NCBI RefSeq assembly: GCF_026342015.1
Contig: NZ_JAPENL010000001.1
Coordinates: forward strand, 1,488,001-1,552,000
Length of the DNA: 64,000 bases
DNA from: Micromonospora lupini
GTDB lineage: Bacteria > Actinomycetota > Actinomycetes > Mycobacteriales > Micromonosporaceae
Reading direction: 5' to 3'
How positions within the stretch are numbered: position 1 is the first letter of the stretch; every line of letters begins with the position of its first letter. The translations under genes were made by a program, and so were the position numbers. The notes under the pieces were generated by a model. It did not search any database. It had not been told where the DNA came from and worked only from the letters and a program-made list of their open reading frames with translations. Below, piece by piece: positions 1-64,000 of the stretch.

Positions 1-680
1 CCGGGCAGTACGGTCACCGTGACCTCCGGCAGGGTTTCCGTCAGCCAGGCCCGGTAGCGGGCCGGCGGCTCGGCCGAGGTCACCCAGCGGTAGGGGATCG
101 CCCGCTCGCCGATGGACCGCAGGTCCCGACGTCGCGCGGCGGCGATCTCCTCGTCGGATCCGTGCAGGATCTCGTCCCAGTAGCCGAGCAGCAGGTCCGG
201 TCGGGGATCGGTCGCCGTCGTCACGACCTCGCGCGCCTCGGCCGGCAGCGACTCGATGCCCATCCCCGCCAGCATGCGATCCCACACCTCCCGCCACTGC
301 GGGCCGCGCAGCGTCGGCTCGGCCAGACGTACCGCCGCACCGAACGGGCCGGGCAGCAGGATCTGGTCCAGATTCACCACTCCGCGCACCGGATAGCGTG
401 CCGCGTACGCCGTGGCGACCACCGCGCCCACCGAGTGCCCCACCACGACCGGATCGGCGAGACCCGCAGCGGTCACCTGGCCGTGCACGACCGCGGCGAC
501 CTCCGCCATCCGGTAGGAGTCCCGCCGGGGTGAGTCGCCGTGACCAGGGAGGTCGACGGCGAGGACCCGCCGGGTCGGTTCGATCACCGCGAGTTCGCTG
601 CGGACCGGATCCCACTGCCGCCGGTCGAAGGTGAGGCCATGCAGCAGCACCAGCGGCGGACGGTCGCCGTCCTCATTCAT
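1..680 (-). CDS. alpha/beta hydrolase, C-terminus cut by window edge
   Basis: Reading leftward from ATG at 680, the frame is open to base 1, giving about 226 residues of an alpha/beta-fold hydrolase. It shows an early HG oxyanion motif (LLHGL, about residue 14), the DLPGHGDS strand near residue 43 and the nucleophile elbow GHSVGA with Ser83. The catalytic Asp would follow the last strand, and the His lies outside the window. The start overlaps the 3' end of the upstream TetR gene by 8 bases, so the two are probably co-transcribed and the hydrolase may be under that regulator. Substrate unknown; small esters or lactones are typical. Confidence 0.85.
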   Translation of the reverse strand, partial: MNEDGDRPPLVLLHGLTFDRRQWDPVRSELAVIEPTRRVLAVDLPGHGDSPRRDSYRMAEVAAVVHGQVTAAGLADPVVVGHSVGAVVATAYAARYPVRGVVNLDQILLPGPFGAAVRLAEPTLRGPQWREVWDRMLAGMGIESLPAEAREVVTTATDPRPDLLLGYWDEILHGSDEEIAAARRRDLRSIGERAIPYRWVTSAEPPARYRAWLTETLPEVTVTVLP

Positions 681-1296
681 TGACGTGCCTTCCCCGATTT
701 GTCGGTGCCGCCCGCAGGCGTTCGATGGTGAGGTCGAGAGCCGCTTCGAGGTGGTCGATCTTGCCGGTGGAGAGCAGCAGCAGCACGCCACCCTGGATGC
801 CGGCCAGCAGCGCCGCCGCGGCGCGGTCGGCGTCCACCTCCCCGGCGATGTCGCCTGTCGACTGCATGTGCCGAATGCCCACGGCGATAGCCTCCTGCCA
901 CCGCCACATGAGCCCCGTCACGATGGCCTGCGCGCCCGGAGCGCGTCGGCCGGTCTGGCCGAGCAGACCGTTGAGCGGGCACTTCACGCCCTGCGCGAGG
1001 TAGCGCTCGATGAGCCGGTCGCGCCACGCCTGCCAGGCCGACCAGGACGTCAGGTTGCTGAGCATCGGCTCCTGGTCGACGAGCACCTGGTCGGCCTCGT
1101 GCTGGGCCACCGCGAGCAGCAGCTCCTCCTTGCCGTCCGGGAAGTAGTGGAAGAGCTGGCCCTTGCTGGTGCCCGTGTGGGCCATCACGTCCTCGAGGCG
1201 TACCTCGTCGACGCCGCGCTCGCGGATCTCGGCCGCCGCGCCGGCGACGATCCGCGCCCGGGTCGCCTCGCCCTTGCGGGTCAACGCGCGTGTCAT
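673..1296 (-). CDS. TetR/AcrR family transcriptional repressor
   Basis: A 207-residue protein with a TetR N-terminal helix-turn-helix (about residues 8-55: TRARIVAGAAAEIRERG, then the recognition helix in HTGTSKGQLFHYF) and a helical ligand-binding C-terminal part resembling the LmrA/YxaF subgroup. The start is ATG at 1296. No Shine-Dalgarno (SD) is present, but a TAGGGT box on the minus strand (1308-1303) lies 6 bases upstream, so the mRNA is probably leaderless. The 20-bp palindrome at 1316-1335 lies just upstream, between this gene and the divergent aldo-keto reductase. Autorepression together with control of the reductase is the usual arrangement. It is followed by an overlapping alpha/beta hydrolase. 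Ligand unknown. Confidence 0.92.
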   Translation of the reverse strand: MTRALTRKGEATRARIVAGAAAEIRERGVDEVRLEDVMAHTGTSKGQLFHYFPDGKEELLLAVAQHEADQVLVDQEPMLSNLTSWSAWQAWRDRLIERYLAQGVKCPLNGLLGQTGRRAPGAQAIVTGLMWRWQEAIAVGIRHMQSTGDIAGEVDADRAAAALLAGIQGGVLLLLSTGKIDHLEAALDLTIERLRAAPTNRGRHVNE

Positions 1297-1315
1297 GGCC
1301 CCACCCTAGCCCAGT

Positions 1316-1335
1316 TCTGGACTTGCAGGTCCAGA
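1316..1335. promoter_or_regulatory. TetR-type palindromic operator
   Basis: Perfect inverted repeat TCTGGAC-6 bases-GTCCAGA in the divergent intergenic region. It sits just upstream of the TAGGGT -10 box of the TetR gene (1308-1303) and 68 bases upstream of the reductase start. Arm length and placement are typical of TetR-family sites. Assignment to the adjacent regulator is inference. Confidence 0.75.
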
Positions 1336-1403
1336 TTTGCCGAGCAATGGTCGGGGACGCGCGGTCGGGTCCGCGCCCCCATCACGATCGAGAGGGCACC
1401 ACG

Positions 1404-2498
1404 ATGAACCACTACTACCTGCTCGGACGTTCGGGTCTGCGGGTGAGCCGGCTGGCGCTGGGCACCATGAACTTCGGCGTCGACGGTTTCCACGCCGCGT
1501 ACGGCAAGACCGAGGAGGAGTCGGAGCCGATCTTCCGCAGGTATCTGGAGGCGGGCGGGAACTTCATCGACACGGCGGACTTCTACACCGCCGGGGAGAG
1601 CGAGAAGATCCTCGGCCGCCTGATCGACAGGGCCGACGTTCGCGACCGGCTCGTGCTCACCAGCAAGTTCACCAACACCGTCGACCCGACCGACCCGAAC
1701 GCCAGCGGCAACGGCCGCAAGCACATCATGCGGGCAGTGGAGGCGTCGCTGCGCCGGCTCGGCACCGACTACCTCGACCTGTACCTGCTGCACACCTGGG
1801 ACCGGATCACCCCGATCGAGGAGGTCGTACACACCCTCGACGACCTGGTGCGCTCCGGCAAGATCCGGTACGCCGGGCTCTCCGACGTGCCGGCCTGGTA
1901 CGCGGCCCGCGCGCAGAGCTACGCCGAGGCGCACGGCCTGGCTCCGATGATCAACCTGCAGCTCCCCTATTCCCTGGTCGGCCGGGGGATCGAGGCGGAG
2001 TACGTGGCGATGGCACAGACCGTGGGGATGGGGCTCACCGCGTGGAGCCCGATCGGCGGCGGCCTGCTCAGCGGCAAGTACCGGCGCACCGGCGACGGCC
2101 TGAGCGGTACCGGCCGGTTGACCACCCCCAACGCCGCGGGTCGGGAGATCAGCTCCGACGACTGGAAGGTCATCGAGGCGCTGGAGAGCGTGGCGGCCGA
2201 CCTGGGACGCAGCATGGCGCAGGTGGCGATCAACTGGGTGGTCACCCAGCCCGCCGTCGGCTCGGTGATCATCGGGGCGAGCAGCGCCGAGCAGGTCGGC
2301 AGCAACTTCGAGGCACTCGACTTCGAGATCCCGGCCGACGCCCGCCGTCGGCTCGACGAGGCAAGCGCCCCGAACCTCGGACTGCCGTACGGCATGTTCA
2401 CCCCGCAGTACCAGTCCTGGGTGGTGAGCCCCGGCCTCGGCATCGGCGACAAGCCCGCCGGTTACGCCCCGCCGGTGTTCAACGCGGCGGCGCGGTAG
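1404..2498 (+). CDS. aldo/keto reductase
   Basis: A 364-residue NAD(P)H-dependent (alpha/beta)8-barrel reductase. The start at 1404 (MNHYYLLGRSGLRVSRLALG) gives the canonical family N-terminus. The catalytic tetrad is visible: Asp in FIDTADFY, Tyr in the same strand, Lys in VLTSKF and His in YLLHTWD. The C-terminal cofactor loop appears as VIIGASSAEQV. It reduces carbonyl compounds of unknown identity in the cytoplasm. It is divergent from the TetR gene and shares the operator at 1316-1335, so induction by the TetR ligand is likely. A GU-tolerant hairpin follows at 2513-2552. Confidence 0.93.
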   Translation: MNHYYLLGRSGLRVSRLALGTMNFGVDGFHAAYGKTEEESEPIFRRYLEAGGNFIDTADFYTAGESEKILGRLIDRADVRDRLVLTSKFTNTVDPTDPNASGNGRKHIMRAVEASLRRLGTDYLDLYLLHTWDRITPIEEVVHTLDDLVRSGKIRYAGLSDVPAWYAARAQSYAEAHGLAPMINLQLPYSLVGRGIEAEYVAMAQTVGMGLTAWSPIGGGLLSGKYRRTGDGLSGTGRLTTPNAAGREISSDDWKVIEALESVAADLGRSMAQVAINWVVTQPAVGSVIIGASSAEQVGSNFEALDFEIPADARRRLDEASAPNLGLPYGMFTPQYQSWVVSPGLGIGDKPAGYAPPVFNAAAR

Positions 2499-2512
2499 TC
2501 GCGGCCCGCAGC

Positions 2513-2552
2513 GGTGCGCCGCGGAGGCATGTCGACTGCTCCGCGGTGCGCC
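2513..2552. terminator. hairpin between convergent genes
   Basis: Two 14-base arms (2513-2526 and 2539-2552) pair fully if two G-U wobbles are allowed, around a 12-base loop. The hairpin lies between the convergent reductase and hydrolase genes. There is no U-tract, as is common in high-G+C actinobacteria. Confidence 0.5.
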
Positions 2553-2571
2553 GCCGGGTCGGCGGTCGCGC

Positions 2572-3558
2572 TCAGCCGCCGACGGTGACGGTCTCGACGA
2601 GCCCGGACGTCGGCGCCGGACCACCCTCGTAGAGGTCGACGTAGAGCCGGAGCAGCTCGGCGGCGTCGGCGCCGAGCGCGGTGAGGTCGAGGGTGTTGTG
2701 GCGGACGCCCCACGACTCCGGCAACGCGCAGACCCGCAGTGTGACGCCGTTCGCCCGCGCGATCCGGCGCGGCACGGTCACCGCCGCGCCGGGGTCCACC
2801 ACCGCGTCGAGCGGGCTGATCGCCACGGCCGCGCTCAGCAGGCCGGTCCGTCGTGGCGGACGCGGCAGCGTCCGTGCGATCGTCAGGTACTGCGTGACGG
2901 CGGAGAACGAGTATCCCCGCGAGGTGACGCGATCACGCAGGAGACGACGCCCGTACAGCGTGATGAGTGGTCGGACCGCGAAGGCCGGCGCCTGCCGGGG
3001 ATCCGGGCCGAAGAACGGCGACAGCACCAGCAGCCGCCGCACGACGTCGCCACGGACCTGGGCCAGCCAGGCGGCAAGCACCGCGCCGCCGGAGATGCCC
3101 ACGACACCCACCTCGTGCCCCAGGCCCGCCGCGACCGTCACGGCCTGCGCGGCGTACGTCGTCAGCTCGGCGGCCTCGACCCGGTGGTGGGCCCGCGTGT
3201 CGACGGTGCCGTGGTGCGGCGCCCGCGGTATCCACACGTTGTAGCCCCGGGCGAAGAACACCTCGGCCAACTCGTCGTACTGCTCCGGCGCGAGGGTGTA
3301 TCCGTGCAGCAGCAGCACTGCCCTGTCGGTACGCGAGCCGTGGCTCAGCAGGCGGCTGCGCGACTCCGGCCGGATGTCCGGGTCCGCGGTCTCCGCCGCC
3401 CGGATGGTCTCGGCGACGCGTGTGGCGGCGTCGAAGTCCAGCGGGTCGGCCGGCACGAGCCGCAGCTCACGGCGGCGCAGCGGCCAGAGGTAGAGCCCGG
3501 CGACGGCCGCCACGACAAGCGCCGATCCGCCGACGACGAGGGCGATGATCTCCGGCAT
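2572..3558 (-). CDS. membrane-anchored alpha/beta hydrolase
   Basis: About 328 residues. Residues 5-25 form one hydrophobic segment followed by RRR, consistent with an N-in signal anchor. The hydrolase core follows: VLLLHGYT oxyanion strand, GISGGA nucleophile elbow (Ser about residue 155), SPLDAVVDP acid region and a His in VRHNTLD near the C-terminus. ATG at 3558 is preferred; GTG at 3564 is an in-frame alternative. It resembles serine aminopeptidase/carboxylesterase-like proteins. Monocistronic between two convergent or terminal signals. Substrate unknown. Confidence 0.85.
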   Translation of the reverse strand: MPEIIALVVGGSALVVAAVAGLYLWPLRRRELRLVPADPLDFDAATRVAETIRAAETADPDIRPESRSRLLSHGSRTDRAVLLLHGYTLAPEQYDELAEVFFARGYNVWIPRAPHHGTVDTRAHHRVEAAELTTYAAQAVTVAAGLGHEVGVVGISGGAVLAAWLAQVRGDVVRRLLVLSPFFGPDPRQAPAFAVRPLITLYGRRLLRDRVTSRGYSFSAVTQYLTIARTLPRPPRRTGLLSAAVAISPLDAVVDPGAAVTVPRRIARANGVTLRVCALPESWGVRHNTLDLTALGADAAELLRLYVDLYEGGPAPTSGLVETVTVGG

Positions 3559-3637
3559 GGGCACAGATCCTGGCAGGAGGCGGCGTTGCCGCCGGTGCGG
3601 GGTGCGCCCCGGGTGACGCGGGGCGCACCCCGAGTGG

Positions 3638-4534
3638 CTACGCCGTCTCGGCCGGCGGCTCGAACAGCACGCGCGAGCGGAGCTGCCGGAACCCGGTGCG
3701 TTCCAGCTCGGCGAGCACCGCGACGCGGTGGGCGTCCACGTCGGCGATCACCTCCCGGGCGCCTCCGGCGGCGAGCACCCGGACCGCCTCGGCCAGCAGC
3801 TCACCGCGCGCCGCGTCGTCGAGCAGGCCGAGGTACGCCAGAAGTGGGTAGCAGGCGTCACCGGCGGTGCCGACCAGGCCCACCGGTTGCCCGGCCCGCA
3901 CCCCGACGCGCCACTTGTCGGTCGACTCCCCCAGCCAGGCGAGCGGATCGCTGGCCAGGTCGACGCCGGCGACGGCACGCGCGATCTCCATGCCGGTCAG
4001 CACGTCCGGCTCCGCGACCCGGGCGACCAGGGCGTTGATCTCGGCCGCGTCCACTGGTGGACGGAAGCTGTACCGCCCGGAGGTCGTCGGCAGCGGCGTG
4101 CCCGTCCACGAGCACCTCAGCCGCTCACCGTGTTCGACAAGCCCGGCGAGCCGCGCCGCCTCCATCGGCGCGGTGACGACGGCCAGCACCTCGGGTCGGC
4201 GTCGCCAGTGCGCGGGCAGGGCGGCGTAGTACCGACGGGGACCGCCCAGCGCCTCGTGGGCGGCGTGCAGCAGCGCGGCGCCCACCTCCGGCTCGGCGGC
4301 CAGGTCGAACCGTTCCAGCCAGGGGGCGCCCACCGCCCCGGGCGGGAGCAGCCACGCCGCCCGGCCGACCACCCGGCCGCCGCGCAGGGCGACCCAGGTT
4401 CTCTCGGGCCGATAGCCGCCGCCGGTGATGCCGTCGGCGTACGCGATCTGCCGCAGCTGGGGCAGCGGATCGATCATGGAGTCGAACAGGTTTTCCTCGC
4501 CCGCGACGAGCGGGCGGATGACCAGAGTGGTCAT
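3638..4534 (-). CDS. GNAT-family N-acetyltransferase
   Basis: 298 residues from ATG at 4534, preceded by a strong SD (GGAGGT, 8 bases away). A long GNAT-like protein: N-terminal part MTTLVIRPLVAGEENLF, central strand VALRGGRVVGRAAW, and C-terminal acetyl-CoA-binding-like half with RVGVRAGQPVGLVG and LERTGFRQLRSR. The length suggests two GNAT folds in tandem. It lies 31 bases downstream of a 16-codon ORF with its own excellent SD (4566-4616) and a recognisable promoter (4654-4682), so expression may depend on translation of the leader. Acceptor substrate unknown. Confidence 0.85.
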   Translation of the reverse strand: MTTLVIRPLVAGEENLFDSMIDPLPQLRQIAYADGITGGGYRPERTWVALRGGRVVGRAAWLLPPGAVGAPWLERFDLAAEPEVGAALLHAAHEALGGPRRYYAALPAHWRRRPEVLAVVTAPMEAARLAGLVEHGERLRCSWTGTPLPTTSGRYSFRPPVDAAEINALVARVAEPDVLTGMEIARAVAGVDLASDPLAWLGESTDKWRVGVRAGQPVGLVGTAGDACYPLLAYLGLLDDAARGELLAEAVRVLAAGGAREVIADVDAHRVAVLAELERTGFRQLRSRVLFEPPAETA

Positions 4535-4565
4535 TGGTGGACCTCCGGAAAGCGAGCGCCCCGGG

Positions 4566-4616
4566 TCAGATCCGCGTGGACGCCTGTGCGCGGAGGGGGC
4601 GCAGAACATCGGACAT
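4566..4616 (-). CDS. 16-residue leader peptide ORF upstream of GNAT gene
   Basis: A 16-codon ORF (MSDVLRPLRAQASTRI) begins 8 bases after a near-perfect SD (AGGAGG) and lies entirely in the 5' leader of the acetyltransferase transcript, between the proposed promoter at 4654-4682 and the GNAT start at 4534. It contains three Arg codons. Strong SD plus tiny ORF plus proximity to a putative resistance-type enzyme resemble attenuation or ribosome-stalling leaders. No clear terminator/antiterminator pair was identified by eye. Function is inference. Confidence 0.45.
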   Translation of the reverse strand: MSDVLRPLRAQASTRI

Positions 4617-4653
4617 TGTTCTGACCTCCTCTCGGCTCGACGGCGTGCCCGCC

Positions 4654-4682
4654 AACATACGCGAAACGCCAGCACCCCACAA
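4654..4682 (-). promoter_or_regulatory. sigma70-type promoter for leader ORF and GNAT
   Basis: On the minus strand TTGTGG (4682-4677) and TATGTT (4659-4654) are separated by 17 bases, about 38 bases upstream of the leader ORF start. The -35 box abuts the end of the LtrA gene. Confidence 0.55.
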
Positions 4683-4690
4683 TGCCCGGC

Positions 4691-5890
4691 TCACAACGTC
4701 GGGTTGGTCTCCGAGCCGCGTCTGTGGACCTGCCCGTCGGCGACGGCGATGCCGGCGAGGATCAACGCGGCCACGGCGGTCACGGCGACCGGTGGGAGGA
4801 AGACGCTGGGCAGCGCGGCCACCGCCAGCACCAGCGCGCCGACGAACAACATCTGGCAGCGCGGAGCGGACCGGTACCTGCGCTCCAAATAGCTCCGGCC
4901 GATCAGGAACAGCACCGGGCCGCCGAAGATGATGGCCACCAGAGCCCAGTCGATGGGCGGGTGGGGATCCTCGATGACCTGCCCGAAGCCGACGGCGGTG
5001 CAGATGATGCCACCGACGATCAACAGCAGGCTGTAACTCGCCCACCGGGACAGCTCCAGGCCCTCGCCGGTGGCGCTGCCGGTGGGCTGCCGGCCCGGTC
5101 CGACGTGGTAGAAGTAGATCCGCCAGAAGGCCACCACCGACACGAACGCCGCGACCAGCGTGATGGTCCGTCCGGTCGAGAAGCCGGGAAAGCTGACTGC
5201 GGCGCCGGCTTCGAGCACCACCTCGGCCAGCGCGATCATGAAGAACTGGTTGAACCGCTCGGCGAGGTGCACCTGAGAGACCTCGGCCATGCTGGCGAGC
5301 GGTCGTCGGCCGCGCCGGGGCACGGGCCAGGTGGTCGCGGCCCCGATCAGCTCGACGGCCACCGCGAGGGTCCAGAAGACGCCCCGGCCGAGGCCTCCGT
5401 CGATGCCGCCACTGATCCAGAGCGCGCCGGACACCGTGTGCCAGGTGAGCACCCGGACCGCGAACGACTGGCTCGGATGGCCCCGCAGCGCGAACGTCAG
5501 GTAGAGCGGTCTGCCGATCTGGATGAGGACGTAGGTGCAGGCGAAGATCACGCCGCGCTGGCCGAACGCCTGCGGCAGGGAGACCGCAAGCACCAGTGTG
5601 CCGAACATCGTCGCCAGCAGGACGACCTGCAGATCGGTGCGCCGGGGGTCGTAGGTGCTCGCCAACTGGGCGTTGAGGGCCCAGATCATCCACACCGCAG
5701 TGAAGAACAGCAGCGTCTGGCCCGCTTCGGACAGCAGTGTGTGCCGGACGATGGTCAGGTCGTCGGCGACCCGCCCGGCGAGACGGGCGAGCGCGAAGAC
5801 GTACACGATGTCGAAGAGCAGCTCCAGGACGGTCGCCGAGCGCGGGCTCCTGCTGTCGGCCAGCCCGCGCATCCAGGTGCGCGTCAGCAT
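4691..5890 (-). CDS. ltrA: low temperature requirement protein A (LtrA)
   Basis: A 399-residue polytopic membrane protein with the LtrA-family signature near the N-terminus (ATVLELLFDIVYVFALARLA, about residues 19-38), followed by about ten further hydrophobic segments. The family is widespread in actinobacteria and is named from Listeria cold-growth mutants; its biochemical activity is not established. ATG at 5890 follows GAGGGGG at a suitable distance. It is flanked by an unrelated unknown membrane gene upstream and the GNAT leader promoter downstream. Confidence 0.9.
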   Translation of the reverse strand: MLTRTWMRGLADSRSPRSATVLELLFDIVYVFALARLAGRVADDLTIVRHTLLSEAGQTLLFFTAVWMIWALNAQLASTYDPRRTDLQVVLLATMFGTLVLAVSLPQAFGQRGVIFACTYVLIQIGRPLYLTFALRGHPSQSFAVRVLTWHTVSGALWISGGIDGGLGRGVFWTLAVAVELIGAATTWPVPRRGRRPLASMAEVSQVHLAERFNQFFMIALAEVVLEAGAAVSFPGFSTGRTITLVAAFVSVVAFWRIYFYHVGPGRQPTGSATGEGLELSRWASYSLLLIVGGIICTAVGFGQVIEDPHPPIDWALVAIIFGGPVLFLIGRSYLERRYRSAPRCQMLFVGALVLAVAALPSVFLPPVAVTAVAALILAGIAVADGQVHRRGSETNPTL

Positions 5891-5969
5891 GGCCGCACCC
5901 CCTCGCCGACCGGTCCCGCCTCGTACCCGTTGAGGGGACTTTATCCCGGTCTGTCGGTACGCCCGGCGG

Positions 5970-7397
5970 TTATGCCGGATCGCCCGGCGGACGGTCGCCG
6001 ATGCCGCCTCGCGCTCGACCGACCCCGCGCCGCCACCGCCTCGGACGCCTCGTCCGGGCCCGCCGCCGCGGTCGCACCCGCCGGTCCGTCCGCAGGCCCG
6101 CGCGGCCGAGCAGCCGGATCAGCAGCCAGCAGAACAGCGCCAACGCGCCGAACAGAGCGATGGTCACGATCCGCCAACGCATGCTGTCGACCTGCAACAT
6201 CTCCGGCAGGAGCGCCGCGACGCCGGCGACCGCGGTGACCGCGAACAGCCACTGCAGACGCTGCTGGAACAGCGCCGTCTGCAACCCGAAGAGCTGGCTC
6301 AGATTGCTGCGCAGCAGTTCGAGGCGCTGCCGGGCCGCCTGGAGGTGCCGGGGAACCCGCAGCCCGTCGATGAGGAACGTGGCAACCGCGATGCGCATCG
6401 GATCGCGGTACATGAGGTCCACGTTGCCGACCTCGGCCAACCCTCGGCTCAGTTGCAGTTGGACCCGCGCCAGTTGGGTGATGCGCGCGCCGAGCGAGTG
6501 ACCAGGCCCGACGAGTTCGTCGCGGTCGTTCGGGTCCACCCCCACCCACAATTGGCAGAAGAACCACTGGGCGTGGATCTGGCCGTACATGTCCTGGACC
6601 ATCCGTACGGCCGTCGGCGCACTCTCCACCCCGTCGTGCAGGACGGCCACGGTGGACCAGCCGGTGGTGCGGACCAGCAGGCCGGGCAGGCGCAGCGGCC
6701 CGTCGTCGGCCGCCGAGCCCGAGGTCACCGGCAGGGCGGAGAGCCGCAGCAGCGACTCGACGAGCGGGTCGTTCTCGTTCCGCTCGGGACCGCGCAGGAC
6801 GAAGAACTGACGCATGTTCTGGAACGGGTAACGGCGTTCCCGAGGCTCGAAGCCCTCCGACGCGCGCAGGATGGCGCGGACCGCCTGCACGTGGGCGGCC
6901 ACGGTCAGCCCGCCGTGCTCCCGGGGCTCGGCCTCGATCACGCTGAGGTGCCCGGCCAGGTTCGGCGGGAAGGTGTCCAGGTCGCGCAGGTGCCGGAAGT
7001 AGTCGAGGGTGTTCTCGCGCACGAGGTCGTCGTAGAACCGGCAGATCTCCTCGGTGCCGACCGCCGGCTCCGGCGCGGCGAACCGCAGATCCACCGAGAT
7101 CACGCCGAGCGCCGGGTAGATCACGATCCGGGTGCTTGTCGCCCAGGTCGTACGGCCGATCCGCACCGGCGACGTGCCGAGGGAGATCTGCAGCACCGGC
7201 GGATGGGTGGCCAGGTAGGAGATGTTGTACGCCCGGGTCTCCTCGTGCTGGACGACGTCGACCGAGGTGGCGCCGAGCCTGGCCAGCAGCGGGAGCGCCG
7301 GCTCGACGTCCTGCACCGTGCCGCCGAGGTCGAACTTGACAGGCACGTACACGTGATCGATATCGAGGGCCACGTATACATTCTGGGCGTACGGCAC
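5970..7397 (-). CDS. unknown protein with two C-terminal membrane helices
   Basis: 475 residues from GTG at 7397. The soluble N-terminal part (about 1-370) is not a family I recognise. A helical stretch rich in Leu/Gln (RQRLELLRSNLSQLFGLQ) leads into two transmembrane helices (about residues 385-435), and the last 45 residues are extremely Arg-rich. The layout, with a large cytoplasmic domain, a long helix and two terminal helices, recalls CorA-type channels, but no GMN loop is present. It begins 24 bases after the epimerase stop, so the pair is probably one transcript. The Arg-rich tail should be checked for frameshift. Confidence 0.7.
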   Translation of the reverse strand: MPYAQNVYVALDIDHVYVPVKFDLGGTVQDVEPALPLLARLGATSVDVVQHEETRAYNISYLATHPPVLQISLGTSPVRIGRTTWATSTRIVIYPALGVISVDLRFAAPEPAVGTEEICRFYDDLVRENTLDYFRHLRDLDTFPPNLAGHLSVIEAEPREHGGLTVAAHVQAVRAILRASEGFEPRERRYPFQNMRQFFVLRGPERNENDPLVESLLRLSALPVTSGSAADDGPLRLPGLLVRTTGWSTVAVLHDGVESAPTAVRMVQDMYGQIHAQWFFCQLWVGVDPNDRDELVGPGHSLGARITQLARVQLQLSRGLAEVGNVDLMYRDPMRIAVATFLIDGLRVPRHLQAARQRLELLRSNLSQLFGLQTALFQQRLQWLFAVTAVAGVAALLPEMLQVDSMRWRIVTIALFGALALFCWLLIRLLGRAGLRTDRRVRPRRRARTRRPRRWRRGVGRARGGIGDRPPGDPA

Positions 7398-7421
7398 AAC
7401 CGGGTTACCCGCCGAGGTGAC

Positions 7422-8315
7422 CTACCGGAGGTCGACGTGGTCGCGCCACGAGTGCCGGGGCTCGTAGCCCAGCACCCGCCGCGCCTTGTCGATGCTGAGC
7501 AGGGTCTCGTGCTCGCCGAGGTCCTTACGGATCTCGACACCCGGGTAGACCTCGGCCATCAGGCTGGCGCTCGACGAGGTCATGACGGTGTCGGCGTTGG
7601 CGATGATGAACACGTCCGCGCCGGGCCGGTCGTACGCGAGCGCCCGCTCGACCGCCTGGGCGCCGTCGCGGGCGTCGATGTAGCCCCACAGGTTCCACCG
7701 CCGGGAGTGCGGGTCGGCGTCGAAGGAGGGGAACGGCGCGTAGTCCTCGACGTCCATCACGTTGGAGAACCGCAGACCCACCATGACCAGCTCCGGGTCC
7801 CAGCGGCAGAAGTGCCGCGCCATCTCCTCCTCCAGGGCCTTGTTCAGCGAGTACGTCGACTCCGGTCGCGGCGCGTACTCCTCGTCGACGGGCGCGTACG
7901 GCGGCGGGGTGTCGAACGGCAGCCCGAGCACCGTCTCGCTGGACGCCCACACCACCCGCCGGATGCCGGCCGCCCGGGCGGCGGCGAAGACGTTGTACGT
8001 GGCGGCGGAGTTGTTCGCGAACGTGGCCGCGTTGGACATCAGCCCGGGCGCCGGAACCGCGGCCAGGTGCACGACGGCCTCGACGCCGCCGGCGTGCTCG
8101 TCGGCCCCTCCGGTGAACGCCTCCACCACCTGCCCGTAGTCGGTCAGGTCGACGAGCAGGAACTCGCCGTCGACGTCGCGGGGGTCGCGCCCGCCGACAC
8201 GGTCCACGGCCAGCACGTCGACGCCCACGCCGCGCAGGTGGGCGACCACGGCGCGGCCGAGTTTGCCGGTGGCGCCGGTGACGACGACGCGTCCGGGGAG
8301 TACGGAGTCGGTCAT
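7422..8315 (-). CDS. NAD-dependent epimerase/dehydratase
   Basis: 297 residues from ATG at 8315, which has GGAGAGGA 7 bases upstream; GTG at 8345 would add ten residues. An extended SDR protein with the Rossmann motif TGATGKLG near residue 15, VVHLAAVPAPG, and the catalytic YSLNK (Tyr-x-x-x-Lys) followed by KALEEEMAR. It probably acts on a nucleotide sugar or related hydroxy compound. Upstream of, and likely co-transcribed with, the unknown two-helix membrane protein. Confidence 0.9.
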   Translation of the reverse strand: MTDSVLPGRVVVTGATGKLGRAVVAHLRGVGVDVLAVDRVGGRDPRDVDGEFLLVDLTDYGQVVEAFTGGADEHAGGVEAVVHLAAVPAPGLMSNAATFANNSAATYNVFAAARAAGIRRVVWASSETVLGLPFDTPPPYAPVDEEYAPRPESTYSLNKALEEEMARHFCRWDPELVMVGLRFSNVMDVEDYAPFPSFDADPHSRRWNLWGYIDARDGAQAVERALAYDRPGADVFIIANADTVMTSSSASLMAEVYPGVEIRKDLGEHETLLSIDKARRVLGYEPRHSWRDHVDLR

Positions 8316-8421
8316 GGCCCCATCCTCTCCGGCCGGCCGGGACACCCCGCACGCGGGTGCGTCCGCGCCGCCACCAGCCGCATCGATCAGGAATCGAGAA
8401 GTACGGGCCGGGGGTCCTACC

Positions 8422-8427
8422 TAGCAT
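8422..8427 (+). promoter_or_regulatory. leaderless-type -10 box
   Basis: TAGCAT lies exactly 7 bases before ATG at 8435, the spacing of actinobacterial leaderless promoters. It overlaps the alternative upstream ATG at 8426, which argues for the 8435 start. Confidence 0.5.
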
Positions 8428-8434
8428 GGCCAGC

Positions 8435-8845
8435 ATGGACATCACCATTCACACGACAGTTCTTCCGCACGTCGACCCGGACGCCTCGGTGGCCTTCTAC
8501 CGCGACGTCCTCGGCTTCGAGGTCCGCACCGACGTCGGTCAGGGCACGATGCGGTGGATCACCGTCGGCCCCGTCGACCAGCCCGGCACGTCAATCCTGC
8601 TGGCGCCGCCGGCCGCCGACCCGGGCATCACCGAGGACGAGCGGCGCACCATCGCCGAGATGATGGCCAAGGGCACCTACGGGTGGATCCTGCTGGCCAC
8701 CCACGACCTGGACGGCACCTTCGAGAAGGTGCAGGCCGGCGACGCCGAGGTCGTCCAGGAGCCGACCGAGCAGCCGTACGGCATCCGCGACTGCGCCTTC
8801 CGCGATCCGGCCGGCAACATGGTCCGCATCCAGGAACTGCGCTGA
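8435..8845 (+). CDS. VOC/glyoxalase-fold protein
   Basis: 136 residues. The N-terminal beta-alpha-beta-beta-beta unit is typical of the vicinal oxygen chelate superfamily (PDASVAFYRDVLGFEVRTDV), and the second half ends in YGIRDCAFRDPAGNMVRIQE. Metal-ligand positions cannot be assigned securely by eye. Members include glyoxalases, dioxygenases and resistance proteins, so the reaction is unknown. Start 8435 is chosen over 8426 because of the TAGCAT box 7 bases upstream and the lack of an SD. Confidence 0.85.
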   Translation: MDITIHTTVLPHVDPDASVAFYRDVLGFEVRTDVGQGTMRWITVGPVDQPGTSILLAPPAADPGITEDERRTIAEMMAKGTYGWILLATHDLDGTFEKVQAGDAEVVQEPTEQPYGIRDCAFRDPAGNMVRIQELR

Positions 8846-8923
8846 GCCATGTGTCTCGCCGCCTGGGGACGTGCACGCGCCGAGGCGCAGCACCAGAGGA
8901 TCACGGATCTGACTGGAGGAGAC

Positions 8924-9379
8924 ATGGCGGGCGTGCCACCGCGTGGGCTCGAGGAGCGGCTGAGAGACACGCGCGAGAGGCTGGAGAGCGACATCGATCT
9001 GTGGGTCGCGACCTCGGGCTCGCCCGGCGGCGTACACCTCATTCCGCTGTCGTTTCTCTGGGACGGGACCGCCTTCCTTATCTCGACGCCGCGCGACTCG
9101 GTCACCGGCCGCAACCTTCTGGCGGATGCGCGGGTGCGGCTCAGCCTGGGGCCGACGCGCGACGTCGTCATCGTCGACGGCGTCGCCGAACCGGTGGACA
9201 GCACCGACCTCGGCCCTCGAAGGCGCGACGCGTTCGCGGCCAGGACGGGCTTCGACCCGAGCGGGCTGGACGAGCCCTACCAGTACTTCGTGATCCGGCC
9301 GCAGCGCATCCAGGCCTGGCGGGAGGCGAACGAGCTGCGGGGACGCGTCCTCATGCGCGACGGTCGTTGGCTCGACTGA
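8924..9379 (+). CDS. pyridoxamine 5'-phosphate oxidase-like (PPOX/F420 split-barrel) protein
   Basis: 151 residues with a good SD (GGAGGAG) before ATG 8924. The split-barrel pattern is clear: DIDLWVATSGSPGGVHLIPL, the strand AFLISTPRDS, the phosphate-binding TGRNLLADARVRLSLG, and VVIVDGVAEPV. Actinobacterial members bind FMN or F420 and reduce diverse small molecules. A second, only distantly similar PPOX protein follows about 100 bases later. Confidence 0.85.
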   Translation: MAGVPPRGLEERLRDTRERLESDIDLWVATSGSPGGVHLIPLSFLWDGTAFLISTPRDSVTGRNLLADARVRLSLGPTRDVVIVDGVAEPVDSTDLGPRRRDAFAARTGFDPSGLDEPYQYFVIRPQRIQAWREANELRGRVLMRDGRWLD

Positions 9380-9480
9380 GCCACTCGGCCTCCCGCGCGC
9401 CGCAATCCGCGTCCTGGCGTGCGCGGGCCGGGCGGGTGCGTACCGTGCAGGGGTAAACGCTCATGCGAGGAGGAGCCCTC

Positions 9481-9900
9481 ATGTCCAAGCCACCGCTTCC
9501 CGAGGCCGCGGTCGAGATGCTGCAGAAGCCGAACCCGGCAGTCATGACGACGCTTCGCAACGGTGGTCAGCCGGTGTCCGCCGCGACCTGGTACCTGTGG
9601 GAGGACGGTCGGATCCTGGTGAACCTGGACGAGAGCCGCCGCCGGTTGGAGCACATCCGCAACGACCCCCGGGTGTCGCTCACGGTGCTTGACGAGGCCG
9701 GCTGGTACACCCACGTCAGCATCGTCGGGCACGTCGCCGAACTGCGCGCCGACGAGGATCTCGCGGACATCGACCGGCTGTCCCGGCACTACACGGGCAA
9801 TGACTATCCCCGGCGGGAACGCGCTCGGGTCAGCGCCCTGATCGAGATCGACCGCTGGCACGGCTGGGGCTCGCTCAAGGACAACAGCCAGGTCGGCTGA
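9481..9900 (+). CDS. PPOX-class F420/FMN-dependent oxidoreductase
   Basis: 139 residues from ATG 9481, five bases after GGAGGAG. Residues 18-75 show the characteristic PNPAVMTTLRNGGQPVSAATWYLWEDGRI, NLDESRRRLEHIRNDPRVSLTV and a GHVAEL strand. The pattern (Lys/Arg in a DExRxRxxHxxxDPRV context) fits F420-binding class members. Probably a small cytoplasmic reductase. No operon partner besides the upstream PPOX gene. Confidence 0.88.
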   Translation: MSKPPLPEAAVEMLQKPNPAVMTTLRNGGQPVSAATWYLWEDGRILVNLDESRRRLEHIRNDPRVSLTVLDEAGWYTHVSIVGHVAELRADEDLADIDRLSRHYTGNDYPRRERARVSALIEIDRWHGWGSLKDNSQVG

Positions 9901-9936
9901 CCGCCCGCCGCAGGGACGGCGGCGGAGTGACGGCTC

Positions 9937-9965
9937 TTGACCGCAGAGCGTGATCGGCTTAACTT
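9937..9965 (+). promoter_or_regulatory. promoter of chitinase gene
   Basis: TTGACC (9937-9942) and TAACTT (9960-9965) with a 17-base spacer, about 55 bases before the chitinase start. The leader between them and the gene is locally A+T-rich. No obvious chitin-repeat operator was seen. Confidence 0.6.
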
Positions 9966-10020
9966 CATCAATCAGATAAGTGTCTTTACTAATTCTGCTT
10001 GATCCCTCGTGGGAGTGCCG

Positions 10021-11346
<1,326 letters not shown>

Positions 11347-11357
11347 GCGTACCCAGC

Positions 11358-11398
11358 GCGGCTCCCCTGATCAGGTGATCAGGGGAGCCGCCCCTTTT
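11358..11398 (+). terminator. strong intrinsic terminator of chitinase gene
   Basis: Perfect 16-bp stem (11358-11373 and 11376-11391) with a 2-base central spacer, followed by CCC and TTTT. The right arm contains the stop codon of the convergent gene on the minus strand. Confidence 0.85.
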
Positions 11399-11753
11399 CC
11401 GGGGTCACCGAACGCACCGCGGCCTCGATGACGGAGGTCACCTGGTCCATGTCACGAGCCTGGTGGACGTCCAACTCAGCCGACCACCCGCCCGGGCCGG
11501 CGAGCCGCACCGTCACGTCCTCGCGACGATGGGTCAGCCAGCCGGCGACCGCCTGGACCAGCACCATGGCGGACGCCGCGTCGCCGACTCCCACCCGCAG
11601 CACGTCCGTGTCGTCGGCCGACACCTCATCGGGCGGCGTTGACCTCACCCCGTCGCGCAGCCGGTCCTCGGCACGCAGCCAGGACGCCAGCGACCGCCGA
11701 GCATCGGCGGACGGAGAATCCGGATGGACCGAGAGCCTGATCATCTCCGACAC
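11379..11753 (-). CDS. EACC1-like effector-associated protein, orphan
   Basis: 124 residues from GTG 11753 with AAGGAG six bases upstream. The layout (SLASWLRAEDRLRDGV, a variable acidic segment, then VQAVAGWLTHRREDVTVRL and GGWSAELDV) matches my recollection of effector-associated constant component 1. In actinobacterial conflict systems that small protein is usually encoded next to a caspase- or trypsin-like effector. No effector gene is adjacent: the chitinase terminator lies on one side and the divergent carboxypeptidase on the other. Family assignment is from pattern memory only. Confidence 0.6.
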   Translation of the reverse strand: MSEMIRLSVHPDSPSADARRSLASWLRAEDRLRDGVRSTPPDEVSADDTDVLRVGVGDAASAMVLVQAVAGWLTHRREDVTVRLAGPGGWSAELDVHQARDMDQVTSVIEAAVRSVTPEKGRLP

Positions 11754-11849
11754 GGCCTGCTCCTTCGAGAGGACGACGAGCCCACCGCATCATCCTGCCA
11801 GTCCGCATCGGTACCGGCACGCCGTGTAGTGAAGAATGTCGATCAACCC

Positions 11850-11879
11850 TTGACCGTCGTGTCGGCCGGTTCATAGGCT
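11850..11879 (+). promoter_or_regulatory. promoter of M14 carboxypeptidase gene
   Basis: TTGACC (11850-11855) and TAGGCT (11874-11879) with an 18-base spacer, about 41 bases upstream of the start codon. Confidence 0.55.
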
Positions 11880-11920
11880 CCGGCCACTGCGAGGCTTTCC
11901 CCGAGAAGGGAACCCGAGAC

Positions 11921-14722
11921 ATGGCCCCATCGTCACGTCCGTTCTGGATGGTCCCCCCGAAGCGGCTGGCGGGCGCCGCCACGATCGCGCTCCTGGTCGG
12001 CATGACTCCCCTGCTCGGCGGCACGTCGGCCGCCGGCGCCGCCCGACCCGCGCCGTGCAGCGACGACCCGACCGCACGCATCAGCACCGTGCCGAGCCCG
12101 GAGGCCGCGCTCGGCTTCCCCCTCGGCGCGGGGCAGGAGCGGGTGGTCACCAACGACGAGGTCCGCGCCTACCTCGGGGCTGTCGACAGGGCCTCCGACC
12201 GGGTCGTCACGGGCGTGACTGCCACGAGCGTGCTCGGCCAGCCCCTGCCGTACGCGGTGGTGTCCAACGAGCGCCACGTGCGACCGTCCGCCCTGCGAAA
12301 GATCGCCGACGACGTACGGGACCTGCGCGATCCCCGCCGTACGAGCGCTCGGACGGCCGCCCGTACGGCGAAGGACGGCCCGGCCATCGTGTGGGTCACC
12401 GCGAACGTGCACGGCGGTGAGAAGAGCGGCACCGACGCGGCGCTCAAGACGCTGTACGAGTTGGCCGCCGGCCTGTCCTGCGAGGTCGCCCGGCGCAACG
12501 ACAACCTGGTCACCATCATCGTCCCCACGCAGAACCCGGACGGCCGCGACGCCACCAGGCGGCAGAACGAGTTCGGCTTCGACCTGAACCGGGACTGGTT
12601 CGCCCGCACCCAGCAGGAGACCGACGGCAAGCTCGAACTGCTGCGCCGCTACCCGCCGCAGGTGTTCATCGACGCCCACGAGATGGGCGGCAGGCAGTAC
12701 TTCTTCCCGCCCAACGCCGACCCGATCCACCACGAGATCGCCGGCGAGGCCGTGGACTGGATCAACCGGATCGGCGAGGCAAACAAGGCGGGCTTCGGCT
12801 ACAACGGCGCCTGCGACGACACGGTCACCACCGAGTGCTACTTCAACTACGACACGTACGACCTGTTCTTCATGGGCTACGGCGACACCGTGCCGACCGC
12901 CGGCTTCGGCGCTGCAGGCATGACGTACGAGAAGGGCAGCGCCTCGGCCGTCGCCGACCGGGTGCAGCAGCAGTTCCACACCCAGTGGTCGACGCTCGGC
13001 TGGGCCGCCGCGAACAAACGTGAGGTGCTGGACGGCTACTTCGACATCTGGACCGACGCGCTCGCCGAGGGCCGGGCGGGCATGCTGGAGCCGAACGAGG
13101 TGGTGCAGCCGACCAACGAGGTCCAGTTCCCGGTGCCGGCCGTCACGATCCGCTCCTACTTCCTGCTGCCCGACAGGCAGCTCGCCGACGTCCGCCGGCT
13201 CGTCGAGCGGCTGCGCCGCATGGACGTCGAGGTGTACGAGGTGCGGCAGCCCACCCGGGTGCCCACCGCGCGGGTCTTCGGCGGCCGGAGCGCCACGAAC
13301 GTGACGGTGCCGAAGGGCGCGTACTGGATTCCGATGGACCAGCCACAGAAACACTGGATCCAGGCGATCATGGGCGAGGACCCGTACGTCCCGTTCCCCT
13401 ACTTCTACGACGTGTCGTCCTGGAGCAACCCGCTGCTGATGGGTGTGTCCACGATCTACACGGGGGACACCGTCCGGCCGAAGGCCCAGCTCGTCCGGGG
13501 CGTCACCGGCGGTCGGAACGGGCTGGCGTGGCCGTGGGGCTCCTACACGTACCCGCTTGACTCGGCCGCCGCCGCGGAGTTCACCTTCGCCCTGCTCGGC
13601 CGCGGCGTGCCGCTCGTGCGGGACCTGACCACCAGCCGGGTCGCGATCCCGGCGGCCAGACTGAGCCGTACTGTCGACGACCTGGCGAAGGCGGCCGGGG
13701 TCACCCTCACCCCGGGTGGACGACCTACCGGCACGAGCCTCGCCCTGCCCGACGTGGGACTGTTCCAGGGCACCGGCATCTCCACCACGTCCGGCTCGCA
13801 CGGTGAGGCCCGCTACGTGCTCGGCAAACGGTGGGGCCTCGACCTGAAGCCGGTCACCACCGCCGACATCAACGACAACACCGAGGCGTTCACCGGGCGT
13901 ACGGTGCTGCTGGTCCCCGACGGCAGCAGCGCGACAGGCGGTCTGACCGCCACCGGGCAGGCCCACCTGCGCGACTGGATCGCCCAGGGCCACACCTACG
14001 TCGGGCTGCGCAACGAGGGCACGCGGCTGGCCCGCGCCGCCGGGCTCACCTCCACCACGGAGAAGACCACACCCGCCGACTACCTGGTGATCGGCTCGCA
14101 CCTGCGGGTCGACGTCGACACCGACAACCCGGTCGCCCTGGGCCGCCCCGCCGAGGACTTCGAGTTCAACAACAGCGACCCGATCCTCAACCCCAGCACC
14201 ACCGGGACGAACGTGCTCACCTACCCGACCGGCGACACGTTCTGGGCCAACGGCTACACAGTCGGCGCGGACATACTGAAGGGCACGGCTGCCGTCGTCG
14301 ACGAGCCGACCGGCGCCGGCAGGTCGGTGCTGTTCGCGTTCAACCCGCTCTTCCGGGCGTACAACGAAAATGGTCTGCACCTGGTGGCGAACGCGCTGCT
14401 CTACCCGCCCGGCGTGCCCGACGCCCGACGCGCGCCCGGCATCGACGCGGCGCGCGCGAGCGCCGCCGCCGCGCCGGTCGCGGCGGACCTCGGCGGCGGA
14501 TGGCGGCCGATCACGATCGAGGTGGCGGCGACGGACCTGGCTCGCACGCGGGCCATCGTCGAACGCTTCGCCACCGACGCACAGACGTCCGCGAAGGGCA
14601 CCTCGGCGTACGTCGTGATCCCCAACCCGCGAGGGCTACAGGCCGACGAGCACCCGTTCACCGCCGATCTGGTACGCGCGCTGCGCGCCGCCGGAGTGCC
14701 GCTGCGATCGGTGGTCGCCTGA
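11921..14722 (+). CDS. large secreted M14 zinc carboxypeptidase
   Basis: 933 residues. A signal-peptide-like N-terminus (GAATIALLVGMTPLLGGTSA) leads into an M14 metallocarboxypeptidase domain. Zinc ligands are visible as HGGEKSG (His164, Glu167) and DAHEMGG (His253); NPDGRD and FDLNRDWF are family landmarks, and the likely catalytic Glu337 lies in MTYEKGS. The remaining 550 residues include a domain resembling a class I amidotransferase-like fold (residues about 600-780) and a C-terminal tail. Probably digests environmental or cell-wall peptides. Monocistronic, with a hairpin downstream. Confidence 0.92.
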   Translation: MAPSSRPFWMVPPKRLAGAATIALLVGMTPLLGGTSAAGAARPAPCSDDPTARISTVPSPEAALGFPLGAGQERVVTNDEVRAYLGAVDRASDRVVTGVTATSVLGQPLPYAVVSNERHVRPSALRKIADDVRDLRDPRRTSARTAARTAKDGPAIVWVTANVHGGEKSGTDAALKTLYELAAGLSCEVARRNDNLVTIIVPTQNPDGRDATRRQNEFGFDLNRDWFARTQQETDGKLELLRRYPPQVFIDAHEMGGRQYFFPPNADPIHHEIAGEAVDWINRIGEANKAGFGYNGACDDTVTTECYFNYDTYDLFFMGYGDTVPTAGFGAAGMTYEKGSASAVADRVQQQFHTQWSTLGWAAANKREVLDGYFDIWTDALAEGRAGMLEPNEVVQPTNEVQFPVPAVTIRSYFLLPDRQLADVRRLVERLRRMDVEVYEVRQPTRVPTARVFGGRSATNVTVPKGAYWIPMDQPQKHWIQAIMGEDPYVPFPYFYDVSSWSNPLLMGVSTIYTGDTVRPKAQLVRGVTGGRNGLAWPWGSYTYPLDSAAAAEFTFALLGRGVPLVRDLTTSRVAIPAARLSRTVDDLAKAAGVTLTPGGRPTGTSLALPDVGLFQGTGISTTSGSHGEARYVLGKRWGLDLKPVTTADINDNTEAFTGRTVLLVPDGSSATGGLTATGQAHLRDWIAQGHTYVGLRNEGTRLARAAGLTSTTEKTTPADYLVIGSHLRVDVDTDNPVALGRPAEDFEFNNSDPILNPSTTGTNVLTYPTGDTFWANGYTVGADILKGTAAVVDEPTGAGRSVLFAFNPLFRAYNENGLHLVANALLYPPGVPDARRAPGIDAARASAAAAPVAADLGGGWRPITIEVAATDLARTRAIVERFATDAQTSAKGTSAYVVIPNPRGLQADEHPFTADLVRALRAAGVPLRSVVA

Positions 14723-14758
14723 CCGTCCCCCGCACAGCGAAGCGCCTGAGCGACGTCT

Positions 14759-14783
14759 TGTCCCGAACGAACTGTTCGGGACA
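14759..14783 (+). terminator. hairpin after carboxypeptidase gene
   Basis: Perfect 10-bp stem (TGTCCCGAAC / GTTCGGGACA) with a 5-base loop, 36 bases after the stop codon. No U-tract. Confidence 0.5.
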
Positions 14784-14928
14784 GGCCCGAACTCGCCGTT
14801 GACCGGGCCGGACAGCCGCCGCCTGTGCGGAACAGACCTCAACGGTGGAAGTGTGTCGAACCGCGTCAATACGCTGGTGCCGGCCGCCGGATCCGTCGGC
14901 CCGACAGCACCACTCTCGGAGGTGGCAC

Positions 14929-15375
14929 ATGCAGGTCCAGCGTCTTGCGCTCACCATGTCGATGGCGCTCGCGGCGGTCGCCGGCGCCCTGGTCGTCGGC
15001 GCCGCACCGGCCTCCGCGGCCGTCAACGACGACCATTACGTGACCTATTGGGACAGCAACGCGGGCTGTCAGGCCGGTCGCCTCGACTTCGTCGACTACG
15101 GCGAGGGCGCACCCGGCGGCGGCATGAACGACGACTACTTCGTCGTGCGGGACACCTGCGCCAACGGTGACGGCGTCCTGGGCCGCTTCTACCTCAATGG
15201 CGTCCTGACGGACACCAGGTACAACGGCGGCGGCTCCGGGAGTTCGGTCATCTGGGACCCGGCTCAGATCTACGCGAACGACGTCGTCCGGATGGAGATC
15301 TGCGGGGCGGACGGTCCTCAGGACTACACGGGCTACTCCTGCAACTCCACCACCTTCCGCAGCGTCGACGGCTGA
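14929..15375 (+). CDS. small secreted protein, unknown function
   Basis: 148 residues from ATG 14929 with GGAGGTGGCAC upstream. A signal peptide of about 30 residues ends in ASA. The mature part is acidic and aromatic-rich (DDHYVTYWDSN, MNDDYFVV), with four Cys residues that could form two disulfides. It resembles small actinomycete exported proteins of unknown role. A perfect 8-bp hairpin follows. Confidence 0.8.
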   Translation: MQVQRLALTMSMALAAVAGALVVGAAPASAAVNDDHYVTYWDSNAGCQAGRLDFVDYGEGAPGGGMNDDYFVVRDTCANGDGVLGRFYLNGVLTDTRYNGGGSGSSVIWDPAQIYANDVVRMEICGADGPQDYTGYSCNSTTFRSVDG

Positions 15376-15385
15376 CGAAGCGCTC

Positions 15386-15406
15386 GTCGGCATCGAGCAT
15401 GCCGAC
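15386..15406 (+). terminator. hairpin after small secreted protein gene
   Basis: GTCGGCAT / ATGCCGAC, perfect 8-bp stem with a 5-base loop, 10 bases after the stop codon. Confidence 0.5.
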
Positions 15407-15463
15407 CACGTCACGCCGCGTTCGACGTCACGGCCGACCGGGGGGCGGTAGAGAGGTTCGGAG

Positions 15464-15543
15464 GCTGTGGAGCTGATGTCGTCAACGAATCAGGTGCGCG
15501 CGTGGGGCGCCGGGTGATTCGTTGGCGACATCAGCTCCACAGC
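15464..15543. repeat. 29-bp-arm stem-loop repeat, copy 1
   Basis: Two 29-base arms (15464-15492 and 15515-15543) pair with a single G-U wobble around a 22-base G+C-rich loop. The arm is 24/28 identical to that of copy 2 at 15881-15957, and two of the differences are compensated in the opposite arm. This indicates selection for the stem. It lies between the small secreted protein gene and the truncated ORF at 15654. Confidence 0.85.
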
Positions 15544-15653
15544 GTCGATCCGATGGTGGTGCCCTCCGATGCGGGGGCGATCATCCGTCCGCCGGTCACG
15601 ACCGCCGGGCGACCTCCGAGACGAACCCCTTCCCAACGCCTGCAGGGGGGATC

Positions 15654-15893
15654 ATGCCCATCGACCAGCAACCACAGGTGCGGTCCGGTGACCTTTTGCA
15701 CCTGACCCGCGCCGCGAGCCCGCAGTTCGCCCGGCCCATCATCGTCCGCGTGATTCGCGCCCTCACCGACCGACACACGTACCACGGTTGGTTGTGGATC
15801 GACGCCTACGGCCGGTCCTCGACGTGCGACGTCAACGGCTCGATCACTTCCGCACTGTCCGGCGGGCAGTGGGGTCGGCGCCTTTGGACCTGA
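15654..15893 (+). pseudogene. truncated small conserved actinobacterial protein
   Basis: 79 codons from ATG 15654 (AGGGGGG just upstream). The first 50 residues have the look of a small conserved actinobacterial family (RSGDLLHLTRAASPQFARP, then FRVIR-like and YHGWLWIDAYG segments). After IDAYG the sequence loses that pattern, and the stop codon falls inside the left arm of repeat copy 2 (15881-15909). I read this as a gene whose 3' end was replaced or disrupted near the repeat. It could still be translated. Function unknown. Confidence 0.5.
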
Positions 15894-15957
15894 TGCCGTA
15901 AACGAATCACGCGGGCGGGGCGAGAGGGTGATTCGTCTACGACATCAGGTCCAAAGG
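15881..15957. repeat. 29-bp-arm stem-loop repeat, copy 2
   Basis: Arms 15881-15909 and 15929-15957 pair with two mismatches around a 19-base G-rich loop. It shares the inner sequence AACGAATCA/TGATTCGT and most of the rest of the arm with copy 1. It overlaps the end of the truncated ORF and may also terminate transcription. Confidence 0.85.
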
Positions 15958-16087
15958 GTCTCGACCAATGGCGCCGCCCTTTCGGGGGCGGGCGGTGAAG
16001 CCCGGCGCTACGCCGAACACCGTGAGGACGGCGGCTGCGATCCGGCGGGCTCGTCCTGACCACCGCCAGCGCCCGCTCGCGGCTTCG

Positions 16088-19000
16088 TCATGCCATCGCG
16101 GGAGATGCGGGTGGGCGCGATGCCGCCACCTGGATCAGTACCGGGGTACGGCCCGTGGAGAGGTAGCCGCGCCCTGGTGGGCCGGTGAGGTACTGGTCGG
16201 CTTCCAGGGTGATGCTGTGGGCCACCGCCGTCGTCCGGTTGCTCGGGGCCAGCACGAGTCGCGTCCCGGCCATCATGACGGCGTTGACCAGGCGGGTGAG
16301 CGGACTGGGGAAGCCGGTCAACAGGGGCGTGGCGTCGGCGGTGACGATCAGGGCCCGCCGGCCGCGAGCCGCGGGCTGGGCGATGTCGTCGAGCAGCGTG
16401 GGGCTGCTCGCGAAGCCCTGTTCGGTGGGCAGCACGGTGAGCCGGTCCACGTCGTCGACGACCACCGCGTACGGGTCGTCGCCGAAGGGCGTGACGGCGT
16501 CGCGCAGGTCGGTGTCCCTGATCGCGACGCCGGTGAGCACCCGAAGCCCGGGGTCGTCGGGGAGCAGCCCCGGCAGCGGGGACTGCGGCGGCGCGACGGC
16601 GAGTACGGCGATGCCGCGTCGGCGCAGCGCGTGTGCCACAGTGGCGGCTGCCGTCGTACGGCCGGTCCCGCCGGTCCCGGAGATCAGCATCAGGTGCGGC
16701 CCGGCCTCGAACAGGTCGACGCCGATGGCCGTGGTGTCGGGCCCACCGACTCCCAGCGGTATCCACGTCGACGGGCCCTGGTCCGCCGCAGGGGTGTCGA
16801 ACGCGGCGAGGTCGATCCGGGACGGCAGGGCCGGGAACCGCCGGGGCAGCCGGTGGGCGGGCGTGTCGGGCGACGCGGCGGCGAGGTCCGTGGCCGACCG
16901 GGTCGGTAGGCACATCTGCACGTGCCGTCCGCTGCCGGCGTCGACGGCCCTCCCGGGCAGGACGGGTGGACTGGCCATGCCGCTCTGCAGATGCGCCCGC
17001 CGGGTCTCCTCCTTGGGGAACGGCAGGAGCAGCCGCCTGTTGTAGAGGGTCGGCAGCCGGTGGTTGAGCATGTCCTGGCCGCCGATCGGCACGACGTGCA
17101 CCCCGAGTGGCGTACCCGCGCTGATGACGCCGCGCAGCGTGGCGACCAGGGACGTCTCGACGAAGGCCGGGTCAGCGTGGTCCTCGAAGTGTTCCCAGCC
17201 GTCGATGACGACCACGATGTGCGGTCGTGCCCCGTCCGGCGAAGACGCGGTGCCGGTGCGGCGCTGAATCTCCTCGTCGAGCCATGTGACCAGGCGACGG
17301 ATCCGGTCGGGCTCCGCAGGCGAGAAAACCCCGCCGCAGTGCGGCAACGCCGCGTACTCGGCCAGGCCCGCCGGGTGCCGTTCCACGACGTACAGGTGGG
17401 CCTGGTCGGGCCGGAACCGGCCGGCCAGTCCGGTGATCAAGGTCCGGGCGAAGGTCGTCCGGCCGGACTGCGGGCCACCGGCGACGAGGAGCCGGTCGAC
17501 ACCGGCGAGGTCGAGAAAGTCCGCCGGCTGCGCCTGGCGTGCCGGGTCGTCGGCGAGGCCGAAGGGTACGGCAGTCGTCGGCGCGGCGGTGGTCTCCCGC
17601 GTGGGAAGCTCGTCGACCGGAAGCGTGGCCGGCAGCGGGGGCAGCACCGGTCGGAAGGGGGCCGCCAGCCCGGAGCGGCCGGCGGCGTCCTCGATCGCCG
17701 CGATGGTGAGCTCCTGGTCGGTGGGGCCACCGCCGGCCGTCGGCGCGACGGTGGGTCGTGGGGCGCCGAGGTCCGTCGGGCTCAGGACCCGGACCACGGC
17801 CGGGGCCGCCCCACCGGCGGGCGGCGGGTCGCCGAGATAGCCGGACTGGAACGGTTGCGGGACGCGGCTCTCGGCGGTGGTGCACAGGATCATGCCGCGC
17901 CCGCGCAGCGCGCCGGGGATGCGTGCGGCGTCCGCCACACCGAGCACCTCGGTGCTGTCGGCGGGTTCGTTCTGCCGCAGGCTGATCCGCAGGGACACGT
18001 TGTTCTTCAACTCCGGCGACAGCTTGCCCTGCAACGACTGTGTGGCCAGCACGAGGTGCATGCCGAGCGAGCGGCCCTTCGCAGCGACGTTCACCAACTC
18101 CCTGACGAAGGCCGGAGAGGCGTCCAGCACCCGGCCGAACTCGTCGAAGATCAGCACGAGTCGGGGCAGCGGCGGCAGGGCCGCGCCGCCCAGGCGCTTC
18201 TGCCAGTACCTGTCGATCTCCCCGTCGTAGCGGGCCAGCAGGGACTCGCGTCGGCTCACCTCCGCCCGGATGGAGGCGAGGACCCGGGCCGCCGCCGCCT
18301 CGTCGAACACGTCGGCGGGGGTCTCCCCGGTGGATCGGATGAGGGCGACGACGTGTGGGCAGTGTTCGAAGGGCAGGAAGGCGCTGCCGCCCTTGAAGTC
18401 GACGAGCACCAGGTTGAGCTCGTCGGGCCGGTTGGCCAGCAGCAACGACGTGACAAGGGTTTGCAGCAGGATGCTCTTGCCGGCGCCCGTCGCGCCGCCC
18501 AGCATGGTGTGCGGACCCTGGCCGGCGAGGTCGACCGACACCGGCCCGGTCGCGTCCGCGCCGAGCACGACACGGGTACGCGGACCCCGGCCCCTCTCCC
18601 ACAGCGCCAGCACGTCGGCGGCGGTAGGTGTGCCGAGGTCGAGAAGGTCGAGCAGGCGTACCGCGCGCGGGATGGCGTTCTGGGTCGCCCCGAGGGTCGC
18701 CCGGTCCCGCATCGGCGCCAACGCCCGCGCCAGCCGCTCGGCGGTCGCCGCATCGATCCGGTCGGCGTCGACAGTCACCGCCTGGCCGTCGGGGCTACCG
18801 GTGAGCCGCGCCGAGTCCCCCGACACCTCGATCAGTCCCCGGCACTCGTTCATGCTGTGCCGGTCGGCGCAGATCAGGTGCACCCCGACCGCCGGCCCGT
18901 CCCGCAGCACCTCGTCCATCCCGGGCAGGTCGCGCAGCGCCAGCGCGCCGTCGAGGACGACGACCACCTCCGCGAACCGCTGCGGGTCGCGCTCGGCACG

Positions 19001-20380
19001 CCGGGACGCGACGAGGGTACGCAACTCGCGGACGCGCTCGGCGCGGGTGGCGGCGGTGTTGCCGATCCGGCACGAGTAGGGCGCGGCGTCGCCCGCGTCG
19101 ACGTGCGGCAGCCAGCGTGCCCAGGCCAGGGCGCCCACCTCGGCGGTGCTGAGCAGCACCATCCGCAGTTCGTCGGGGCCGCGCAGGGTGGCCAGTTGCA
19201 GCAGCAGCCAGCGCAGGACGTCGCGGACCGCCTCGTCCGGGCCGATCACACCGAGCACACCGACGGCGCCCAGGTCGACGGTGATCGGGACAGCCGACAG
19301 CTTCGGGGGGCGGAACTCCGGCCAGGGCTCACCGCGTACCGTCACCGACGCCGGCTGGTCGGCGGTGCCGACCCGCAACGTCAGCGCCTGCGGTGACCCG
19401 GCCCGCCGGGTCCACAGACCGGATCGCACACCGCCGGCGATGTCCACGATCTCGGCAGGGCTCGGCGCGAGTGCCAGGCGTACCCCCTGCTCCGCCTCGA
19501 CCTGGGCGGCGATGGCCGATTGGACGGCCTTCTTCGTCGTGGTGAAGGCGGCCTCGCGCTCCGCGTCCTGCTTCTCCTGCGCGGACTGGTTGAGCAGGAA
19601 GCCGACGAACGACAGCGCCGTGCCGACCAGCAGGATCGGCTGGTGAGCGAGCAGGGCGGCCCCACCGAATCCCCCGGCCGCCGCGAGGATCCCCGCCGCC
19701 GCGGGACCGCGCGCCATTGTCGTTCGCACCGGCATGGTCACCCCGGTGGTGGGGATGACCGGAACGCGGGCGAAGGCGCTGTCGAAGTCGATCCGAGCAT
19801 CAGGGGCCCGGACGAGCCGCCGCGCCCCGGCGGGCAGGGGCGTCCACCGCAACTCGTCGCCGCCGATCTGGACGACGCTTGTCGACGACACGGGGATCGT
19901 GTGGGTGACCGCGCCGCCGTCGACGAACGTGCCGTTGCTCGATCCGCCATCCGTGATGGTGGCCGTGCCGTCCGGCGACACCTCCAGCAGGGCGTGCGTG
20001 CGGCGGGAGACGTCGGCGTCGCGCAGCGGCAGGGCCGCGCCTGAGCTGCGAGCTATCGGGTGGGTTCCGGGCCGCAGCGCGACGGCCAGGCCCGCGTCCG
20101 GGCCGGCAACCACATCGAGTACGCCCACCGCGCCGTCCGTGACGAGGCGACCGGCCGGGCCGGGGCCGCCCACGCTGAGCACCGAGCCGGCCAGCAGTGG
20201 GGTGTCGGCCAGGCGCGCGGCCGGGTCCAGCGCGACGGCACCGGCGAAGCAGCGGCGGCCCGTGGCCGGAATGGGCAGCACGGCCAGCAGGGATCGCACA
20301 CTTGTGGCAGGCGTCGCGGTGATCTCGACGTCGTGCGTCGCCCCGGTGTCGACGTCCCGCACTGTCATTCGCAGGATCAT
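16088..20380 (-). CDS. EssC/EccC-type FHA-FtsK ATPase of a type VII-like secretion system
   Basis: 1,430 residues from ATG 20380. The N-terminal 90 residues look like a degenerate first FHA domain. A second FHA domain (about 95-190) has the phosphothreonine-site pattern ADVSRRTHALLEV and DGGSSNGTFVDG. Two hydrophobic segments lie at about 225-270. Three FtsK/SpoIIIE modules follow: D1 with canonical Walker A GATGAGKS (Lys635) and Walker B LVLIFDEF, then D2 (GGPQSGRT) and D3 (GTGGTGRT), both with Arg in place of the Walker Lys. This is the EssC layout. It lies 10 bases downstream of a Ser/Thr kinase gene that could modify FHA ligands. WXG100 genes are divergent next door. No EccB, EccD, EccE or mycosin gene is in the window. 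Confidence 0.93.
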   Translation of the reverse strand: MILRMTVRDVDTGATHDVEITATPATSVRSLLAVLPIPATGRRCFAGAVALDPAARLADTPLLAGSVLSVGGPGPAGRLVTDGAVGVLDVVAGPDAGLAVALRPGTHPIARSSGAALPLRDADVSRRTHALLEVSPDGTATITDGGSSNGTFVDGGAVTHTIPVSSTSVVQIGGDELRWTPLPAGARRLVRAPDARIDFDSAFARVPVIPTTGVTMPVRTTMARGPAAAGILAAAGGFGGAALLAHQPILLVGTALSFVGFLLNQSAQEKQDAEREAAFTTTKKAVQSAIAAQVEAEQGVRLALAPSPAEIVDIAGGVRSGLWTRRAGSPQALTLRVGTADQPASVTVRGEPWPEFRPPKLSAVPITVDLGAVGVLGVIGPDEAVRDVLRWLLLQLATLRGPDELRMVLLSTAEVGALAWARWLPHVDAGDAAPYSCRIGNTAATRAERVRELRTLVASRRAERDPQRFAEVVVVLDGALALRDLPGMDEVLRDGPAVGVHLICADRHSMNECRGLIEVSGDSARLTGSPDGQAVTVDADRIDAATAERLARALAPMRDRATLGATQNAIPRAVRLLDLLDLGTPTAADVLALWERGRGPRTRVVLGADATGPVSVDLAGQGPHTMLGGATGAGKSILLQTLVTSLLLANRPDELNLVLVDFKGGSAFLPFEHCPHVVALIRSTGETPADVFDEAAAARVLASIRAEVSRRESLLARYDGEIDRYWQKRLGGAALPPLPRLVLIFDEFGRVLDASPAFVRELVNVAAKGRSLGMHLVLATQSLQGKLSPELKNNVSLRISLRQNEPADSTEVLGVADAARIPGALRGRGMILCTTAESRVPQPFQSGYLGDPPPAGGAAPAVVRVLSPTDLGAPRPTVAPTAGGGPTDQELTIAAIEDAAGRSGLAAPFRPVLPPLPATLPVDELPTRETTAAPTTAVPFGLADDPARQAQPADFLDLAGVDRLLVAGGPQSGRTTFARTLITGLAGRFRPDQAHLYVVERHPAGLAEYAALPHCGGVFSPAEPDRIRRLVTWLDEEIQRRTGTASSPDGARPHIVVVIDGWEHFEDHADPAFVETSLVATLRGVISAGTPLGVHVVPIGGQDMLNHRLPTLYNRRLLLPFPKEETRRAHLQSGMASPPVLPGRAVDAGSGRHVQMCLPTRSATDLAAASPDTPAHRLPRRFPALPSRIDLAAFDTPAADQGPSTWIPLGVGGPDTTAIGVDLFEAGPHLMLISGTGGTGRTTAAATVAHALRRRGIAVLAVAPPQSPLPGLLPDDPGLRVLTGVAIRDTDLRDAVTPFGDDPYAVVVDDVDRLTVLPTEQGFASSPTLLDDIAQPAARGRRALIVTADATPLLTGFPSPLTRLVNAVMMAGTRLVLAPSNRTTAVAHSITLEADQYLTGPPGRGYLSTGRTPVLIQVAASRPPASPAMA

Positions 20381-20390
20381 GTCCGAACCT

Positions 20391-22940
20391 TCACGAGCCG
20401 TACGTCCACAGCCGAAGCCCCTCGGCGCCGCCGAGGGCCACGGTCTCGCCGCGCGGGGCCATTGCCACCACGTCGGACGGCAGGATGTCGGAGTCCAGGA
20501 AGCCCTCCTTGTACCTGTGCGCTGTCCGGGCAACCGTGGTGTGCCAGATCCGCACCTCTCCCTCTTCGGCCGTGACGAAGAGGTCCCCCGGCCCGAAGGC
20601 TGTCGCGTCGGGAGGGCGCGACCCTCCGTCCAGGATCGCCACGACGTTGCCGGAGCCGGAGGCCCGGATCACCGTCTCCCCGTCGGACCTGATGTCCACC
20701 CACGGCGCGATGGGTCCAGTGATCCGGGCGGCGCTGCGGCCGCTGGCGGCCTCCCAGGCCCGCACCGCCCCCTTCCCATCGAGGCCCACGAGGACGCGTC
20801 CGTCCGGAGTGAAGCGGATCATCTCGATGTCCACCTCCCCCGCCGACAGGGTGACCGGCTTGCTCAGCGCGGCCATCGGCCAGACCTTGACGTCACCGGA
20901 TCCAACGGCCGCGATGCTGTCCCCGGTCGGCGAGAACAGCACGCGCGTGACCGTGTCGTACTCGCCGACGACGAGGGTCGCCCTGACCTGCTGATCGGCG
21001 ACGTCCCAGAGCTTGACGGCGCCGTCACGCCCGCCGCTGGCGAGGGTTTTCCCGTCGGGGCTGAAGGCGAGCACCGTGACTTCCTCGCGGTGCCCCGCGG
21101 CGACGGCCTTCGTCTTCCCCGTCGCCACATCCCAGAACGTGATCGCGAACGTCCCGGCGTCCGCGCTGGCGAGCGTGGCGCCGTCCGGGCTGAACGCCAC
21201 CGCGCTCACCGCGTCGTCGTCGAGCGTCTCCATCGTGGAATTGCGCTGGTGCAGGACCAGGTGGCCGCACAGGATGACGCCGGCCAGCAGCGTGAACCAC
21301 AGCAGCGCCCGTGGTCGCCGTTGGCCGAACGGTCGAAAGGCCCGCGCGGACCAGGGCGGCACCTCCCGGGACCGATCGACGCGGACGTGGTCAGGGACGA
21401 CCGCGTCCAGTCTGGTCGCCATGGTCGCGGGGCCGAGGCCGATGTCTCCGACGATCCACGTCGGCCCGCGGCCGCCCTGCTCCGGGGGAGCCTGAAAGAT
21501 CTTCCCTGGCGTCGGCCCGGGCGTCGGCGCACGTGCCGACAGCTCGATTCCCAGTCTGGAACCGCCTGTCGACGACGCTGCGCCCGGCCAGATGGCGATG
21601 GTGGCCACGTGCTCCCAGGGCAGATCAGGCGGTGATCCGCGGGAGCCGGCAAAGTGGAGGCCGCGCGAACCGAACCCGATGGTGCCGTGCCACGGGTCCA
21701 CGATGGTCTCCGCCAGACTCCACACCAGTAGCCCCAGCATGACGACGACTGCGGGTATCGACATCCACTCGGGAAGGGCGCTGGCCGTCACCAGCTCGAC
21801 GAGCAGGACTACCGCCCAGAACACGAGGACGAGCAGGGCCAGCCGAGCCCACGCGTGGGCACCTCGGGTCTTTTCGGGTACCGCGACCGGGAACGTCGTC
21901 GTCTGCGCCCCGGTCGACTGTGGCGGCGACCCCGCGCTCTGCCGCTGGCGAGGTGGCGTGGACCGGTCCGGGTGCACGGTCGTGGCCTGCCGTTCCCAGG
22001 ATTCGCCCACCGGGGCGGCGTCGGCATCGGCCTCGACGCTGTCCGCCGCGGGAGGGTCGGCCTCCGCGGCTGCGGCGGAGGCCGTGCTGTCCCGGCGTCC
22101 CGTCGCCCCGGCCTCGACCGGAACGGCGAGCAGGTCGCGGGCCTGCTGAACGGTGAGCCGTTGCGCCACATCCCGGATGAGCAGACCACTGATCACCGTG
22201 GCCAGTGGGTCCCCACAGGTCATGGCCGGGATGTCGTCGTAGAGGATGGCGTGCAGGGTGGCCGCGGTGGACGCCCGCTCGAAGGGCAGCTCACCGGTGA
22301 CGGCCTGGGCGAGAGTCACGCCCGCCGACCAGAGATCGGCGGCGGGTGTGGGGTCGCTGCCCTGAAACAACTCCGGCGCGAGGTAACCGGTCGAGCCCAT
22401 CACCCCGTGGCGGGTCAGACGTGCGTCCCCCGCGGCCTGCGCGATGCCGAAGTCGAGCAGCTTCACCGCGTCGCCGGGGAGCACCATGATGTTGCCGGGT
22501 TTGACGTCGCGGTGTACGACGCCGACCGAGTGCGCGGCGTCCAGTGCGTCCAGCATGCGTACGCCGATCGCCGTCACGCGGGCCGGCGACAACGCCCCCT
22601 CCCGATCGAGGAGATCGGCCAGCGTGGGCGCGTCCACCAGCTCCGTCACGATGTAGACGGCCTCGTCGTCGCCGCTTGCCGGCACGAGGTCGTGGATCGC
22701 CACGACCGCCGGATGGTTGATCCGCCCGGCGGTCCGCGCCTCCCGCAGCGCCCGCTCGCCGAACAGCCGCCGCTCGTCGCCGGTCAGGCCACCCGGGGCG
22801 CGGACCTCCTTGACCGCGACGACGCGCCCGATCAGCTCGTCGGTCGCCCGCCAGACGACACCCATGCCGCCCCGGCCGAGCACACTCTCCAACCGGTAGC
22901 GGCCCGCGACGAGCCGCTGCGCCGACTGGGGATCTGGCAC
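20391..22940 (-). CDS. membrane Ser/Thr protein kinase with WD40 repeats
   Basis: 849 residues from GTG 22940 (AAGGAG seven bases upstream). The kinase domain (about 14-280) is complete: LGRGGMGVV glycine loop, Lys44, HRDVKPGN with Asp145, DFG at 163-165, and APE-type LAPELF. A Pro/Ala-rich linker, two adjacent hydrophobic helices and a later single helix (ALLWFTLLAGVILCGHLVL) follow. The C-terminal third holds WD40 units such as AVAFSPDGATLASAD and LAFSPDGKTLASGGRDGAVKLWD, probably a seven-bladed propeller. First gene of an operon with the FHA-containing EssC-type ATPase, suggesting phospho-regulated secretion. Confidence 0.93.
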   Translation of the reverse strand: MPDPQSAQRLVAGRYRLESVLGRGGMGVVWRATDELIGRVVAVKEVRAPGGLTGDERRLFGERALREARTAGRINHPAVVAIHDLVPASGDDEAVYIVTELVDAPTLADLLDREGALSPARVTAIGVRMLDALDAAHSVGVVHRDVKPGNIMVLPGDAVKLLDFGIAQAAGDARLTRHGVMGSTGYLAPELFQGSDPTPAADLWSAGVTLAQAVTGELPFERASTAATLHAILYDDIPAMTCGDPLATVISGLLIRDVAQRLTVQQARDLLAVPVEAGATGRRDSTASAAAAEADPPAADSVEADADAAPVGESWERQATTVHPDRSTPPRQRQSAGSPPQSTGAQTTTFPVAVPEKTRGAHAWARLALLVLVFWAVVLLVELVTASALPEWMSIPAVVVMLGLLVWSLAETIVDPWHGTIGFGSRGLHFAGSRGSPPDLPWEHVATIAIWPGAASSTGGSRLGIELSARAPTPGPTPGKIFQAPPEQGGRGPTWIVGDIGLGPATMATRLDAVVPDHVRVDRSREVPPWSARAFRPFGQRRPRALLWFTLLAGVILCGHLVLHQRNSTMETLDDDAVSAVAFSPDGATLASADAGTFAITFWDVATGKTKAVAAGHREEVTVLAFSPDGKTLASGGRDGAVKLWDVADQQVRATLVVGEYDTVTRVLFSPTGDSIAAVGSGDVKVWPMAALSKPVTLSAGEVDIEMIRFTPDGRVLVGLDGKGAVRAWEAASGRSAARITGPIAPWVDIRSDGETVIRASGSGNVVAILDGGSRPPDATAFGPGDLFVTAEEGEVRIWHTTVARTAHRYKEGFLDSDILPSDVVAMAPRGETVALGGAEGLRLWTYGS

Positions 22941-23111
22941 CCTCGCGCTCCTTGCCGTCGACCACTACAGTCGGCGCGTACGTTACTCCGCCCGATCGTG
23001 GGTCGGTGTCCGTCCACAACAGACCGGATCCGCTGCGTGAGCCGGTCCCAGTGGTCCGCGAGGCCAACTCCGATCGTACGAGAAGGCGGCTTCCGGAGGG
23101 GTCACGGGGCG

Positions 23112-23423
23112 ATGGCAACCGGGTTCGGTTTTGATCGGGACAGGGTCGTCGACGCCGCCCGGCAGTTGACGCACGTACGCTCGGATCTGGAGTCGGCCGG
23201 GCAGCGGACCCCGCGCCTCGCGCCGACCGGCTCGAGTGAGATCGACGCCGCGCTCCAGCAGTTCAGCACGGCGGCGACGCGGCACCAGACCGGCCTGCTG
23301 GCCGCCGTGACGGCGGCCGCGGCCCGGCTCGACGGTGTGGTCGCGGGCCACGCCCAGCTCGACAGCTCGCTCGGCAGTCAGTTGCCGACCAACAAACCCT
23401 CGAAGGGAAAGACTCATGAGTGA
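23112..23423 (+). CDS. WXG100/EspC-like small helical protein
   Basis: 103 residues, predicted almost entirely helical (VVDAARQLTHVRSDLESAGQ, then ALQQFSTAATRHQTGLLAAVTAAAARLD), about the length of ESX substrates but without a WxG turn. Its last eight bases overlap the following WXG100 gene, the usual arrangement of a heterodimer pair. It opens the plus-strand effector operon divergent from the kinase/ATPase genes. Role as a secretion partner is inference. Confidence 0.75.
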   Translation: MATGFGFDRDRVVDAARQLTHVRSDLESAGQRTPRLAPTGSSEIDAALQQFSTAATRHQTGLLAAVTAAAARLDGVVAGHAQLDSSLGSQLPTNKPSKGKTHE

Positions 23424-23712
23424 CGTCAGCGTCGGCTACGAGGGTCTCCAGTCGGCGGCCCGGAGCCTGACCAGCGGGCAGGAGGAGATGACCCAGAAGC
23501 TGAGCGCACTGAAGGCGATGATCGACCAACTGGTCAACAGCGAGTTCCGCACCCAACTGGCCTCGGGCCGTTTCCAGGACTCCTACCAACAGTGGACGAC
23601 AGGCGCCCAGAACATGATCGGTGGCCTGGAGGGCATGTCGTCGTTCCTGGTCGGGGTCGTCCGCGAGCACCAGGAGCTGGACGCCAGGCTGGCCGGGGGC
23701 ATCAACGGCTGA
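23416..23712 (+). CDS. WXG100-family protein
   Basis: 98 residues with the ESAT-6-like helix-turn-helix. The first helix (EGLQSAARSLTSGQEEMTQKL) and second helix (FQDSYQQWTTGAQNMIGGLEGM) flank a turn in which W-T-T-G replaces strict WxG. The pattern F-x(3)-Y-x(2)-W is typical. No YxxxD/E signal is seen at the C-terminus, so its partner may supply it. Translationally coupled to the upstream gene by overlap, and 12 bases ahead of the toxin gene. Confidence 0.85.
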   Translation: MSDVSVGYEGLQSAARSLTSGQEEMTQKLSALKAMIDQLVNSEFRTQLASGRFQDSYQQWTTGAQNMIGGLEGMSSFLVGVVREHQELDARLAGGING

Positions 23713-23724
23713 GCGCCTGCCGAC

Positions 23725-25077
23725 ATGGACGACTGGCAGGTCCTCGACCTCTACGACGGTGACCCGACCCCGGGCGATCCGGCCTCGATCCAGGCGATGG
23801 TGGCCGATCTCCAGCGTCGGGCCGGGGAAGCCAACGGGCACAGCGCCCGGCTGCGATCCGTCGCGGCGAACAGCGGTGCGCTGGCCCTCCGGGGCGACTT
23901 CGCCGCGACCGTGGACCGCGAACTCGCACAACTGCCCGACGACGCCAAAGCCCTGGCCGACGCTTACCTCGCCGGCGCACAGGCGCTGTCCGTCTTCGCC
24001 AACGAGCTGGCGCGTGCCCAGGCACAGTCCCGGGCCGCGCTGCGTCTCGCGGTGGCCGCTGACAGTCAGTACCGGAACCTGCTCGGTCAGTTCTGTGGTC
24101 TGACCGGTCGGCGCACCTACGGGCCGGGTGTCTGGCGAGGGCTCAACGAGTCGTACGCGGCGGGGCAACGCGAGCCGGTCTTCACGATGGTCGTCCGCAT
24201 CGGTCAGGCCGCGCGGTTGTGTGAGACGGAACGCGAGCAGGCTCGGGCCTCCGCGCTGCAGGCGAAGGGCCTCTATCAGGCTGCCGCAGCGCGGTGCGCC
24301 GCCGCGATCCGCGCCGCGGTGGTGCCCCTCGGCCGTCTGCAGTCCGGAGGCTCACCGATCTCGGGGGGCAACCCGGCGACCGGGCGGGTGTCGCAGCAGA
24401 GGCACCCGGCCGGGTCGAGCGGCTCGGGAGCCACCACCGCCGCGCCGAAACAGCGCAGCACGCCACCCACACCGCCCAGCACGCCACCCACACCGCCCGC
24501 GCCGACACAGACCAACCGGCCGCCCGCGCCGACGCGGCCGCCCGACCCGGGCGACATCCGGTACACCGATGCGTCGAAGAAACACATCGTCGAGGGTGAG
24601 GGCAGCCGGCAGGGCGGCCACCTCGCGGGCACCGGCCTGCCCGGCAAGACGGAGTTCCCGAAGGACTGGGACGAGTCGAAGATCCGCGATGCCGTGCTCC
24701 AGGTGACGCAGCAGGGCCCGCCAATGAAGGGGCCGTACCTGACCAAGGACGCGGACGGCAATCGGCGGTGGGCCTACGACTACGAAGGCGTGGTCAACGG
24801 CGTCAAGGTCAAGACGACAGTGCTCGCCGACGGCGAGATACGTACGTCCTACCCGACGGACCCCAGCGATCCGGGTGTCATCAGGAACCCGAACGCGCCG
24901 ACGCCTGCTCCGCGGGGAATCCCGAACAGCACCACGCCTCGTTACAGTAATCCCGCTGTCGGTGGCGACGGCAGTTGGACCTGGGAAGGCCCGAAGGGCA
25001 GAAAGATCATCAGGGTCGTCCAGGACGCTCAGGGGAACGTCACGACGACCGAGCTCGGCGACTACAACAAGAGATGA
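23725..25077 (+). CDS. modular toxin with C-terminal EndoU RNase domain
   Basis: 450 residues. Residues 1-205 are helical and resemble the trafficking part of WXG/LXG-type effectors. Residues 235-275 are a Pro/Thr linker (PPTPPSTPPTPP). Residues about 280-385 match the bacterial EndoU fold: His287 in KKHIVEGEG, His299 in RQGGHLAGTG, FPKDWDESKI, Lys363 in VKVKTTV and the SYPTD strand at 375-379. EndoU toxins cut RNA at pyrimidines, leaving 2',3'-cyclic ends. After the domain comes a 65-residue tail (WTWEGPKGRKIIRVVQ) that looks like a partial copy of the domain's own second half. The start has little SD and probably depends on coupling. The next gene overlaps it and is the likely immunity gene. 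Confidence 0.85.
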   Translation: MDDWQVLDLYDGDPTPGDPASIQAMVADLQRRAGEANGHSARLRSVAANSGALALRGDFAATVDRELAQLPDDAKALADAYLAGAQALSVFANELARAQAQSRAALRLAVAADSQYRNLLGQFCGLTGRRTYGPGVWRGLNESYAAGQREPVFTMVVRIGQAARLCETEREQARASALQAKGLYQAAAARCAAAIRAAVVPLGRLQSGGSPISGGNPATGRVSQQRHPAGSSGSGATTAAPKQRSTPPTPPSTPPTPPAPTQTNRPPAPTRPPDPGDIRYTDASKKHIVEGEGSRQGGHLAGTGLPGKTEFPKDWDESKIRDAVLQVTQQGPPMKGPYLTKDADGNRRWAYDYEGVVNGVKVKTTVLADGEIRTSYPTDPSDPGVIRNPNAPTPAPRGIPNSTTPRYSNPAVGGDGSWTWEGPKGRKIIRVVQDAQGNVTTTELGDYNKR

Positions 25078-25676
25078 ACACCATGGATGTGAAGTCCTAC
25101 GCGGCGGTCGCCGAGGTGTGTCGACGCCTCGCGGGCCGGCTGGCCGACGACACCCTCGGCACCGTGCGGGAGCACTATTCCGCAGGCGAGTCGGCCCTGG
25201 CCGACGACACGCTGCTGCTCAGCCTCGCGTACCACGGGGTCGGCATCACCGTCGAGGAACAGGCACTGATGCGCTCCTTCCTCGGTGACCCCGACGGCCC
25301 CGACCTGGCCGAGGTGCCGATCATCGCCGAGGTGCCGACCCCGCCGTACCGGTTCAGCCCCACCGGGCCGACGGACGCCCCCGACCCGACCGCGGCCGAC
25401 GACCTCCTGTCGACCGATGCCGCGCGTCGGAACGGCCGCAGCCTGCACCGCGTCTGGCGGGCCCCGCTCGACGGCGCACCGGACGAAGCGGCCTGGCTCT
25501 ACGTGCTGCGGGTGGCCGAGGGCACCGACGAGCTCGCGACGTACGCGGGCGTGACGGCGCAGCTGTGGACGACGCTGCGGCAGAGGTGGCCGGTCGAGGT
25601 CGTCGCCGACGGCTCGACGCGGACGCCGTACCAGGAGGCCGCCCTGGCCGGCGCGGCGACGATCTGGCACACCTGA
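25074..25676 (+). CDS. candidate immunity protein to EndoU toxin
   Basis: 200 residues from the ATG overlapping the toxin stop (ATGA at 25074); ATG 25083 is an alternative with AAGAG upstream. Acidic, largely helical, with no signal peptide and no family I recognise. Segments include VCRRLAGRLADDTLG and TYAGVTAQLWTTLRQRWPVEV. Position directly after a polymorphic toxin, translational coupling, cytoplasmic character and acidity all fit an immunity protein. Function is inferred from context only. Confidence 0.65.
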   Translation: MNTMDVKSYAAVAEVCRRLAGRLADDTLGTVREHYSAGESALADDTLLLSLAYHGVGITVEEQALMRSFLGDPDGPDLAEVPIIAEVPTPPYRFSPTGPTDAPDPTAADDLLSTDAARRNGRSLHRVWRAPLDGAPDEAAWLYVLRVAEGTDELATYAGVTAQLWTTLRQRWPVEVVADGSTRTPYQEAALAGAATIWHT

Positions 25677-25901
25677 GGGCAACGCCCGACGGTGTCCAGG
25701 GCGGCGCCGGGGCGGCGTAGGAACCGATCCAGTCCGGCCCGGCTCTGCCGCAGCGTAACCACCACGATGGTGGGTCGACTGCCCCTGGGGTCGGCTAGCG
25801 GACATCCGCCAGGCCCAATCACGACAGCACCCGCCGTCCTCGACGGCCAGGCTGGCCGGGATCGCCGACGACGGACGTCGGTCCGAGGAGGCGCGCGGCC
25901 C

Positions 25902-26513
25902 ATGGGCGTACCCCGGGCAGGGTCGGTAGGGCGTGTGGCGCTCGCCGGCTGCCTCGCCCTGCTGCTGCTCGCCACGACGGCCGGATGCCGCAGGTCGCGT
26001 CCCAAGCCGGCCCCCTCCGGCGGTACGGCGACTCTCGGCCTCACCGTCACGGCGTCGCAGCCGGTGTACCGGGTGGGTGAGCAGGTCACCATCCGGCTCA
26101 AGCTGGTCAACAACAGGGACGCCGAGTGCAGGCTGAGCCGGGTGCCGGCCGGCGCGGTGACGGTCATGGCGCTGACCCGTGACGGGGCGCCTGTCGCCCC
26201 CGCCATCGGTGCTGCCGCCTACTACCGGGACTTCACCGCGTACCTCATCGAGAACCTGGTCGCGGTGCCACCGCGCGGCGCGGTGGAACTGACCGTCGAC
26301 AGTGACCCGCAGAGCCCCGTGGGAGCGGCCGTGACCACCTCCGCCTCCGACGGGCGCGGCGGGGCCACCGTGACGTGGTGGCCAGTGGATCAGCCCGGGG
26401 CGTACCGGCTGGTGGTGGGTTACCTGCGGGCGCCCCTGCCGGGGGTGCCGGCGGACGCCTGCGCCGCGACGGCCGAGCAGGGCACTGTCGAGTTCGAGGT
26501 GAGGGGCGGGTGA
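25902..26513 (+). CDS. secreted lipoprotein-like protein
   Basis: 203 residues. The N-terminus (RVALAGCLALLLLATTAGC) is a signal sequence ending at Cys29, with a weak lipobox because Thr is at -3. The mature part is beta-rich and resembles a bacterial Ig-like/intracellular proteinase inhibitor fold (TVTASQPVYRVGEQVTIRLKL, GAYRLVVGYL). Its stop overlaps the GTG start of the following VWFD protein (GTGA), so the two are made together. It could be a surface partner of that protein. Confidence 0.75.
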   Translation: MGVPRAGSVGRVALAGCLALLLLATTAGCRRSRPKPAPSGGTATLGLTVTASQPVYRVGEQVTIRLKLVNNRDAECRLSRVPAGAVTVMALTRDGAPVAPAIGAAAYYRDFTAYLIENLVAVPPRGAVELTVDSDPQSPVGAAVTTSASDGRGGATVTWWPVDQPGAYRLVVGYLRAPLPGVPADACAATAEQGTVEFEVRGG

Positions 26514-28858
26514 GCGGCGTGCGCGCGATTCGGCTGGGCGTGGTCCTGGCGGGGGTGCTGGTGCTGTTGGCCCCGCAGTCGGCGTCCGCCGTGGTCACCG
26601 TCAATTCCGACGTGCAGACGGAGTACGCGGGCTGCGTCGGGCAGATCCGCGGCTCGGGCAACGGCGCGGTGCTCGACGAGTTGGAACGCTCCGGTAAGGA
26701 GATCAAGGTCCGCAAGCCCATCTTCGGTTCGGAGAGCGACACCACGACGTACATCCCGGGCAGTGACGTGCAGATCAACTGGGTGCCGGGCAACGACGGG
26801 CGGAAGCTGCCGGAGGAGGGCCCGGGGTTCACCGAGGACCAGTGCGCCACCCTCATCCACGAGATGAACCACGCCCTCGACATGGTGAACAACACCGACC
26901 GGGGCCAGTTCTGCACCCAGGGCGGTCAGTTCGCGAGCGGGGCGGACCCCGGCGAGGTGCACGCGGTGCTGGCCGAGAACGCGTACCGCAAGGCCGTCGG
27001 GGTGCCGCTGCGCACGACGTACGGCGGCTTCCCGCTGCCGACGAACGGCAAGGACTGCGACCCGCCCGGCCCGCAGACTCCCCGTGGCGGCTGCTCGATC
27101 TCGGTGGTCGGCAAGGGTTATCGCTGTGCGAACAGCAACGGCGACCCGCACCTGCTCACCTACGACGGTCTCCGCTACGACTTCCAGGCCGCCGGTGAGT
27201 TCGTGCTCAGCCGCTCGACGACCGACGACTTCGAGGTCCAGACCCGGCAGACGATGTTCCCGGCCAGCTCGGTGGTGGCCGTCAACGCCGCCGTCGCGGC
27301 GCGGGTGAAGGGTGACCGGGTAGGCGTGTACGCGACACCCGGCGGCCCGGTGGTCCGGGTGAACGGCGCACCGCCTGTCGTCACGCCTACCGGGACGAAG
27401 CTGCAGCACGGCGGCACGGTCACCACCTGGGGCGACGGCACGGTGACTGTGGACTGGCCGGACGGCACGCGGCTGACCGCGCACCCTCTCGGCGTCTGGG
27501 GGCTGAGCGTGAGCGTCAGCGCCCCGGACGCCCGGGCCGGGACGCTTGAGGGGCTGCTCGGGGACCGCGACGGCGACCCGGGCGACGACCTGGCCGTCCG
27601 CGGCGGCAAGCGGGTGGCCCTGCCGCTCACGTTCGAGGCGCTCCACCCCGGCTTCGCCGACAGTTGGCGCGTCGAGGCACCTCGGTCGCTGTTCGACTAC
27701 GAGCCGGGTCAGGACACCGGCACGTTCACCGATCGGCGCTTCCCCGAACGGCTGCTCACCGTCGGCGAACTGCCCAACCGGGCCACCGCCGAACTCGTCT
27801 GCCGGCGGGCCGGCGTCACCGACCCGCAGACCCTCGCCGACTGCGTGCTCGACGTCGGGCTCACCGGACAGGTCGCGTTCGCCACCGACGCCGCGCGCGC
27901 CCAGCGGGACGCCCCCGCCGCCGGCGACGTCACCCTGGAGGTCACCCGACCCGGCGCCACCGCCGCCCTGAAGGTGCCCGGTCGAGCCGGCCAGAAGATC
28001 TTCGTCGAGGTGCCGACCGCGACCACGCCGGATCGGTGCGGCATCCTGCTGCTGCTCGACCCGCAGGGGCGTCAACTGGCGAGCGGCTGTGTCATCTCCG
28101 GTGTCGGCTTCATCGACACCACCACGCTTACCGAGACCGGCGACCACCAGGTGGTGCTCGACCCGTGGGGCACCGACCTCGGCCGCGCGACGGTACGGGT
28201 CGTCACCGTCACCGACGAGGAGAAGACGCTCACCCTGGACGGGCCGGCGGTGCGGGCGACGCTCGCCCAGCCGGGAGCGGTGAGCCGCCTGGCCTTCGAC
28301 GGGCGTACCGGCCAGAAGGTCTTCCTCCAGGTCACCGGCGCGACCCTGCCGGACCGGTGCGGCCTGCTGCGGCTGCGCGACCCGGCGGGCGCGGAGGTGG
28401 CCACCGGCTGCGTGATCGGCGGCCTGGGCAACGTGGACGGGTTCGTCCTGCCGGCCACCGGCCGCTACGTCCTGGAGGTCGACGGGACCTCCACCGACAC
28501 CGGCTGGGCGGACGTGCGGCTGCGCGACGCCCACGACGAGCAGGCCGACACCGTCGCCGACGGGCGGGCCGTCACGCTTACCGTCGGCCGGCCGGGCGCG
28601 GTGAGCCGGCTGCGGTTCCCCGCCGACGCCGGTCGCCGCGTCACAGTCGAGGTGACAGGCGCCAACCTGCCCGACAGGTGCGGGATCCTGCTGCTGAACG
28701 GTCCGGACGACGCGACGGTGGCAAGTGGCTGTGTGATCGGCGGAAGCGGCAGGTTCGAGGCGGGTCCACTGCCGAAGAAGGGCACCTACACACTCGTTCT
28801 CGACCCGTGGGCGGACGACACCGGGTCCGCCACGGTCACCCTGCGCCAGGCCGGATGA
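26510..28858 (+). CDS. exported HExxH + VWFD + triple-repeat protein
   Basis: 782 residues from GTG 26510 overlapping the previous stop. A signal peptide ends at ASA (about residue 27). The next region holds HEMNH (117-121) in TLIHEMNHALDMVNNTD, a zincin-type motif. From about residue 200 a von Willebrand type D domain is marked by CSISVVGKGYRC and GDPHLLTYDG (211-220). The C-terminus has three repeats of about 107 residues, each with PDRCG-ILL-(D/N) and SGCVIGG-type motifs carrying a Cys pair. Probably an extracellular or wall-associated adhesin or protease. It is the last gene of the plus-strand run that starts with the WXG100 pair. Confidence 0.85.
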   Translation: MSGVRAIRLGVVLAGVLVLLAPQSASAVVTVNSDVQTEYAGCVGQIRGSGNGAVLDELERSGKEIKVRKPIFGSESDTTTYIPGSDVQINWVPGNDGRKLPEEGPGFTEDQCATLIHEMNHALDMVNNTDRGQFCTQGGQFASGADPGEVHAVLAENAYRKAVGVPLRTTYGGFPLPTNGKDCDPPGPQTPRGGCSISVVGKGYRCANSNGDPHLLTYDGLRYDFQAAGEFVLSRSTTDDFEVQTRQTMFPASSVVAVNAAVAARVKGDRVGVYATPGGPVVRVNGAPPVVTPTGTKLQHGGTVTTWGDGTVTVDWPDGTRLTAHPLGVWGLSVSVSAPDARAGTLEGLLGDRDGDPGDDLAVRGGKRVALPLTFEALHPGFADSWRVEAPRSLFDYEPGQDTGTFTDRRFPERLLTVGELPNRATAELVCRRAGVTDPQTLADCVLDVGLTGQVAFATDAARAQRDAPAAGDVTLEVTRPGATAALKVPGRAGQKIFVEVPTATTPDRCGILLLLDPQGRQLASGCVISGVGFIDTTTLTETGDHQVVLDPWGTDLGRATVRVVTVTDEEKTLTLDGPAVRATLAQPGAVSRLAFDGRTGQKVFLQVTGATLPDRCGLLRLRDPAGAEVATGCVIGGLGNVDGFVLPATGRYVLEVDGTSTDTGWADVRLRDAHDEQADTVADGRAVTLTVGRPGAVSRLRFPADAGRRVTVEVTGANLPDRCGILLLNGPDDATVASGCVIGGSGRFEAGPLPKKGTYTLVLDPWADDTGSATVTLRQAG

Positions 28859-28891
28859 CCCGCCGCCTGGCGCAGGGTGACCGGGAGGGCC

Positions 28892-28928
28892 CGGTCCGGC
28901 CGGCCCGGCGAGCGGGCCGGCCGGACCG
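28892..28928. terminator. bidirectional terminator between convergent genes
   Basis: Perfect 16-bp stem (28892-28907 / 28913-28928) with a 5-base loop between the VWFD gene and the convergent CBM2 hydrolase gene. No U-tract. Confidence 0.75.
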
Positions 28929-28933
28929 CGGTG

Positions 28934-30994
28934 TCAGCCGGTCGTGCAGACGGTGCCGTTGAGTCTGAACGCGGTGGGCAGCACGTTCGGCCCGCTGTAC
29001 GCGCCGACGAAGCCGGCGCTCACGCTGGCCCCCGCGGCGATCTGCCGGTTGTCGTCGGTCGGGGTGACGCGCACGGACGCGCCGACCTGCTCCCAGGTGG
29101 CGCTCCAGCCGCTGCTCACCTGCTGCCAGCCGGTGGGCCAGGTCCAGGTGAGCGTCCAGCCACTGATGGGCTTCGTCCCGTTGTTGGTGATCTCGACGCC
29201 GCCGATGTAGCCGTTGCCCCAGTCGTTGGCGGTGGTGAAGCGGACGGTGCACGCGCTGGCCGCCGGGCTGCCGGTGGCGAACGTCAACGGCGGTGAGGCC
29301 CAGGACACCCGGCCGGCCGTGTCGCGGGCCAGCACGTTGACCGTGTACCTACTTCCCGGCACCAGGTTGCCGACGGTGAACGACGTGGTCGCCGTCTCGC
29401 CGAGCTGCTCGCTGACCGCGCCGTTCTGCCGGAACACCTCGTACTTGGCGATCGGGCTGCTGCCTGCGGTGGCCGCCGGCCAGGTGATCGTCGCGGCCCG
29501 GTCGGTGACGGTGGTGGCGGTGGGCTGGCCCGGGGCCGAGGGCCGCCCGGCGGTCGCGCCGGCCGGGCGCAGCACGAGCGTCGTCAACGAGTACGGCGGC
29601 AGCGTCCGACTGGTCGCCGAGCCGGACTGGCCGGTGGCGATGCCCGTCGCGCCGTTGGTGAGGGTGGACACCGTCGGCGCGGCTGTCGACGGCGTGAACC
29701 CGGCGTAGTCGATGGCGACGTCGTGGGCCGCGTCCGGGTCCTTGTTGACCAGGAGCACGGCCAGGTCGCCGTTGGCTCGCCGCACGGCGTGCGCGCTGAC
29801 CAGCGGCTCGTCGGTGCCGGCGCGCACGAACTGGTCGCCGGTCGTCGCGAACAGCTTCATCATGCCCAGCGCGTGGTACGGCGCGAACGGCGTGTTCAAC
29901 GGCGGTTCGCACACCGAGCCGTCCGCCGTGCAGCCGCCACTGGACAGCATCCCGAAGTCGCCGTAGTCGGTCTGGCCCGCCACCTCGCTCACGGTGCCGA
30001 TGCCGTTGTGCACGTTCCACCACTGGGCGGTGAAGACGCCGTTCTCCAACAGCCCGCTGTACGCGTCGGCCAGGAACAGCGCCCCCGGCTGGGTGTTCTG
30101 GCCGGTGCCCACGTTCAGTTCGGTGAAGCTCATGCCGATCCGGTCGGCGTTCGGGCCCGCGTACCGGCTGAGCTGCTGCCGGAGCAGGTAGGTCGCGTCG
30201 GGAAGCTGGTTGGTGCGGGTAAGCGACTCCGCGGCGGTGCCACCCGGGTACCAGTGCACGTCCACGAAGTCGATCTTCGGGCCGGCGAGGGAGAGAACTG
30301 TCTGGTTCCACGGACCCGGGTCGCTGCCGGCGGTGATCCCGTCCGGCCAGTTGCCAGGCATCGTCAGCACCGCGCCGACCCTGATGCTCGGGTCGACCGC
30401 CTTCATCGCGTCGGCGTACTCGACTACCAGCCGCGCGTACTGGCTGGCGCTCTTGTCCGGGTGGTCGTCCGCCTCCCACGCCGACCCGTAGAGCCCGTTG
30501 CCGTAGTTCTCGTTGCCGATGGTCCAGTACCGCGCGCCGTAGCCCTTTGTCACATTGGCGTAGCGCACCCATTCGGCGGCCTCGGCCGGTGTGCCGGTGC
30601 CGTAGTTAGCGATGATCATCGGTTGGGCGCCGACCCGCTCGACCGCCGCCATGAACGTGTCGAAGTCGGTGTTCGGGGCGACGTACCCGCCGGGAGCAGT
30701 GTGGTCCTTCCAGTGGTAGATGTCCGCGTACGAGCCGCCGGGATAGCGCATCATCTGCACGCCTGCGTCGCGCAGCAGGTCCGACGTCTCGGTGGTGCCC
30801 AGGTTCTGGTCCCAGATGGCATGGTTGACGCCCAACGCGGTGTCGGGCACCGTCGCCAGGCCGGCGCGGGCGTTCACTGTCACGGCGACCGGGTCGGGCG
30901 CCGCGCTGGCGGTCGGGGGGTTGATGCCGGAGAGCGCGCCCGCGGCAAGCAACAGGCTCGCCAGGACTGCCGTACGGCTTCTCGGGATGTGCAT
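28934..30994 (-). CDS. secreted glycoside hydrolase with Fn3 and CBM2 (arabinofuranosidase-like)
   Basis: 686 residues from ATG 30994 (AAGGAA seven bases upstream). A signal peptide precedes a clan GH-A-like barrel with the acid/base in WTIGNENYGNG and a probable nucleophile in SFTELNVGTG. The layout resembles GH51-type arabinofuranosidases, but the exact family is uncertain. A C-terminal barrel-associated beta domain, a fibronectin III module (about residues 505-585) and a CBM2 cellulose/xylan-binding module (about 590-686: CTVRFTTANDWGNGYIGG) follow. Likely acts on plant cell-wall arabinoxylan outside the cell. Confidence 0.85.
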   Translation of the reverse strand: MHIPRSRTAVLASLLLAAGALSGINPPTASAAPDPVAVTVNARAGLATVPDTALGVNHAIWDQNLGTTETSDLLRDAGVQMMRYPGGSYADIYHWKDHTAPGGYVAPNTDFDTFMAAVERVGAQPMIIANYGTGTPAEAAEWVRYANVTKGYGARYWTIGNENYGNGLYGSAWEADDHPDKSASQYARLVVEYADAMKAVDPSIRVGAVLTMPGNWPDGITAGSDPGPWNQTVLSLAGPKIDFVDVHWYPGGTAAESLTRTNQLPDATYLLRQQLSRYAGPNADRIGMSFTELNVGTGQNTQPGALFLADAYSGLLENGVFTAQWWNVHNGIGTVSEVAGQTDYGDFGMLSSGGCTADGSVCEPPLNTPFAPYHALGMMKLFATTGDQFVRAGTDEPLVSAHAVRRANGDLAVLLVNKDPDAAHDVAIDYAGFTPSTAAPTVSTLTNGATGIATGQSGSATSRTLPPYSLTTLVLRPAGATAGRPSAPGQPTATTVTDRAATITWPAATAGSSPIAKYEVFRQNGAVSEQLGETATTSFTVGNLVPGSRYTVNVLARDTAGRVSWASPPLTFATGSPAASACTVRFTTANDWGNGYIGGVEITNNGTKPISGWTLTWTWPTGWQQVSSGWSATWEQVGASVRVTPTDDNRQIAAGASVSAGFVGAYSGPNVLPTAFRLNGTVCTTG

Positions 30995-31236
30995 GGCTGG
31001 GTTCCTTCGCGATGAACGACAGTGAGTCGCCCAGCCGGCAGGGTGCGGCGCGGTGACGGGCGGACTCGTGGACGGACAGGCCCCGGCGTCCCGTCGCTCG
31101 TGCCCCATCCCCCGGGTGTCCTGCTCGGACCCCGGTTGCCCAGTGGATGGGCGTCAGCCCCGCGCGCAGCAGGTCATCGACGGCCAAGAATGTCACGGTC
31201 GAATCAGGGATCTCAAGGGGTACGCGGCGGCACCCA

Positions 31237-31250
31237 GGGACAAATGTCCT
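31237..31250. promoter_or_regulatory. dyad upstream of ABC/two-component operon
   Basis: GGGACA-AA-TGTCCT, 5 perfect pairs plus a G-T, centred about 66 bases upstream of the proposed transcription/translation start at 31310. Suitable position and size for a NarL/LuxR-type response-regulator site. The regulator encoded at 34105 is the obvious candidate. Confidence 0.4.
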
Positions 31251-31296
31251 GGCCGACTGCGTATCGGTGGCTCTGCCGGCCCCGCTGGCCCGCGCC

Positions 31297-31302
31297 TAGC
31301 GT
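31297..31302 (+). promoter_or_regulatory. leaderless-type -10 box
   Basis: TAGCGT followed by exactly 7 bases and ATG 31310. No SD is present. Confidence 0.55.
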
Positions 31303-31309
31303 GCTGGAC

Positions 31310-32203
31310 ATGGATGACACAGCCGTACGCCTCACCGGACTGACCCGGCGGTTCGGCCCGGTCCGAGCCCTCGACGGAGTCGACCTCAGCATCGCGCGGG
31401 GCAGCACTGCCGCCCTGCTCGGCCCCAACGGCGCAGGCAAGACCACCGCCATCTCGATCATGCTGGGCCTCGACCCGCCCGACGGCGGCGAGGTGACCCT
31501 GTTCGGCCGGCCTCCGGCCGATGCTGTCCGGGCCGGGCAGGTCGGCGCGATGCTCCAGGACGCGGGGTGGGTGCCGGCCGCGACGATCCGGGAGGTGGTC
31601 GAGCTCGCCCGGGCGCTCTACCCCCGCCCGCTGGCCACCGACCGGATACTCGCTCTGGCCGGGCTGACCGACCGGGCAGACCGCCGACTCGACAGGCTCT
31701 CCGGCGGTGAGGCGCAACGCGCGCGGTTCGCCTTCGCGCTGGCCGGTGGCTCGGACCTGCTGATCCTCGACGAGCCCACCGCCGCGATGGACGTCGCCGC
31801 CCGGCAGGCGTTCTGGACGGCCATCCACCGGTACACCGCGGAGGGGCACACCGTCCTGTTCAGCACCCACCATCTGCACGAGGCCGACGAGTTCGCCGAC
31901 CGGGTCGTGGTGCTCGCCGCGGGTCGGGTGGTCGCCGATGGACCACCGGCCCAGATCCGTGCTCTGGCTGGCGGGCGCACGGTCTCCTTCGACCTCGCCG
32001 GGAGACCGGCCGAGGGGCTGGAGGCACTTCCCGGCGTCCGGTCGGTGCAGGTCCGGGGCGACCGGGTCGTACTCACCAGCGACGACTCCGACGCCACCGT
32101 GCTCGCCCTGGCCGGCACCCGCGGGTTCCGGAGCCTGGAGGTCAGCACCGCCGCGCTGGAGGCCGCGTTCCTCACCCTCACTGCTACTCCGCCGGAGCAC
32201 TGA
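31310..32203 (+). CDS. ABC transporter ATP-binding protein (drug-export type)
   Basis: 297 residues: Walker A GPNGAGKTT (about residue 40), signature LSGGEAQRARF, Walker B LLILDEP, H-loop STHHLHEAD. It is of the type that pairs with a six-helix ABC-2 permease, which follows one base after the stop. With the downstream histidine kinase and response regulator this forms a four-gene unit typical of Gram-positive bacteriocin, antibiotic or lipid-stress exporters. Start ATG 31310 is consistent with a leaderless mRNA. Confidence 0.93.
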   Translation: MDDTAVRLTGLTRRFGPVRALDGVDLSIARGSTAALLGPNGAGKTTAISIMLGLDPPDGGEVTLFGRPPADAVRAGQVGAMLQDAGWVPAATIREVVELARALYPRPLATDRILALAGLTDRADRRLDRLSGGEAQRARFAFALAGGSDLLILDEPTAAMDVAARQAFWTAIHRYTAEGHTVLFSTHHLHEADEFADRVVVLAAGRVVADGPPAQIRALAGGRTVSFDLAGRPAEGLEALPGVRSVQVRGDRVVLTSDDSDATVLALAGTRGFRSLEVSTAALEAAFLTLTATPPEH

Positions 32204-32204
32204 C

Positions 32205-32936
32205 ATGCGCGCATACCTACGATTCGAGCTGCGTCGGCTGGTCCGGGACCCACGGCTGCTGCTGTTCAGCGTCCTCGGACCCGTGGTCACGTACGTGATC
32301 TTCTCGATGCTGAGCGCCGACGGTGATCAGCTGGAGGGCGTGGACGCGTCGGCCGCTCTCATGGTCGGCCTGGCCGGCTACGGCGCGCTGGCGGGCGTTC
32401 TCTCGGTGGGTTCGTCGGTCTCCCAGGAACGGGCGGTGGGCTGGCTGCGCCAACTTCGCGTCACCCCGCTGCCCGCCGGGCAGGCGGTGATCGCGAAGGC
32501 GCTGGTCTGCACGCTCAGCGGGGTGCCGTCGGTCGTCGCGGTCGGCGTCGCCGGGCGGATCCAGCACGACGTCGACCTGGGTGCAGGCCGGTGGGCCGCG
32601 CTGCTGCTGCTGATGTGGGTCGGCACGTTGCCGTTCGCGCTGCTCGGGCTCGCCATCGGGTACGGCCTCACTCCCCAGATCGCCCAGCCGGTCAACTTCC
32701 TCGCCTTTCTCGGCCTGTCGGTGCTCGGCGGTCTGCTGGTGCCGGTGGCGTACTTCCCCGCCGCGCTGCGGCACCTCGCGCACGCCCTGCCGACGTACCG
32801 GTTCGCGGAGCTCGGTTGGCGGTCGGTGGCCGGGCTGGCGCCCTCCCCCTCCGGTCTCGGCGTACTCGCCGCCTGGGGCCTGGCCTTCGCGGCGCTCGCG
32901 GCGTGGGCGTACCGACGGTCGACCGTCCGCCGTTGA
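32205..32936 (+). CDS. ABC-2 type transporter permease
   Basis: 243 residues with six hydrophobic segments and the ABC-2 pattern: an N-terminal FELRRLVRDPRLLLF lead into helix 1, ERAVGWLRQLRVTPLP after helix 2, and a conserved GLLVPVAYFPAALRHLAHALP loop. It partners the preceding ATPase to form the exporter. Substrate unknown. Confidence 0.92.
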   Translation: MRAYLRFELRRLVRDPRLLLFSVLGPVVTYVIFSMLSADGDQLEGVDASAALMVGLAGYGALAGVLSVGSSVSQERAVGWLRQLRVTPLPAGQAVIAKALVCTLSGVPSVVAVGVAGRIQHDVDLGAGRWAALLLLMWVGTLPFALLGLAIGYGLTPQIAQPVNFLAFLGLSVLGGLLVPVAYFPAALRHLAHALPTYRFAELGWRSVAGLAPSPSGLGVLAAWGLAFAALAAWAYRRSTVRR

Positions 32937-32943
32937 GCCTCGC

Positions 32944-32949
32944 TACCGT
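32944..32949 (+). promoter_or_regulatory. leaderless-type -10 box
   Basis: TACCGT followed by 7 bases and ATG 32957, just after the permease stop. It suggests that the two-component genes can also be transcribed independently. Confidence 0.5.
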
Positions 32950-32956
32950 GGCCACC

Positions 32957-34108
32957 ATGTCGTCAGGTACGGAGGAATCCGTCGGGCGGGTTCGGAACCG
33001 TCGCGGTTTCCTGCTCGTCGCGGCGCACACGCTGTGGCTCTGGCTCCTGCTGACACCGGCCGCAGCCATCGCACGCGGGCAGGTGCACCCCGCGGCGGCG
33101 GCGACCGTCGGGCTTGTCGTCTTCGCGCTGCTCTACCTCGCCCTGGTGGCCGTACCCGTGGCCGACCTGGCCGTCCGACCAGCCCTGCACCACGCCGGCC
33201 TGGCGGCTTTCGCGCTGCTCGCGGTCGGGCTGGCGGTCGCGTACGGCGGCGGGCCGGAGGGCTGGCTGGTCCTGTTCATGTACGTCGCCGCGGCCGGCGC
33301 GGTCGGTTTCGTCCGAGCGGCCTGGGGGTTCGGGTGGGTCGGCGGGTCCGTCGCCGCCGTCGTGGCGATCGGAGTGGCGCACGGTCTGCCCGCCGCCGAC
33401 ACCGCTCAGACGGCACTGATCACCGTGCTCGCGGGCACCCTGACGTTGGCGTTCTCCCGGACGGCCCGCCTGGTGGAGGAGTTGCGCCGCACCCAGCGGG
33501 AGTTGGCCCGGACGGCGGTGCAGCAGGAACGGCTGCGGTTCGCCCGGGACCTGCACGACCTGCTGGGCCACACACTGTCGCTGGTAGTGGTGAAGGCGGA
33601 GGTGGTGCGCCGGATCGCCCCGACGGATCCACTCCGAGCCGCGGCGGAGGCGGCCGACATCGAGCGGATCGGTCGCACCGCCCTCAGCGAGGTCCGCGAG
33701 GCGGTCACCGGTTACCGGGAGCGCAGCTTCGGCCGGGAACTTGACAGCGTCCGGACGGCACTCGCCGACGTCGGGATCTCGGTCACCGTACGGGAGACAC
33801 ACCATCCGCTCGGCGTGGAGGCCGACGACGCGTTCGGTTGGGCGCTCCGGGAAGGGGTGACGAACGTGCTGCGGCACAGCCGCGCGTCGCGATGCGAGAT
33901 CGAGGTCGCCGCCGACGCCCGCGAGTCGGTACTGACCATTCGGGACGACGGGGTGGGCGGCCGGCCGCAGCCGGGTAACGGCCTGCGCGGCCTCACCGAG
34001 CGGCTGGAGCAGGCGGGCGGCGAACTGCACGTCGCGCCGGTACGCAGCGGCGGAATGCTGCTCACCGCCCGGGTCCCGCACTCCCCCGCCGGACGGTGGC
34101 CCCGATGA
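32957..34108 (+). CDS. NarL-type sensor histidine kinase
   Basis: 383 residues. About five hydrophobic helices (residues 18-165) form a membrane sensor without a large extracellular loop, followed by a coiled-coil linker (ARLVEELRRTQRELARTA). The HisKA_3 box has the phospho-His in RFARDLHDLLGHTLS, and the HATPase region has REGVTNVLRHSRA (N box) and DDGVGG (G1). Its stop overlaps the response regulator start (ATGA). The intramembrane-sensing DesK/LiaS-like layout next to an ABC exporter suggests detection of membrane or transporter status. Confidence 0.92.
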   Translation: MSSGTEESVGRVRNRRGFLLVAAHTLWLWLLLTPAAAIARGQVHPAAAATVGLVVFALLYLALVAVPVADLAVRPALHHAGLAAFALLAVGLAVAYGGGPEGWLVLFMYVAAAGAVGFVRAAWGFGWVGGSVAAVVAIGVAHGLPAADTAQTALITVLAGTLTLAFSRTARLVEELRRTQRELARTAVQQERLRFARDLHDLLGHTLSLVVVKAEVVRRIAPTDPLRAAAEAADIERIGRTALSEVREAVTGYRERSFGRELDSVRTALADVGISVTVRETHHPLGVEADDAFGWALREGVTNVLRHSRASRCEIEVAADARESVLTIRDDGVGGRPQPGNGLRGLTERLEQAGGELHVAPVRSGGMLLTARVPHSPAGRWPR

Positions 34109-34710
34109 TCCGGCTGCTACTCGCCGAGGACCAGGGCATGATGCGCGGCGCGCTGGCCCTGCTGTTGAACCTCGAAACCGACATCAAGGTGGTGGCCGAG
34201 GCCGCCACCGGGGCCGAGGCGACCGAGGCCGCCCTTCGGGTCCGTCCGGACGTGGCCCTCCTGGACATCGAGATGCCCGACGGCAGCGGCCTCGACACGG
34301 CCGCCGTCCTGCGGGACAGGCTGCCCTCCTGCCGGGTGCTGATCCTCACCACGTTCGGTCGGCCCGGCTACCTACGGCGGGCGATGGAGGCCGGCGCCCG
34401 TGGCTTCCTGGTCAAGGACGGGCCGGTCGAGGAGTTGGCGGTGGCCGTCCGACGGGTGCTCGCGGGCGACCGGGTGATCGACCCGGCCCTCGCGGCGGCA
34501 GCCCTGTCGGCCGGCCCGAACCCGCTCACCGACAGGGAACGGGACGTGCTCGCCGCCGCCGTGGACGGTGCAACGGTCGCGGACATCGCCGCCGGGCTGC
34601 ACCTGTCGGAGAGCACCGTCCGCAACTACCTGTCCGCCGCCATCGGAAAGACCGCGACCCGCAACCGGATCGAGGCGGCCCGCACCGCGCGCGCCAACGG
34701 CTGGCTCTGA
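34105..34710 (+). CDS. NarL/FixJ-family response regulator
   Basis: 201 residues. The receiver domain has the acidic pair in LLLAEDQGMM, the phospho-acceptor Asp in ALLDIEMPDGSG and the conserved Lys in GFLVKDGP. The C-terminal LuxR-type HTH is PLTDRERDVLAAAVDGATVADIAAGL followed by SESTVRNYLSAAIGK. Cognate to the overlapping kinase, it probably controls the ABC genes, with the dyad at 31237-31250 as a candidate site. Confidence 0.93.
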   Translation: MIRLLLAEDQGMMRGALALLLNLETDIKVVAEAATGAEATEAALRVRPDVALLDIEMPDGSGLDTAAVLRDRLPSCRVLILTTFGRPGYLRRAMEAGARGFLVKDGPVEELAVAVRRVLAGDRVIDPALAAAALSAGPNPLTDRERDVLAAAVDGATVADIAAGLHLSESTVRNYLSAAIGKTATRNRIEAARTARANGWL

Positions 34711-36394
<1,684 letters not shown>

Positions 36395-36417
36395 CGCGGT
36401 AACCCGATCGGCGCTGC

Positions 36418-36449
36418 GGCCCGGCCCGGGATCCTTCCCGAGCCGGGCC
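36418..36449 (+). terminator. hairpin after esterase gene
   Basis: 14-base arms (36418-36431 / 36436-36449) with a single mismatch and a 4-base loop, 23 bases after the stop codon. Confidence 0.6.
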
Positions 36450-36561
36450 CCGTAGTCGATGCGTCGCAGCGCCGCCACGGGGGACGACACGCAGCGCCAC
36501 CGGTTGGTAACGTGGCGACGGCTTGACGGTGATGGGCGCCGATGTTTCGCGGGGGGTCGGC

Positions 36562-36960
36562 ATGTGGGCGGACGACGCCGCGCTCGACGCGGCGGGGCGT
36601 CGCCTCGACGAGTGGGAAGCCTCCGTGACCGAGCGGGCCGCCCGGGCGACAGCCCTCTCCGCACGGCTGCGGGCGCTCACCGGCACCGCCACCAGCCCCG
36701 ACCGGTCCGTCGTGGTGACCGTCGACTCGTCCGGCCTGCTGACCGGTCTTCGCCTCGACGAACGGGTCCGGCAGCACTCCTCGGCACACACCGCCCGGCA
36801 GATCCTGGAAACCACCACCGCCGCGCACGCCGACCTGCTGCGGCAGATCACCGACGCCACCGCCGAGACCCTCGGCGACGAGGTGAGCGCCCAGGCCATC
36901 GTCGACTCCTATCGCAGCCGACTCCGGCCCGACCCGGGGTCGTCCGATGCCCGGCGGTGA
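36562..36960 (+). CDS. YbaB/EbfC-like protein
   Basis: 132 residues from ATG 36562 (GGGGGG six bases upstream; in-frame starts further upstream are possible). A helical N-terminus precedes a short strand pair with VVVTVDSSGLLTGLRLDERVRQ, the pattern of YbaB/EbfC DNA-binding-like proteins that actinobacteria often encode beside ESX-type genes. Its end overlaps the EspC-like gene by 14 bases. First gene of the second effector cassette. Confidence 0.75.
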   Translation: MWADDAALDAAGRRLDEWEASVTERAARATALSARLRALTGTATSPDRSVVVTVDSSGLLTGLRLDERVRQHSSAHTARQILETTTAAHADLLRQITDATAETLGDEVSAQAIVDSYRSRLRPDPGSSDARR

Positions 36961-37267
36961 TGAGGTGCGGGTCGATCCCGACGCCCTGATCGCCCACGCC
37001 GCCCGCCTCGACCGCATCGCCGACCGGGTCGACACCGCCCGTCAGGCCGGTCAACACGTCCGGCTGGACGCCGACGCGTACGGGCAACTCTGCGCGGTCA
37101 TGCCCACCCTGCTGGACGGGCTACAACGCACGCTTGTCAACGGCGTCGGCGCTGCCGCCGAATCCGTACGGGACACCGCCGGGAAACTGCGAGTCGGCGC
37201 CGACCGCTACCGGGCCTCCGACACCCGCGCCGACCAACGTCTGCGCCAGCCTCGGGGCGGACTGTGA
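36947..37267 (+). CDS. EspC-like type VII secretion target
   Basis: 106 residues. Helical, with the EspC-family style (VDPDALIAHAARLDRIADRV ... VGAAAESVRDTAGKLRVGADRY). The C-terminus carries Y-R-A-S-D, which fits the YxxxD/E secretion motif at the end of helix 2. Overlaps the toxin gene (GTGA). Probably the partner that guides the downstream effector to a type VII ATPase, possibly the EssC-type protein encoded at 16088-20380. Confidence 0.8.
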   Translation: MPGGDEVRVDPDALIAHAARLDRIADRVDTARQAGQHVRLDADAYGQLCAVMPTLLDGLQRTLVNGVGAAAESVRDTAGKLRVGADRYRASDTRADQRLRQPRGGL

Positions 37268-38547
37268 CGGTCAACCCGCTCGTCGCATCGGCCCCCGACA
37301 CGCCACCCACCGCCTGGGCCGGCATCTGGATCTGCGAGGACATCGACCTCATCGCCCAGGGCGTACACAACGGCAGTTGGATCGACGGCAGCCTCGGCGT
37401 CGTCAGCGCCGGTCTGGACGCCCTCGCCTTCGTCTCCGACCCGGCCGGCGCGCTACTCCAGTACGGCATCGCCTGGCTCATCGAACACGTCAAACCCCTC
37501 AGCGAAGCCCTCGACTGGCTCGCCGGCGACCCCGCCCAGATCACCGCCCACGCCCAGACCTGGCGCAACATCGCAGCCTCCCTCCACACCGAGGCCGCCG
37601 CGCTGGGCGCCGCCGTTCGCGCCGACGTCGCCGGCTGGGGCGGCAGCGCCGGCCCCGCCTACCGCACCTGGGCCGCCCAGCAAAACCAGGCCATCATCGG
37701 CCTCGCCCAAGGCGCCGACACCATGGCCGCGATCACCGAAGGTGCCGCCGGCCTCGTCGCAGCCGTCCGACTCCTCGTCCGCGACGCCATCGCCACCTGC
37801 GTCTCCCACCTCATCGTGTACGCCGGTGAACTCGTCGCCACCGCCGGCCTCGCCACACCACTGGTCGTGGAACAGGTGACGACGCTGGTCGCCTCCTGGG
37901 GAGCGCGGATCGCGCGACTGCTGCGGGCGCTACTGGCAAGCCTCCGCCGACTCAGCCCGGAAGTTCGCCGCCTCGGCGACCTCATCGAGAAGCTGAGGCA
38001 GGCATTGGGTCGGCTGCAACGTGGCAGCCCTACCCAGTCAGCCAGGACTCGCGCGGAGCAACGTGATGTTCATGGCGGTCACAGCACGCGTCCTCGGAAG
38101 GTCGATGACTACGGACGGCAGGAACGCTGGGCAGGAGAGGCGTATGACGCGATCCGTCAGCACGACGATGTGAACACGATCGCTGATCACCTCGGGGCTG
38201 CCCCTCGTCTCGACGGCTCCACGGGCTTCACCCGGGAGGAGGTTGCGCAGATCCGGCGGCACGTCTTCTTTGACGAACATCCGATGGACGACTATTCAGG
38301 TGGGATCATCCGTCAACGGTACGATCCAAGCGCACCAATGGCCGAGGCGTGGCTCCGTCTGCGGCGCGGCGATCCGTTACCGGAGGACTACGTTCTTCTG
38401 GAACACGAACTGGCTGAACTGCGGTACTACAGGACACATCCGCAGGCCGACTACCGGGAAGCACACCTGGCAGCCAACAGGGTCTCCAACTGGGAGTCGT
38501 CGATTCCCGGGCCCACCTACGAGGACTACGCAACCACGGGGAGCTAG
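37264..38547 (+). CDS. WXG-fold polymorphic toxin with HExxE C-terminal domain
   Basis: 427 residues from GTG 37264. Residues 1-240 resemble the trafficking part of actinobacterial WXG effectors (DVAGWGGSAGPAYRTWAAQQ). A basic helical link follows, and codon use becomes less G+C-biased from about base 38,030. The tip (about 290-427) has LLEHELAELRYY with His381-Glu382 and Glu385, then AHLAANR. This recalls zincin-type metallopeptidase toxins, but HExxE rather than HExxH makes that tentative. A 76-codon gene follows immediately and is the likely immunity gene. Confidence 0.75.
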   Translation: MTVNPLVASAPDTPPTAWAGIWICEDIDLIAQGVHNGSWIDGSLGVVSAGLDALAFVSDPAGALLQYGIAWLIEHVKPLSEALDWLAGDPAQITAHAQTWRNIAASLHTEAAALGAAVRADVAGWGGSAGPAYRTWAAQQNQAIIGLAQGADTMAAITEGAAGLVAAVRLLVRDAIATCVSHLIVYAGELVATAGLATPLVVEQVTTLVASWGARIARLLRALLASLRRLSPEVRRLGDLIEKLRQALGRLQRGSPTQSARTRAEQRDVHGGHSTRPRKVDDYGRQERWAGEAYDAIRQHDDVNTIADHLGAAPRLDGSTGFTREEVAQIRRHVFFDEHPMDDYSGGIIRQRYDPSAPMAEAWLRLRRGDPLPEDYVLLEHELAELRYYRTHPQADYREAHLAANRVSNWESSIPGPTYEDYATTGS

Positions 38548-38551
38548 CGCG

Positions 38552-38782
38552 ATGGGCATGATGGTGGCCGCCAGGCGGATCGACGCCACCGCGACCGGAG
38601 TCCGCTACGAGTTCGGATTCGAAGACAGGTTCGATCGGATTCTCACGATCGACCCCAGCACTCTTGAGGCACAAGTCGAGGATGGAGACTTCAACTCGGC
38701 CGCCAGCGCGATCACGGCGAAGATCGTCAACGCCTGGCGTTCAAGCGGCGAATTCCCCCCGAGGATGCTGTTCGCCAGTTGA
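38552..38782 (+). CDS. small candidate immunity protein
   Basis: 76 residues from ATG 38552 with GGGGAG eight bases upstream, 4 bases after the toxin stop. A beta-hairpin-like start (VAARRIDATATGVRYEFGF) and a short helix (AASAITAKIVNAWRSSG). Codon use is less G+C-rich than neighbouring housekeeping genes, like the toxin tip. Function inferred from position. Confidence 0.6.
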   Translation: MGMMVAARRIDATATGVRYEFGFEDRFDRILTIDPSTLEAQVEDGDFNSAASAITAKIVNAWRSSGEFPPRMLFAS

Positions 38783-38811
38783 CGCAACCGCTGTTCTCCA
38801 CCACAAGCCGG

Positions 38812-38817
38812 TACGAT
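38812..38817 (+). promoter_or_regulatory. leaderless-type -10 box
   Basis: TACGAT followed by 6 bases and ATG 38824; no SD. Confidence 0.5.
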
Positions 38818-38823
38818 GCGTGC

Positions 38824-39378
38824 ATGAGCTCCGAGGCCGTCGGCAGGTACATGCCCCCTGTCGTGACGCTCGACGACCTCACCGCGATGATGGCCGCAGA
38901 CGAGAACCACAGGTATGAAATCAGCCCCGAGGGAGTCGTCTCGATCATGCCGCCGCCGGGATACGCCCACGCGATCATCGCGACCCGGCTCATGGTGTGG
39001 CTCGCGCAGGGCGGTCTCCCGGCCGATCGTGTCGCGCAGGCGGTCGGGCTTCGAATCCCCGGTCGCGACGGCGGTGTGGGTGGACGAATTCCGGACCTGG
39101 TGGTGTGGAGCAAGGCGCAGACGGACGCTGTCTGGCTGCCCGTCGCCGACGTGCTCCTCGTGATCGAGATCATCTCGCCAGGCTCGGAGGGTGTCGATAC
39201 GGTGACCAAGCGCAATGAGTACGCTGCCGCCGCCATCCCTCAGTACTGGGTGGTCGATCAGGATTCGACGCAGACCGTCACCATGCACCGGCTGGAGGGC
39301 GACCACTACGTAGCCCGCGCGACCATGCCGCTCGCCTGGATCCTCAACACCTCCCCCGAGGAGCACGACCTCGGCTGA
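38824..39378 (+). CDS. Uma2-family (DUF820) PD-(D/E)xK protein
   Basis: 184 residues. Motifs of the restriction-endonuclease-like Uma2 family are clear: NHRYEISPEGVVSIMPPPG, GRIPDLVVW (Asp), LLVIEIISPGSEGVDTVTKRNEYAAAAIPQYWVVD (Glu, Lys). The family is abundant in actinobacteria and cyanobacteria; its cellular role is not established. Follows the second effector cassette with its own promoter-like box. Confidence 0.9.
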   Translation: MSSEAVGRYMPPVVTLDDLTAMMAADENHRYEISPEGVVSIMPPPGYAHAIIATRLMVWLAQGGLPADRVAQAVGLRIPGRDGGVGGRIPDLVVWSKAQTDAVWLPVADVLLVIEIISPGSEGVDTVTKRNEYAAAAIPQYWVVDQDSTQTVTMHRLEGDHYVARATMPLAWILNTSPEEHDLG

Positions 39379-39409
39379 ACCCGGGCCGTTCTTGACGGCG
39401 CGGTCCGCA

Positions 39410-39415
39410 TACTCT
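39410..39415 (+). promoter_or_regulatory. leaderless-type -10 box
   Basis: TACTCT followed by 6 bases and ATG 39422; no SD. Confidence 0.45.
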
Positions 39416-39421
39416 CGCGGG

Positions 39422-40129
39422 ATGCGGGGACGATTCGGCACTGTCGCGCGGTGGTACGGGAAGCATCGGCGGTTCGTCCGTCGTACCTCATTGGCCTTGG
39501 TCGTGGGTGCGGTGCTGCTGGCCGGAGGCACGGTCGCCAGCGTGGCCTGGGTCCGCGGCGCCGCGGAGGGCCACCTCTATGACGAGGCCGAGGTGCCGGC
39601 CGCGCCGGTCGCCCTGGTGCTGGGCACCCAGGTGGACGCCGACGGCACGCCGTCACCCTTTCTCGCGGCCCGCCTGGACATCGCCCGACGACTGTTCGAG
39701 CGGGGCAGGGTGGGCGCGATCCTGGTGTCCGGCGACAACATGAACGTTGACTACAACGAGCCTGCGGCGATGCTGCGGTGGCTCGTCGAGCGGGGTGTGC
39801 CCGCGCGGAAGGTGGTCCTGGACTACGCCGGCTTCGACACGTACGACTCCTGCGCGCGGGCGCAGCGGATCTTCGGGGTGAGGCGCGCGACGGTCGTGAC
39901 CCAGTCGTTCCATCTCCCCCGCGCCGTGGCGCTGTGCAGGCGTCTCGGCATCGACGCCAACGGTGTGGGTGACGAGACCGCGAAGCGGTACGCGCCGACG
40001 TGGCGGATCAGCGCCACCCGGGAGAACGGCGCCTGCCTGAAGGCGGCGCTGGATGTGCTCTCCGGCCGGGACCCGGCACACCTGGGCCGCCGCGAGACGG
40101 GGGTCGACGACGCCCTCCGCGACACCTGA
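39422..40129 (+). CDS. SanA/YdcF-family (DUF218) membrane protein
   Basis: 235 residues. One N-terminal membrane helix (LALVVGAVLLAGGTVASVAW) precedes a DUF218 domain: VALVLGTQVDADGTPSPFLAARL, ILVSGDN, EPAAMLRWLVERGVP, TYDSCARAQRIFG and VVTQSFHLPRAV. SanA-type proteins affect envelope permeability to vancomycin in enterobacteria; the enzymatic activity is not established. Convergent with the LacI gene. Confidence 0.92.
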   Translation: MRGRFGTVARWYGKHRRFVRRTSLALVVGAVLLAGGTVASVAWVRGAAEGHLYDEAEVPAAPVALVLGTQVDADGTPSPFLAARLDIARRLFERGRVGAILVSGDNMNVDYNEPAAMLRWLVERGVPARKVVLDYAGFDTYDSCARAQRIFGVRRATVVTQSFHLPRAVALCRRLGIDANGVGDETAKRYAPTWRISATRENGACLKAALDVLSGRDPAHLGRRETGVDDALRDT

Positions 40130-40165
40130 CGTCAGCACCGAATCCTGTCGCGCCGACCGCGCCGG

Positions 40166-41182
40166 TCACCGGGGTGGTCTGGCGCTGTCGCGGACGACGA
40201 GTTCGGTGGCGAGTTCGATGCGCGGGCTCTCGGTCTTCTCGCCCCCGGCGAGCCGCAGTAGCGTCCGGGCGGCAAGCATGCCCATCTCGGCCAGTGGCTG
40301 GCGGACGGTGGTCAGCGGCGGGGAGCACCAGCGAACCTCCGGCAGGTCGTCGAAGCCGACCACGCTTATGTCGTCGGGCACCCGCAGGCCGCGTTTGCGG
40401 ACGGCCTCGTAGACGCCGAGCGCCATCTGGTCGCTGGAGGCGAAGATGGCGGTGGGTGGGTCGGGCAGGGCCAGCAGTTGCGTACCCGAGGTGAAACCGG
40501 CCTCGTGATAGAAGTTGCCGGGTCGGATGAGGGCGTCGTCGACGGCGATGCCTGCGGCGCCGAGCGCGGCGCGGTAGCCGTCCATCCGGGCCCGGCTGCA
40601 CATCAGGTGTGGTGGGCCGGCGATGAAGCCGATGCGGCGGTGACCGAGGCCGAGCAGGTACTGGTTGGCGCTCAGGCTGCCCGCCCAGTTGGTGGCGCCG
40701 ATGGTGGGTGACTCCTGCGGGTCGACACCGGCCGGGTCGATGATGACCACCGGCAGGTGCAGCCGGCGCAACTCCGCCTGCAGAGGAGGGTTCACCATCG
40801 AGGTGACGAAGATGACGCCCTCGGTGGATCGGGTCCGCATGTTGTCCAGCCACTGCTTGGCCGAGGAGATGCGCCAGTGGATGGCGGAGACGACGGTGCC
40901 GACGCCATTGGCACGGGCGACGTCCTCCACCCCGCGGATGATCTCCACGGCCCAGGGGCTGTCCAGGTCGTTGAAGACCAGGTCGATAAGTGCGGCCTCG
41001 GTCCGCCGGGCCTGGGTACGGCGGCGGTAGCCATGGTGGTTGAGTAGCGCCTCGACGCGCTCCCGGGTCTCGGGAGCGACGTCGGAGCGGCCGTTGATGA
41101 CCCGGGAGACCGTGGGCACTGACACACCGGCCAGTCGCGCGATCATTGCGATGGTGACGTTTCGGCCGTTGTCGGAGCCCAC
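40166..41182 (-). CDS. LacI-family repressor of the xylo-oligosaccharide cluster
   Basis: 338 residues from GTG 41182 (AAGGAG upstream). The HTH is VTIAMIARLAGVSVPTVSRVINGRSDVAPETR, with the hinge following. The periplasmic-binding-like sugar domain shows DSPWAVEIIRGVEDVARANG, VIIDPAGV, GHRRIGFIAGP, AIFASSDQMALGVYEAVRKRG and VVGFDDLPE. Last gene of the minus-strand run that includes the two sugar permeases and the binding protein. Likely operators are the GAAA-TTCC sites at 44488-44504 and 44631-44647 and/or the palindrome at 44572-44589. Confidence 0.93.
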   Translation of the reverse strand: MGSDNGRNVTIAMIARLAGVSVPTVSRVINGRSDVAPETRERVEALLNHHGYRRRTQARRTEAALIDLVFNDLDSPWAVEIIRGVEDVARANGVGTVVSAIHWRISSAKQWLDNMRTRSTEGVIFVTSMVNPPLQAELRRLHLPVVIIDPAGVDPQESPTIGATNWAGSLSANQYLLGLGHRRIGFIAGPPHLMCSRARMDGYRAALGAAGIAVDDALIRPGNFYHEAGFTSGTQLLALPDPPTAIFASSDQMALGVYEAVRKRGLRVPDDISVVGFDDLPEVRWCSPPLTTVRQPLAEMGMLAARTLLRLAGGEKTESPRIELATELVVRDSARPPR

Positions 41183-41236
41183 GGTCCGCTCCTTCGTCTG
41201 GCGGGACTCTTCAGGTGGCTTGGCGATCCGGTGCCG

Positions 41237-42076
41237 TCACCCCTTGACGCTGCCGGTCAGGCCCCCGATGAGTTGGCGTTCGGCCACGGCGTAGAAGCCC
41301 AGGGCGGGAATCATGGACAGCACGACGTAGGCGAGCACCCGTGCGGTGTCGTCGGCGTACTGGCCCTGGAAGGCCTGGACCCCGACGGGGAGGGTCCACC
41401 AACTCTGGTCGCTGAAGACGACGAGCGGGAGCATGAAGTTGTTCCAGCTCGTCACGACGGCCAGCACCGAGACGGTGGCCAGGGCGGGACGGGCCATCGG
41501 CAGCAGGACCCGCCAGAAGAACCCGAAGGAGCTGCAACCGTCGAGGACTGCGGCCTCCTCCACCTCGGCGGGGATGGTCCGGAAGAACTGGCGCAGGATG
41601 ATGATGGTGATCGGCAGCCCGAACGCGGCCTGGGGCAGGATGACGCCGAGTGGGTTGTCCAGCAGGCCCATGCTGCGGAGCAGGACGAACAGCGGCAGGA
41701 TGGCCACCGCGAACGGGAACATCAGGCCGATCGCGAACAGGGTGACCAGGAACTCGCGGCCCCGGAAGGCGTAGCGGGCGAAGACGAACGCCGCCATCGC
41801 CGCGGCGCCGACCACGATGACGGTGCTGCTGACGGCGATGAGCAGACTGTTGCCGAGCTGTCGCCAGAACACCCCGGAGGCGAAGAGGTCGGTGTAGTTC
41901 TGCGGCACCCACGGGTCGGGTAGGCCCAGCGGGTTCGTCGACAGTTGGCCGTTGTCCTTGAAGCCCCCGATCACGCCGAACCAGACCGGCACGACGATGA
42001 GCGCGCCGACGCCGATGCAGATGAGGTGCAGGACGAGGCTGCGGGTCCGCTGGGCGCGACTGGTCGTGGCGGTCAT
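41237..42076 (-). CDS. carbohydrate ABC transporter permease (MalG type)
   Basis: 279 residues with six membrane helices and the EAA loop EVEEAAVLDGCSSFGFFWRVLLP before the last two helices. Overlaps the preceding permease gene (ATGA at 42076-42073). A CUT1-family partner that imports oligosaccharides, probably xylo-oligosaccharides given the adjacent GH43. The ATPase (MsiK-like) is not in the cluster, as usual in actinomycetes. Confidence 0.94.
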   Translation of the reverse strand: MTATTSRAQRTRSLVLHLICIGVGALIVVPVWFGVIGGFKDNGQLSTNPLGLPDPWVPQNYTDLFASGVFWRQLGNSLLIAVSSTVIVVGAAAMAAFVFARYAFRGREFLVTLFAIGLMFPFAVAILPLFVLLRSMGLLDNPLGVILPQAAFGLPITIIILRQFFRTIPAEVEEAAVLDGCSSFGFFWRVLLPMARPALATVSVLAVVTSWNNFMLPLVVFSDQSWWTLPVGVQAFQGQYADDTARVLAYVVLSMIPALGFYAVAERQLIGGLTGSVKG

Positions 42077-43071
42077 CGCTGGCCTCCCTGGTTGGTGATC
42101 GCGCCCGCGGTGTCCCGACGCAGGACGATGCGCTGGTAGAACAGGGCGAAGACGAGGCTCAGCAGGAACATGACGATGCTGATCGCGCTGGCGTAGCCGA
42201 CCTCGAAGCGGCGGAAGCCGTACTGGTACATCGTGACGGCCATCGTCTCCGAGGTGTGGATCGGGCCGCCGCCGGTCAGCACCCAGACCATGTCGAACAG
42301 CTGGATGGTGCCGATGACCGACAGGAAGATGCTGATCCGGATCGTCGGGCCGAGCAGGGGCAGGGTGACGTGGCGGAACGCCTGCCAGGCGGTGGCGCCG
42401 TCGGTGACCGCGGCCTCGGACAGCTCCTTCGGGATGCCCTGACGGGCGGCCAGGAAGAGCATCATGTAGAGGCCGAAGTACTTCCAGGACACCACCAGGA
42501 AGACGGCGAACAGCACGGTGTCCGGGTCGGCGAAGACGGCGCCCGCGTCGGCGCCCAACCACCGGGAGACCGACTCGCCAAGGCCCCGGTTGGGCGAGAA
42601 GACAAGGGTGAACAGGACGGCCGTAGTGACCTCGGAGAGCACGTACGGGGCGAAGAAGATCAGCCGGTACGCGGCCCGGCCGCGCAGCGGCTGGTTGAGG
42701 AGCATGGCCAGGGCCAGCGCCGCGGGCAACTGCACGGCAAGCGACAGCAGCACCAGTACGAGGCCGCGCCACAGGTCGCCCCGGAACGTCGGGTCGCTGA
42801 AGGCGCGTGTGTAGTTGTCCAGCCCGACGAAGTTCTCCGGCAGCCCGAAGCCGTTCCACTTGTAGAGGCTGGCGTAGCCGGCCACCAGGATGGGCGCGAC
42901 CACCAGCAGCAGGAACAGCGCCAGGGCAGGCGCCAGGAAGACGGCGAGGACGCCACCCCGCCCCGGCCGGGGCTGGCGGCCACGCTGACGCGTGGTGCCC
43001 GGCCCCGGTGCCGGCGGATCGGTCGCCGTGTCGCCGCGCCTCGTGTCCGACACGGTCGATGGCCTGGTCAT
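42073..43071 (-). CDS. carbohydrate ABC transporter permease (MalF type)
   Basis: 332 residues: a long Pro/Arg-rich cytoplasmic N-terminus, then six helices and the EAA loop IPKELSEAAVTDGATAWQAFRHVTLP. ATG 43071 has GGAG five bases upstream. Between the binding-protein gene and the MalG-type gene in one operon. Confidence 0.94.
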   Translation of the reverse strand: MTRPSTVSDTRRGDTATDPPAPGPGTTRQRGRQPRPGRGGVLAVFLAPALALFLLLVVAPILVAGYASLYKWNGFGLPENFVGLDNYTRAFSDPTFRGDLWRGLVLVLLSLAVQLPAALALAMLLNQPLRGRAAYRLIFFAPYVLSEVTTAVLFTLVFSPNRGLGESVSRWLGADAGAVFADPDTVLFAVFLVVSWKYFGLYMMLFLAARQGIPKELSEAAVTDGATAWQAFRHVTLPLLGPTIRISIFLSVIGTIQLFDMVWVLTGGGPIHTSETMAVTMYQYGFRRFEVGYASAISIVMFLLSLVFALFYQRIVLRRDTAGAITNQGGQR

Positions 43072-43123
43072 GCCTACTCCACTCGGGTTCTATCGCCGGC
43101 TAGGGATGGATACGGGGACACGG

Positions 43124-44419
43124 TCAGACGGTCTTCGCCACCTGCGTGATGTCCTTGAGGATCGCCGCAGGCGCCTTCTTGCCGGCGATGATCTCAGCGA
43201 CACTGTCGTTGATCTGCTGGCCGAGAGCGGGCGCGTACGCCTGGTCGAGGTAGAGCTGGAAGCCCGTGTTCTTGGCCAGGGTCTCCGCGACGACCTTGTT
43301 GTTGGGGTCGCTGATGGCGTCGGTGGCTTCCTTCACCGTGGGCAGCACCGCGCCGGTCTTCGCGGACCGGCGCTGGTTGTCGACGCTGAGCAGGAACTTC
43401 AGGAAGTCGATGGTGGCGGCCGGCGCGTCCTTGCCGACGGCGAAGCCGTTGCCGCCGCCGAAGACCTCGGTGGAGGTGCCCTTGCCGCCGTCCACGGCCG
43501 GGAACGGGAAGAAGCCCAGCTTGTCGCCGATGCCCTTCTTGCTGGTGGAGCTGGACGCCTGGACCGCCGGCGCCCACTGACCCATCAGCTCCATGCCCGC
43601 CTTGCCGTTGCCCATGGTGGCGGCCTGCCCGTCGGGCGAGCCGAACTCGGCGCCGAGGAAGCCCTTCTGGAAGGGCTGCAGGTCGACGAGTTCCTTGAGG
43701 CGCTCACCGGCGGCGGCGAGTTCGGGGGTGTCGAAGTTCTTGTCGTCGACGGCCTTCTGCAGCGCGCCGACGCCGCCGATGCGCATGGCCAGGTAGGACC
43801 AGTAGAAGTGGGCAGGCCACTTGTCCTTGCCGGCGAGGGCGACCGGAGTGATGCCTGCGGTCTTGAGCTTGCCGACCGCTTCGAGCAGATTCGCCCAGGT
43901 GGTGGGCGTCTCGGTGATGCCGGCGCGGGCGAAGAGGTCCTTGTTGTACCAGAACCCGACCATGCCGATGTCGAACGGGATGCCGTAGATCTTGCCGTCG
44001 ATCGTGTACGGCTGCATGGCGGCGGGCAGGATGCCGGCGACCAGGTCTTTCAGGTCGTCGGTGAGGTCCTTGACCAGACCCGCGTCGACCTGCTGCTTGA
44101 GCACGCCGCCGCCCCACGACTGGAAGAGGTCCGGCGGGTCGCCGGCCTGCGTGGCGGTGGTCAGCTTGGCCTTGAACGCCTCGTTCTCCAGCGGCTGGAT
44201 GGTGAACGTGACGTTGCTGTGCGCGGTCTTGTACTCGTTTGCCATCGCGGCCCAGACCGGCAGCATCGGCTCGGTGTTCTGGATGTGCCACCAGTTGATG
44301 GTCTGCGGGGCGTTCGGGTCGCTTGACTTCTCGTCGCCGCTACACGCGCTGAGCAGGTAGGCGCCGGCGCCGGCGCCGGCGAGGCCGAGCAGCGATCGGC
44401 GGGAAAGGTGCGCTGTCAT
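43124..44419 (-). CDS. sugar ABC transporter substrate-binding lipoprotein
   Basis: 431 residues. A twin-arginine-like signal (Arg7-Arg8 in HLSRRSLLGLAG) ends in lipobox LLSAC with Cys26, so the protein is probably a Tat-exported lipoprotein. Family 1 extracellular sugar-binding fold: TINWWHIQNTEP, GDPPDLFQSWGGG, IYGIPFDIGMVGFWYNKDLF, TTWANLLEAVGKLK. First gene of the importer operon, with a strong promoter at 44536-44564 and an operator-like repeat in its leader. Confidence 0.94.
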   Translation of the reverse strand: MTAHLSRRSLLGLAGAGAGAYLLSACSGDEKSSDPNAPQTINWWHIQNTEPMLPVWAAMANEYKTAHSNVTFTIQPLENEAFKAKLTTATQAGDPPDLFQSWGGGVLKQQVDAGLVKDLTDDLKDLVAGILPAAMQPYTIDGKIYGIPFDIGMVGFWYNKDLFARAGITETPTTWANLLEAVGKLKTAGITPVALAGKDKWPAHFYWSYLAMRIGGVGALQKAVDDKNFDTPELAAAGERLKELVDLQPFQKGFLGAEFGSPDGQAATMGNGKAGMELMGQWAPAVQASSSTSKKGIGDKLGFFPFPAVDGGKGTSTEVFGGGNGFAVGKDAPAATIDFLKFLLSVDNQRRSAKTGAVLPTVKEATDAISDPNNKVVAETLAKNTGFQLYLDQAYAPALGQQINDSVAEIIAGKKAPAAILKDITQVAKTV

Positions 44420-44487
44420 GATCCATCCCTTCGGGGACTCACGGGTTGCTCGGACGCCGGCCGAGCCGGCAAGGGTTCGAACCTGGA

Positions 44488-44504
44488 TCTCCGGAACTTT
44501 CATT
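44488..44504 (-). promoter_or_regulatory. GAAA-TTCC operator copy 1
   Basis: On the minus strand AATGAAAGTTCCGGAGA lies in the leader of the binding-protein mRNA, downstream of the promoter at 44536. It shares ATGAAA-TTCCGGA with copy 2 and is one base off the GAAANTTTC element known from actinomycete xylanase promoters. Confidence 0.5.
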
Positions 44505-44535
44505 GCTTCGTCGGTATTACCGATCGATGGCCGGG

Positions 44536-44564
44536 ACGCTACGAGCAGTTCCCCCAGCGGTCAA
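44536..44564 (-). promoter_or_regulatory. promoter of sugar importer operon
   Basis: Minus strand TTGACC (44564-44559) and TAGCGT (44541-44536) with a 17-base spacer, about 120 bases upstream of the binding-protein start. Confidence 0.7.
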
Positions 44565-44571
44565 GACCCCT

Positions 44572-44589
44572 GTCCTATCGCGATAAGAC
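44572..44589. promoter_or_regulatory. palindromic operator in divergent promoter region
   Basis: GTC-n-TATCGCGATA-n-GAC, an 18-base dyad with only the n positions unpaired, 7 bases upstream of the importer -35 box and in the promoter zone of the divergent GH43 gene. Typical size for a LacI-family site. Confidence 0.55.
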
Positions 44590-44630
44590 CGGCTACCGTA
44601 CGAGGGGCTTCCAGTGATCTGGTCCCGCAA

Positions 44631-44647
44631 GTTTCCGGAAGTTTCAT
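44631..44647 (-). promoter_or_regulatory. GAAA-TTCC operator copy 2
   Basis: Minus strand TATGAAACTTCCGGAAA, 21 bases upstream of the GH43 start and in the same orientation as copy 1, overlapping a second GGAAACTT half. Candidate repressor site controlling the xylosidase gene. Confidence 0.5.
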
Positions 44648-44667
44648 AGCCGCACAGAGGAGCCCTC

Positions 44668-46293
44668 GTGTCGACCGACACCGCTGACGTGGCGACCGCT
44701 GCCTGGTCGATCCGCAACCCCGTCCTCGCCGGGTTCCACCCGGATCCGTCGATCCTGCGCGTCGGCGACGACTTCTACCTGGCCACGTCGACGTTCGAGT
44801 GGTACCCGGGGGTACGCGTGCACCACTCGCGCGACCTGGTGAACTGGCGACCCCTGGGCGGGATCATCACCGACCGCCGCCTGCTCGACCTGCGTGGCTG
44901 CGGCGACTCCAACGGTGTGTGGGCGCCCGACCTGACGTACCACGATGGGGAGTTCCACCTCGTCTACAGTGACGTGGCCAGCTTCGCCAGCGGCTACTGG
45001 GATCCGCAGAACTTCCTGATCACCGCGCCCGACATCGCCGGCCCCTGGTCGGATCCGGTGAAACTGCACGGGCGCGGCTTCGACGCCGCCCTGTTCCACG
45101 ACGACGACGGCACCAGCTGGCTGCTGAGCATGAGCGCCGACTGGCGACCCGGCCGGGACCGCTTCGGTGGCATCGAGATCCAGCAGTACGATCGCGCGGC
45201 GCGTCGTCTCGTCGGCCGTCCGCGCATCCTGTTCACCGGCACGCCGGTCGGGGTCACCGAGGGCCCGCACCTGTACCGCCACGACGGCTGGTACTGGCTG
45301 ATCACCGCCGAGGGCGGCACGAGCTGGGAACACCAGGTCACTGTGGCGCGCTCGCGGGAGCTGTTCGGCCCGTACGAGGTGGACCCGGACGGGCCGCTGC
45401 TCAGCTCCGTGGGTCGGCCGGACCTGCGGTTGCAGAAGGCCGGTCACGGCAGCCTGGTCCAGACCCCGGACGGCGGGTGGTATCTGGCCCACCTGGTCGG
45501 CCGCCCCTACTCGCCGCTGGGCAACTGCGTGCTGGGCCGGGAGACCGCGATCCAGCGTGTCGAGTGGCAGTCGGGCGGCTGGCCCCGGATTCCCGGAGGG
45601 GTGCCCGCCGAGGAGGTCGCCGCTCCCGACCTGGCCCCGCATCCGTGGCCGGAGGAGCCCACCACCGACGACTTCGACGCCGCCGAGCTGGGCTCCTGCT
45701 GGTCGACGCTGCGGCGGCCGGCCACCGCGGACTGGGTCGACCTGCGCTCCCGCCCCTCGCACCTGCGGGTCCACGGTGGGCAGTCGCCGGTGGGTCGGCA
45801 GGCTCCGAGCCTGGTCGCGCGACGTGTCGGCGCGACGCACTGCTCGCTGGAGACAGTTGTCGAGTTCGAGCCGGTCGACCACCGTCAGCTCGCCGGGATC
45901 ACCGCGTACTACAACACCCTCAACTGGCACCACCTCTACCTGACCCGCGCCGACGACGGACGTACGGTGCTGGATCTGCTCAGCTCCGACAACGGGCGGC
46001 GCACGCCGTACCCGGATCTGAGCGTCGATGCGAGCGGTGTCGACCGGGTCGGTCTGCGGGCGGTGTTCGACGGGCCCGTGGTGCGCTTCGACTACGACCT
46101 CGGCGCGGGTTGGCAGCGGCTGCCTGTGGACCTGGACGCGACAATCCTGTCCGACGAGCACGCCGCCCTGATCATCGACGGGGAGCCTGCGGCATGGGGC
46201 TTCACCGGGGCGTTCGTCGGCCTGTGGGTGCAGGACCTGGGCGGCGACGGGGTGTACGCCGACTTCGACCGGGCCACCTACCGGGAGCACTGA
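44668..46293 (+). CDS. GH43 beta-xylosidase
   Basis: 541 residues, no signal peptide, so cytoplasmic. Five-bladed propeller landmarks: NPVLAGFHPDPSILRVGDDFYL (catalytic base Asp), NGVWAPDLTYHDG (pKa-tuning Asp) and VGVTEGPHLYRHDGWYWL (acid Glu). A C-terminal beta-sandwich (about 335-541: EFEPVDHRQLAGITAYYN) is typical of GH43 subfamily 11-type xylosidases. GTG 44668 follows GAGGAG at five bases. It splits imported xylo-oligosaccharides. Divergent from, and presumably co-regulated with, the importer operon. Confidence 0.94.
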   Translation: MSTDTADVATAAWSIRNPVLAGFHPDPSILRVGDDFYLATSTFEWYPGVRVHHSRDLVNWRPLGGIITDRRLLDLRGCGDSNGVWAPDLTYHDGEFHLVYSDVASFASGYWDPQNFLITAPDIAGPWSDPVKLHGRGFDAALFHDDDGTSWLLSMSADWRPGRDRFGGIEIQQYDRAARRLVGRPRILFTGTPVGVTEGPHLYRHDGWYWLITAEGGTSWEHQVTVARSRELFGPYEVDPDGPLLSSVGRPDLRLQKAGHGSLVQTPDGGWYLAHLVGRPYSPLGNCVLGRETAIQRVEWQSGGWPRIPGGVPAEEVAAPDLAPHPWPEEPTTDDFDAAELGSCWSTLRRPATADWVDLRSRPSHLRVHGGQSPVGRQAPSLVARRVGATHCSLETVVEFEPVDHRQLAGITAYYNTLNWHHLYLTRADDGRTVLDLLSSDNGRRTPYPDLSVDASGVDRVGLRAVFDGPVVRFDYDLGAGWQRLPVDLDATILSDEHAALIIDGEPAAWGFTGAFVGLWVQDLGGDGVYADFDRATYREH

Positions 46294-46298
46294 CCACG

Positions 46299-46325
46299 CG
46301 GACGCGGCCCGGCGGGCGCCGTCCG
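46299..46325. terminator. imperfect hairpin between convergent genes
   Basis: CGGACG and CGTCCG arms (46299-46304 / 46320-46325) with partly paired G+C-rich inner bases, between the GH43 and DapA-like genes. Confidence 0.3.
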
Positions 46326-46326
46326 G

Positions 46327-47205
46327 TCACCTCGACGCGCTCGTCAGCTCGTCCAGGCGCCGCAGCGCCCGCCGCGCGGCGTCCGGACCGGCGGGGAGCA
46401 GCGGCAGCCGTACGGCGGCCGTCGGGATGCGACCCTGCGCGTGCAGCACCGACTTGATCACCGTCGGGTTGGGCTCGGCGAACAGCGCCGCCGACAGGCC
46501 CGCGAGCCGATGGCCGAGCGTTCGTCCACAGGCGACGTCGCCCGCGTGCCAGTGCGCGACCAACTGGACGAAGTCCACGGCGGCGACCTGGGCTGAGGCC
46601 GCGATGGCGCCGTGCGCGCCGAGGGCTAGCAGTGGGGAGATGAGCGGGTCCTCGCCACCGAGGACGGCGAAGCCGGGCCGGATGTCGGCGAGGAAGTCGA
46701 CGGTGTCCCCGTCGATCCCCCCGCCTGCGTACTTGATGCCTATGACACCGGGCAGGCCGGCGAGCTGCCGCAGATCGCCGGCGCTGAGCTGCTGCCCGGT
46801 GCGGTACGGGACGTGATAGACGACAAGCGGCACCGGGCTGGCCTGGGCGAGGTGGGTGAAGTAGGCGAGCACTCCCGCCGCGCCGGGTCGGAGGAACGGG
46901 GGCACCAGGCAGAGCGCCGCCGTCACCTCGGGCCGGTCGGACAGGGCGCGCAGCGCCTCGACGCTGTTGGCCCCGACGAGCAGGTGCGCGCGGCGCGCAC
47001 GGCAGACCGCGGCCAGGACGTCGAGCACCGTGCCGCGCTCCTCGTCGCTGAGCGCGGCCGGCTCCCCCGTCGTGCCGAGCGCGACCAGACCGGCCGCGCC
47101 GGCATCCAGGGCCTCGGTCGCGAGGGCCGTCAGCGCGTCGGTGGCGACGCGCCCCGCCCGGTCGAACGGCGTGATCAGCGGGACGTACAGGCCGGTCAGG
47201 GTCAT
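46327..47205 (-). CDS. DapA-family lyase (dihydrodipicolinate synthase-like)
   Basis: 292 residues, class I aldolase barrel of the DapA/NAL superfamily: GLYVPLITPFDRAGRV, GLVALGTTGEPAALS, Tyr in LVVYHVPYRTG and the Schiff-base Lys in GVIGIKYAGGG. Divergent from a LysR gene across a 70-base region with an ATTG-n6-CAAT dyad. A dedicated regulator suggests a catabolic role, for example cleavage of a keto-deoxy sugar acid or a hydroxyproline-type substrate, rather than lysine synthesis. Substrate not determined. Confidence 0.88.
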   Translation of the reverse strand: MTLTGLYVPLITPFDRAGRVATDALTALATEALDAGAAGLVALGTTGEPAALSDEERGTVLDVLAAVCRARRAHLLVGANSVEALRALSDRPEVTAALCLVPPFLRPGAAGVLAYFTHLAQASPVPLVVYHVPYRTGQQLSAGDLRQLAGLPGVIGIKYAGGGIDGDTVDFLADIRPGFAVLGGEDPLISPLLALGAHGAIAASAQVAAVDFVQLVAHWHAGDVACGRTLGHRLAGLSAALFAEPNPTVIKSVLHAQGRIPTAAVRLPLLPAGPDAARRALRRLDELTSASR

Positions 47206-47246
47206 GCCTCCACTCTCGGCCGACCAACCGGCAAGGTCCAGTTCCG

Positions 47247-47260
47247 ATTGCTCAACCAAT
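47247..47260. promoter_or_regulatory. LysR-type dyad in divergent region
   Basis: ATTG-6 bases-CAAT, a T-N11-A-compatible dyad just upstream of the LysR TAAGCT box and 42 bases from the DapA-like start. Confidence 0.45.
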
Positions 47261-47263
47261 ACG

Positions 47264-47269
47264 TAAGCT
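47264..47269 (+). promoter_or_regulatory. leaderless-type -10 box
   Basis: TAAGCT followed by 6 bases and ATG 47276; no SD. Confidence 0.5.
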
Positions 47270-47275
47270 GAGCTG

Positions 47276-48175
47276 ATGCTTGACGTGCGCCGTCTGATCC
47301 TGCTGCGGGATCTGGCCCGCCTCGGCACCATCGCCGCGGTCGCCCAGGCGCACGCGTACACGCCGTCCGCCGTCTCGCAGCAACTGGCGGCCCTGCAACG
47401 GGAGGCGGGCACCCGCTTGCTGGAGCGCACCGGACGCCGGGTCGGCCTCACGTCGACCGCCACCGCGCTCGTGCGGCACACCGAGGTCATCCTCGCCGCG
47501 CTGGAGGCCGCCGACGCGACAGTGGCGGCCGCCCGCACCGGTCTGCACGGCCGCGTCCGCATCGGGGCCTTTCCCAGCGCCGTACGCACCCTGCTGCCGG
47601 CCGCCCTGGTCACCCTGGCCCGCGACCATCCCGCGCTGGACCTCATGATCAGTGAGCTGGACCCGGTCGGCATGCCGGCCGCCCTGCGGAGCCGCCGGCT
47701 CGACGTCGCGCTGCTGCACGACTACGACATCGCGCCGACCCCACCCGACCCGGCGTTGGACTCGATCGCGCTGCTGGAGGAGACCGTCTTCCTCGCCGTA
47801 CCCCACGACGCCGCAGCGACCGACACCACCGCCGACCCGATCGGCGGAGCGCGCGACGCGCAGTGGATCATCGGCAGCCCCGGCACGCTCTGCCACGCGG
47901 TGGCAGTGCACGCCTGCCAGATGGCGGGCTTCACTCCGGCGGTGCGACATCACGCCGACGATTTCGACGCCATGCTCGCTCTCGTCGCCGCCGGTCAGGG
48001 CGTCGCCCTCATTCCACAGCTCGCCATCGCGCAGCCCTCCCCGCAGGTCCGGCTCCTGCCGCTGGCCATGCGCCGCCGCACGCGCGTCGCCTACCGCAGG
48101 GGCGCGGGCGGTCATCCCGCGGTGGTCGCGTGCGTCTCCGCGCTACGCAGGGCTACCACCGCCTTCCTCGATTGA
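47276..48175 (+). CDS. LysR-family regulator
   Basis: 299 residues. Winged HTH: LILLRDLARLGTIAAVAQAHAYTPSAVSQQLAALQREAG, then LLERTGRRVGLTSTATALV; a type-2 periplasmic-binding effector domain follows (GRVRIGAFPSAVRTLLPAAL, GQGVALIPQLAI). Divergent from the DapA-like lyase and likely its activator. The -35 box of the following chitosanase promoter overlaps its stop codon. Confidence 0.92.
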   Translation: MLDVRRLILLRDLARLGTIAAVAQAHAYTPSAVSQQLAALQREAGTRLLERTGRRVGLTSTATALVRHTEVILAALEAADATVAAARTGLHGRVRIGAFPSAVRTLLPAALVTLARDHPALDLMISELDPVGMPAALRSRRLDVALLHDYDIAPTPPDPALDSIALLEETVFLAVPHDAAATDTTADPIGGARDAQWIIGSPGTLCHAVAVHACQMAGFTPAVRHHADDFDAMLALVAAGQGVALIPQLAIAQPSPQVRLLPLAMRRRTRVAYRRGAGGHPAVVACVSALRRATTAFLD

Positions 48176-48200
48176 CAGTTGATCGACGTACCGCTATCTG
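48172..48200 (+). promoter_or_regulatory. promoter of chitosanase gene
   Basis: Consensus TTGACA (48172-48177), 17-base spacer, TATCTG (48195-48200). Just downstream the leader is A+T-rich (TTAATACTGTTT). The GAAAGCTTTC-type box described for Streptomyces chitosanase genes was not found. Confidence 0.65.
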
Positions 48201-48300
48201 TTAATACTGTTTCCTGATGCTCGCGGTGCCCGCCGGGGCCGATCGCCGCGCCGGGCACCGACCGGCCGGCGGCACGCCGCCCCTTCCCCCGAGGAACACC

Positions 48301-49515
48301 ATGGTGCGCAAGAGAACAGCCGCCTACGTCGTCGGCACCCTGCTGATCGGCGTCGCTGCCGTCGGCTACGGCCTGCCGTCGGCCAGCGCCGCGACCGCCG
48401 GCCCGATCACCGGCCTCGGTGGCAAGTGCGTCGACGTCGCCGGCGCCAATTCGGCCAACGGCACGGCGGTGCAGCTCTACGACTGCAACGGCAGCGCGGC
48501 CCAGACGTGGACTGTCGGAAACACCGACAACTCGATCCGCGCGCTCGGCAAGTGCCTCGACGTCACCGCCGCGTCGACAGCCAACGGCGCCAAGATCCAG
48601 CTGTACGACTGCAACAACACCGGCGCCCAGAAGTGGACGGCCAGCAGTGGCGCCCTGATCAACTCCGCGTCGGGCAAGTGCCTCGACGTGACCGACCGGA
48701 GCACCGCCAACGGCGCGCGGTTGCAGATCTGGACCTGCGGCGGCACCACCAACCAGCTGTGGACCCTGCCGGGCGGCGGCACCACAACCCCCACGCCGAC
48801 CGCCACCGCGCCGGCCGGCACCAACCTCGACGACGCGGCGAAGAAGGACGTCGCCATGCAGCTCGTCTCGGCGGCCGAGAACTCCTCGCTCGACTGGCGC
48901 GCACAGTTCTCCTACATCGAGGACATCGGCGACGGCCGCGGCTACACCGCAGGCATCATCGGCTTCTGCTCCGGCACCGGCGACATGCTCGAACTGGTCG
49001 AGGCGTACACCAACAGCAAGCCGGGCAACGTGCTTGCCGGCTACCTGCCGGCGCTGCGCAACGTCAACGGCACCGCGTCGCACGCCGGGCTCGACCCCAA
49101 CTTCCCCCGCGACTGGCGCACCGCCGCCAACGACTCGATGTTCCGGGCCGCGCAGGAGGCCGAGCGGGACCGGGTGTACTTCAACCCGTCGGTCCGCGAC
49201 GGCAAGAACGACCAGGTCCGGGCACTCGGCCAGTTCGCCTACTACGACGCGGCCGTCATGCACGGGTACGAGGGCATGCGCCAGATCCGCAGCCGCGCCC
49301 TCGCCCGCGCGAAGCCGCCGGCCCAGGGCGGCGACGAGCGGACCTGGCTCAACGCGTTCCTCGACGAGCGGGTCATCGAGATGCGCAAGGAGGAAGCCCA
49401 CTCGGACACGTCCCGCGTCGACACCGCCCAGCGGGTGTTCCTCAACAACGGCAACTTCAACCTGAACACGCCGCTGACGTTCGCCGTCTACGGCCAGCAG
49501 TTCCGCATCGGCTGA
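48301..49515 (+). CDS. secreted GH46 chitosanase with ricin-type CBM13
   Basis: 404 residues: signal peptide (to about residue 30, ASA), ricin-type beta-trefoil (about 33-160) with three QxW-type repeats (SAAQTWTV, GAQKWTAS, TNQLWTLP), a short Thr/Pro linker and a GH46 catalytic domain (about 175-404). Likely catalytic residues are Glu193 (SAAENSSLDW) and Asp211 (EDIGDGRGYT). It hydrolyses chitosan extracellularly with inversion. The N-terminal CBM13 plus GH46 order is less common than a bare GH46. Followed by a strong hairpin. Confidence 0.93.
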   Translation: MVRKRTAAYVVGTLLIGVAAVGYGLPSASAATAGPITGLGGKCVDVAGANSANGTAVQLYDCNGSAAQTWTVGNTDNSIRALGKCLDVTAASTANGAKIQLYDCNNTGAQKWTASSGALINSASGKCLDVTDRSTANGARLQIWTCGGTTNQLWTLPGGGTTTPTPTATAPAGTNLDDAAKKDVAMQLVSAAENSSLDWRAQFSYIEDIGDGRGYTAGIIGFCSGTGDMLELVEAYTNSKPGNVLAGYLPALRNVNGTASHAGLDPNFPRDWRTAANDSMFRAAQEAERDRVYFNPSVRDGKNDQVRALGQFAYYDAAVMHGYEGMRQIRSRALARAKPPAQGGDERTWLNAFLDERVIEMRKEEAHSDTSRVDTAQRVFLNNGNFNLNTPLTFAVYGQQFRIG

Positions 49516-49522
49516 CGCAGAC

Positions 49523-49554
49523 GCTCAGGGCGCCGCCCGCGCGGCGCCCTGAGC
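49523..49554 (+). terminator. terminator of chitosanase gene
   Basis: Perfect 14-bp stem (49523-49536 / 49541-49554) with loop CCGC, 7 bases after the stop codon. Confidence 0.75.
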
Positions 49555-49786
49555 CGTCCCCCGTGCGCGACCCCGCCTCGACGCTGACGACGCGGGGCTC
49601 AGCCCAGTCGAGGAGGTCTGCCGCTGGTCGGGGCTCGGGTCGTCGCCCTCCGGGAGGCGGTCCCGGCCCTGTTCGCGCGCGACCGGATGGTCCAGCGCCG
49701 CAAGAACGACGTGACGTGGTGGTCAGCGAGTGGAGGGTTCCTGCGCCCGCCGGCCGAGGATTCACTTGTCGTCAACACGCGGAACC

Positions 49787-49792
49787 TATCGT
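49787..49792 (+). promoter_or_regulatory. leaderless-type -10 box
   Basis: TATCGT followed by 6 bases and ATG 49799; no SD. Confidence 0.5.
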
Positions 49793-49798
49793 TCGAGC

Positions 49799-51412
49799 AT
49801 GAGCACCGGAGACGCCGACGGCCCTGTCCTCGACACGGAGCAGTTCGACCGCCTCGCCAGCTACGGCACCGAGGAAGAAGTCCAGCCGGGACAGGATCTG
49901 TACGCCGCCGGCGACAACTCCTACGACTTCTTCCTGTTGCGGACGGCCACCGCGGAGGCGGTCCGCGACGCGACGGCGCTGGAGCCTGAGCGCCTCATCT
50001 ACCGGCGCGGACCAGGCGAGTTCCTCGGCGAACTGAGTCTCCTCACCGGGCAGCAGGTCTTCCTCACGGTCCGTGTCGTCGCGGCCGGGACTGTCGTCCG
50101 GATCTCGGCCCCGGAACTGCGCCGCGTGCTCGCCGAGCAGGTCGACATCGCCGACGTCCTGATCGAGACGTTCCGCGCTCGGCGTGAACTGATGCGCGGT
50201 GCCGCCGGCAACGCCCTGGAGATCGTCGGTCGGCCGCACGCGGCGGAATCGCTGGAGCTGCGCACGTACGTGACCCAGATGCTCCTCCCGCACGTCTGGC
50301 TCGACGCGGCCTCGCCGGCCGGTCGGGAGCTCATGCGGACGACAGGCGTCGGCGAGGACGACCTTCCGGTCGCGGTCACGGCCGGACGGGTACTGCATCG
50401 CGCCACCCCGGGCACTGTCGCGGAGGCGCTCGGCCTGACCTATGTCGCCACGGCGCGTAATCCTGACCTGATCGTGGTCGGTGCCGGGCCGGCGGGGCTG
50501 GCCGCTGCGGTCTACGGCGCGTCCGAGGGCCTCGTCACCGTGTTGCTGGACGGCACCGGCCTGGGCGGCCAGGCGGCCAAGAGCGCGCGGATCGAGAACT
50601 ACCTCGGCTTCCCCGCAGGTGTCAGCGGCGAGCATCTGGCCCGGCTGGCGATGATCCAGGCGCTGAAGTTCGGCGTGCAGATCTACGCCCCCTGCGCGGC
50701 GGTCGGCCTCGATGTCTCGGACGAGTCGCGGCCCGTCGTCGAGCTGGCGGACGGGACCCGAATCGAGACGTCCGCGGTCGTCGCCGCCACCGGAGCGCGT
50801 TACCGACGCCTGGACATCGAGCGCTGGGCGGAGTTCGAGCAGAGCGGATGCATCAGGTACGCCGCGACCGAGCTTGACCTGCGCGGCTACGAGTCGCAGC
50901 CGGTGGCGGTCGTGGGCGGCGCCAACTCGGCCGGGCAGGCGGCCCTCTCCCTGGCCGCGCGCGGCTGCACTGTGCATCTGGTGGTGCGCTCAGCCGACCT
51001 CGGGGCGAAGATGTCGACGTACCTGGCCGACCGGATTCACGCCCATCCGGAGATCCGCGTCCACACCCGCAGCACCCTGCGAGAGCTTCAGGGTGACGAC
51101 ACCCTGACGGCGATCGTCGTGGCGTCGGGGGGCGAACGCGAGAGGCTTGTCTGCCGAGGGCTCTTCTGCTTCATCGGCGCCGACCCGGCGTCGGACTGGA
51201 TGAAGGGCATCGCCACCGACGACAACGGTTTCGTGCTTACCGACAGCCGGCTGCCTCCCGGCACGCACCAGGCGCCGCTGCCGTTCCAGACCAGCGCTCC
51301 CCGTGTCTTCGCGGTCGGCGACATCCGCTCCGGCTCCACCAAGCGGGTGGCCACCGCTGTCGGTGAAGGCGCCGCCGCGGTCTCCGCCGTGCACGCCGTA
51401 CGGGCCGGCTGA
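49799..51412 (+). CDS. cyclic-nucleotide-binding domain fused to thioredoxin-reductase-like flavoprotein
   Basis: 537 residues. Residues 1-150 are a cNMP-binding beta-barrel (PGQDLYAAGDNSYDFFLL, PGEFLGELSLLTGQ). A linker is followed by an FAD/NAD two-domain reductase (about 220-537): GAGPAGLAAAVYGASEG, GLGGQAAKSARIENYLGFP, AVVAATGARYRRL, VVGGANSAGQAAL, and FAVGDIRSGSTKRVATAVGEG. The usual redox CxxC is absent: only one Cys remains in SGCIRYAAT. It is therefore unlikely to reduce thioredoxin conventionally. Similar fusions occur in actinobacteria; their substrate is not settled. Confidence 0.9.
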   Translation: MSTGDADGPVLDTEQFDRLASYGTEEEVQPGQDLYAAGDNSYDFFLLRTATAEAVRDATALEPERLIYRRGPGEFLGELSLLTGQQVFLTVRVVAAGTVVRISAPELRRVLAEQVDIADVLIETFRARRELMRGAAGNALEIVGRPHAAESLELRTYVTQMLLPHVWLDAASPAGRELMRTTGVGEDDLPVAVTAGRVLHRATPGTVAEALGLTYVATARNPDLIVVGAGPAGLAAAVYGASEGLVTVLLDGTGLGGQAAKSARIENYLGFPAGVSGEHLARLAMIQALKFGVQIYAPCAAVGLDVSDESRPVVELADGTRIETSAVVAATGARYRRLDIERWAEFEQSGCIRYAATELDLRGYESQPVAVVGGANSAGQAALSLAARGCTVHLVVRSADLGAKMSTYLADRIHAHPEIRVHTRSTLRELQGDDTLTAIVVASGGERERLVCRGLFCFIGADPASDWMKGIATDDNGFVLTDSRLPPGTHQAPLPFQTSAPRVFAVGDIRSGSTKRVATAVGEGAAAVSAVHAVRAG

Positions 51413-51435
51413 GCGTGGTCTCCGATCGGTGTCGA

Positions 51436-51472
51436 CCGTCCGGCGGGCCCGCACAGTGGTCCCGCCGGACGG
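51436..51472. terminator. hairpin between convergent genes
   Basis: Perfect 12-bp stem (51436-51447 / 51461-51472) with a 13-base loop between the flavoprotein and DJ-1-like genes. Confidence 0.65.
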
Positions 51473-51484
51473 AGACGATCGAGG

Positions 51485-52177
51485 TTACGCGCCGGCCCGG
51501 CTCACCAGCGAGATCAGCTGATCCGCCGCCGGACCCGAGGAAGCCGGGTTCTGGCCCGTGATGAGCAGCCCGTCGCTCACCACGTAGGACTCGAAGTTAC
51601 CCGCCTTGGAGAACTCGGCGCCCTTGGCGACCAACTCGTCCTCGACGAGGAAGGGCACGACGGTGGTCAGGCCCATGTACTCCTCCTCGCTGTCGGTGAA
51701 CCCGGTGACCCGCTTCCCGGCGACCAGGGGCTTGCCCTCGGACGTCGCGCAGTGCCGCAACGCGCCCGGCGCGTGGCACACCAGCGCGATCGGCTTGCCC
51801 GCCGCGACGACCTGCTCGATCAGCCTGATCGAGTCGTTGTCCTCGGCGAGGTCCCAGAGAGGGCCGTGGCCACCCGGGTAGAAGACGGTGTCGAAGTCGT
51901 CGACGGACACCGAGTCGAGCCGTACCGTCGTCTCGAGCTGACGTTGCGCCTCGGCGTCCGCCGTGAACCGGCGGGTCTGGTCGGTCTGGAAGTCCGGCTC
52001 GTCGCTCTTCGGGTCCAGGGGCGCCCGGCCGCCCCGGGGCGAGGCGAGCGTCACGTCCCACCCCGCGTCCCGGAACCGGTAGTAGGGCGCGGCCAGCTCC
52101 TCGAGCCAGAAGCCGGTCTTGTGCCCGGTGTCGCCCAACTGGTCGTGCGAGGTCAACACCATCAGTACCCGTGTCAT
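51485..52177 (-). CDS. DJ-1/PfpI-family protein (Hsp31/glyoxalase III-like)
   Basis: 230 residues from ATG 52177 (AAGGAG five bases upstream). Class I glutamine amidotransferase-like fold with nucleophile Cys in ALVCHAPGAL, an early acidic residue region (KTGFWLEELAAPYYRF) and VFYPGGHGPLWDL. Members detoxify methylglyoxal or act as stress chaperones. Divergent from the glutaminase operon. Monocistronic. Confidence 0.9.
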   Translation of the reverse strand: MTRVLMVLTSHDQLGDTGHKTGFWLEELAAPYYRFRDAGWDVTLASPRGGRAPLDPKSDEPDFQTDQTRRFTADAEAQRQLETTVRLDSVSVDDFDTVFYPGGHGPLWDLAEDNDSIRLIEQVVAAGKPIALVCHAPGALRHCATSEGKPLVAGKRVTGFTDSEEEYMGLTTVVPFLVEDELVAKGAEFSKAGNFESYVVSDGLLITGQNPASSGPAADQLISLVSRAGA

Positions 52178-52497
52178 GTCCACTCCTTGCATCATCAGTT
52201 GGCTCCTACGTGCCCTGGTTCGCCGTGATCATTCCTGGGCCGAGGATGAGGCCCGTCACGGCTTGGTAGTTGTACGTGGCCGCGGTTTACGAATAGTTGA
52301 CGACAGGAAAGGCTCGGCACCGATGTCGATGCACACCCTCTGACCTGCCGTTGGTCAGTCGGAATAAAGCGAATGTGCACTGGCCCCACGTAGCCTTTCG
52401 AATGTGCGAGGCTGGCCGGCCGAATGCCGTGAGGCGCGAGCAACCAGGCCGGTGGTCGCATTGACACAAACTTTCTACGGAGTGGTCGAGCCAGGTC
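52178..52497. other. 320-bp intergenic region
   Basis: Divergent spacer. It holds two direct copies of CGAATGTGC (52370-52378 and 52399-52407, 29 bases apart) and an isolated TTGACA at 52461 that has no well-spaced -10. No canonical GlnR box was recognised. Otherwise nothing distinct. Confidence 0.4.
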
Positions 52498-54183
52498 ATG
52501 CCCACGATCAAGAAACCCCGAACCACGGCTGGTCGCATCGAGCAGGCGTGGTCGGGCAGCCCCGACAAAACGTCATCCACCGACGATTCGGGAGCCGGTG
52601 AATACGGGAAACTGTTCGCCTCCTTCACCGTCGACGCGCAGGGCACTGTCTCGTTGACCGACCTTGCCAACCGGCTGCTCGCGGCGGGGATCTCGGAGGC
52701 TGATCCGCGGCTGGCCCAGGTCTGGGGCGAGCTGCGTCCCGCCGTGGGCGCCGAGGGGCCAGCACGCATCGACCTGACCCGCTTCATCGCACTGTGCAGG
52801 GCGGGCGGCGGCGTCATGGAGAAGTCGCTTCGCGGTGATCTCGTCATTCCGGACTTCGCCGCGCTCCGAACGGAGATCTTCGCGATCTACGAAGGGCTCC
52901 GGGGTGTCGACGAGGGCCAGGTCGCCGACTACATCCCGCAACTGGGCCGCGTCGATCCGGAGAAGTTCGGAATCGCGTTGTGCACCACCGACGGTCAGCG
53001 GCTGGCGCTTGGAGACGCCGAGACTGTCTTCTGCGTCCAGTCGGTCTGCAAACCCATCAACTACTGTCTCGCGCTGGAACAGCACGGCGCCGAGCAGGTC
53101 CACAGGCATGTGGGGCGGGAGCCCAGCGGTCGCGGATTCAACGAGCTGACGCTGAACAGCGAAGGGCTCCCGCACAATCCGATGATCAATTCCGGGGCCA
53201 TCATGTGCTGCTCGCTGCTGCGCCCCAGTTGGGAGATGGCCGACCGCTTCGACCACGTCGCCGAGACGTGGCGCAGGTTGGCCGGTGGCGGGGCGGTCGG
53301 GTTCAACAACGCCGTCTACCTCTCGGAACGCCGCACTGCCGACCGGAACTTCGCCCTCGGCTACTTCATGCGTGAGCACCGTGCCTTCCCGGACGGGACG
53401 GACCTCACCGAGACGCTTGAGTTCTACTTCCAGTGCTGCTCGATCGAGGTCGACGCACGCTCGCTGTCGGTTGTCGCCGCCTCGCTTGCCAACGGCGGCG
53501 TCAATCCCCTCACCAGGGAGCGGATCTTCTCGGCCGACACCGTACGCAAGTGCCTGTCCCTGATGTCGTCGTGCGGGATGTACGACTACTCCGGGGAGTT
53601 CGCCTTCACGATCGGTCTGCCGGCGAAGAGCGGCGTCTCGGGCGGACTCATGATCGTGGTTCCCGGCGTGCTGGGCATCTGCGTCTGGTCGCCGCGCCTC
53701 GACGCGCTGGGCAACTCCGTCCGAGGGGTCGCCTTCTGCGAGGCCCTCGTCAACCGGTTCAACTTCCACGTCTACGACTCCCTGGCCACCGGCGAGGACT
53801 CCGGCAAACGCGACCCGCGGCGCGGGCGCAACGAGGAGGAGGTGGCGTCGACCACGCGGTTGCTGTGGGCCGCCAGCCACGGTGACCTGGAGTACGTCCG
53901 GCTCGCGCTGGCGGCGGGAAAGGACCCCAACTCCGCCGACTACGACAGACGTACGGCGCTGCACCTGGCCGCCTCCGAGGGGAACCTCGACGTGGTCCAG
54001 TACCTCCTGGACCGCGGGGCCGATCCAACCCTGCGGGACCGTTGGGGAGGCACCCCGCTCTACGACGCCGAGCGAGGCGCACACGACCGGGTCGTCACTG
54101 TGCTCACGTCGGCGCTACGCGCTGCGAGTCCGGCAGCGGACACCCACCTCGTGCGAACGGACGCGTCGCTCGCGGCGGTCTGA
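52498..54183 (+). CDS. glsA: glutaminase with N-terminal helical and C-terminal ankyrin domains
   Basis: 561 residues with the animal GLS-like order: an EF-hand-like helical N-terminus (about 35-105: FASFTVDAQGTVSLTDLANRL), a serine-dependent beta-lactamase-fold glutaminase domain (about 115-425) with Ser182-x-x-Lys185 (VQSVCKPINY), LNSEGLPHNPMINSGAI, Tyr in SSCGMYDYSGEFAF and SGVSGGLMIVVPG, then ankyrin repeats (about 445-540: RTALHLAASEGNLDVVQYLLDRGADP). Hydrolyses glutamine to glutamate and ammonia. It is followed by glutamine synthetase and Amt on the same strand. The SD is poor. Confidence 0.93.
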   Translation: MPTIKKPRTTAGRIEQAWSGSPDKTSSTDDSGAGEYGKLFASFTVDAQGTVSLTDLANRLLAAGISEADPRLAQVWGELRPAVGAEGPARIDLTRFIALCRAGGGVMEKSLRGDLVIPDFAALRTEIFAIYEGLRGVDEGQVADYIPQLGRVDPEKFGIALCTTDGQRLALGDAETVFCVQSVCKPINYCLALEQHGAEQVHRHVGREPSGRGFNELTLNSEGLPHNPMINSGAIMCCSLLRPSWEMADRFDHVAETWRRLAGGGAVGFNNAVYLSERRTADRNFALGYFMREHRAFPDGTDLTETLEFYFQCCSIEVDARSLSVVAASLANGGVNPLTRERIFSADTVRKCLSLMSSCGMYDYSGEFAFTIGLPAKSGVSGGLMIVVPGVLGICVWSPRLDALGNSVRGVAFCEALVNRFNFHVYDSLATGEDSGKRDPRRGRNEEEVASTTRLLWAASHGDLEYVRLALAAGKDPNSADYDRRTALHLAASEGNLDVVQYLLDRGADPTLRDRWGGTPLYDAERGAHDRVVTVLTSALRAASPAADTHLVRTDASLAAV

Positions 54184-54248
54184 GCCCGGCACTCGTCCGA
54201 ACACGATTTCGACTGGCCATCCGGCCCGAACACAGGAGAAAGAGACAC

Positions 54249-55268
54249 ATGGCGTACAAGGCTGAATACATCTGGATCGACGGCACCGAGCCGACAGCGA
54301 AGCTTCGGTCGAAGACGAAGATCATCGCCGACGGCGTCGAGCCGGGTACCTGGGGCTTCGACGGCTCCAGCACCAACCAGGCCGAGGGCCGCAGCTCCGA
54401 CCGGGTCCTGGAGCCGGTCGCCACGTACCCCGACCCGATCCGCGGTGGGGCGCACCTGCTGGTGCTGTGCGAGGTGTTCAACATCGACGGCACCCCGCAC
54501 GAGTCGAACGCCCGGGCCCTGCTGCGCCCGGTGGCCGACCGGTTCGCGGCCCAGCAGCCCCTGTTCGGCATCGAGCAGGAGTACACGTTCTTCCAGGGCT
54601 CCCGCCCGCTGGGCTTCCCCGACGGTGGCTACCCGGCCCCGCAGGGTGGCTACTACTGCGGTGTCGGCGCGGACGAGATCTATGGCCGCGGCGTGGTCGA
54701 GAAGCACCTGGACAACTGCCTGGCCGCCGGCCTGACCATCTCCGGCATCAACGCCGAGGTCATGCCCGGCCAGTGGGAGTTCCAGGTCGGCCCCCTGTCG
54801 CCGCTGGAGGTCGCCGACCAGCTCTGGATCGCCCGTTGGCTGCTGCACCGCACGGCCGAGGACTACGGCATCTCGGCCACCCTGGAGCCCAAGCCCGCAC
54901 GGGGTGACTGGAACGGCGCCGGCGCCCACACCAACTTCTCCACCGGCGCGATGCGCGAGAACTACGCGGCGATCATCGAGGCCTGCGAGTCCCTCGGCCG
55001 GGGCGACAAGCCCCTGAAGCACATCCGCAGCTACGGCGCCGGCGTCGAGGCCCGCCTTACCGGCGCCCACGAGACGGCGCCCTGGAGCGAGTACAGCTAC
55101 GGCGTCTCCGACCGTGGCGCCTCCGTCCGCATCCCGTGGCAGGTGGAGATCGACAAGAAGGGCTACATCGAGGACCGTCGACCGAATGCCAACGTCGACC
55201 CGTACACCGTCACCCGGCTCATCGTCGACACCTGCTGCACCGCCTTGGAGGCGGCGGACCTCGCCTGA
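54249..55268 (+). CDS. glnII: glutamine synthetase, eukaryotic-like type II
   Basis: 339 residues, the length of GSII (GSI is about 470). Signatures: EYIWIDGTEPTAKLRSKTKI, WGFDGSSTNQAEGRSSD, ATP/metal-site FGIEQEYTFFQ, NAEVMPGQWEFQVGP and GAGAHTNFST. Not subject to the GSI adenylylation site. AGGAG lies about ten bases upstream of ATG 54249. Assimilates ammonia into glutamine. Lies 65 bases after glutaminase and 80 bases before Amt, so the three probably form a nitrogen module. Confidence 0.95.
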   Translation: MAYKAEYIWIDGTEPTAKLRSKTKIIADGVEPGTWGFDGSSTNQAEGRSSDRVLEPVATYPDPIRGGAHLLVLCEVFNIDGTPHESNARALLRPVADRFAAQQPLFGIEQEYTFFQGSRPLGFPDGGYPAPQGGYYCGVGADEIYGRGVVEKHLDNCLAAGLTISGINAEVMPGQWEFQVGPLSPLEVADQLWIARWLLHRTAEDYGISATLEPKPARGDWNGAGAHTNFSTGAMRENYAAIIEACESLGRGDKPLKHIRSYGAGVEARLTGAHETAPWSEYSYGVSDRGASVRIPWQVEIDKKGYIEDRRPNANVDPYTVTRLIVDTCCTALEAADLA

Positions 55269-55348
55269 GGCACCGGCCCCTCCTCTTGTACGAAACCCAA
55301 CCGCCGCCGCTGTGACGCGGTGGCGCTCAACACGTGGAGTGCACATCG

Positions 55349-56668
55349 ATGCCCGAAGGCTTCGACGCGGGTGACACCGCATTCGTCCTGACCAGCGCCG
55401 CGCTGGTCATGCTGATGACCCCGGGACTGGCGTTCTTCTACGGCGGCATGGTGCGCGCGAAGAGCGTTGTCAACATGCTGCTGATGAGCTTCGTCAGCCT
55501 GGGCATCGTCAGCGTTCTCTGGGTGGCCTACGGATACTCGCTCGCCTTCGGCGAGGACGTGGGTGGGCGCGGACTTGTCGGTGACCTGTCAAACGTGGGC
55601 ATGGGCGGAATCTCCGACACCACGTTGACCGGCAGCGTTCCGGTGCTTGCCTTCGCGGTCTTCCAGATGATGTTCGCTGTCATCACGCCGGCGCTGATCA
55701 GCGGGGCGATCGCCGACCGCGCCAGGTTCGGCGCGTGGATGCTGTTCGTCGCCCTCTGGGTGACAGTTGTCTACTTCCCGGTGGCCCACTGGGTCTGGCA
55801 GTCCGACGGCTGGATCTACAGGCTCGGCGTCAAGGACTTCGCCGGAGGCACTGCGGTCCACATCAACGCGGGCATGGCCGCCCTCGGTGCGCTACTGGTG
55901 CTCGGCAATCGGGTCGGCTTCCGGCGGGAGTCGATGCGGGCGCACAGCCTGCCCCTCGTGATGCTCGGCTCGGGCCTGCTCTGGTTCGGCTGGTTCGGAT
56001 TCAACGCCGGATCGGCCCTCGCCGCGAACGGCACCGCAAGTGTCGCCTTCATGAACACGCAGGTGGCGGCCGGCGCCGGTCTGATCGGCTGGCTTCTGTG
56101 GGAGCGGGTCCGCAAGGGCGGTTTCACCTCGCTTGGCGCCGCCTCGGGAGCGGTCGCCGGCCTGGTGGCCATCACCCCGGCCTGCGCGGTCGTGAACGTC
56201 TGGGGTGCGATCGCCATCGGTGTCATCGCCGGCGTCGGCTGCGCCTGGGCCGTCAGCCTGAAGGACCGGTTCGGCTACGACGACTCGCTCGACGTCGTGG
56301 CTGTGCACGCGGTCGGCGGTGTCGTCGGCACCCTCCTCATCGGGGTCTTCGACGTGACAGACGGCCTCGTGGCAGGTGCTGGCGCGGGCCAGTTGCTGAA
56401 GCAGGCGATCGGCGCCGTCGCCGTCGCGGCGTACTCCCTGGCGCTGACGTGGCTGCTGGTCAAGATCATTGATGTGACCATCGGTTTCCGGGTGACGCGT
56501 TCGGACGAGGTCACCGGGATCGACCAGATCCTGCACACCGAGAACGCCTACGACTTCGCCACGAGGGAGGCGGACACCGTTCCGGCCGGCACGATCGGCA
56601 CCTGGTCGCACTCCCCGACCGCCCGACACCAGAGTGTCGGTGACTCCACCGGGCCGTCGGCCCGCTGA
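55349..56668 (+). CDS. amt: ammonium transporter (Amt/MEP/Rh)
   Basis: 439 residues with about 11 helices. Family signatures: TPGLAFFYGGMVRAKSVVNMLL, first pore His in GGTAVHINAGMAALG, LLWFGWFGFNAGSALA, and second pore His in DVVAVHAVGGVVGTLL. A cytoplasmic C-terminal tail of about 55 residues (GIDQILHTENAYDF) is the PII-responsive region in other Amt proteins. No glnK/PII gene follows. Last gene of the nitrogen module, ended by a hairpin. Confidence 0.95.
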   Translation: MPEGFDAGDTAFVLTSAALVMLMTPGLAFFYGGMVRAKSVVNMLLMSFVSLGIVSVLWVAYGYSLAFGEDVGGRGLVGDLSNVGMGGISDTTLTGSVPVLAFAVFQMMFAVITPALISGAIADRARFGAWMLFVALWVTVVYFPVAHWVWQSDGWIYRLGVKDFAGGTAVHINAGMAALGALLVLGNRVGFRRESMRAHSLPLVMLGSGLLWFGWFGFNAGSALAANGTASVAFMNTQVAAGAGLIGWLLWERVRKGGFTSLGAASGAVAGLVAITPACAVVNVWGAIAIGVIAGVGCAWAVSLKDRFGYDDSLDVVAVHAVGGVVGTLLIGVFDVTDGLVAGAGAGQLLKQAIGAVAVAAYSLALTWLLVKIIDVTIGFRVTRSDEVTGIDQILHTENAYDFATREADTVPAGTIGTWSHSPTARHQSVGDSTGPSAR

Positions 56669-56699
56669 GCGGCCGCGTCGAAGCTCTGCCGCCGCAGAG

Positions 56700-56735
56700 C
56701 CGGACCGGGAGGGTGGGCCGTCCCTCCCGGTCCGG
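56700..56735 (+). terminator. terminator of glutaminase-glnII-amt module
   Basis: Perfect 14-bp stem (56700-56713 / 56722-56735) with an 8-base loop, 31 bases after the amt stop. Confidence 0.7.
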
Positions 56736-56888
56736 CGGCGCACACACTCACCGGGGGCGCTATGCCCGTCCGGCGTCGAGGGTGAGGTTGACGCCGTTGG
56801 CCGCCGGGTTCTCGGGCCGGAACAGGCATCAGTCGACGATGTGCCGCGTTCTCGGAACGGCCTTCGTTACCAGCCTTGGAGTAGATTC

Positions 56889-57380
56889 GTGCCGCAGGGT
56901 TTCCTCGTCGAGAGTCAGCACGACAACGTGGACGTGCTGACAGCCGCCGGGCGCCGACTGCACCTTCGCCGCGCCACTCTCACCGATCTTGAGGCGGTCA
57001 ACCACCTGCACCGCTGGGAATGCTCCGCGAAGAGCCGCAGGGCCCGCTACCACGCATCGCGAGACCGGATCCGCCACGCCGAGTGGCGGCACCTGATCGA
57101 CCCTGATCGCGGCTACACGTTCCTCATCGCCTGCCCGCAGTGGCCGGGGCCGATCGGTCTCGCACACCTGTTGTGGCAGGACGGCGGCCCGCCGGAGATC
57201 GCACTGTTGATCGCTGACGCATGGCAGGGCCGTGGAGTCGGCACCGCGGTGGCCCGGCACGTGGTCGGCCTCGCCGTCGCACACGGCCACTCCGTGCAAC
57301 AAGCCCGTATCAGGTCGGAAAACGCTCCGGCCATCCGCCTGGCGAATCGCTTCCGCGCCATCATCGACGACGCGGCCTGA
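56889..57380 (+). CDS. GNAT-family N-acetyltransferase
   Basis: 163 residues from GTG 56889 with GGAG seven bases upstream. GNAT fold: RRLHLRRATLTDLEAVNHLH at the start, YTFLIACPQWPGPIGLAHLLW, acetyl-CoA site ADAWQGRGVGTAVARHVV and ARIRSENAPAIRLANRF. Substrate unknown. Isolated between the amt terminator and a doubtful small ORF. Confidence 0.85.
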   Translation: MPQGFLVESQHDNVDVLTAAGRRLHLRRATLTDLEAVNHLHRWECSAKSRRARYHASRDRIRHAEWRHLIDPDRGYTFLIACPQWPGPIGLAHLLWQDGGPPEIALLIADAWQGRGVGTAVARHVVGLAVAHGHSVQQARIRSENAPAIRLANRFRAIIDDAA

Positions 57381-57396
57381 CACCGCACCGACAGTG

Positions 57397-57537
57397 ATGT
57401 GGGCGGCCGGGCAAGCGGGCACGCTTGTCGCGATGCTCGGCTACGGCCTGCTCGCCGACCAGCTCGAGATGCGGGCGGCGGCCCGTCCGATCCCACTCAC
57501 CATCGGCGTCAGCTTCATCGGTGAGCGCTGGCCGTGA
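57397..57537 (+). CDS. doubtful 46-residue hydrophobic ORF
   Basis: ATG 57397, 16 bases after the GNAT stop and without an SD. The short product (AGQAGTLVAMLGYGLLADQL, then PIPLTIGVSFIGERWP) could be a small membrane peptide or the remnant of a longer membrane protein. No family recognised; it may be noise. Confidence 0.25.
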   Translation: MWAAGQAGTLVAMLGYGLLADQLEMRAAARPIPLTIGVSFIGERWP

Positions 57538-57624
57538 CCCGTCGGGGCATCGACCTACGGGTGCCGTTCGCACCCGAACGCCGATGACGACAGCACGCCA
57601 CCGGGCACCGGGACGGGCCAGCGC

Positions 57625-58062
57625 TCAGCTCTCGACCCAACCGTGCGATCTGGCGTGGTCGACCAGCGACTGCCGGATCGCGGCGATCTGGGCCCCGGTC
57701 AGCGTCGGCACCCGCTCGATCAGCAACTCCGTCACCTCGTAGGTGAACTCGCGGGGCGACAGGACGTCACACATCCCGTCATCCTCACCGGTCTGCCCGG
57801 TCCGCGTCGGCACGATGTCCGGTGCCCGTTCCGGCCGGGAGACCGCGACCGGATCGACGATCCGCAGGGCCGCCACCTTCAGACCACGGTCGCCGGCCTC
57901 CACCTCGTACTCGACCCGCATGCCGGGATGCACCAGATGCCGTTGCTCGCCGAAGTCGTTGGCGTGGACGAAAATGTCCTCGCCGCCCTTCGCTGGCGCG
58001 ATGAAACCGTAACCACGTGTCTCGTCGAACCGGATGACCTTACCTACCGCCCACACAGCCAC
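57625..58062 (-). CDS. cold-shock-domain protein with C-terminal extension
   Basis: About 145 residues from GTG 58062 (GGGAG six bases upstream; several adjacent GTGs are possible). Residues 5-70 are a cold-shock OB fold: VGKVIRFDETRGYGFIAP (RNP1) and GGEDIFVHAND (RNP2). A further 75 residues, longer than classical CspA, end in a helical segment (ELLIERVPTLTGAQIAAIRQ). Actinobacteria have such extended CSD proteins. Binds single-stranded RNA or DNA. Confidence 0.88.
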   Translation of the reverse strand: MAVWAVGKVIRFDETRGYGFIAPAKGGEDIFVHANDFGEQRHLVHPGMRVEYEVEAGDRGLKVAALRIVDPVAVSRPERAPDIVPTRTGQTGEDDGMCDVLSPREFTYEVTELLIERVPTLTGAQIAAIRQSLVDHARSHGWVES

Positions 58063-58303
58063 CACCCACTCCCACCACTCAACCAGGATCTCGACAGCTT
58101 CCACACACTGCCCGACAACGGTACCGAACACGTCGTGACAGGGGTTCCACGATCGCCGGGCCGACCGTTCCGGGGACTGCCCGCGCGGCGGGTCTGCAGC
58201 TCACCGCGAGGGTGGGCTCCCGTGACCAGCACACGCTCGCATGGCGACCCGCGCGGCGTGTTCGGTCAGAGCCACGCCGAGCTGGCATGCCCAGCGCGGT
58301 GGC

Positions 58304-58334
58304 TTGACCTCAAGCTCGGGTGAGGTCCTAACCT
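58304..58334 (+). promoter_or_regulatory. MerR-type promoter with 19-bp spacer
   Basis: TTGACC (58304-58309) and TAACCT (58329-58334) are 19 bases apart, and the spacer region holds the inverted repeat GACCTCA-8 bases-TGAGGTC (58306-58327). Overlong spacer plus central dyad is the hallmark of MerR-family activated promoters, and the arms resemble SoxR-like sites. It lies 20 bases upstream of the ABC exporter gene. No MerR gene is in the window. Confidence 0.75.
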
Positions 58335-58348
58335 CCGGTATCGGAGGT
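58331..58348 (+). repeat. short palindrome overlapping SD of ABC gene
   Basis: ACCTCCG-4 bases-CGGAGGT. The right arm is the SD of the exporter gene and the left arm overlaps the -10 box. If the mRNA started upstream of 58331 it could hide the ribosome site. Confidence 0.4.
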
Positions 58349-58353
58349 GAGGC

Positions 58354-60246
58354 ATGAGCATGGAATTTACCGCGTGGACGTCTCTGCACCACGCGATGAA
58401 CGCGCAGGAAGAACGACCGCTGTCCCGTGTCACCCTGAAGCGCGTCGCGGGGTTCGCGCGGCCGCACCGGGCCCTGATCATCAGGTTCCTGCTGTTGAGT
58501 GTGGTGACGGCGGTCCTCACGGTGGCGGCACCGGTCCTCGCCGGACGGGTGGTGGAGGCGATCGTCGACGGCGCCGACAGCGGCGTCGTCATCCGGTTGG
58601 CGGTGCTGATCGCCGTGATCGCCCTGGCCGAAGCCGGCCTGGGTCTGGTGACGCGGTTCCTGTCCGCCAGCATCGGTGAGGGGCTCATCGTGCAACTGCG
58701 GACGGCCGTCTTCGACCACGTCCAACGCATGCCGGTGGCGTTCTTCACCCGGACGCGCACCGGTGCGCTTGTCAGCCGCCTGAACAACGACGTGATCGGC
58801 GCGCAGCGGGCCTTCAGCGACACCCTGTCCGGGGTCGTCGGCAACGCTGTCACCCTGGCGCTGACGCTTGCGGTGATGCTCAGTTTCTCGTGGCAGATCA
58901 CGGTGCTGGTGCTCGTGCTGCTGCCCGTCTTCGTCCTCCCGGCGCGCCGGATGGGTTCGAAGCTCGCCCAGCTGCAGCGTGAGGCGGCCGAACACAACGC
59001 GGCCATGAGCACACGGATGACCGAACGTTTCTCCGCGCCCGGCGCGACCCTGGTCAAGCTGTACGGGCGGCCGGCCGAGGAGTCGGCCGAGTTCGCGGCA
59101 CGGGCGCGTCGGGTGCGGGACATCGGCATCCGTGCCGCCATGCTCCAGTGGGTCTTCATCACCGCGCTCACCGTCGTCGGCTCGCTGGCGCTGGCGCTGG
59201 TCTACGGGCTGGGTGGTCTCTACGCCCTCCGGGGCAGCCTCGATGCCGGGACCGTGGTTGCCCTCGCGCTGTTGCTGTCGCGCCTCTACGCGCCGTTGAC
59301 CTCGCTGGCGAGCGCTCGGGTGGAGGTGATGAGCGCGCTGGTGAGCTTCGAGCGGGTGTTCGAGGTTCTCGACCTCAAGCCGCTGATCCTCGACCGGCCC
59401 GACGCGCGTCCGCTTCCCGACGGGCCGGTCGCCGTGGAGTTCGACAAGGTCCGGTTCGGCTACCCCTCGGCGGACAAGGTGTCGCTCGCGTCCCTGGAGG
59501 ACGTGGTGAAGCTCGATGCCCGCGGCGGCGAGGAGGTGCTGCACGGGGTGTCGTTCCGCGCCGAGGCGGGGCAGATGGTCGCCCTCGTCGGCTCCTCCGG
59601 GGCGGGCAAGTCGACGATCGCGCAGCTCCTCCCCCGCCTCTACGACGTCGAGGACGGCGCGGTGACGCTCGCCGACGTCGACGTACGCGACCTGTCGGCC
59701 GAGGCGATCCGGACCGCGCTGGGCGTGGTCACCCAGGACGGGCATCTCTTCCACGAGAGCATCCGCGCCAACCTGGCGTTCGCTCAGCCGGACGCGACGG
59801 AGGACGAGATGTGGGAGGTGCTTCGGCGGGCCCGCCTCGACGACCTGATCCGCTCACTTCCCGATGGGCTCGACACGGTCGTCGGTGAACGCGGGTACCG
59901 GCTGTCGGGCGGGGAACGGCAACGCCTCACCATCGCCCGGCTGTTGCTGGCCCGTCCGCGCGTGGTCATCCTCGACGAGGCCACCGCACACCTCGACTCC
60001 ACCTCCGAGGCGGCGGTTCAGGAGGCCCTCGCCGAAGCCCTGACCGGCCGGACGAGTGTCGTCATCGCGCACCGGCTCTCCACCATCCGTGCGGCGGACC
60101 AGATCCTCGTCGTCGAGGACGGTCGCATCGTCGAGCGTGGGCGACACGGCGACCTGCTCGCCGCCGGTGGCCGGTATCAGGAGTTGTACCGCACCCAGTT
60201 CGACCAGGCCCAGCCGACGGTGCAGGAGCAACGCGTCGCCGTCTGA
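58354..60246 (+). CDS. ABC exporter, fused membrane and ATPase domains
   Basis: 630 residues. An ABC type 1 membrane domain with six helices (about 40-330) and a C-terminal ATPase with Walker A GSSGAGKST, signature LSGGERQRLTIARLL, Walker B VVILDEAT and H-loop IAHRLSTIRAAD. Works as a homo- or heterodimer; drugs, lipids or peptides are typical substrates. Strong SD GGAGGTGAGG. The MerR-type promoter upstream predicts induction by a small toxic molecule or redox signal. Downstream hairpin at 60260-60301. Confidence 0.94.
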   Translation: MSMEFTAWTSLHHAMNAQEERPLSRVTLKRVAGFARPHRALIIRFLLLSVVTAVLTVAAPVLAGRVVEAIVDGADSGVVIRLAVLIAVIALAEAGLGLVTRFLSASIGEGLIVQLRTAVFDHVQRMPVAFFTRTRTGALVSRLNNDVIGAQRAFSDTLSGVVGNAVTLALTLAVMLSFSWQITVLVLVLLPVFVLPARRMGSKLAQLQREAAEHNAAMSTRMTERFSAPGATLVKLYGRPAEESAEFAARARRVRDIGIRAAMLQWVFITALTVVGSLALALVYGLGGLYALRGSLDAGTVVALALLLSRLYAPLTSLASARVEVMSALVSFERVFEVLDLKPLILDRPDARPLPDGPVAVEFDKVRFGYPSADKVSLASLEDVVKLDARGGEEVLHGVSFRAEAGQMVALVGSSGAGKSTIAQLLPRLYDVEDGAVTLADVDVRDLSAEAIRTALGVVTQDGHLFHESIRANLAFAQPDATEDEMWEVLRRARLDDLIRSLPDGLDTVVGERGYRLSGGERQRLTIARLLLARPRVVILDEATAHLDSTSEAAVQEALAEALTGRTSVVIAHRLSTIRAADQILVVEDGRIVERGRHGDLLAAGGRYQELYRTQFDQAQPTVQEQRVAV

Positions 60247-60259
60247 GGCCGCGACCAGA

Positions 60260-60301
60260 GCCGCCGCCCGCCTTGGGGGGATCCCCGTGCCGGGCGGCGG
60301 C
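60260..60301. terminator. nested hairpin between convergent genes
   Basis: Outer perfect 11-bp stem (60260-60270 / 60291-60301) enclosing the self-complementary GGGGATCCCC (60277-60286), between the ABC exporter and the PepSY gene. Confidence 0.6.
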
Positions 60302-60310
60302 ACCTGGTGG

Positions 60311-60796
60311 TCAGTCGTCGTCGTTGTCGTCGTCGATCGGCTCCTGCTCGGCCTTCACCACCGAGCCGTTGTCCCGGTCGACGTCCACCTCGTGCTCGGT
60401 GTCGCCGGCGATGATCTCGACGCTCCACACCGGCCGGCCGTTCTCCTGCTCGGCCTCGACCTCGACGATCTGGCCGCCACCGGCCCTGGCGAGCGCGATC
60501 TCACCGGCGCGCTTCTCGTCGACCGCGCTGCCCGTCGGTGCGGCGCCGATCGACGGCGTGCCGCTCGACGGCGTACCCGATGGGGTGCTTGCCGACGGCG
60601 TGCCGCTGGTGCCCGGCGCGGCGGTGGTGGCGCTGTCGTCCGGCGCGTCCGTGCCCGTCGGGGCAACGGTCGCCGCGGCGAGCGCCGTGTCGCCGGTCCG
60701 CGTGTCGTTCGCGGCGGCGACGCCCAGCGCGACCCCGGCCACCGCCAGCACCGCCGAGCCGCCGACCGTAGCCAGAAGCAGATTGGTGCGCTTCAT
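60311..60796 (-). CDS. secreted/anchored PepSY-domain protein
   Basis: 161 residues from ATG 60796 (GTG 60808 possible). An N-terminal hydrophobic segment (LLLATVGGSAVLAVAGVALG) is followed by a long Ser/Thr/Pro/Gly linker. A single C-terminal PepSY-like unit follows (AGEIALARAGGGQIVEVEAEQENGRPVWSVEI, VDVDRDNGSVV), ending in an acidic DDDNDDD tail. PepSY units are thought to modulate extracellular proteases or sensors. Often co-regulated with two-component systems; here it stands alone. Confidence 0.85.
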   Translation of the reverse strand: MKRTNLLLATVGGSAVLAVAGVALGVAAANDTRTGDTALAAATVAPTGTDAPDDSATTAAPGTSGTPSASTPSGTPSSGTPSIGAAPTGSAVDEKRAGEIALARAGGGQIVEVEAEQENGRPVWSVEIIAGDTEHEVDVDRDNGSVVKAEQEPIDDDNDDD

Positions 60797-60926
60797 CGTG
60801 GTGTCCACCTCTCCTCGGTTGTCGACTCCGAGGATCGGCTGAACGGGGATAGCGCAGCGCTGTCCAAACGCTAAGGCCGGGTTAAGCCCGCGCCGAGCCC
60901 CGGAACTCCGCGTTGGCCGGACGTGG

Positions 60927-61406
60927 TCAGAGCACCATCTTCATGAAGACGTCGGCGCGGGCGTACGGCGGCAGCGGGATCTGTTCCGGACCGACGTGCT
61001 GGAAGCCGGCAGTTTCGTAGAGGTGCACGGCGTCGGCAAGCTTGGTGTTACTGCCCAGGAACAGGGTTGTCGCGCCGAGTTGGCGGGCGCGCTCGATCGC
61101 CGCCTCGATGAGCTGACGGCCGAGACCCCTGCCGCGCGCCGACGGGAGCACGGTCATCTTCGACAGTTCGAAGACGTCGTCCGAGCTGCGGACCAGTGCG
61201 ACACAGCCGATGATCTCCCCGCCGTCGCGGACGATGAGCACGTCGCCACCCGGCTCGACGATGGCGGCGAACGGGTCGTTGAGCGTCTTGCGGTCCGACT
61301 CCTCGATGGTGAAGAAGTGGGAGATCCATTCTTCGTTGAGCGTCCGGAAGGCTTCGGCCTCCGCAGCGGTCGTCATGGACGTGATGGTCAGCGTGCTCGG
61401 CTTCAT
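60927..61406 (-). CDS. GNAT-family N-acetyltransferase
   Basis: 159 residues from ATG 61406. A compact GNAT: AEAFRTLNEEWISHFFTIEESD, VRDGGEIIGCVALV, FELSKMTVLPSARGRGLGRQLIEAAIERARQLG (acetyl-CoA loop RGRGLG) and YETAGFQHVGPE. Divergent from a LysR gene with a 70-base spacer, so probably its target. Confidence 0.9.
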   Translation of the reverse strand: MKPSTLTITSMTTAAEAEAFRTLNEEWISHFFTIEESDRKTLNDPFAAIVEPGGDVLIVRDGGEIIGCVALVRSSDDVFELSKMTVLPSARGRGLGRQLIEAAIERARQLGATTLFLGSNTKLADAVHLYETAGFQHVGPEQIPLPPYARADVFMKMVL

Positions 61407-61464
61407 GGTGGGATTCTCCGGCCACCGCCATTCGAACGTCCAATATCTTGTTCGGGGTCATCCG

Positions 61465-61470
61465 TATCCT
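61465..61470 (+). promoter_or_regulatory. leaderless-type -10 box
   Basis: TATCCT followed by 6 bases and ATG 61477. The six bases (TGAGGT) could also serve as a very close SD. Confidence 0.4.
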
Positions 61471-61476
61471 TGAGGT

Positions 61477-62358
61477 ATGGAACCCGAGTTGCGCCACCTG
61501 CGCTACTTCGTCGCGGTCGCCGAGGAGCTCCATTTCGGTCGGGCCGCGGTGCGGCTGCGGATGGCCCAGCCGCCGCTGTCGCAGCAGATCCGTCAACTCG
61601 AGGCGATGATCGGCACGCCGCTGTTCGTGCGTACCTCCCGGTCGGTGGCGCTGACGCCCGCGGGCGAGGCGTATCTGGACCGGTGCCGGCGGGTGCTGGC
61701 CACCGTGGCCGACGACGTGCACGAGGCGGGCCGGATCGGGCGCGGGGAGCAGGGGCGCTTCGACATCGGTTTCGTCAGTTCGGCGATCCAGCTCGGGCTG
61801 GCCGGGCCGATCCGTCGATTCCGCGAGCGCCATCCGGCCGTCCACCTACGCCTACACGAGGCGTACACGGCGCACATCGTCGACCGGCTGTTGAAAGGCG
61901 AGGTCGATCTCGGCGTGGTTCGGGACGCGGACGACCACGACGACCTGGTCGGCACCACGTTTGCCACCGAGTCCTTCGTCGCCGTCCTGCCGGCCGATCA
62001 CCCGCACGCGGGAGACCCCGCGATCGACGCCGTCGTGCTGCGTGACGACCCGTTCGTCTTCTTTCCCCGGGTGGCCGGCGAGCGGGCCTACCAGCGCAAT
62101 CTACGGCCGTGCCTGGAAGCCGGCTACACACCGAACATCGTCCAGGACGCCACCAGCTGGGCCACGGTGGCGCACCTGGTCGCGGCCGGCCTCGGGGTGA
62201 CGATCGCCCCGGCGAGCATCTCCGCCGTGGTGCCCGCCTCGGTGGGAGTGCTGCCGTTGACAGGCACCGAGGCGGGCACCGACGTGCGGATCCTGCGCCG
62301 CCGACAGGACGACCGGATCACCTCGACGGGCTTCGAGGCAGCGGGTCGGGCTCGCTGA
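61477..62358 (+). CDS. LysR-family regulator
   Basis: 293 residues. HTH: LRHLRYFVAVAEELHFGRAAVRL, QPPLSQQIRQLEAMIGTPLF, RSVALTPAGEAYLDRCRRVL; effector domain GRFDIGFVSSAIQLGLAGPI and VAAGLGVTIAPASI. Resembles the BenM/CatM-like subgroup. Divergent from the GNAT gene and convergent with DUF5872. Confidence 0.93.
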   Translation: MEPELRHLRYFVAVAEELHFGRAAVRLRMAQPPLSQQIRQLEAMIGTPLFVRTSRSVALTPAGEAYLDRCRRVLATVADDVHEAGRIGRGEQGRFDIGFVSSAIQLGLAGPIRRFRERHPAVHLRLHEAYTAHIVDRLLKGEVDLGVVRDADDHDDLVGTTFATESFVAVLPADHPHAGDPAIDAVVLRDDPFVFFPRVAGERAYQRNLRPCLEAGYTPNIVQDATSWATVAHLVAAGLGVTIAPASISAVVPASVGVLPLTGTEAGTDVRILRRRQDDRITSTGFEAAGRAR

Positions 62359-62392
62359 GCTGCCCGGTGCGCCACCTGCCGTACCCGCACGG

Positions 62393-62947
62393 TCAACCGC
62401 GCCTGTTGAGTTCCGCTTCGAGCCGCTGGACGAGTGTCTTGCGGTCCTTGCCGGCATGCTCGTTGCGCAGGGCGGTCCTGAGCTGCCGCGTGTCGAGGCC
62501 ACGGACCAGCTTGGCGGCCTCGGCGACCGACATCTCCGACATCCGGCCGGCCGTGGTGGCGTCTCGACGCGCCTTCTTCGCCGGCCCGGTGTTGGCGACG
62601 AATTGCTTGCCGGTTCGGCTGGCCGCGCGCTTCTTGCTGTCGGTCGCGCGCTTCTGGCTCTCCGACATCTCGTCCCAGGCCTTCTTAGGCAGATAACGAC
62701 TCGTCGTGCCGCCCTTGCGCGCACGAGTGTCGCCCTCTTTCGTCTGCCACTGCTCGTTGCCCCAGCGCTGGAGCGACTTCTGCCGCTCGTCCTTTTCGCC
62801 CAGGAATCCCCCGCCACGCTTCTTGTACTCCTGGGTGACCAGTTGTGACTTGCGTGCCGACCACTGTCCCGGTCGGCCGCCCTTGTCGGACGCCTTGATC
62901 TCTTCCTTGATCTGCTCTCTGAGCTCGGGTTTCGTATACCGCGCCAT
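62393..62947 (-). CDS. DUF5872-domain protein
   Basis: 184 residues, strongly basic. Residues 18-100 carry the pattern I associate with DUF5872: SDKGGRPGQWSARKSQLVTQ, then YKKRGGGFLG, QKSLQRWGNEQWQTKEGD and RYLPKKAWDEMS. The remaining basic helical part (TSKKRAASRTGKQF-like) ends in a SAP-like or coiled segment (LVRGLDTRQLRTALRNEHAG). The domain has a patchy distribution in bacteria and large DNA viruses. Role unknown; nucleic-acid binding is plausible from charge. Confidence 0.8.
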   Translation of the reverse strand: MARYTKPELREQIKEEIKASDKGGRPGQWSARKSQLVTQEYKKRGGGFLGEKDERQKSLQRWGNEQWQTKEGDTRARKGGTTSRYLPKKAWDEMSESQKRATDSKKRAASRTGKQFVANTGPAKKARRDATTAGRMSEMSVAEAAKLVRGLDTRQLRTALRNEHAGKDRKTLVQRLEAELNRRG

Positions 62948-62975
62948 GGATGGCAGCTACCCGGCAGCGCAGCGG

Positions 62976-64000
62976 CTATGCCTCTCGCCGCGACGTCGGC
63001 GGACCGAGCCGGAGCAGCACCTGCGCCCCGCCCTCCGGACCGGACCGCAGTTCCAGCCGACCTCCGCCGGCCTGCGCGGCGCGGCGGGCGATGTCCAGGC
63101 CGAGCCCGGTCGACCCGGCCGCGCTGGCACCCCGTCGGACCGCGCCGGACGGCATGCCCTGCCCCTCGTCGGCGACGGTGAGCAGCACCTCCCCGTCGTC
63201 GCGGGCGAGCCGGACGGTGAAGGGCGTGCCGTCGGGGGTGTGCGCGAAGACGTTGCCGAGCAGCGCGTCCACGGCGGCCGTCAGGTCGTCGGCGGGCACC
63301 CCGACGGAGAGCGGGCCGGGAGCAAGGTCGAGGTGGACGGCCCGACCGGTGTCCTCGGCCAGCACCGACCAGAACGCCACCCGGTCCGCGACGATCGCCG
63401 CGGCATCCGAGGCGGCCGTGCCCGGCGTCGGCGCGCGACGCCAGCGGGCCTGCTGGATCAGGCCGGTGACCGCCCGTTCGAGCCCGTCGGCGGCGGTGGC
63501 GATCCGGGCCGCGTCGTCCGGGTCGCGCAGCGACTCCGCCTCCAGGCGCAGCGCCGTCAACGGCGTCCGCAGTCGGTGGGACAGGTCGGCGACCTGCTCG
63601 CGCTCCTGCAGCAGGAGAACCTGGATCCGACCGGCCAGGTGGTTGAGAGCACCGGCCACCTCGCGCAGCTCCGCCGGGCCGGCGGGCGTGACCCGGGCGT
63701 CCAGCTCGGCGTTCGCCAGGCGGTGCGACACGGCGGAGAGTTCGCCGATCGGCCGGACCAGCGTGCGCGCCAGCCGGTCGGCGACCGCCAACCCGATCAG
63801 CACCAGCACCAGTCCCAGCAGCGCCAGCACCAGCCAGGCTCGGGTCACGCCGGCGGTCAGCTCCTGGCGGGGCACCACGATCCGGATCACGCCGGTGCCG
63901 TCCGTCCGACCCTGCACGGCGATGACCACCTCCCGGCCGGCCGCCGACTCCCCGGTCAGGCTCTGGCCACGCGCGGCAAGAGCCACCGCGGGCGTACGGG
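62976..64000 (-). CDS. sensor histidine kinase, N-terminus cut by window edge
   Basis: The frame is open to the right edge, giving about 341 residues of C-terminal sequence. In order: the end of an extracellular sensor region, a membrane helix (AWLVLALLGLVLVLIGLAVA), a HAMP linker (RTLVRPIGELSAVSHRLANAEL), a HisKA box with the phospho-His in LSHRLRTPLTALRLEAESL, and a HATPase with DALLGNVFAHTPD (N), VADEGQGMP (G1) and GSTGLGLDIARRAAQ (G2). The response regulator is presumably just outside the window. Classical transmembrane kinase of the EnvZ/OmpR-partner type. Confidence 0.92.
   Translation of the reverse strand, partial: RTPAVALAARGQSLTGESAAGREVVIAVQGRTDGTGVIRIVVPRQELTAGVTRAWLVLALLGLVLVLIGLAVADRLARTLVRPIGELSAVSHRLANAELDARVTPAGPAELREVAGALNHLAGRIQVLLLQEREQVADLSHRLRTPLTALRLEAESLRDPDDAARIATAADGLERAVTGLIQQARWRRAPTPGTAASDAAAIVADRVAFWSVLAEDTGRAVHLDLAPGPLSVGVPADDLTAAVDALLGNVFAHTPDGTPFTVRLARDDGEVLLTVADEGQGMPSGAVRRGASAAGSTGLGLDIARRAAQAGGGRLELRSGPEGGAQVLLRLGPPTSRREA

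Follow-up and report, generated by a model that had tools for sequence, protein, structure and literature searches.

For actinobacteria, type VII secretion is mostly taken to mean the ESX machine, whose parts are EccB, EccC, EccD, EccE and a mycosin. A locus in the soil actinobacterium Micromonospora lupini that carries an FHA/FtsK ATPase and an EndoU toxin, with neither EccB nor EccD beside them, raises the question of whether it is a secretion module in its own right, what it would export and whether it depends on an ESX core. The window analyzed here is a 64,000-nucleotide stretch of contig 1 of the 7.35-Mb genome. A sequence-only reading had described in it a compact type VII-like locus, possibly specialized for contact-dependent ribonuclease delivery, and each member of the gene set that it named was found in the window: the FHA/FtsK ATPase and the WD40 kinase are on one strand and the rest on the other, with 171 bases between the kinase start and the first small gene (w1, 23112). 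The features are as follows.

About 15,380-25,785: inserted island (the module), about 10.4 kb, delimited by empty sites in relatives
16088-20380, minus strand: FHA/FtsK ATPase, EssC/EccC-type (1430 aa; Pfam/NCBIfam matches)
20391-22940, minus strand: membrane Ser/Thr kinase ending in a WD40 propeller (Pkinase and WD40 matches)
23112-23423, plus strand: small protein w1, candidate helical partner (103 aa; without a family match)
23416-23712, plus strand: WXG100-family protein w2 (98 aa; PF06013, 2.7e-11)
23725-25077, plus strand: predicted polymorphic toxin with EndoU RNase domain (PF14436, 1.1e-7)
25074-25676, plus strand: candidate immunity gene, its start inside the toxin stop codon
25902-26513: lipoprotein-like gene, outside the module, gene of the older flank
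26510-28858: M91-like/VWD exported protein, outside the module, flank gene

The kinase gene lies 10 bp upstream of the ATPase gene and in the same direction. A tRNA-Arg called by ARAGORN inside the ATPase gene is likely a false call and was discarded.

Extent of the island

The lipoprotein-like gene and the exported protein with HExxH and VWFD features had been counted as parts of the module. For the lipoprotein gene 121 Micromonospora genomes were searched, and for w2 121 of the genus under the same handles. The former has a match in 40 of the 121 genomes, and in 16 of these 40 almost the entire gene aligns with at least 64% identity; the latter has a match in five, including the genome studied here. 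Among the 16 genomes with a near-full-length lipoprotein gene, w2 is present in three and missing from 13. Because so few lipoprotein carriers have w2, and because the lipoprotein and M91/VWD genes are adjacent in genomes that lack the module, both were rejected as parts and assigned to the flank.

Three module-less Micromonospora genomes (L161, L166 and L167) have a tight empty site, in which window positions 15377-15381 are joined to 25783-25790 across 118, 42 and 37 bases, respectively. Another three (L163, L165 and L169) have the same flank order with wider gaps of 1.2, 0.6 and 1.0 kb. Based on these junctions, the island is about 10.4 kb long and ends before the lipoprotein gene. Within the short locus compared, the left flank was not seen in seven of the 13 w2-less genomes; in one of the seven, L170, 133 bases align with window positions 15677-15809, so the left edge of the island may be composite. 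No left-right repeat pair flanks the island among the repeats listed. The functional unit predicted from these comparisons is smaller than the locus first described, namely an island that near relatives lack.

The ATPase, the kinase and the small proteins

Relatives of the ATPase were sought in one genome per species, and the best 80 of at least 508 confirmed stretches were kept. Identity breaks sharply within these 80: 14 loci are 47-65% identical to the window ATPase over essentially full length, and the other 66 reach at most 31%. The tree was built from 58 of 60 extracted ATPases, leaving out a duplicate and L035 (one of the 14), and takes in seven of the 66 distant loci. The window family forms one clade of 17 rows (support 100/100) and joins five further FHA-ATPases at 99/99, including L015, a second FHA-ATPase locus of the same genome whose ATPase is 34% identical to that of the window. 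EccC forms a separate clade of 19 rows (100/100), and the window family and the five FHA-ATPases fall outside it. Two EssC-like proteins are also separate from the 22-row group, several actinobacterial FHA-ATPases sit outside it, and several forks elsewhere in the tree are open. The ATPase is below the cut-offs of three type VII models, namely TIGR03924 (EccCa, 338 bits vs 509), TIGR03925 (EccCb, 242 bits vs 347) and TIGR03928 (EssC, 9.5e-108, 361 bits vs 778). By tree position, the ATPase lineage is separate from EccC.

Conservation of the neighborhood of this EssC-type ATPase, which had been put forward as a check, was found: 11 of the 14 loci have both w2 and a toxin targeting domain close to the ATPase. 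Of the remaining three, L033 has part of an Rhs-type gene where its contig ends, the L035 locus starts 938 bases before the ATPase, and the Frankia carrier L028 has neither w2 nor cargo in the flanks retrieved. Chance could have placed an unrelated toxin operon back to back with the ATPase-kinase pair, as their opposite strands and the cargo-less Frankia ATPase would allow. We regard this as most improbable, since the 11 loci span several families and varied gene orders, both halves are in one island with common boundaries, and eight of the 11 closest ATPases come from a contig of exactly the length of that of one of the 19 effectors described below, presumably the same contig.

The ATPase matches FtsK_SpoIIIE (3e-41) and FHA (4e-8), and its parts are ordered as a predicted N-terminal ubiquitin-like domain, the FHA domain, a weakly hydrophobic stretch at about residues 228-260 and three FtsK-type ATPase domains. 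A longer frame from a TTG start would add 51 residues; at 1430 aa, the closest homolog agrees with the shorter form. Across 24 aligned sequences, the FHA residues R, S, R, H, N and G are invariant, as are the Walker A Lys and Walker B DE of the first ATPase domain, and the Walker A motifs of the second and third have Arg in place of Lys. When the comparison is widened to 17 N-termini, R, S and H still do not vary, N is present in at least 90% and the second R is variable.

In a model of the N-terminal 205 residues (pLDDT 80), the second half is clearly an FHA domain; the matches listed by fold searches are essentially FHA domains (OdhI, GarA, FhaA and others). The first 75 residues of the model have the strand-strand-helix-strand-strand order of ubiquitin. 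Profile scans of 18 N-termini (17 of the family plus the L015 paralog) gave a YukD match in two (best 0.0011) and a ubiquitin match in one; the window ATPase itself has neither among the 18 scanned. Other actinobacterial FHA-ATPases gave a YukD match in four of 10 N-termini, best 0.0013 and all below the cut-off. Four of six matches in a PDB profile search are of ubiquitin type (E 0.6-1.9), and hhalign against the ubiquitin-like domains of EccD returned a collinear match (P 0.0045, probability 7.8%). A ubiquitin-like domain is therefore likely fused to the ATPase N-terminus, on sequence support that is weak but repeated and on the model.

The kinase matches Pkinase (1.1e-44) and WD40 (5.7e-20) and has the motifs GRGGMG, VAVKE, HRDVKPGN, DFG and APE, followed by three hydrophobic segments with the WD40 part after them. 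At the level of these motifs, its active site is intact. A homolog is present in six of the 14 loci (L025, L026, L027, L032, L037 and L038). In the three of these scanned for WD40 (L027, L037 and L038), no WD40 match was found though the kinase domain is present, so the outer domain, as judged by profile, is not conserved. In four Nonomuraea loci (L029, L030, L031 and L034), related proteins of about 400-440 residues take the place of the kinase; one of them was examined and has one hydrophobic segment and no Pfam match. By eye, the first half of this protein looks like a degenerate kinase, which recalls the EssB pseudokinase of T7SSb (PMC11217815).

The two small genes had been called a WXG100 pair. 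This holds for w2, which matches PF06013, but w1 has no Pfam or NCBIfam match and only a weak similarity to w2 of L032 and L038 (31%, E 5e-4). Homologs of w1 were found by tblastn in L031, L034, L038, L110 and L111. A literal W-x-G is lacking in w1, w2 and the five w2 homologs inspected.

A common targeting domain and swapped toxin ends

The toxin consists of a targeting domain (about residues 1-200), a Pro-rich linker and the EndoU domain (about residues 275-405). The EndoU toxin and an overlapping candidate immunity gene had both been proposed, and both genes are present: the PF14436 match is above the cut-off, with profile positions 63-128 of 129 aligned, and the second gene begins within the stop codon of the first. 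Residues H287, H299, K308 and T374 are invariant in 50 aligned sequences and supply the His, His, Lys and Ser/Thr expected of an EndoU RNase, for which PMC9086364 describes a His-His-Lys triad. Against PDB sequences, the whole toxin has just two matches, both in the Pro-rich part, so the EndoU assignment comes from Pfam and the residue pattern. The protein resembles known bacterial EndoU toxins (PF14436; CdiA-CT of STECO31) in the family match and in the invariant His, His, Lys and Thr; it differs in that EndoU is here on a type VII-like targeting domain, and the candidate immunity gene is without a Pfam match.

The window toxin has no T7SS_signal match of its own, but homologous targeting domains reach the cut-off of this family (4.8e-6 in L029; 9.6e-7 in the L015 effector, which is followed by a small overlapping gene). 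In an effector search that scored the best 7998 candidates by common words, within set length limits, the targeting domain was found to be common to at least 19 proteins. The last 110 residues of these 19 effectors fall into eight dissimilar groups at the local-score threshold, and the EndoU group has three members. As the same targeting domain carries eight kinds of C-terminal end, the module is not RNase-specific, and the proposal of a system specialized for RNase delivery was rejected. Rhs-type cargo is present in other genera (Geodermatophilus, Nonomuraea, Kineosporia and Pseudokineococcus); among seven effectors scanned, five of them Rhs, one has Ntox24 and another a weak TNT match. The short cargo of L025, L026, L111, L113, P0124 and P0135 has no match to a Pfam toxin family, so these six are putative toxins by architecture.

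Two close relatives illustrate the swapping. L110 keeps both the toxin (85% identical) and the candidate immunity gene (89%). L111 has a similar targeting domain (78% identity) and w2 (96%), yet the toxin end and the next gene differ, and no homolog of the candidate immunity gene was found. The pairing of the toxin with the candidate immunity gene, which has no family match in Pfam, NCBIfam or PADLOC, rests chiefly on this joint change. A conserved delivery domain, a swapped toxin end and a linked downstream gene, the marks of a polymorphic toxin, were thus all found, and toxicity and immunity are predicted from them.

Related loci, for example in Nonomuraea, contain a further protein, U, that is absent from the island. 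Among the scored loci, this Mog1/PsbP-fold protein is present in all 10 with a hydrophobic effector segment and in none of the six without one. Its Mog1/PsbP-like fold is shared with the Eag chaperones EagT6 and SciW of type VI secretion, and the co-occurrence suggests, by analogy, that protein U may act as an Eag-type chaperone for hydrophobic effector segments. From this match, the toxin export systems of types VI and VII may have come to use one fold for a common loading problem.

The locus could instead serve signaling or defense, the kinase-WD40 protein and the FHA-ATPase forming a sensor and the toxin acting in the same cell. PADLOC matches the kinase to PD-T4-6 and mad6 and the ATPase to mad8 and SspH, and secretion is predicted here from gene content. 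The best PADLOC matches, however, are to generic kinase and FtsK regions, for which the defense-system call was rejected, and the other four proteins match nothing. The toxin also has an N-terminal targeting domain with homologs that reach the T7SS_signal cut-off, and swapping of toxin and immunity genes is typical of exported polymorphic toxins. We consider a defense role very unlikely.

The ESX core and known type VII systems

The preferred reading, which we hold to be fairly probable on the genes and their distribution, is that of a horizontally moving island comprising a divergent actinobacterial type VII module and its cargo, without EccB and EccD in some hosts. The absence of EccB and EccD from the window, noted earlier, was confirmed: the genome encodes two EccB sites and three EccD sites, all outside the window. 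Beyond the locus, the NCBIfam scan covered nine proteins of the window. L018 has EccB, EccC and EccD above their cut-offs with a sub-threshold EccE match, and a mycosin is encoded at L017, a separate locus of this genome; by profile match, a near-complete ESX core is present elsewhere in this genome.

A complete ESX core that always accompanies the locus would have spoken against a module of this kind. Such a core is nearly complete here, but it does not always co-occur. EccB and EccD are both present in nine of the 14 carriers of the ATPase (the EccB of L038 being a piece at a contig end) and both missing in the same five, whose completeness is not stated: Geodermatophilus TF02-6, Frankia CIT1, Kineosporia R_H_3, Pseudofrankia BMG5.36 and an uncultured Pseudokineococcus. 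In the core-less Geodermatophilus, Kineosporia and Pseudokineococcus, the kinase, w2 and cargo are beside the ATPase. Based on these five genomes, the ESX core is not obligatory for the module, which in this respect bears out the earlier view of a compact, divergent secretion module lacking the usual membrane core. The core may still help where the two co-occur, and since this genome has a near-complete core and nine of 14 carriers have EccB and EccD, a dependence on ESX is possible in Micromonospora. No channel protein beyond the ATPase and the kinase was found.

The same distribution bears on an adaptor role, in which the FHA-ATPase would replace or join EccC and feed the toxin into an ordinary EccB/EccD/EccE pore. 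The EccB and EccD copies of this genome, the grouping of EccB, EccC, EccD and the EccE-like protein in L018 and the nine carriers with both proteins are in its favor. Against it are the five carriers that lack both and the position of the ATPase outside EccC in the tree and below the EccCa and EccCb cut-offs. Moreover, an FHA domain with an adjacent membrane kinase is a T7SSb/d/e feature in the account given by PMC11217815. An adaptor is thus an unlikely reading.

The module was compared with the known systems. It resembles T7SSa/ESX in its FtsK-type multi-ATPase and WXG100-family protein, and differs in that the island is without EccB and EccD and in that the ATPase is of a separate lineage, below the EccC cut-offs and with an FHA domain. 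T7SSb has an FHA-bearing EssC/YukB, a membrane kinase or pseudokinase (EssB/YukC) and a ubiquitin-like element (EsaB/YukD), for each of which the island has an actual or, for the last, a probable counterpart. Unlike T7SSb, however, the window ATPase is below the EssC cut-off, no EsaA or EssA was recognized on inspection of the island ORFs, and the FHA domain keeps its phosphothreonine-binding residues, which EssC is reported in PMC11217815 to be without.

The hosts of T7SSd are Olsenella and Bifidobacterium (Garrett, Higginson and Palmer 2024, PMC11217815). As T7SSd is set out in that article, and with the ATPases compared by description only, the module agrees with it in belonging to Actinomycetota, in an FHA-ATPase with a conserved phosphothreonine motif (TsdC), in a membrane Ser/Thr kinase with an outer domain (TsdD), in a WXG100 protein (TsdA, here with a W-x-G that is not literal) and in Rhs or LXG-like cargo with an immunity gene. 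The article also describes TsdI, a large signal-peptide protein with Ig-like domains, and TsdH, a short single-helix protein. In contrast, there is no TsdI at the locus studied here, with no second ORF above 1000 aa in 15.4-25.8 kb, and no TsdH-like gene was recognized in the island, from which a very short gene could escape. The outer part of the kinase is WD40 here and is described as helical in TsdD, and no ubiquitin-like protein is reported for T7SSd in PMC11217815, whereas one is apparently fused to the ATPase here. Because TsdI is missing from the locus, the module is not classed as a member of T7SSd, though ATPase type, kinase and WXG100 protein agree, and it is best read from its gene content as an actinobacterial type VII variant similar to T7SSd and without TsdI.

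Under this reading, the FHA-ATPase, membrane kinase and WXG100 protein would, by their anatomy, operate as in T7SSb and T7SSd. The kinase would phosphorylate a threonine, its own or that of a partner, and the FHA domain of the ATPase would bind the phosphothreonine. This contact would replace that between the EssB pseudokinase and the FHA domain in T7SSb and switch on assembly, with the fused ubiquitin-like domain standing in for EsaB/YukD. The toxin may be recognized through its helical targeting domain by w2 and w1 and handed by them to the ATPase for export. The exported end would in this strain be an EndoU ribonuclease acting, perhaps on contact, against related bacteria, the overlapping gene would neutralize it, and in at least some hosts the whole would function without EccB and EccD.

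Tentatively, and with slightly less than even confidence, we propose that the module represents a further type VII subtype beyond the T7SSd hosts: movable, with an EsaB/YukD-FHA-ATPase fusion, linked through phosphothreonine to a kinase rather than to EccB/EccD/EccE, and with Mog1-fold, Eag-like loading of hydrophobic cargo. If so, the fused ubiquitin-like domain could account for none having been found separately in T7SSd. A small island of one ATPase, one kinase and cargo, with relatives in genomes where EccB and EccD are not detected, would also provide a minimal type VII system for testing directly what the FHA domain, the kinase and the ubiquitin-like domain each do.

In the open PMC literature, to which the search was confined, no description of the module was found, and the words Streptomyces, Frankia and Micromonospora are absent from the main text of PMC11217815. 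The M. lupini genome paper lists 15 type VII genes, one of which, an eccC (40438), lies apart from the three clusters that it describes (PMC4182475).

Mog1-fold proteins and effectors with a hydrophobic segment

The loci below encode a Mog1/PsbP/LpqN-fold protein roughly 200 aa long; L015 lies in the M. lupini genome itself and the others in genomes whose ATPase belongs to the family of the window protein:

L027, 19877-20494: Mog1/PsbP/LpqN-fold protein
L029, 19444-20040: Mog1/PsbP/LpqN-fold protein
L015, 12728-13399: Mog1/PsbP/LpqN-fold protein
L030, L031, L032, L034, L036, L037 and L038: Mog1/PsbP/LpqN-fold protein

Its fold matches include the T6SS chaperones EagT6 and SciW, plus one T6SS immunity protein. 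Among the scored loci, all ten with a hydrophobic segment in their type VII effector have the gene, and the six without such a segment lack it. The Rhs-type effector of L036 is made up of two open frames (18535-23078), possibly a broken gene or a sequencing fault.

ATPases of the same genome and of other actinobacteria

Two further ATPase loci were located on contig 3 of the M. lupini genome:

L015, 8258-16320: second FHA-ATPase locus
L019, 7892-12247: EccC-type ATPase

L015 encodes an effector of its own, a T7SS_signal protein of 616 aa, along with its Mog1-fold protein and a small overlapping gene downstream. The L019 ATPase was placed within the EccC clade by tree, and a search of the genome for EccB and EccD gave no match to either near it. 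By eye, its N-terminus has a caspase-like look.

The FHA-ATPases of several actinobacteria (L131, L144, L149, L154 and the window) seem to carry a YukD-like (ubiquitin-like) domain N-terminal to the FHA domain; the YukD profile matches 4 of 10 FHA-ATPases scanned, the window protein not among them (best 0.0013, below the cut-off). For T7SSd, the Olsenella/Bifidobacterium subtype, a separate ubiquitin-like protein is reported to be missing (PMC11217815), and a domain carried on the FHA-ATPase could explain this.

Island edges and gene calls

Features at or next to the island edges are:

window 15461-15546: hairpin, left edge
window 15881-15957: hairpin, left edge
window 26510-28858: exported M91-like/VWD protein

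The hairpins, with arms of 30-32 nt, are mutually related and are perhaps terminators or boundary repeats. The M91-like/VWD gene and the neighbouring lipoprotein gene flank the island, and both occur in Micromonospora genomes that lack the module. ARAGORN placed a tRNA-Arg(gcg) at window 17712-17801, on the strand opposite to the ATPase gene that surrounds it; this call is probably false.
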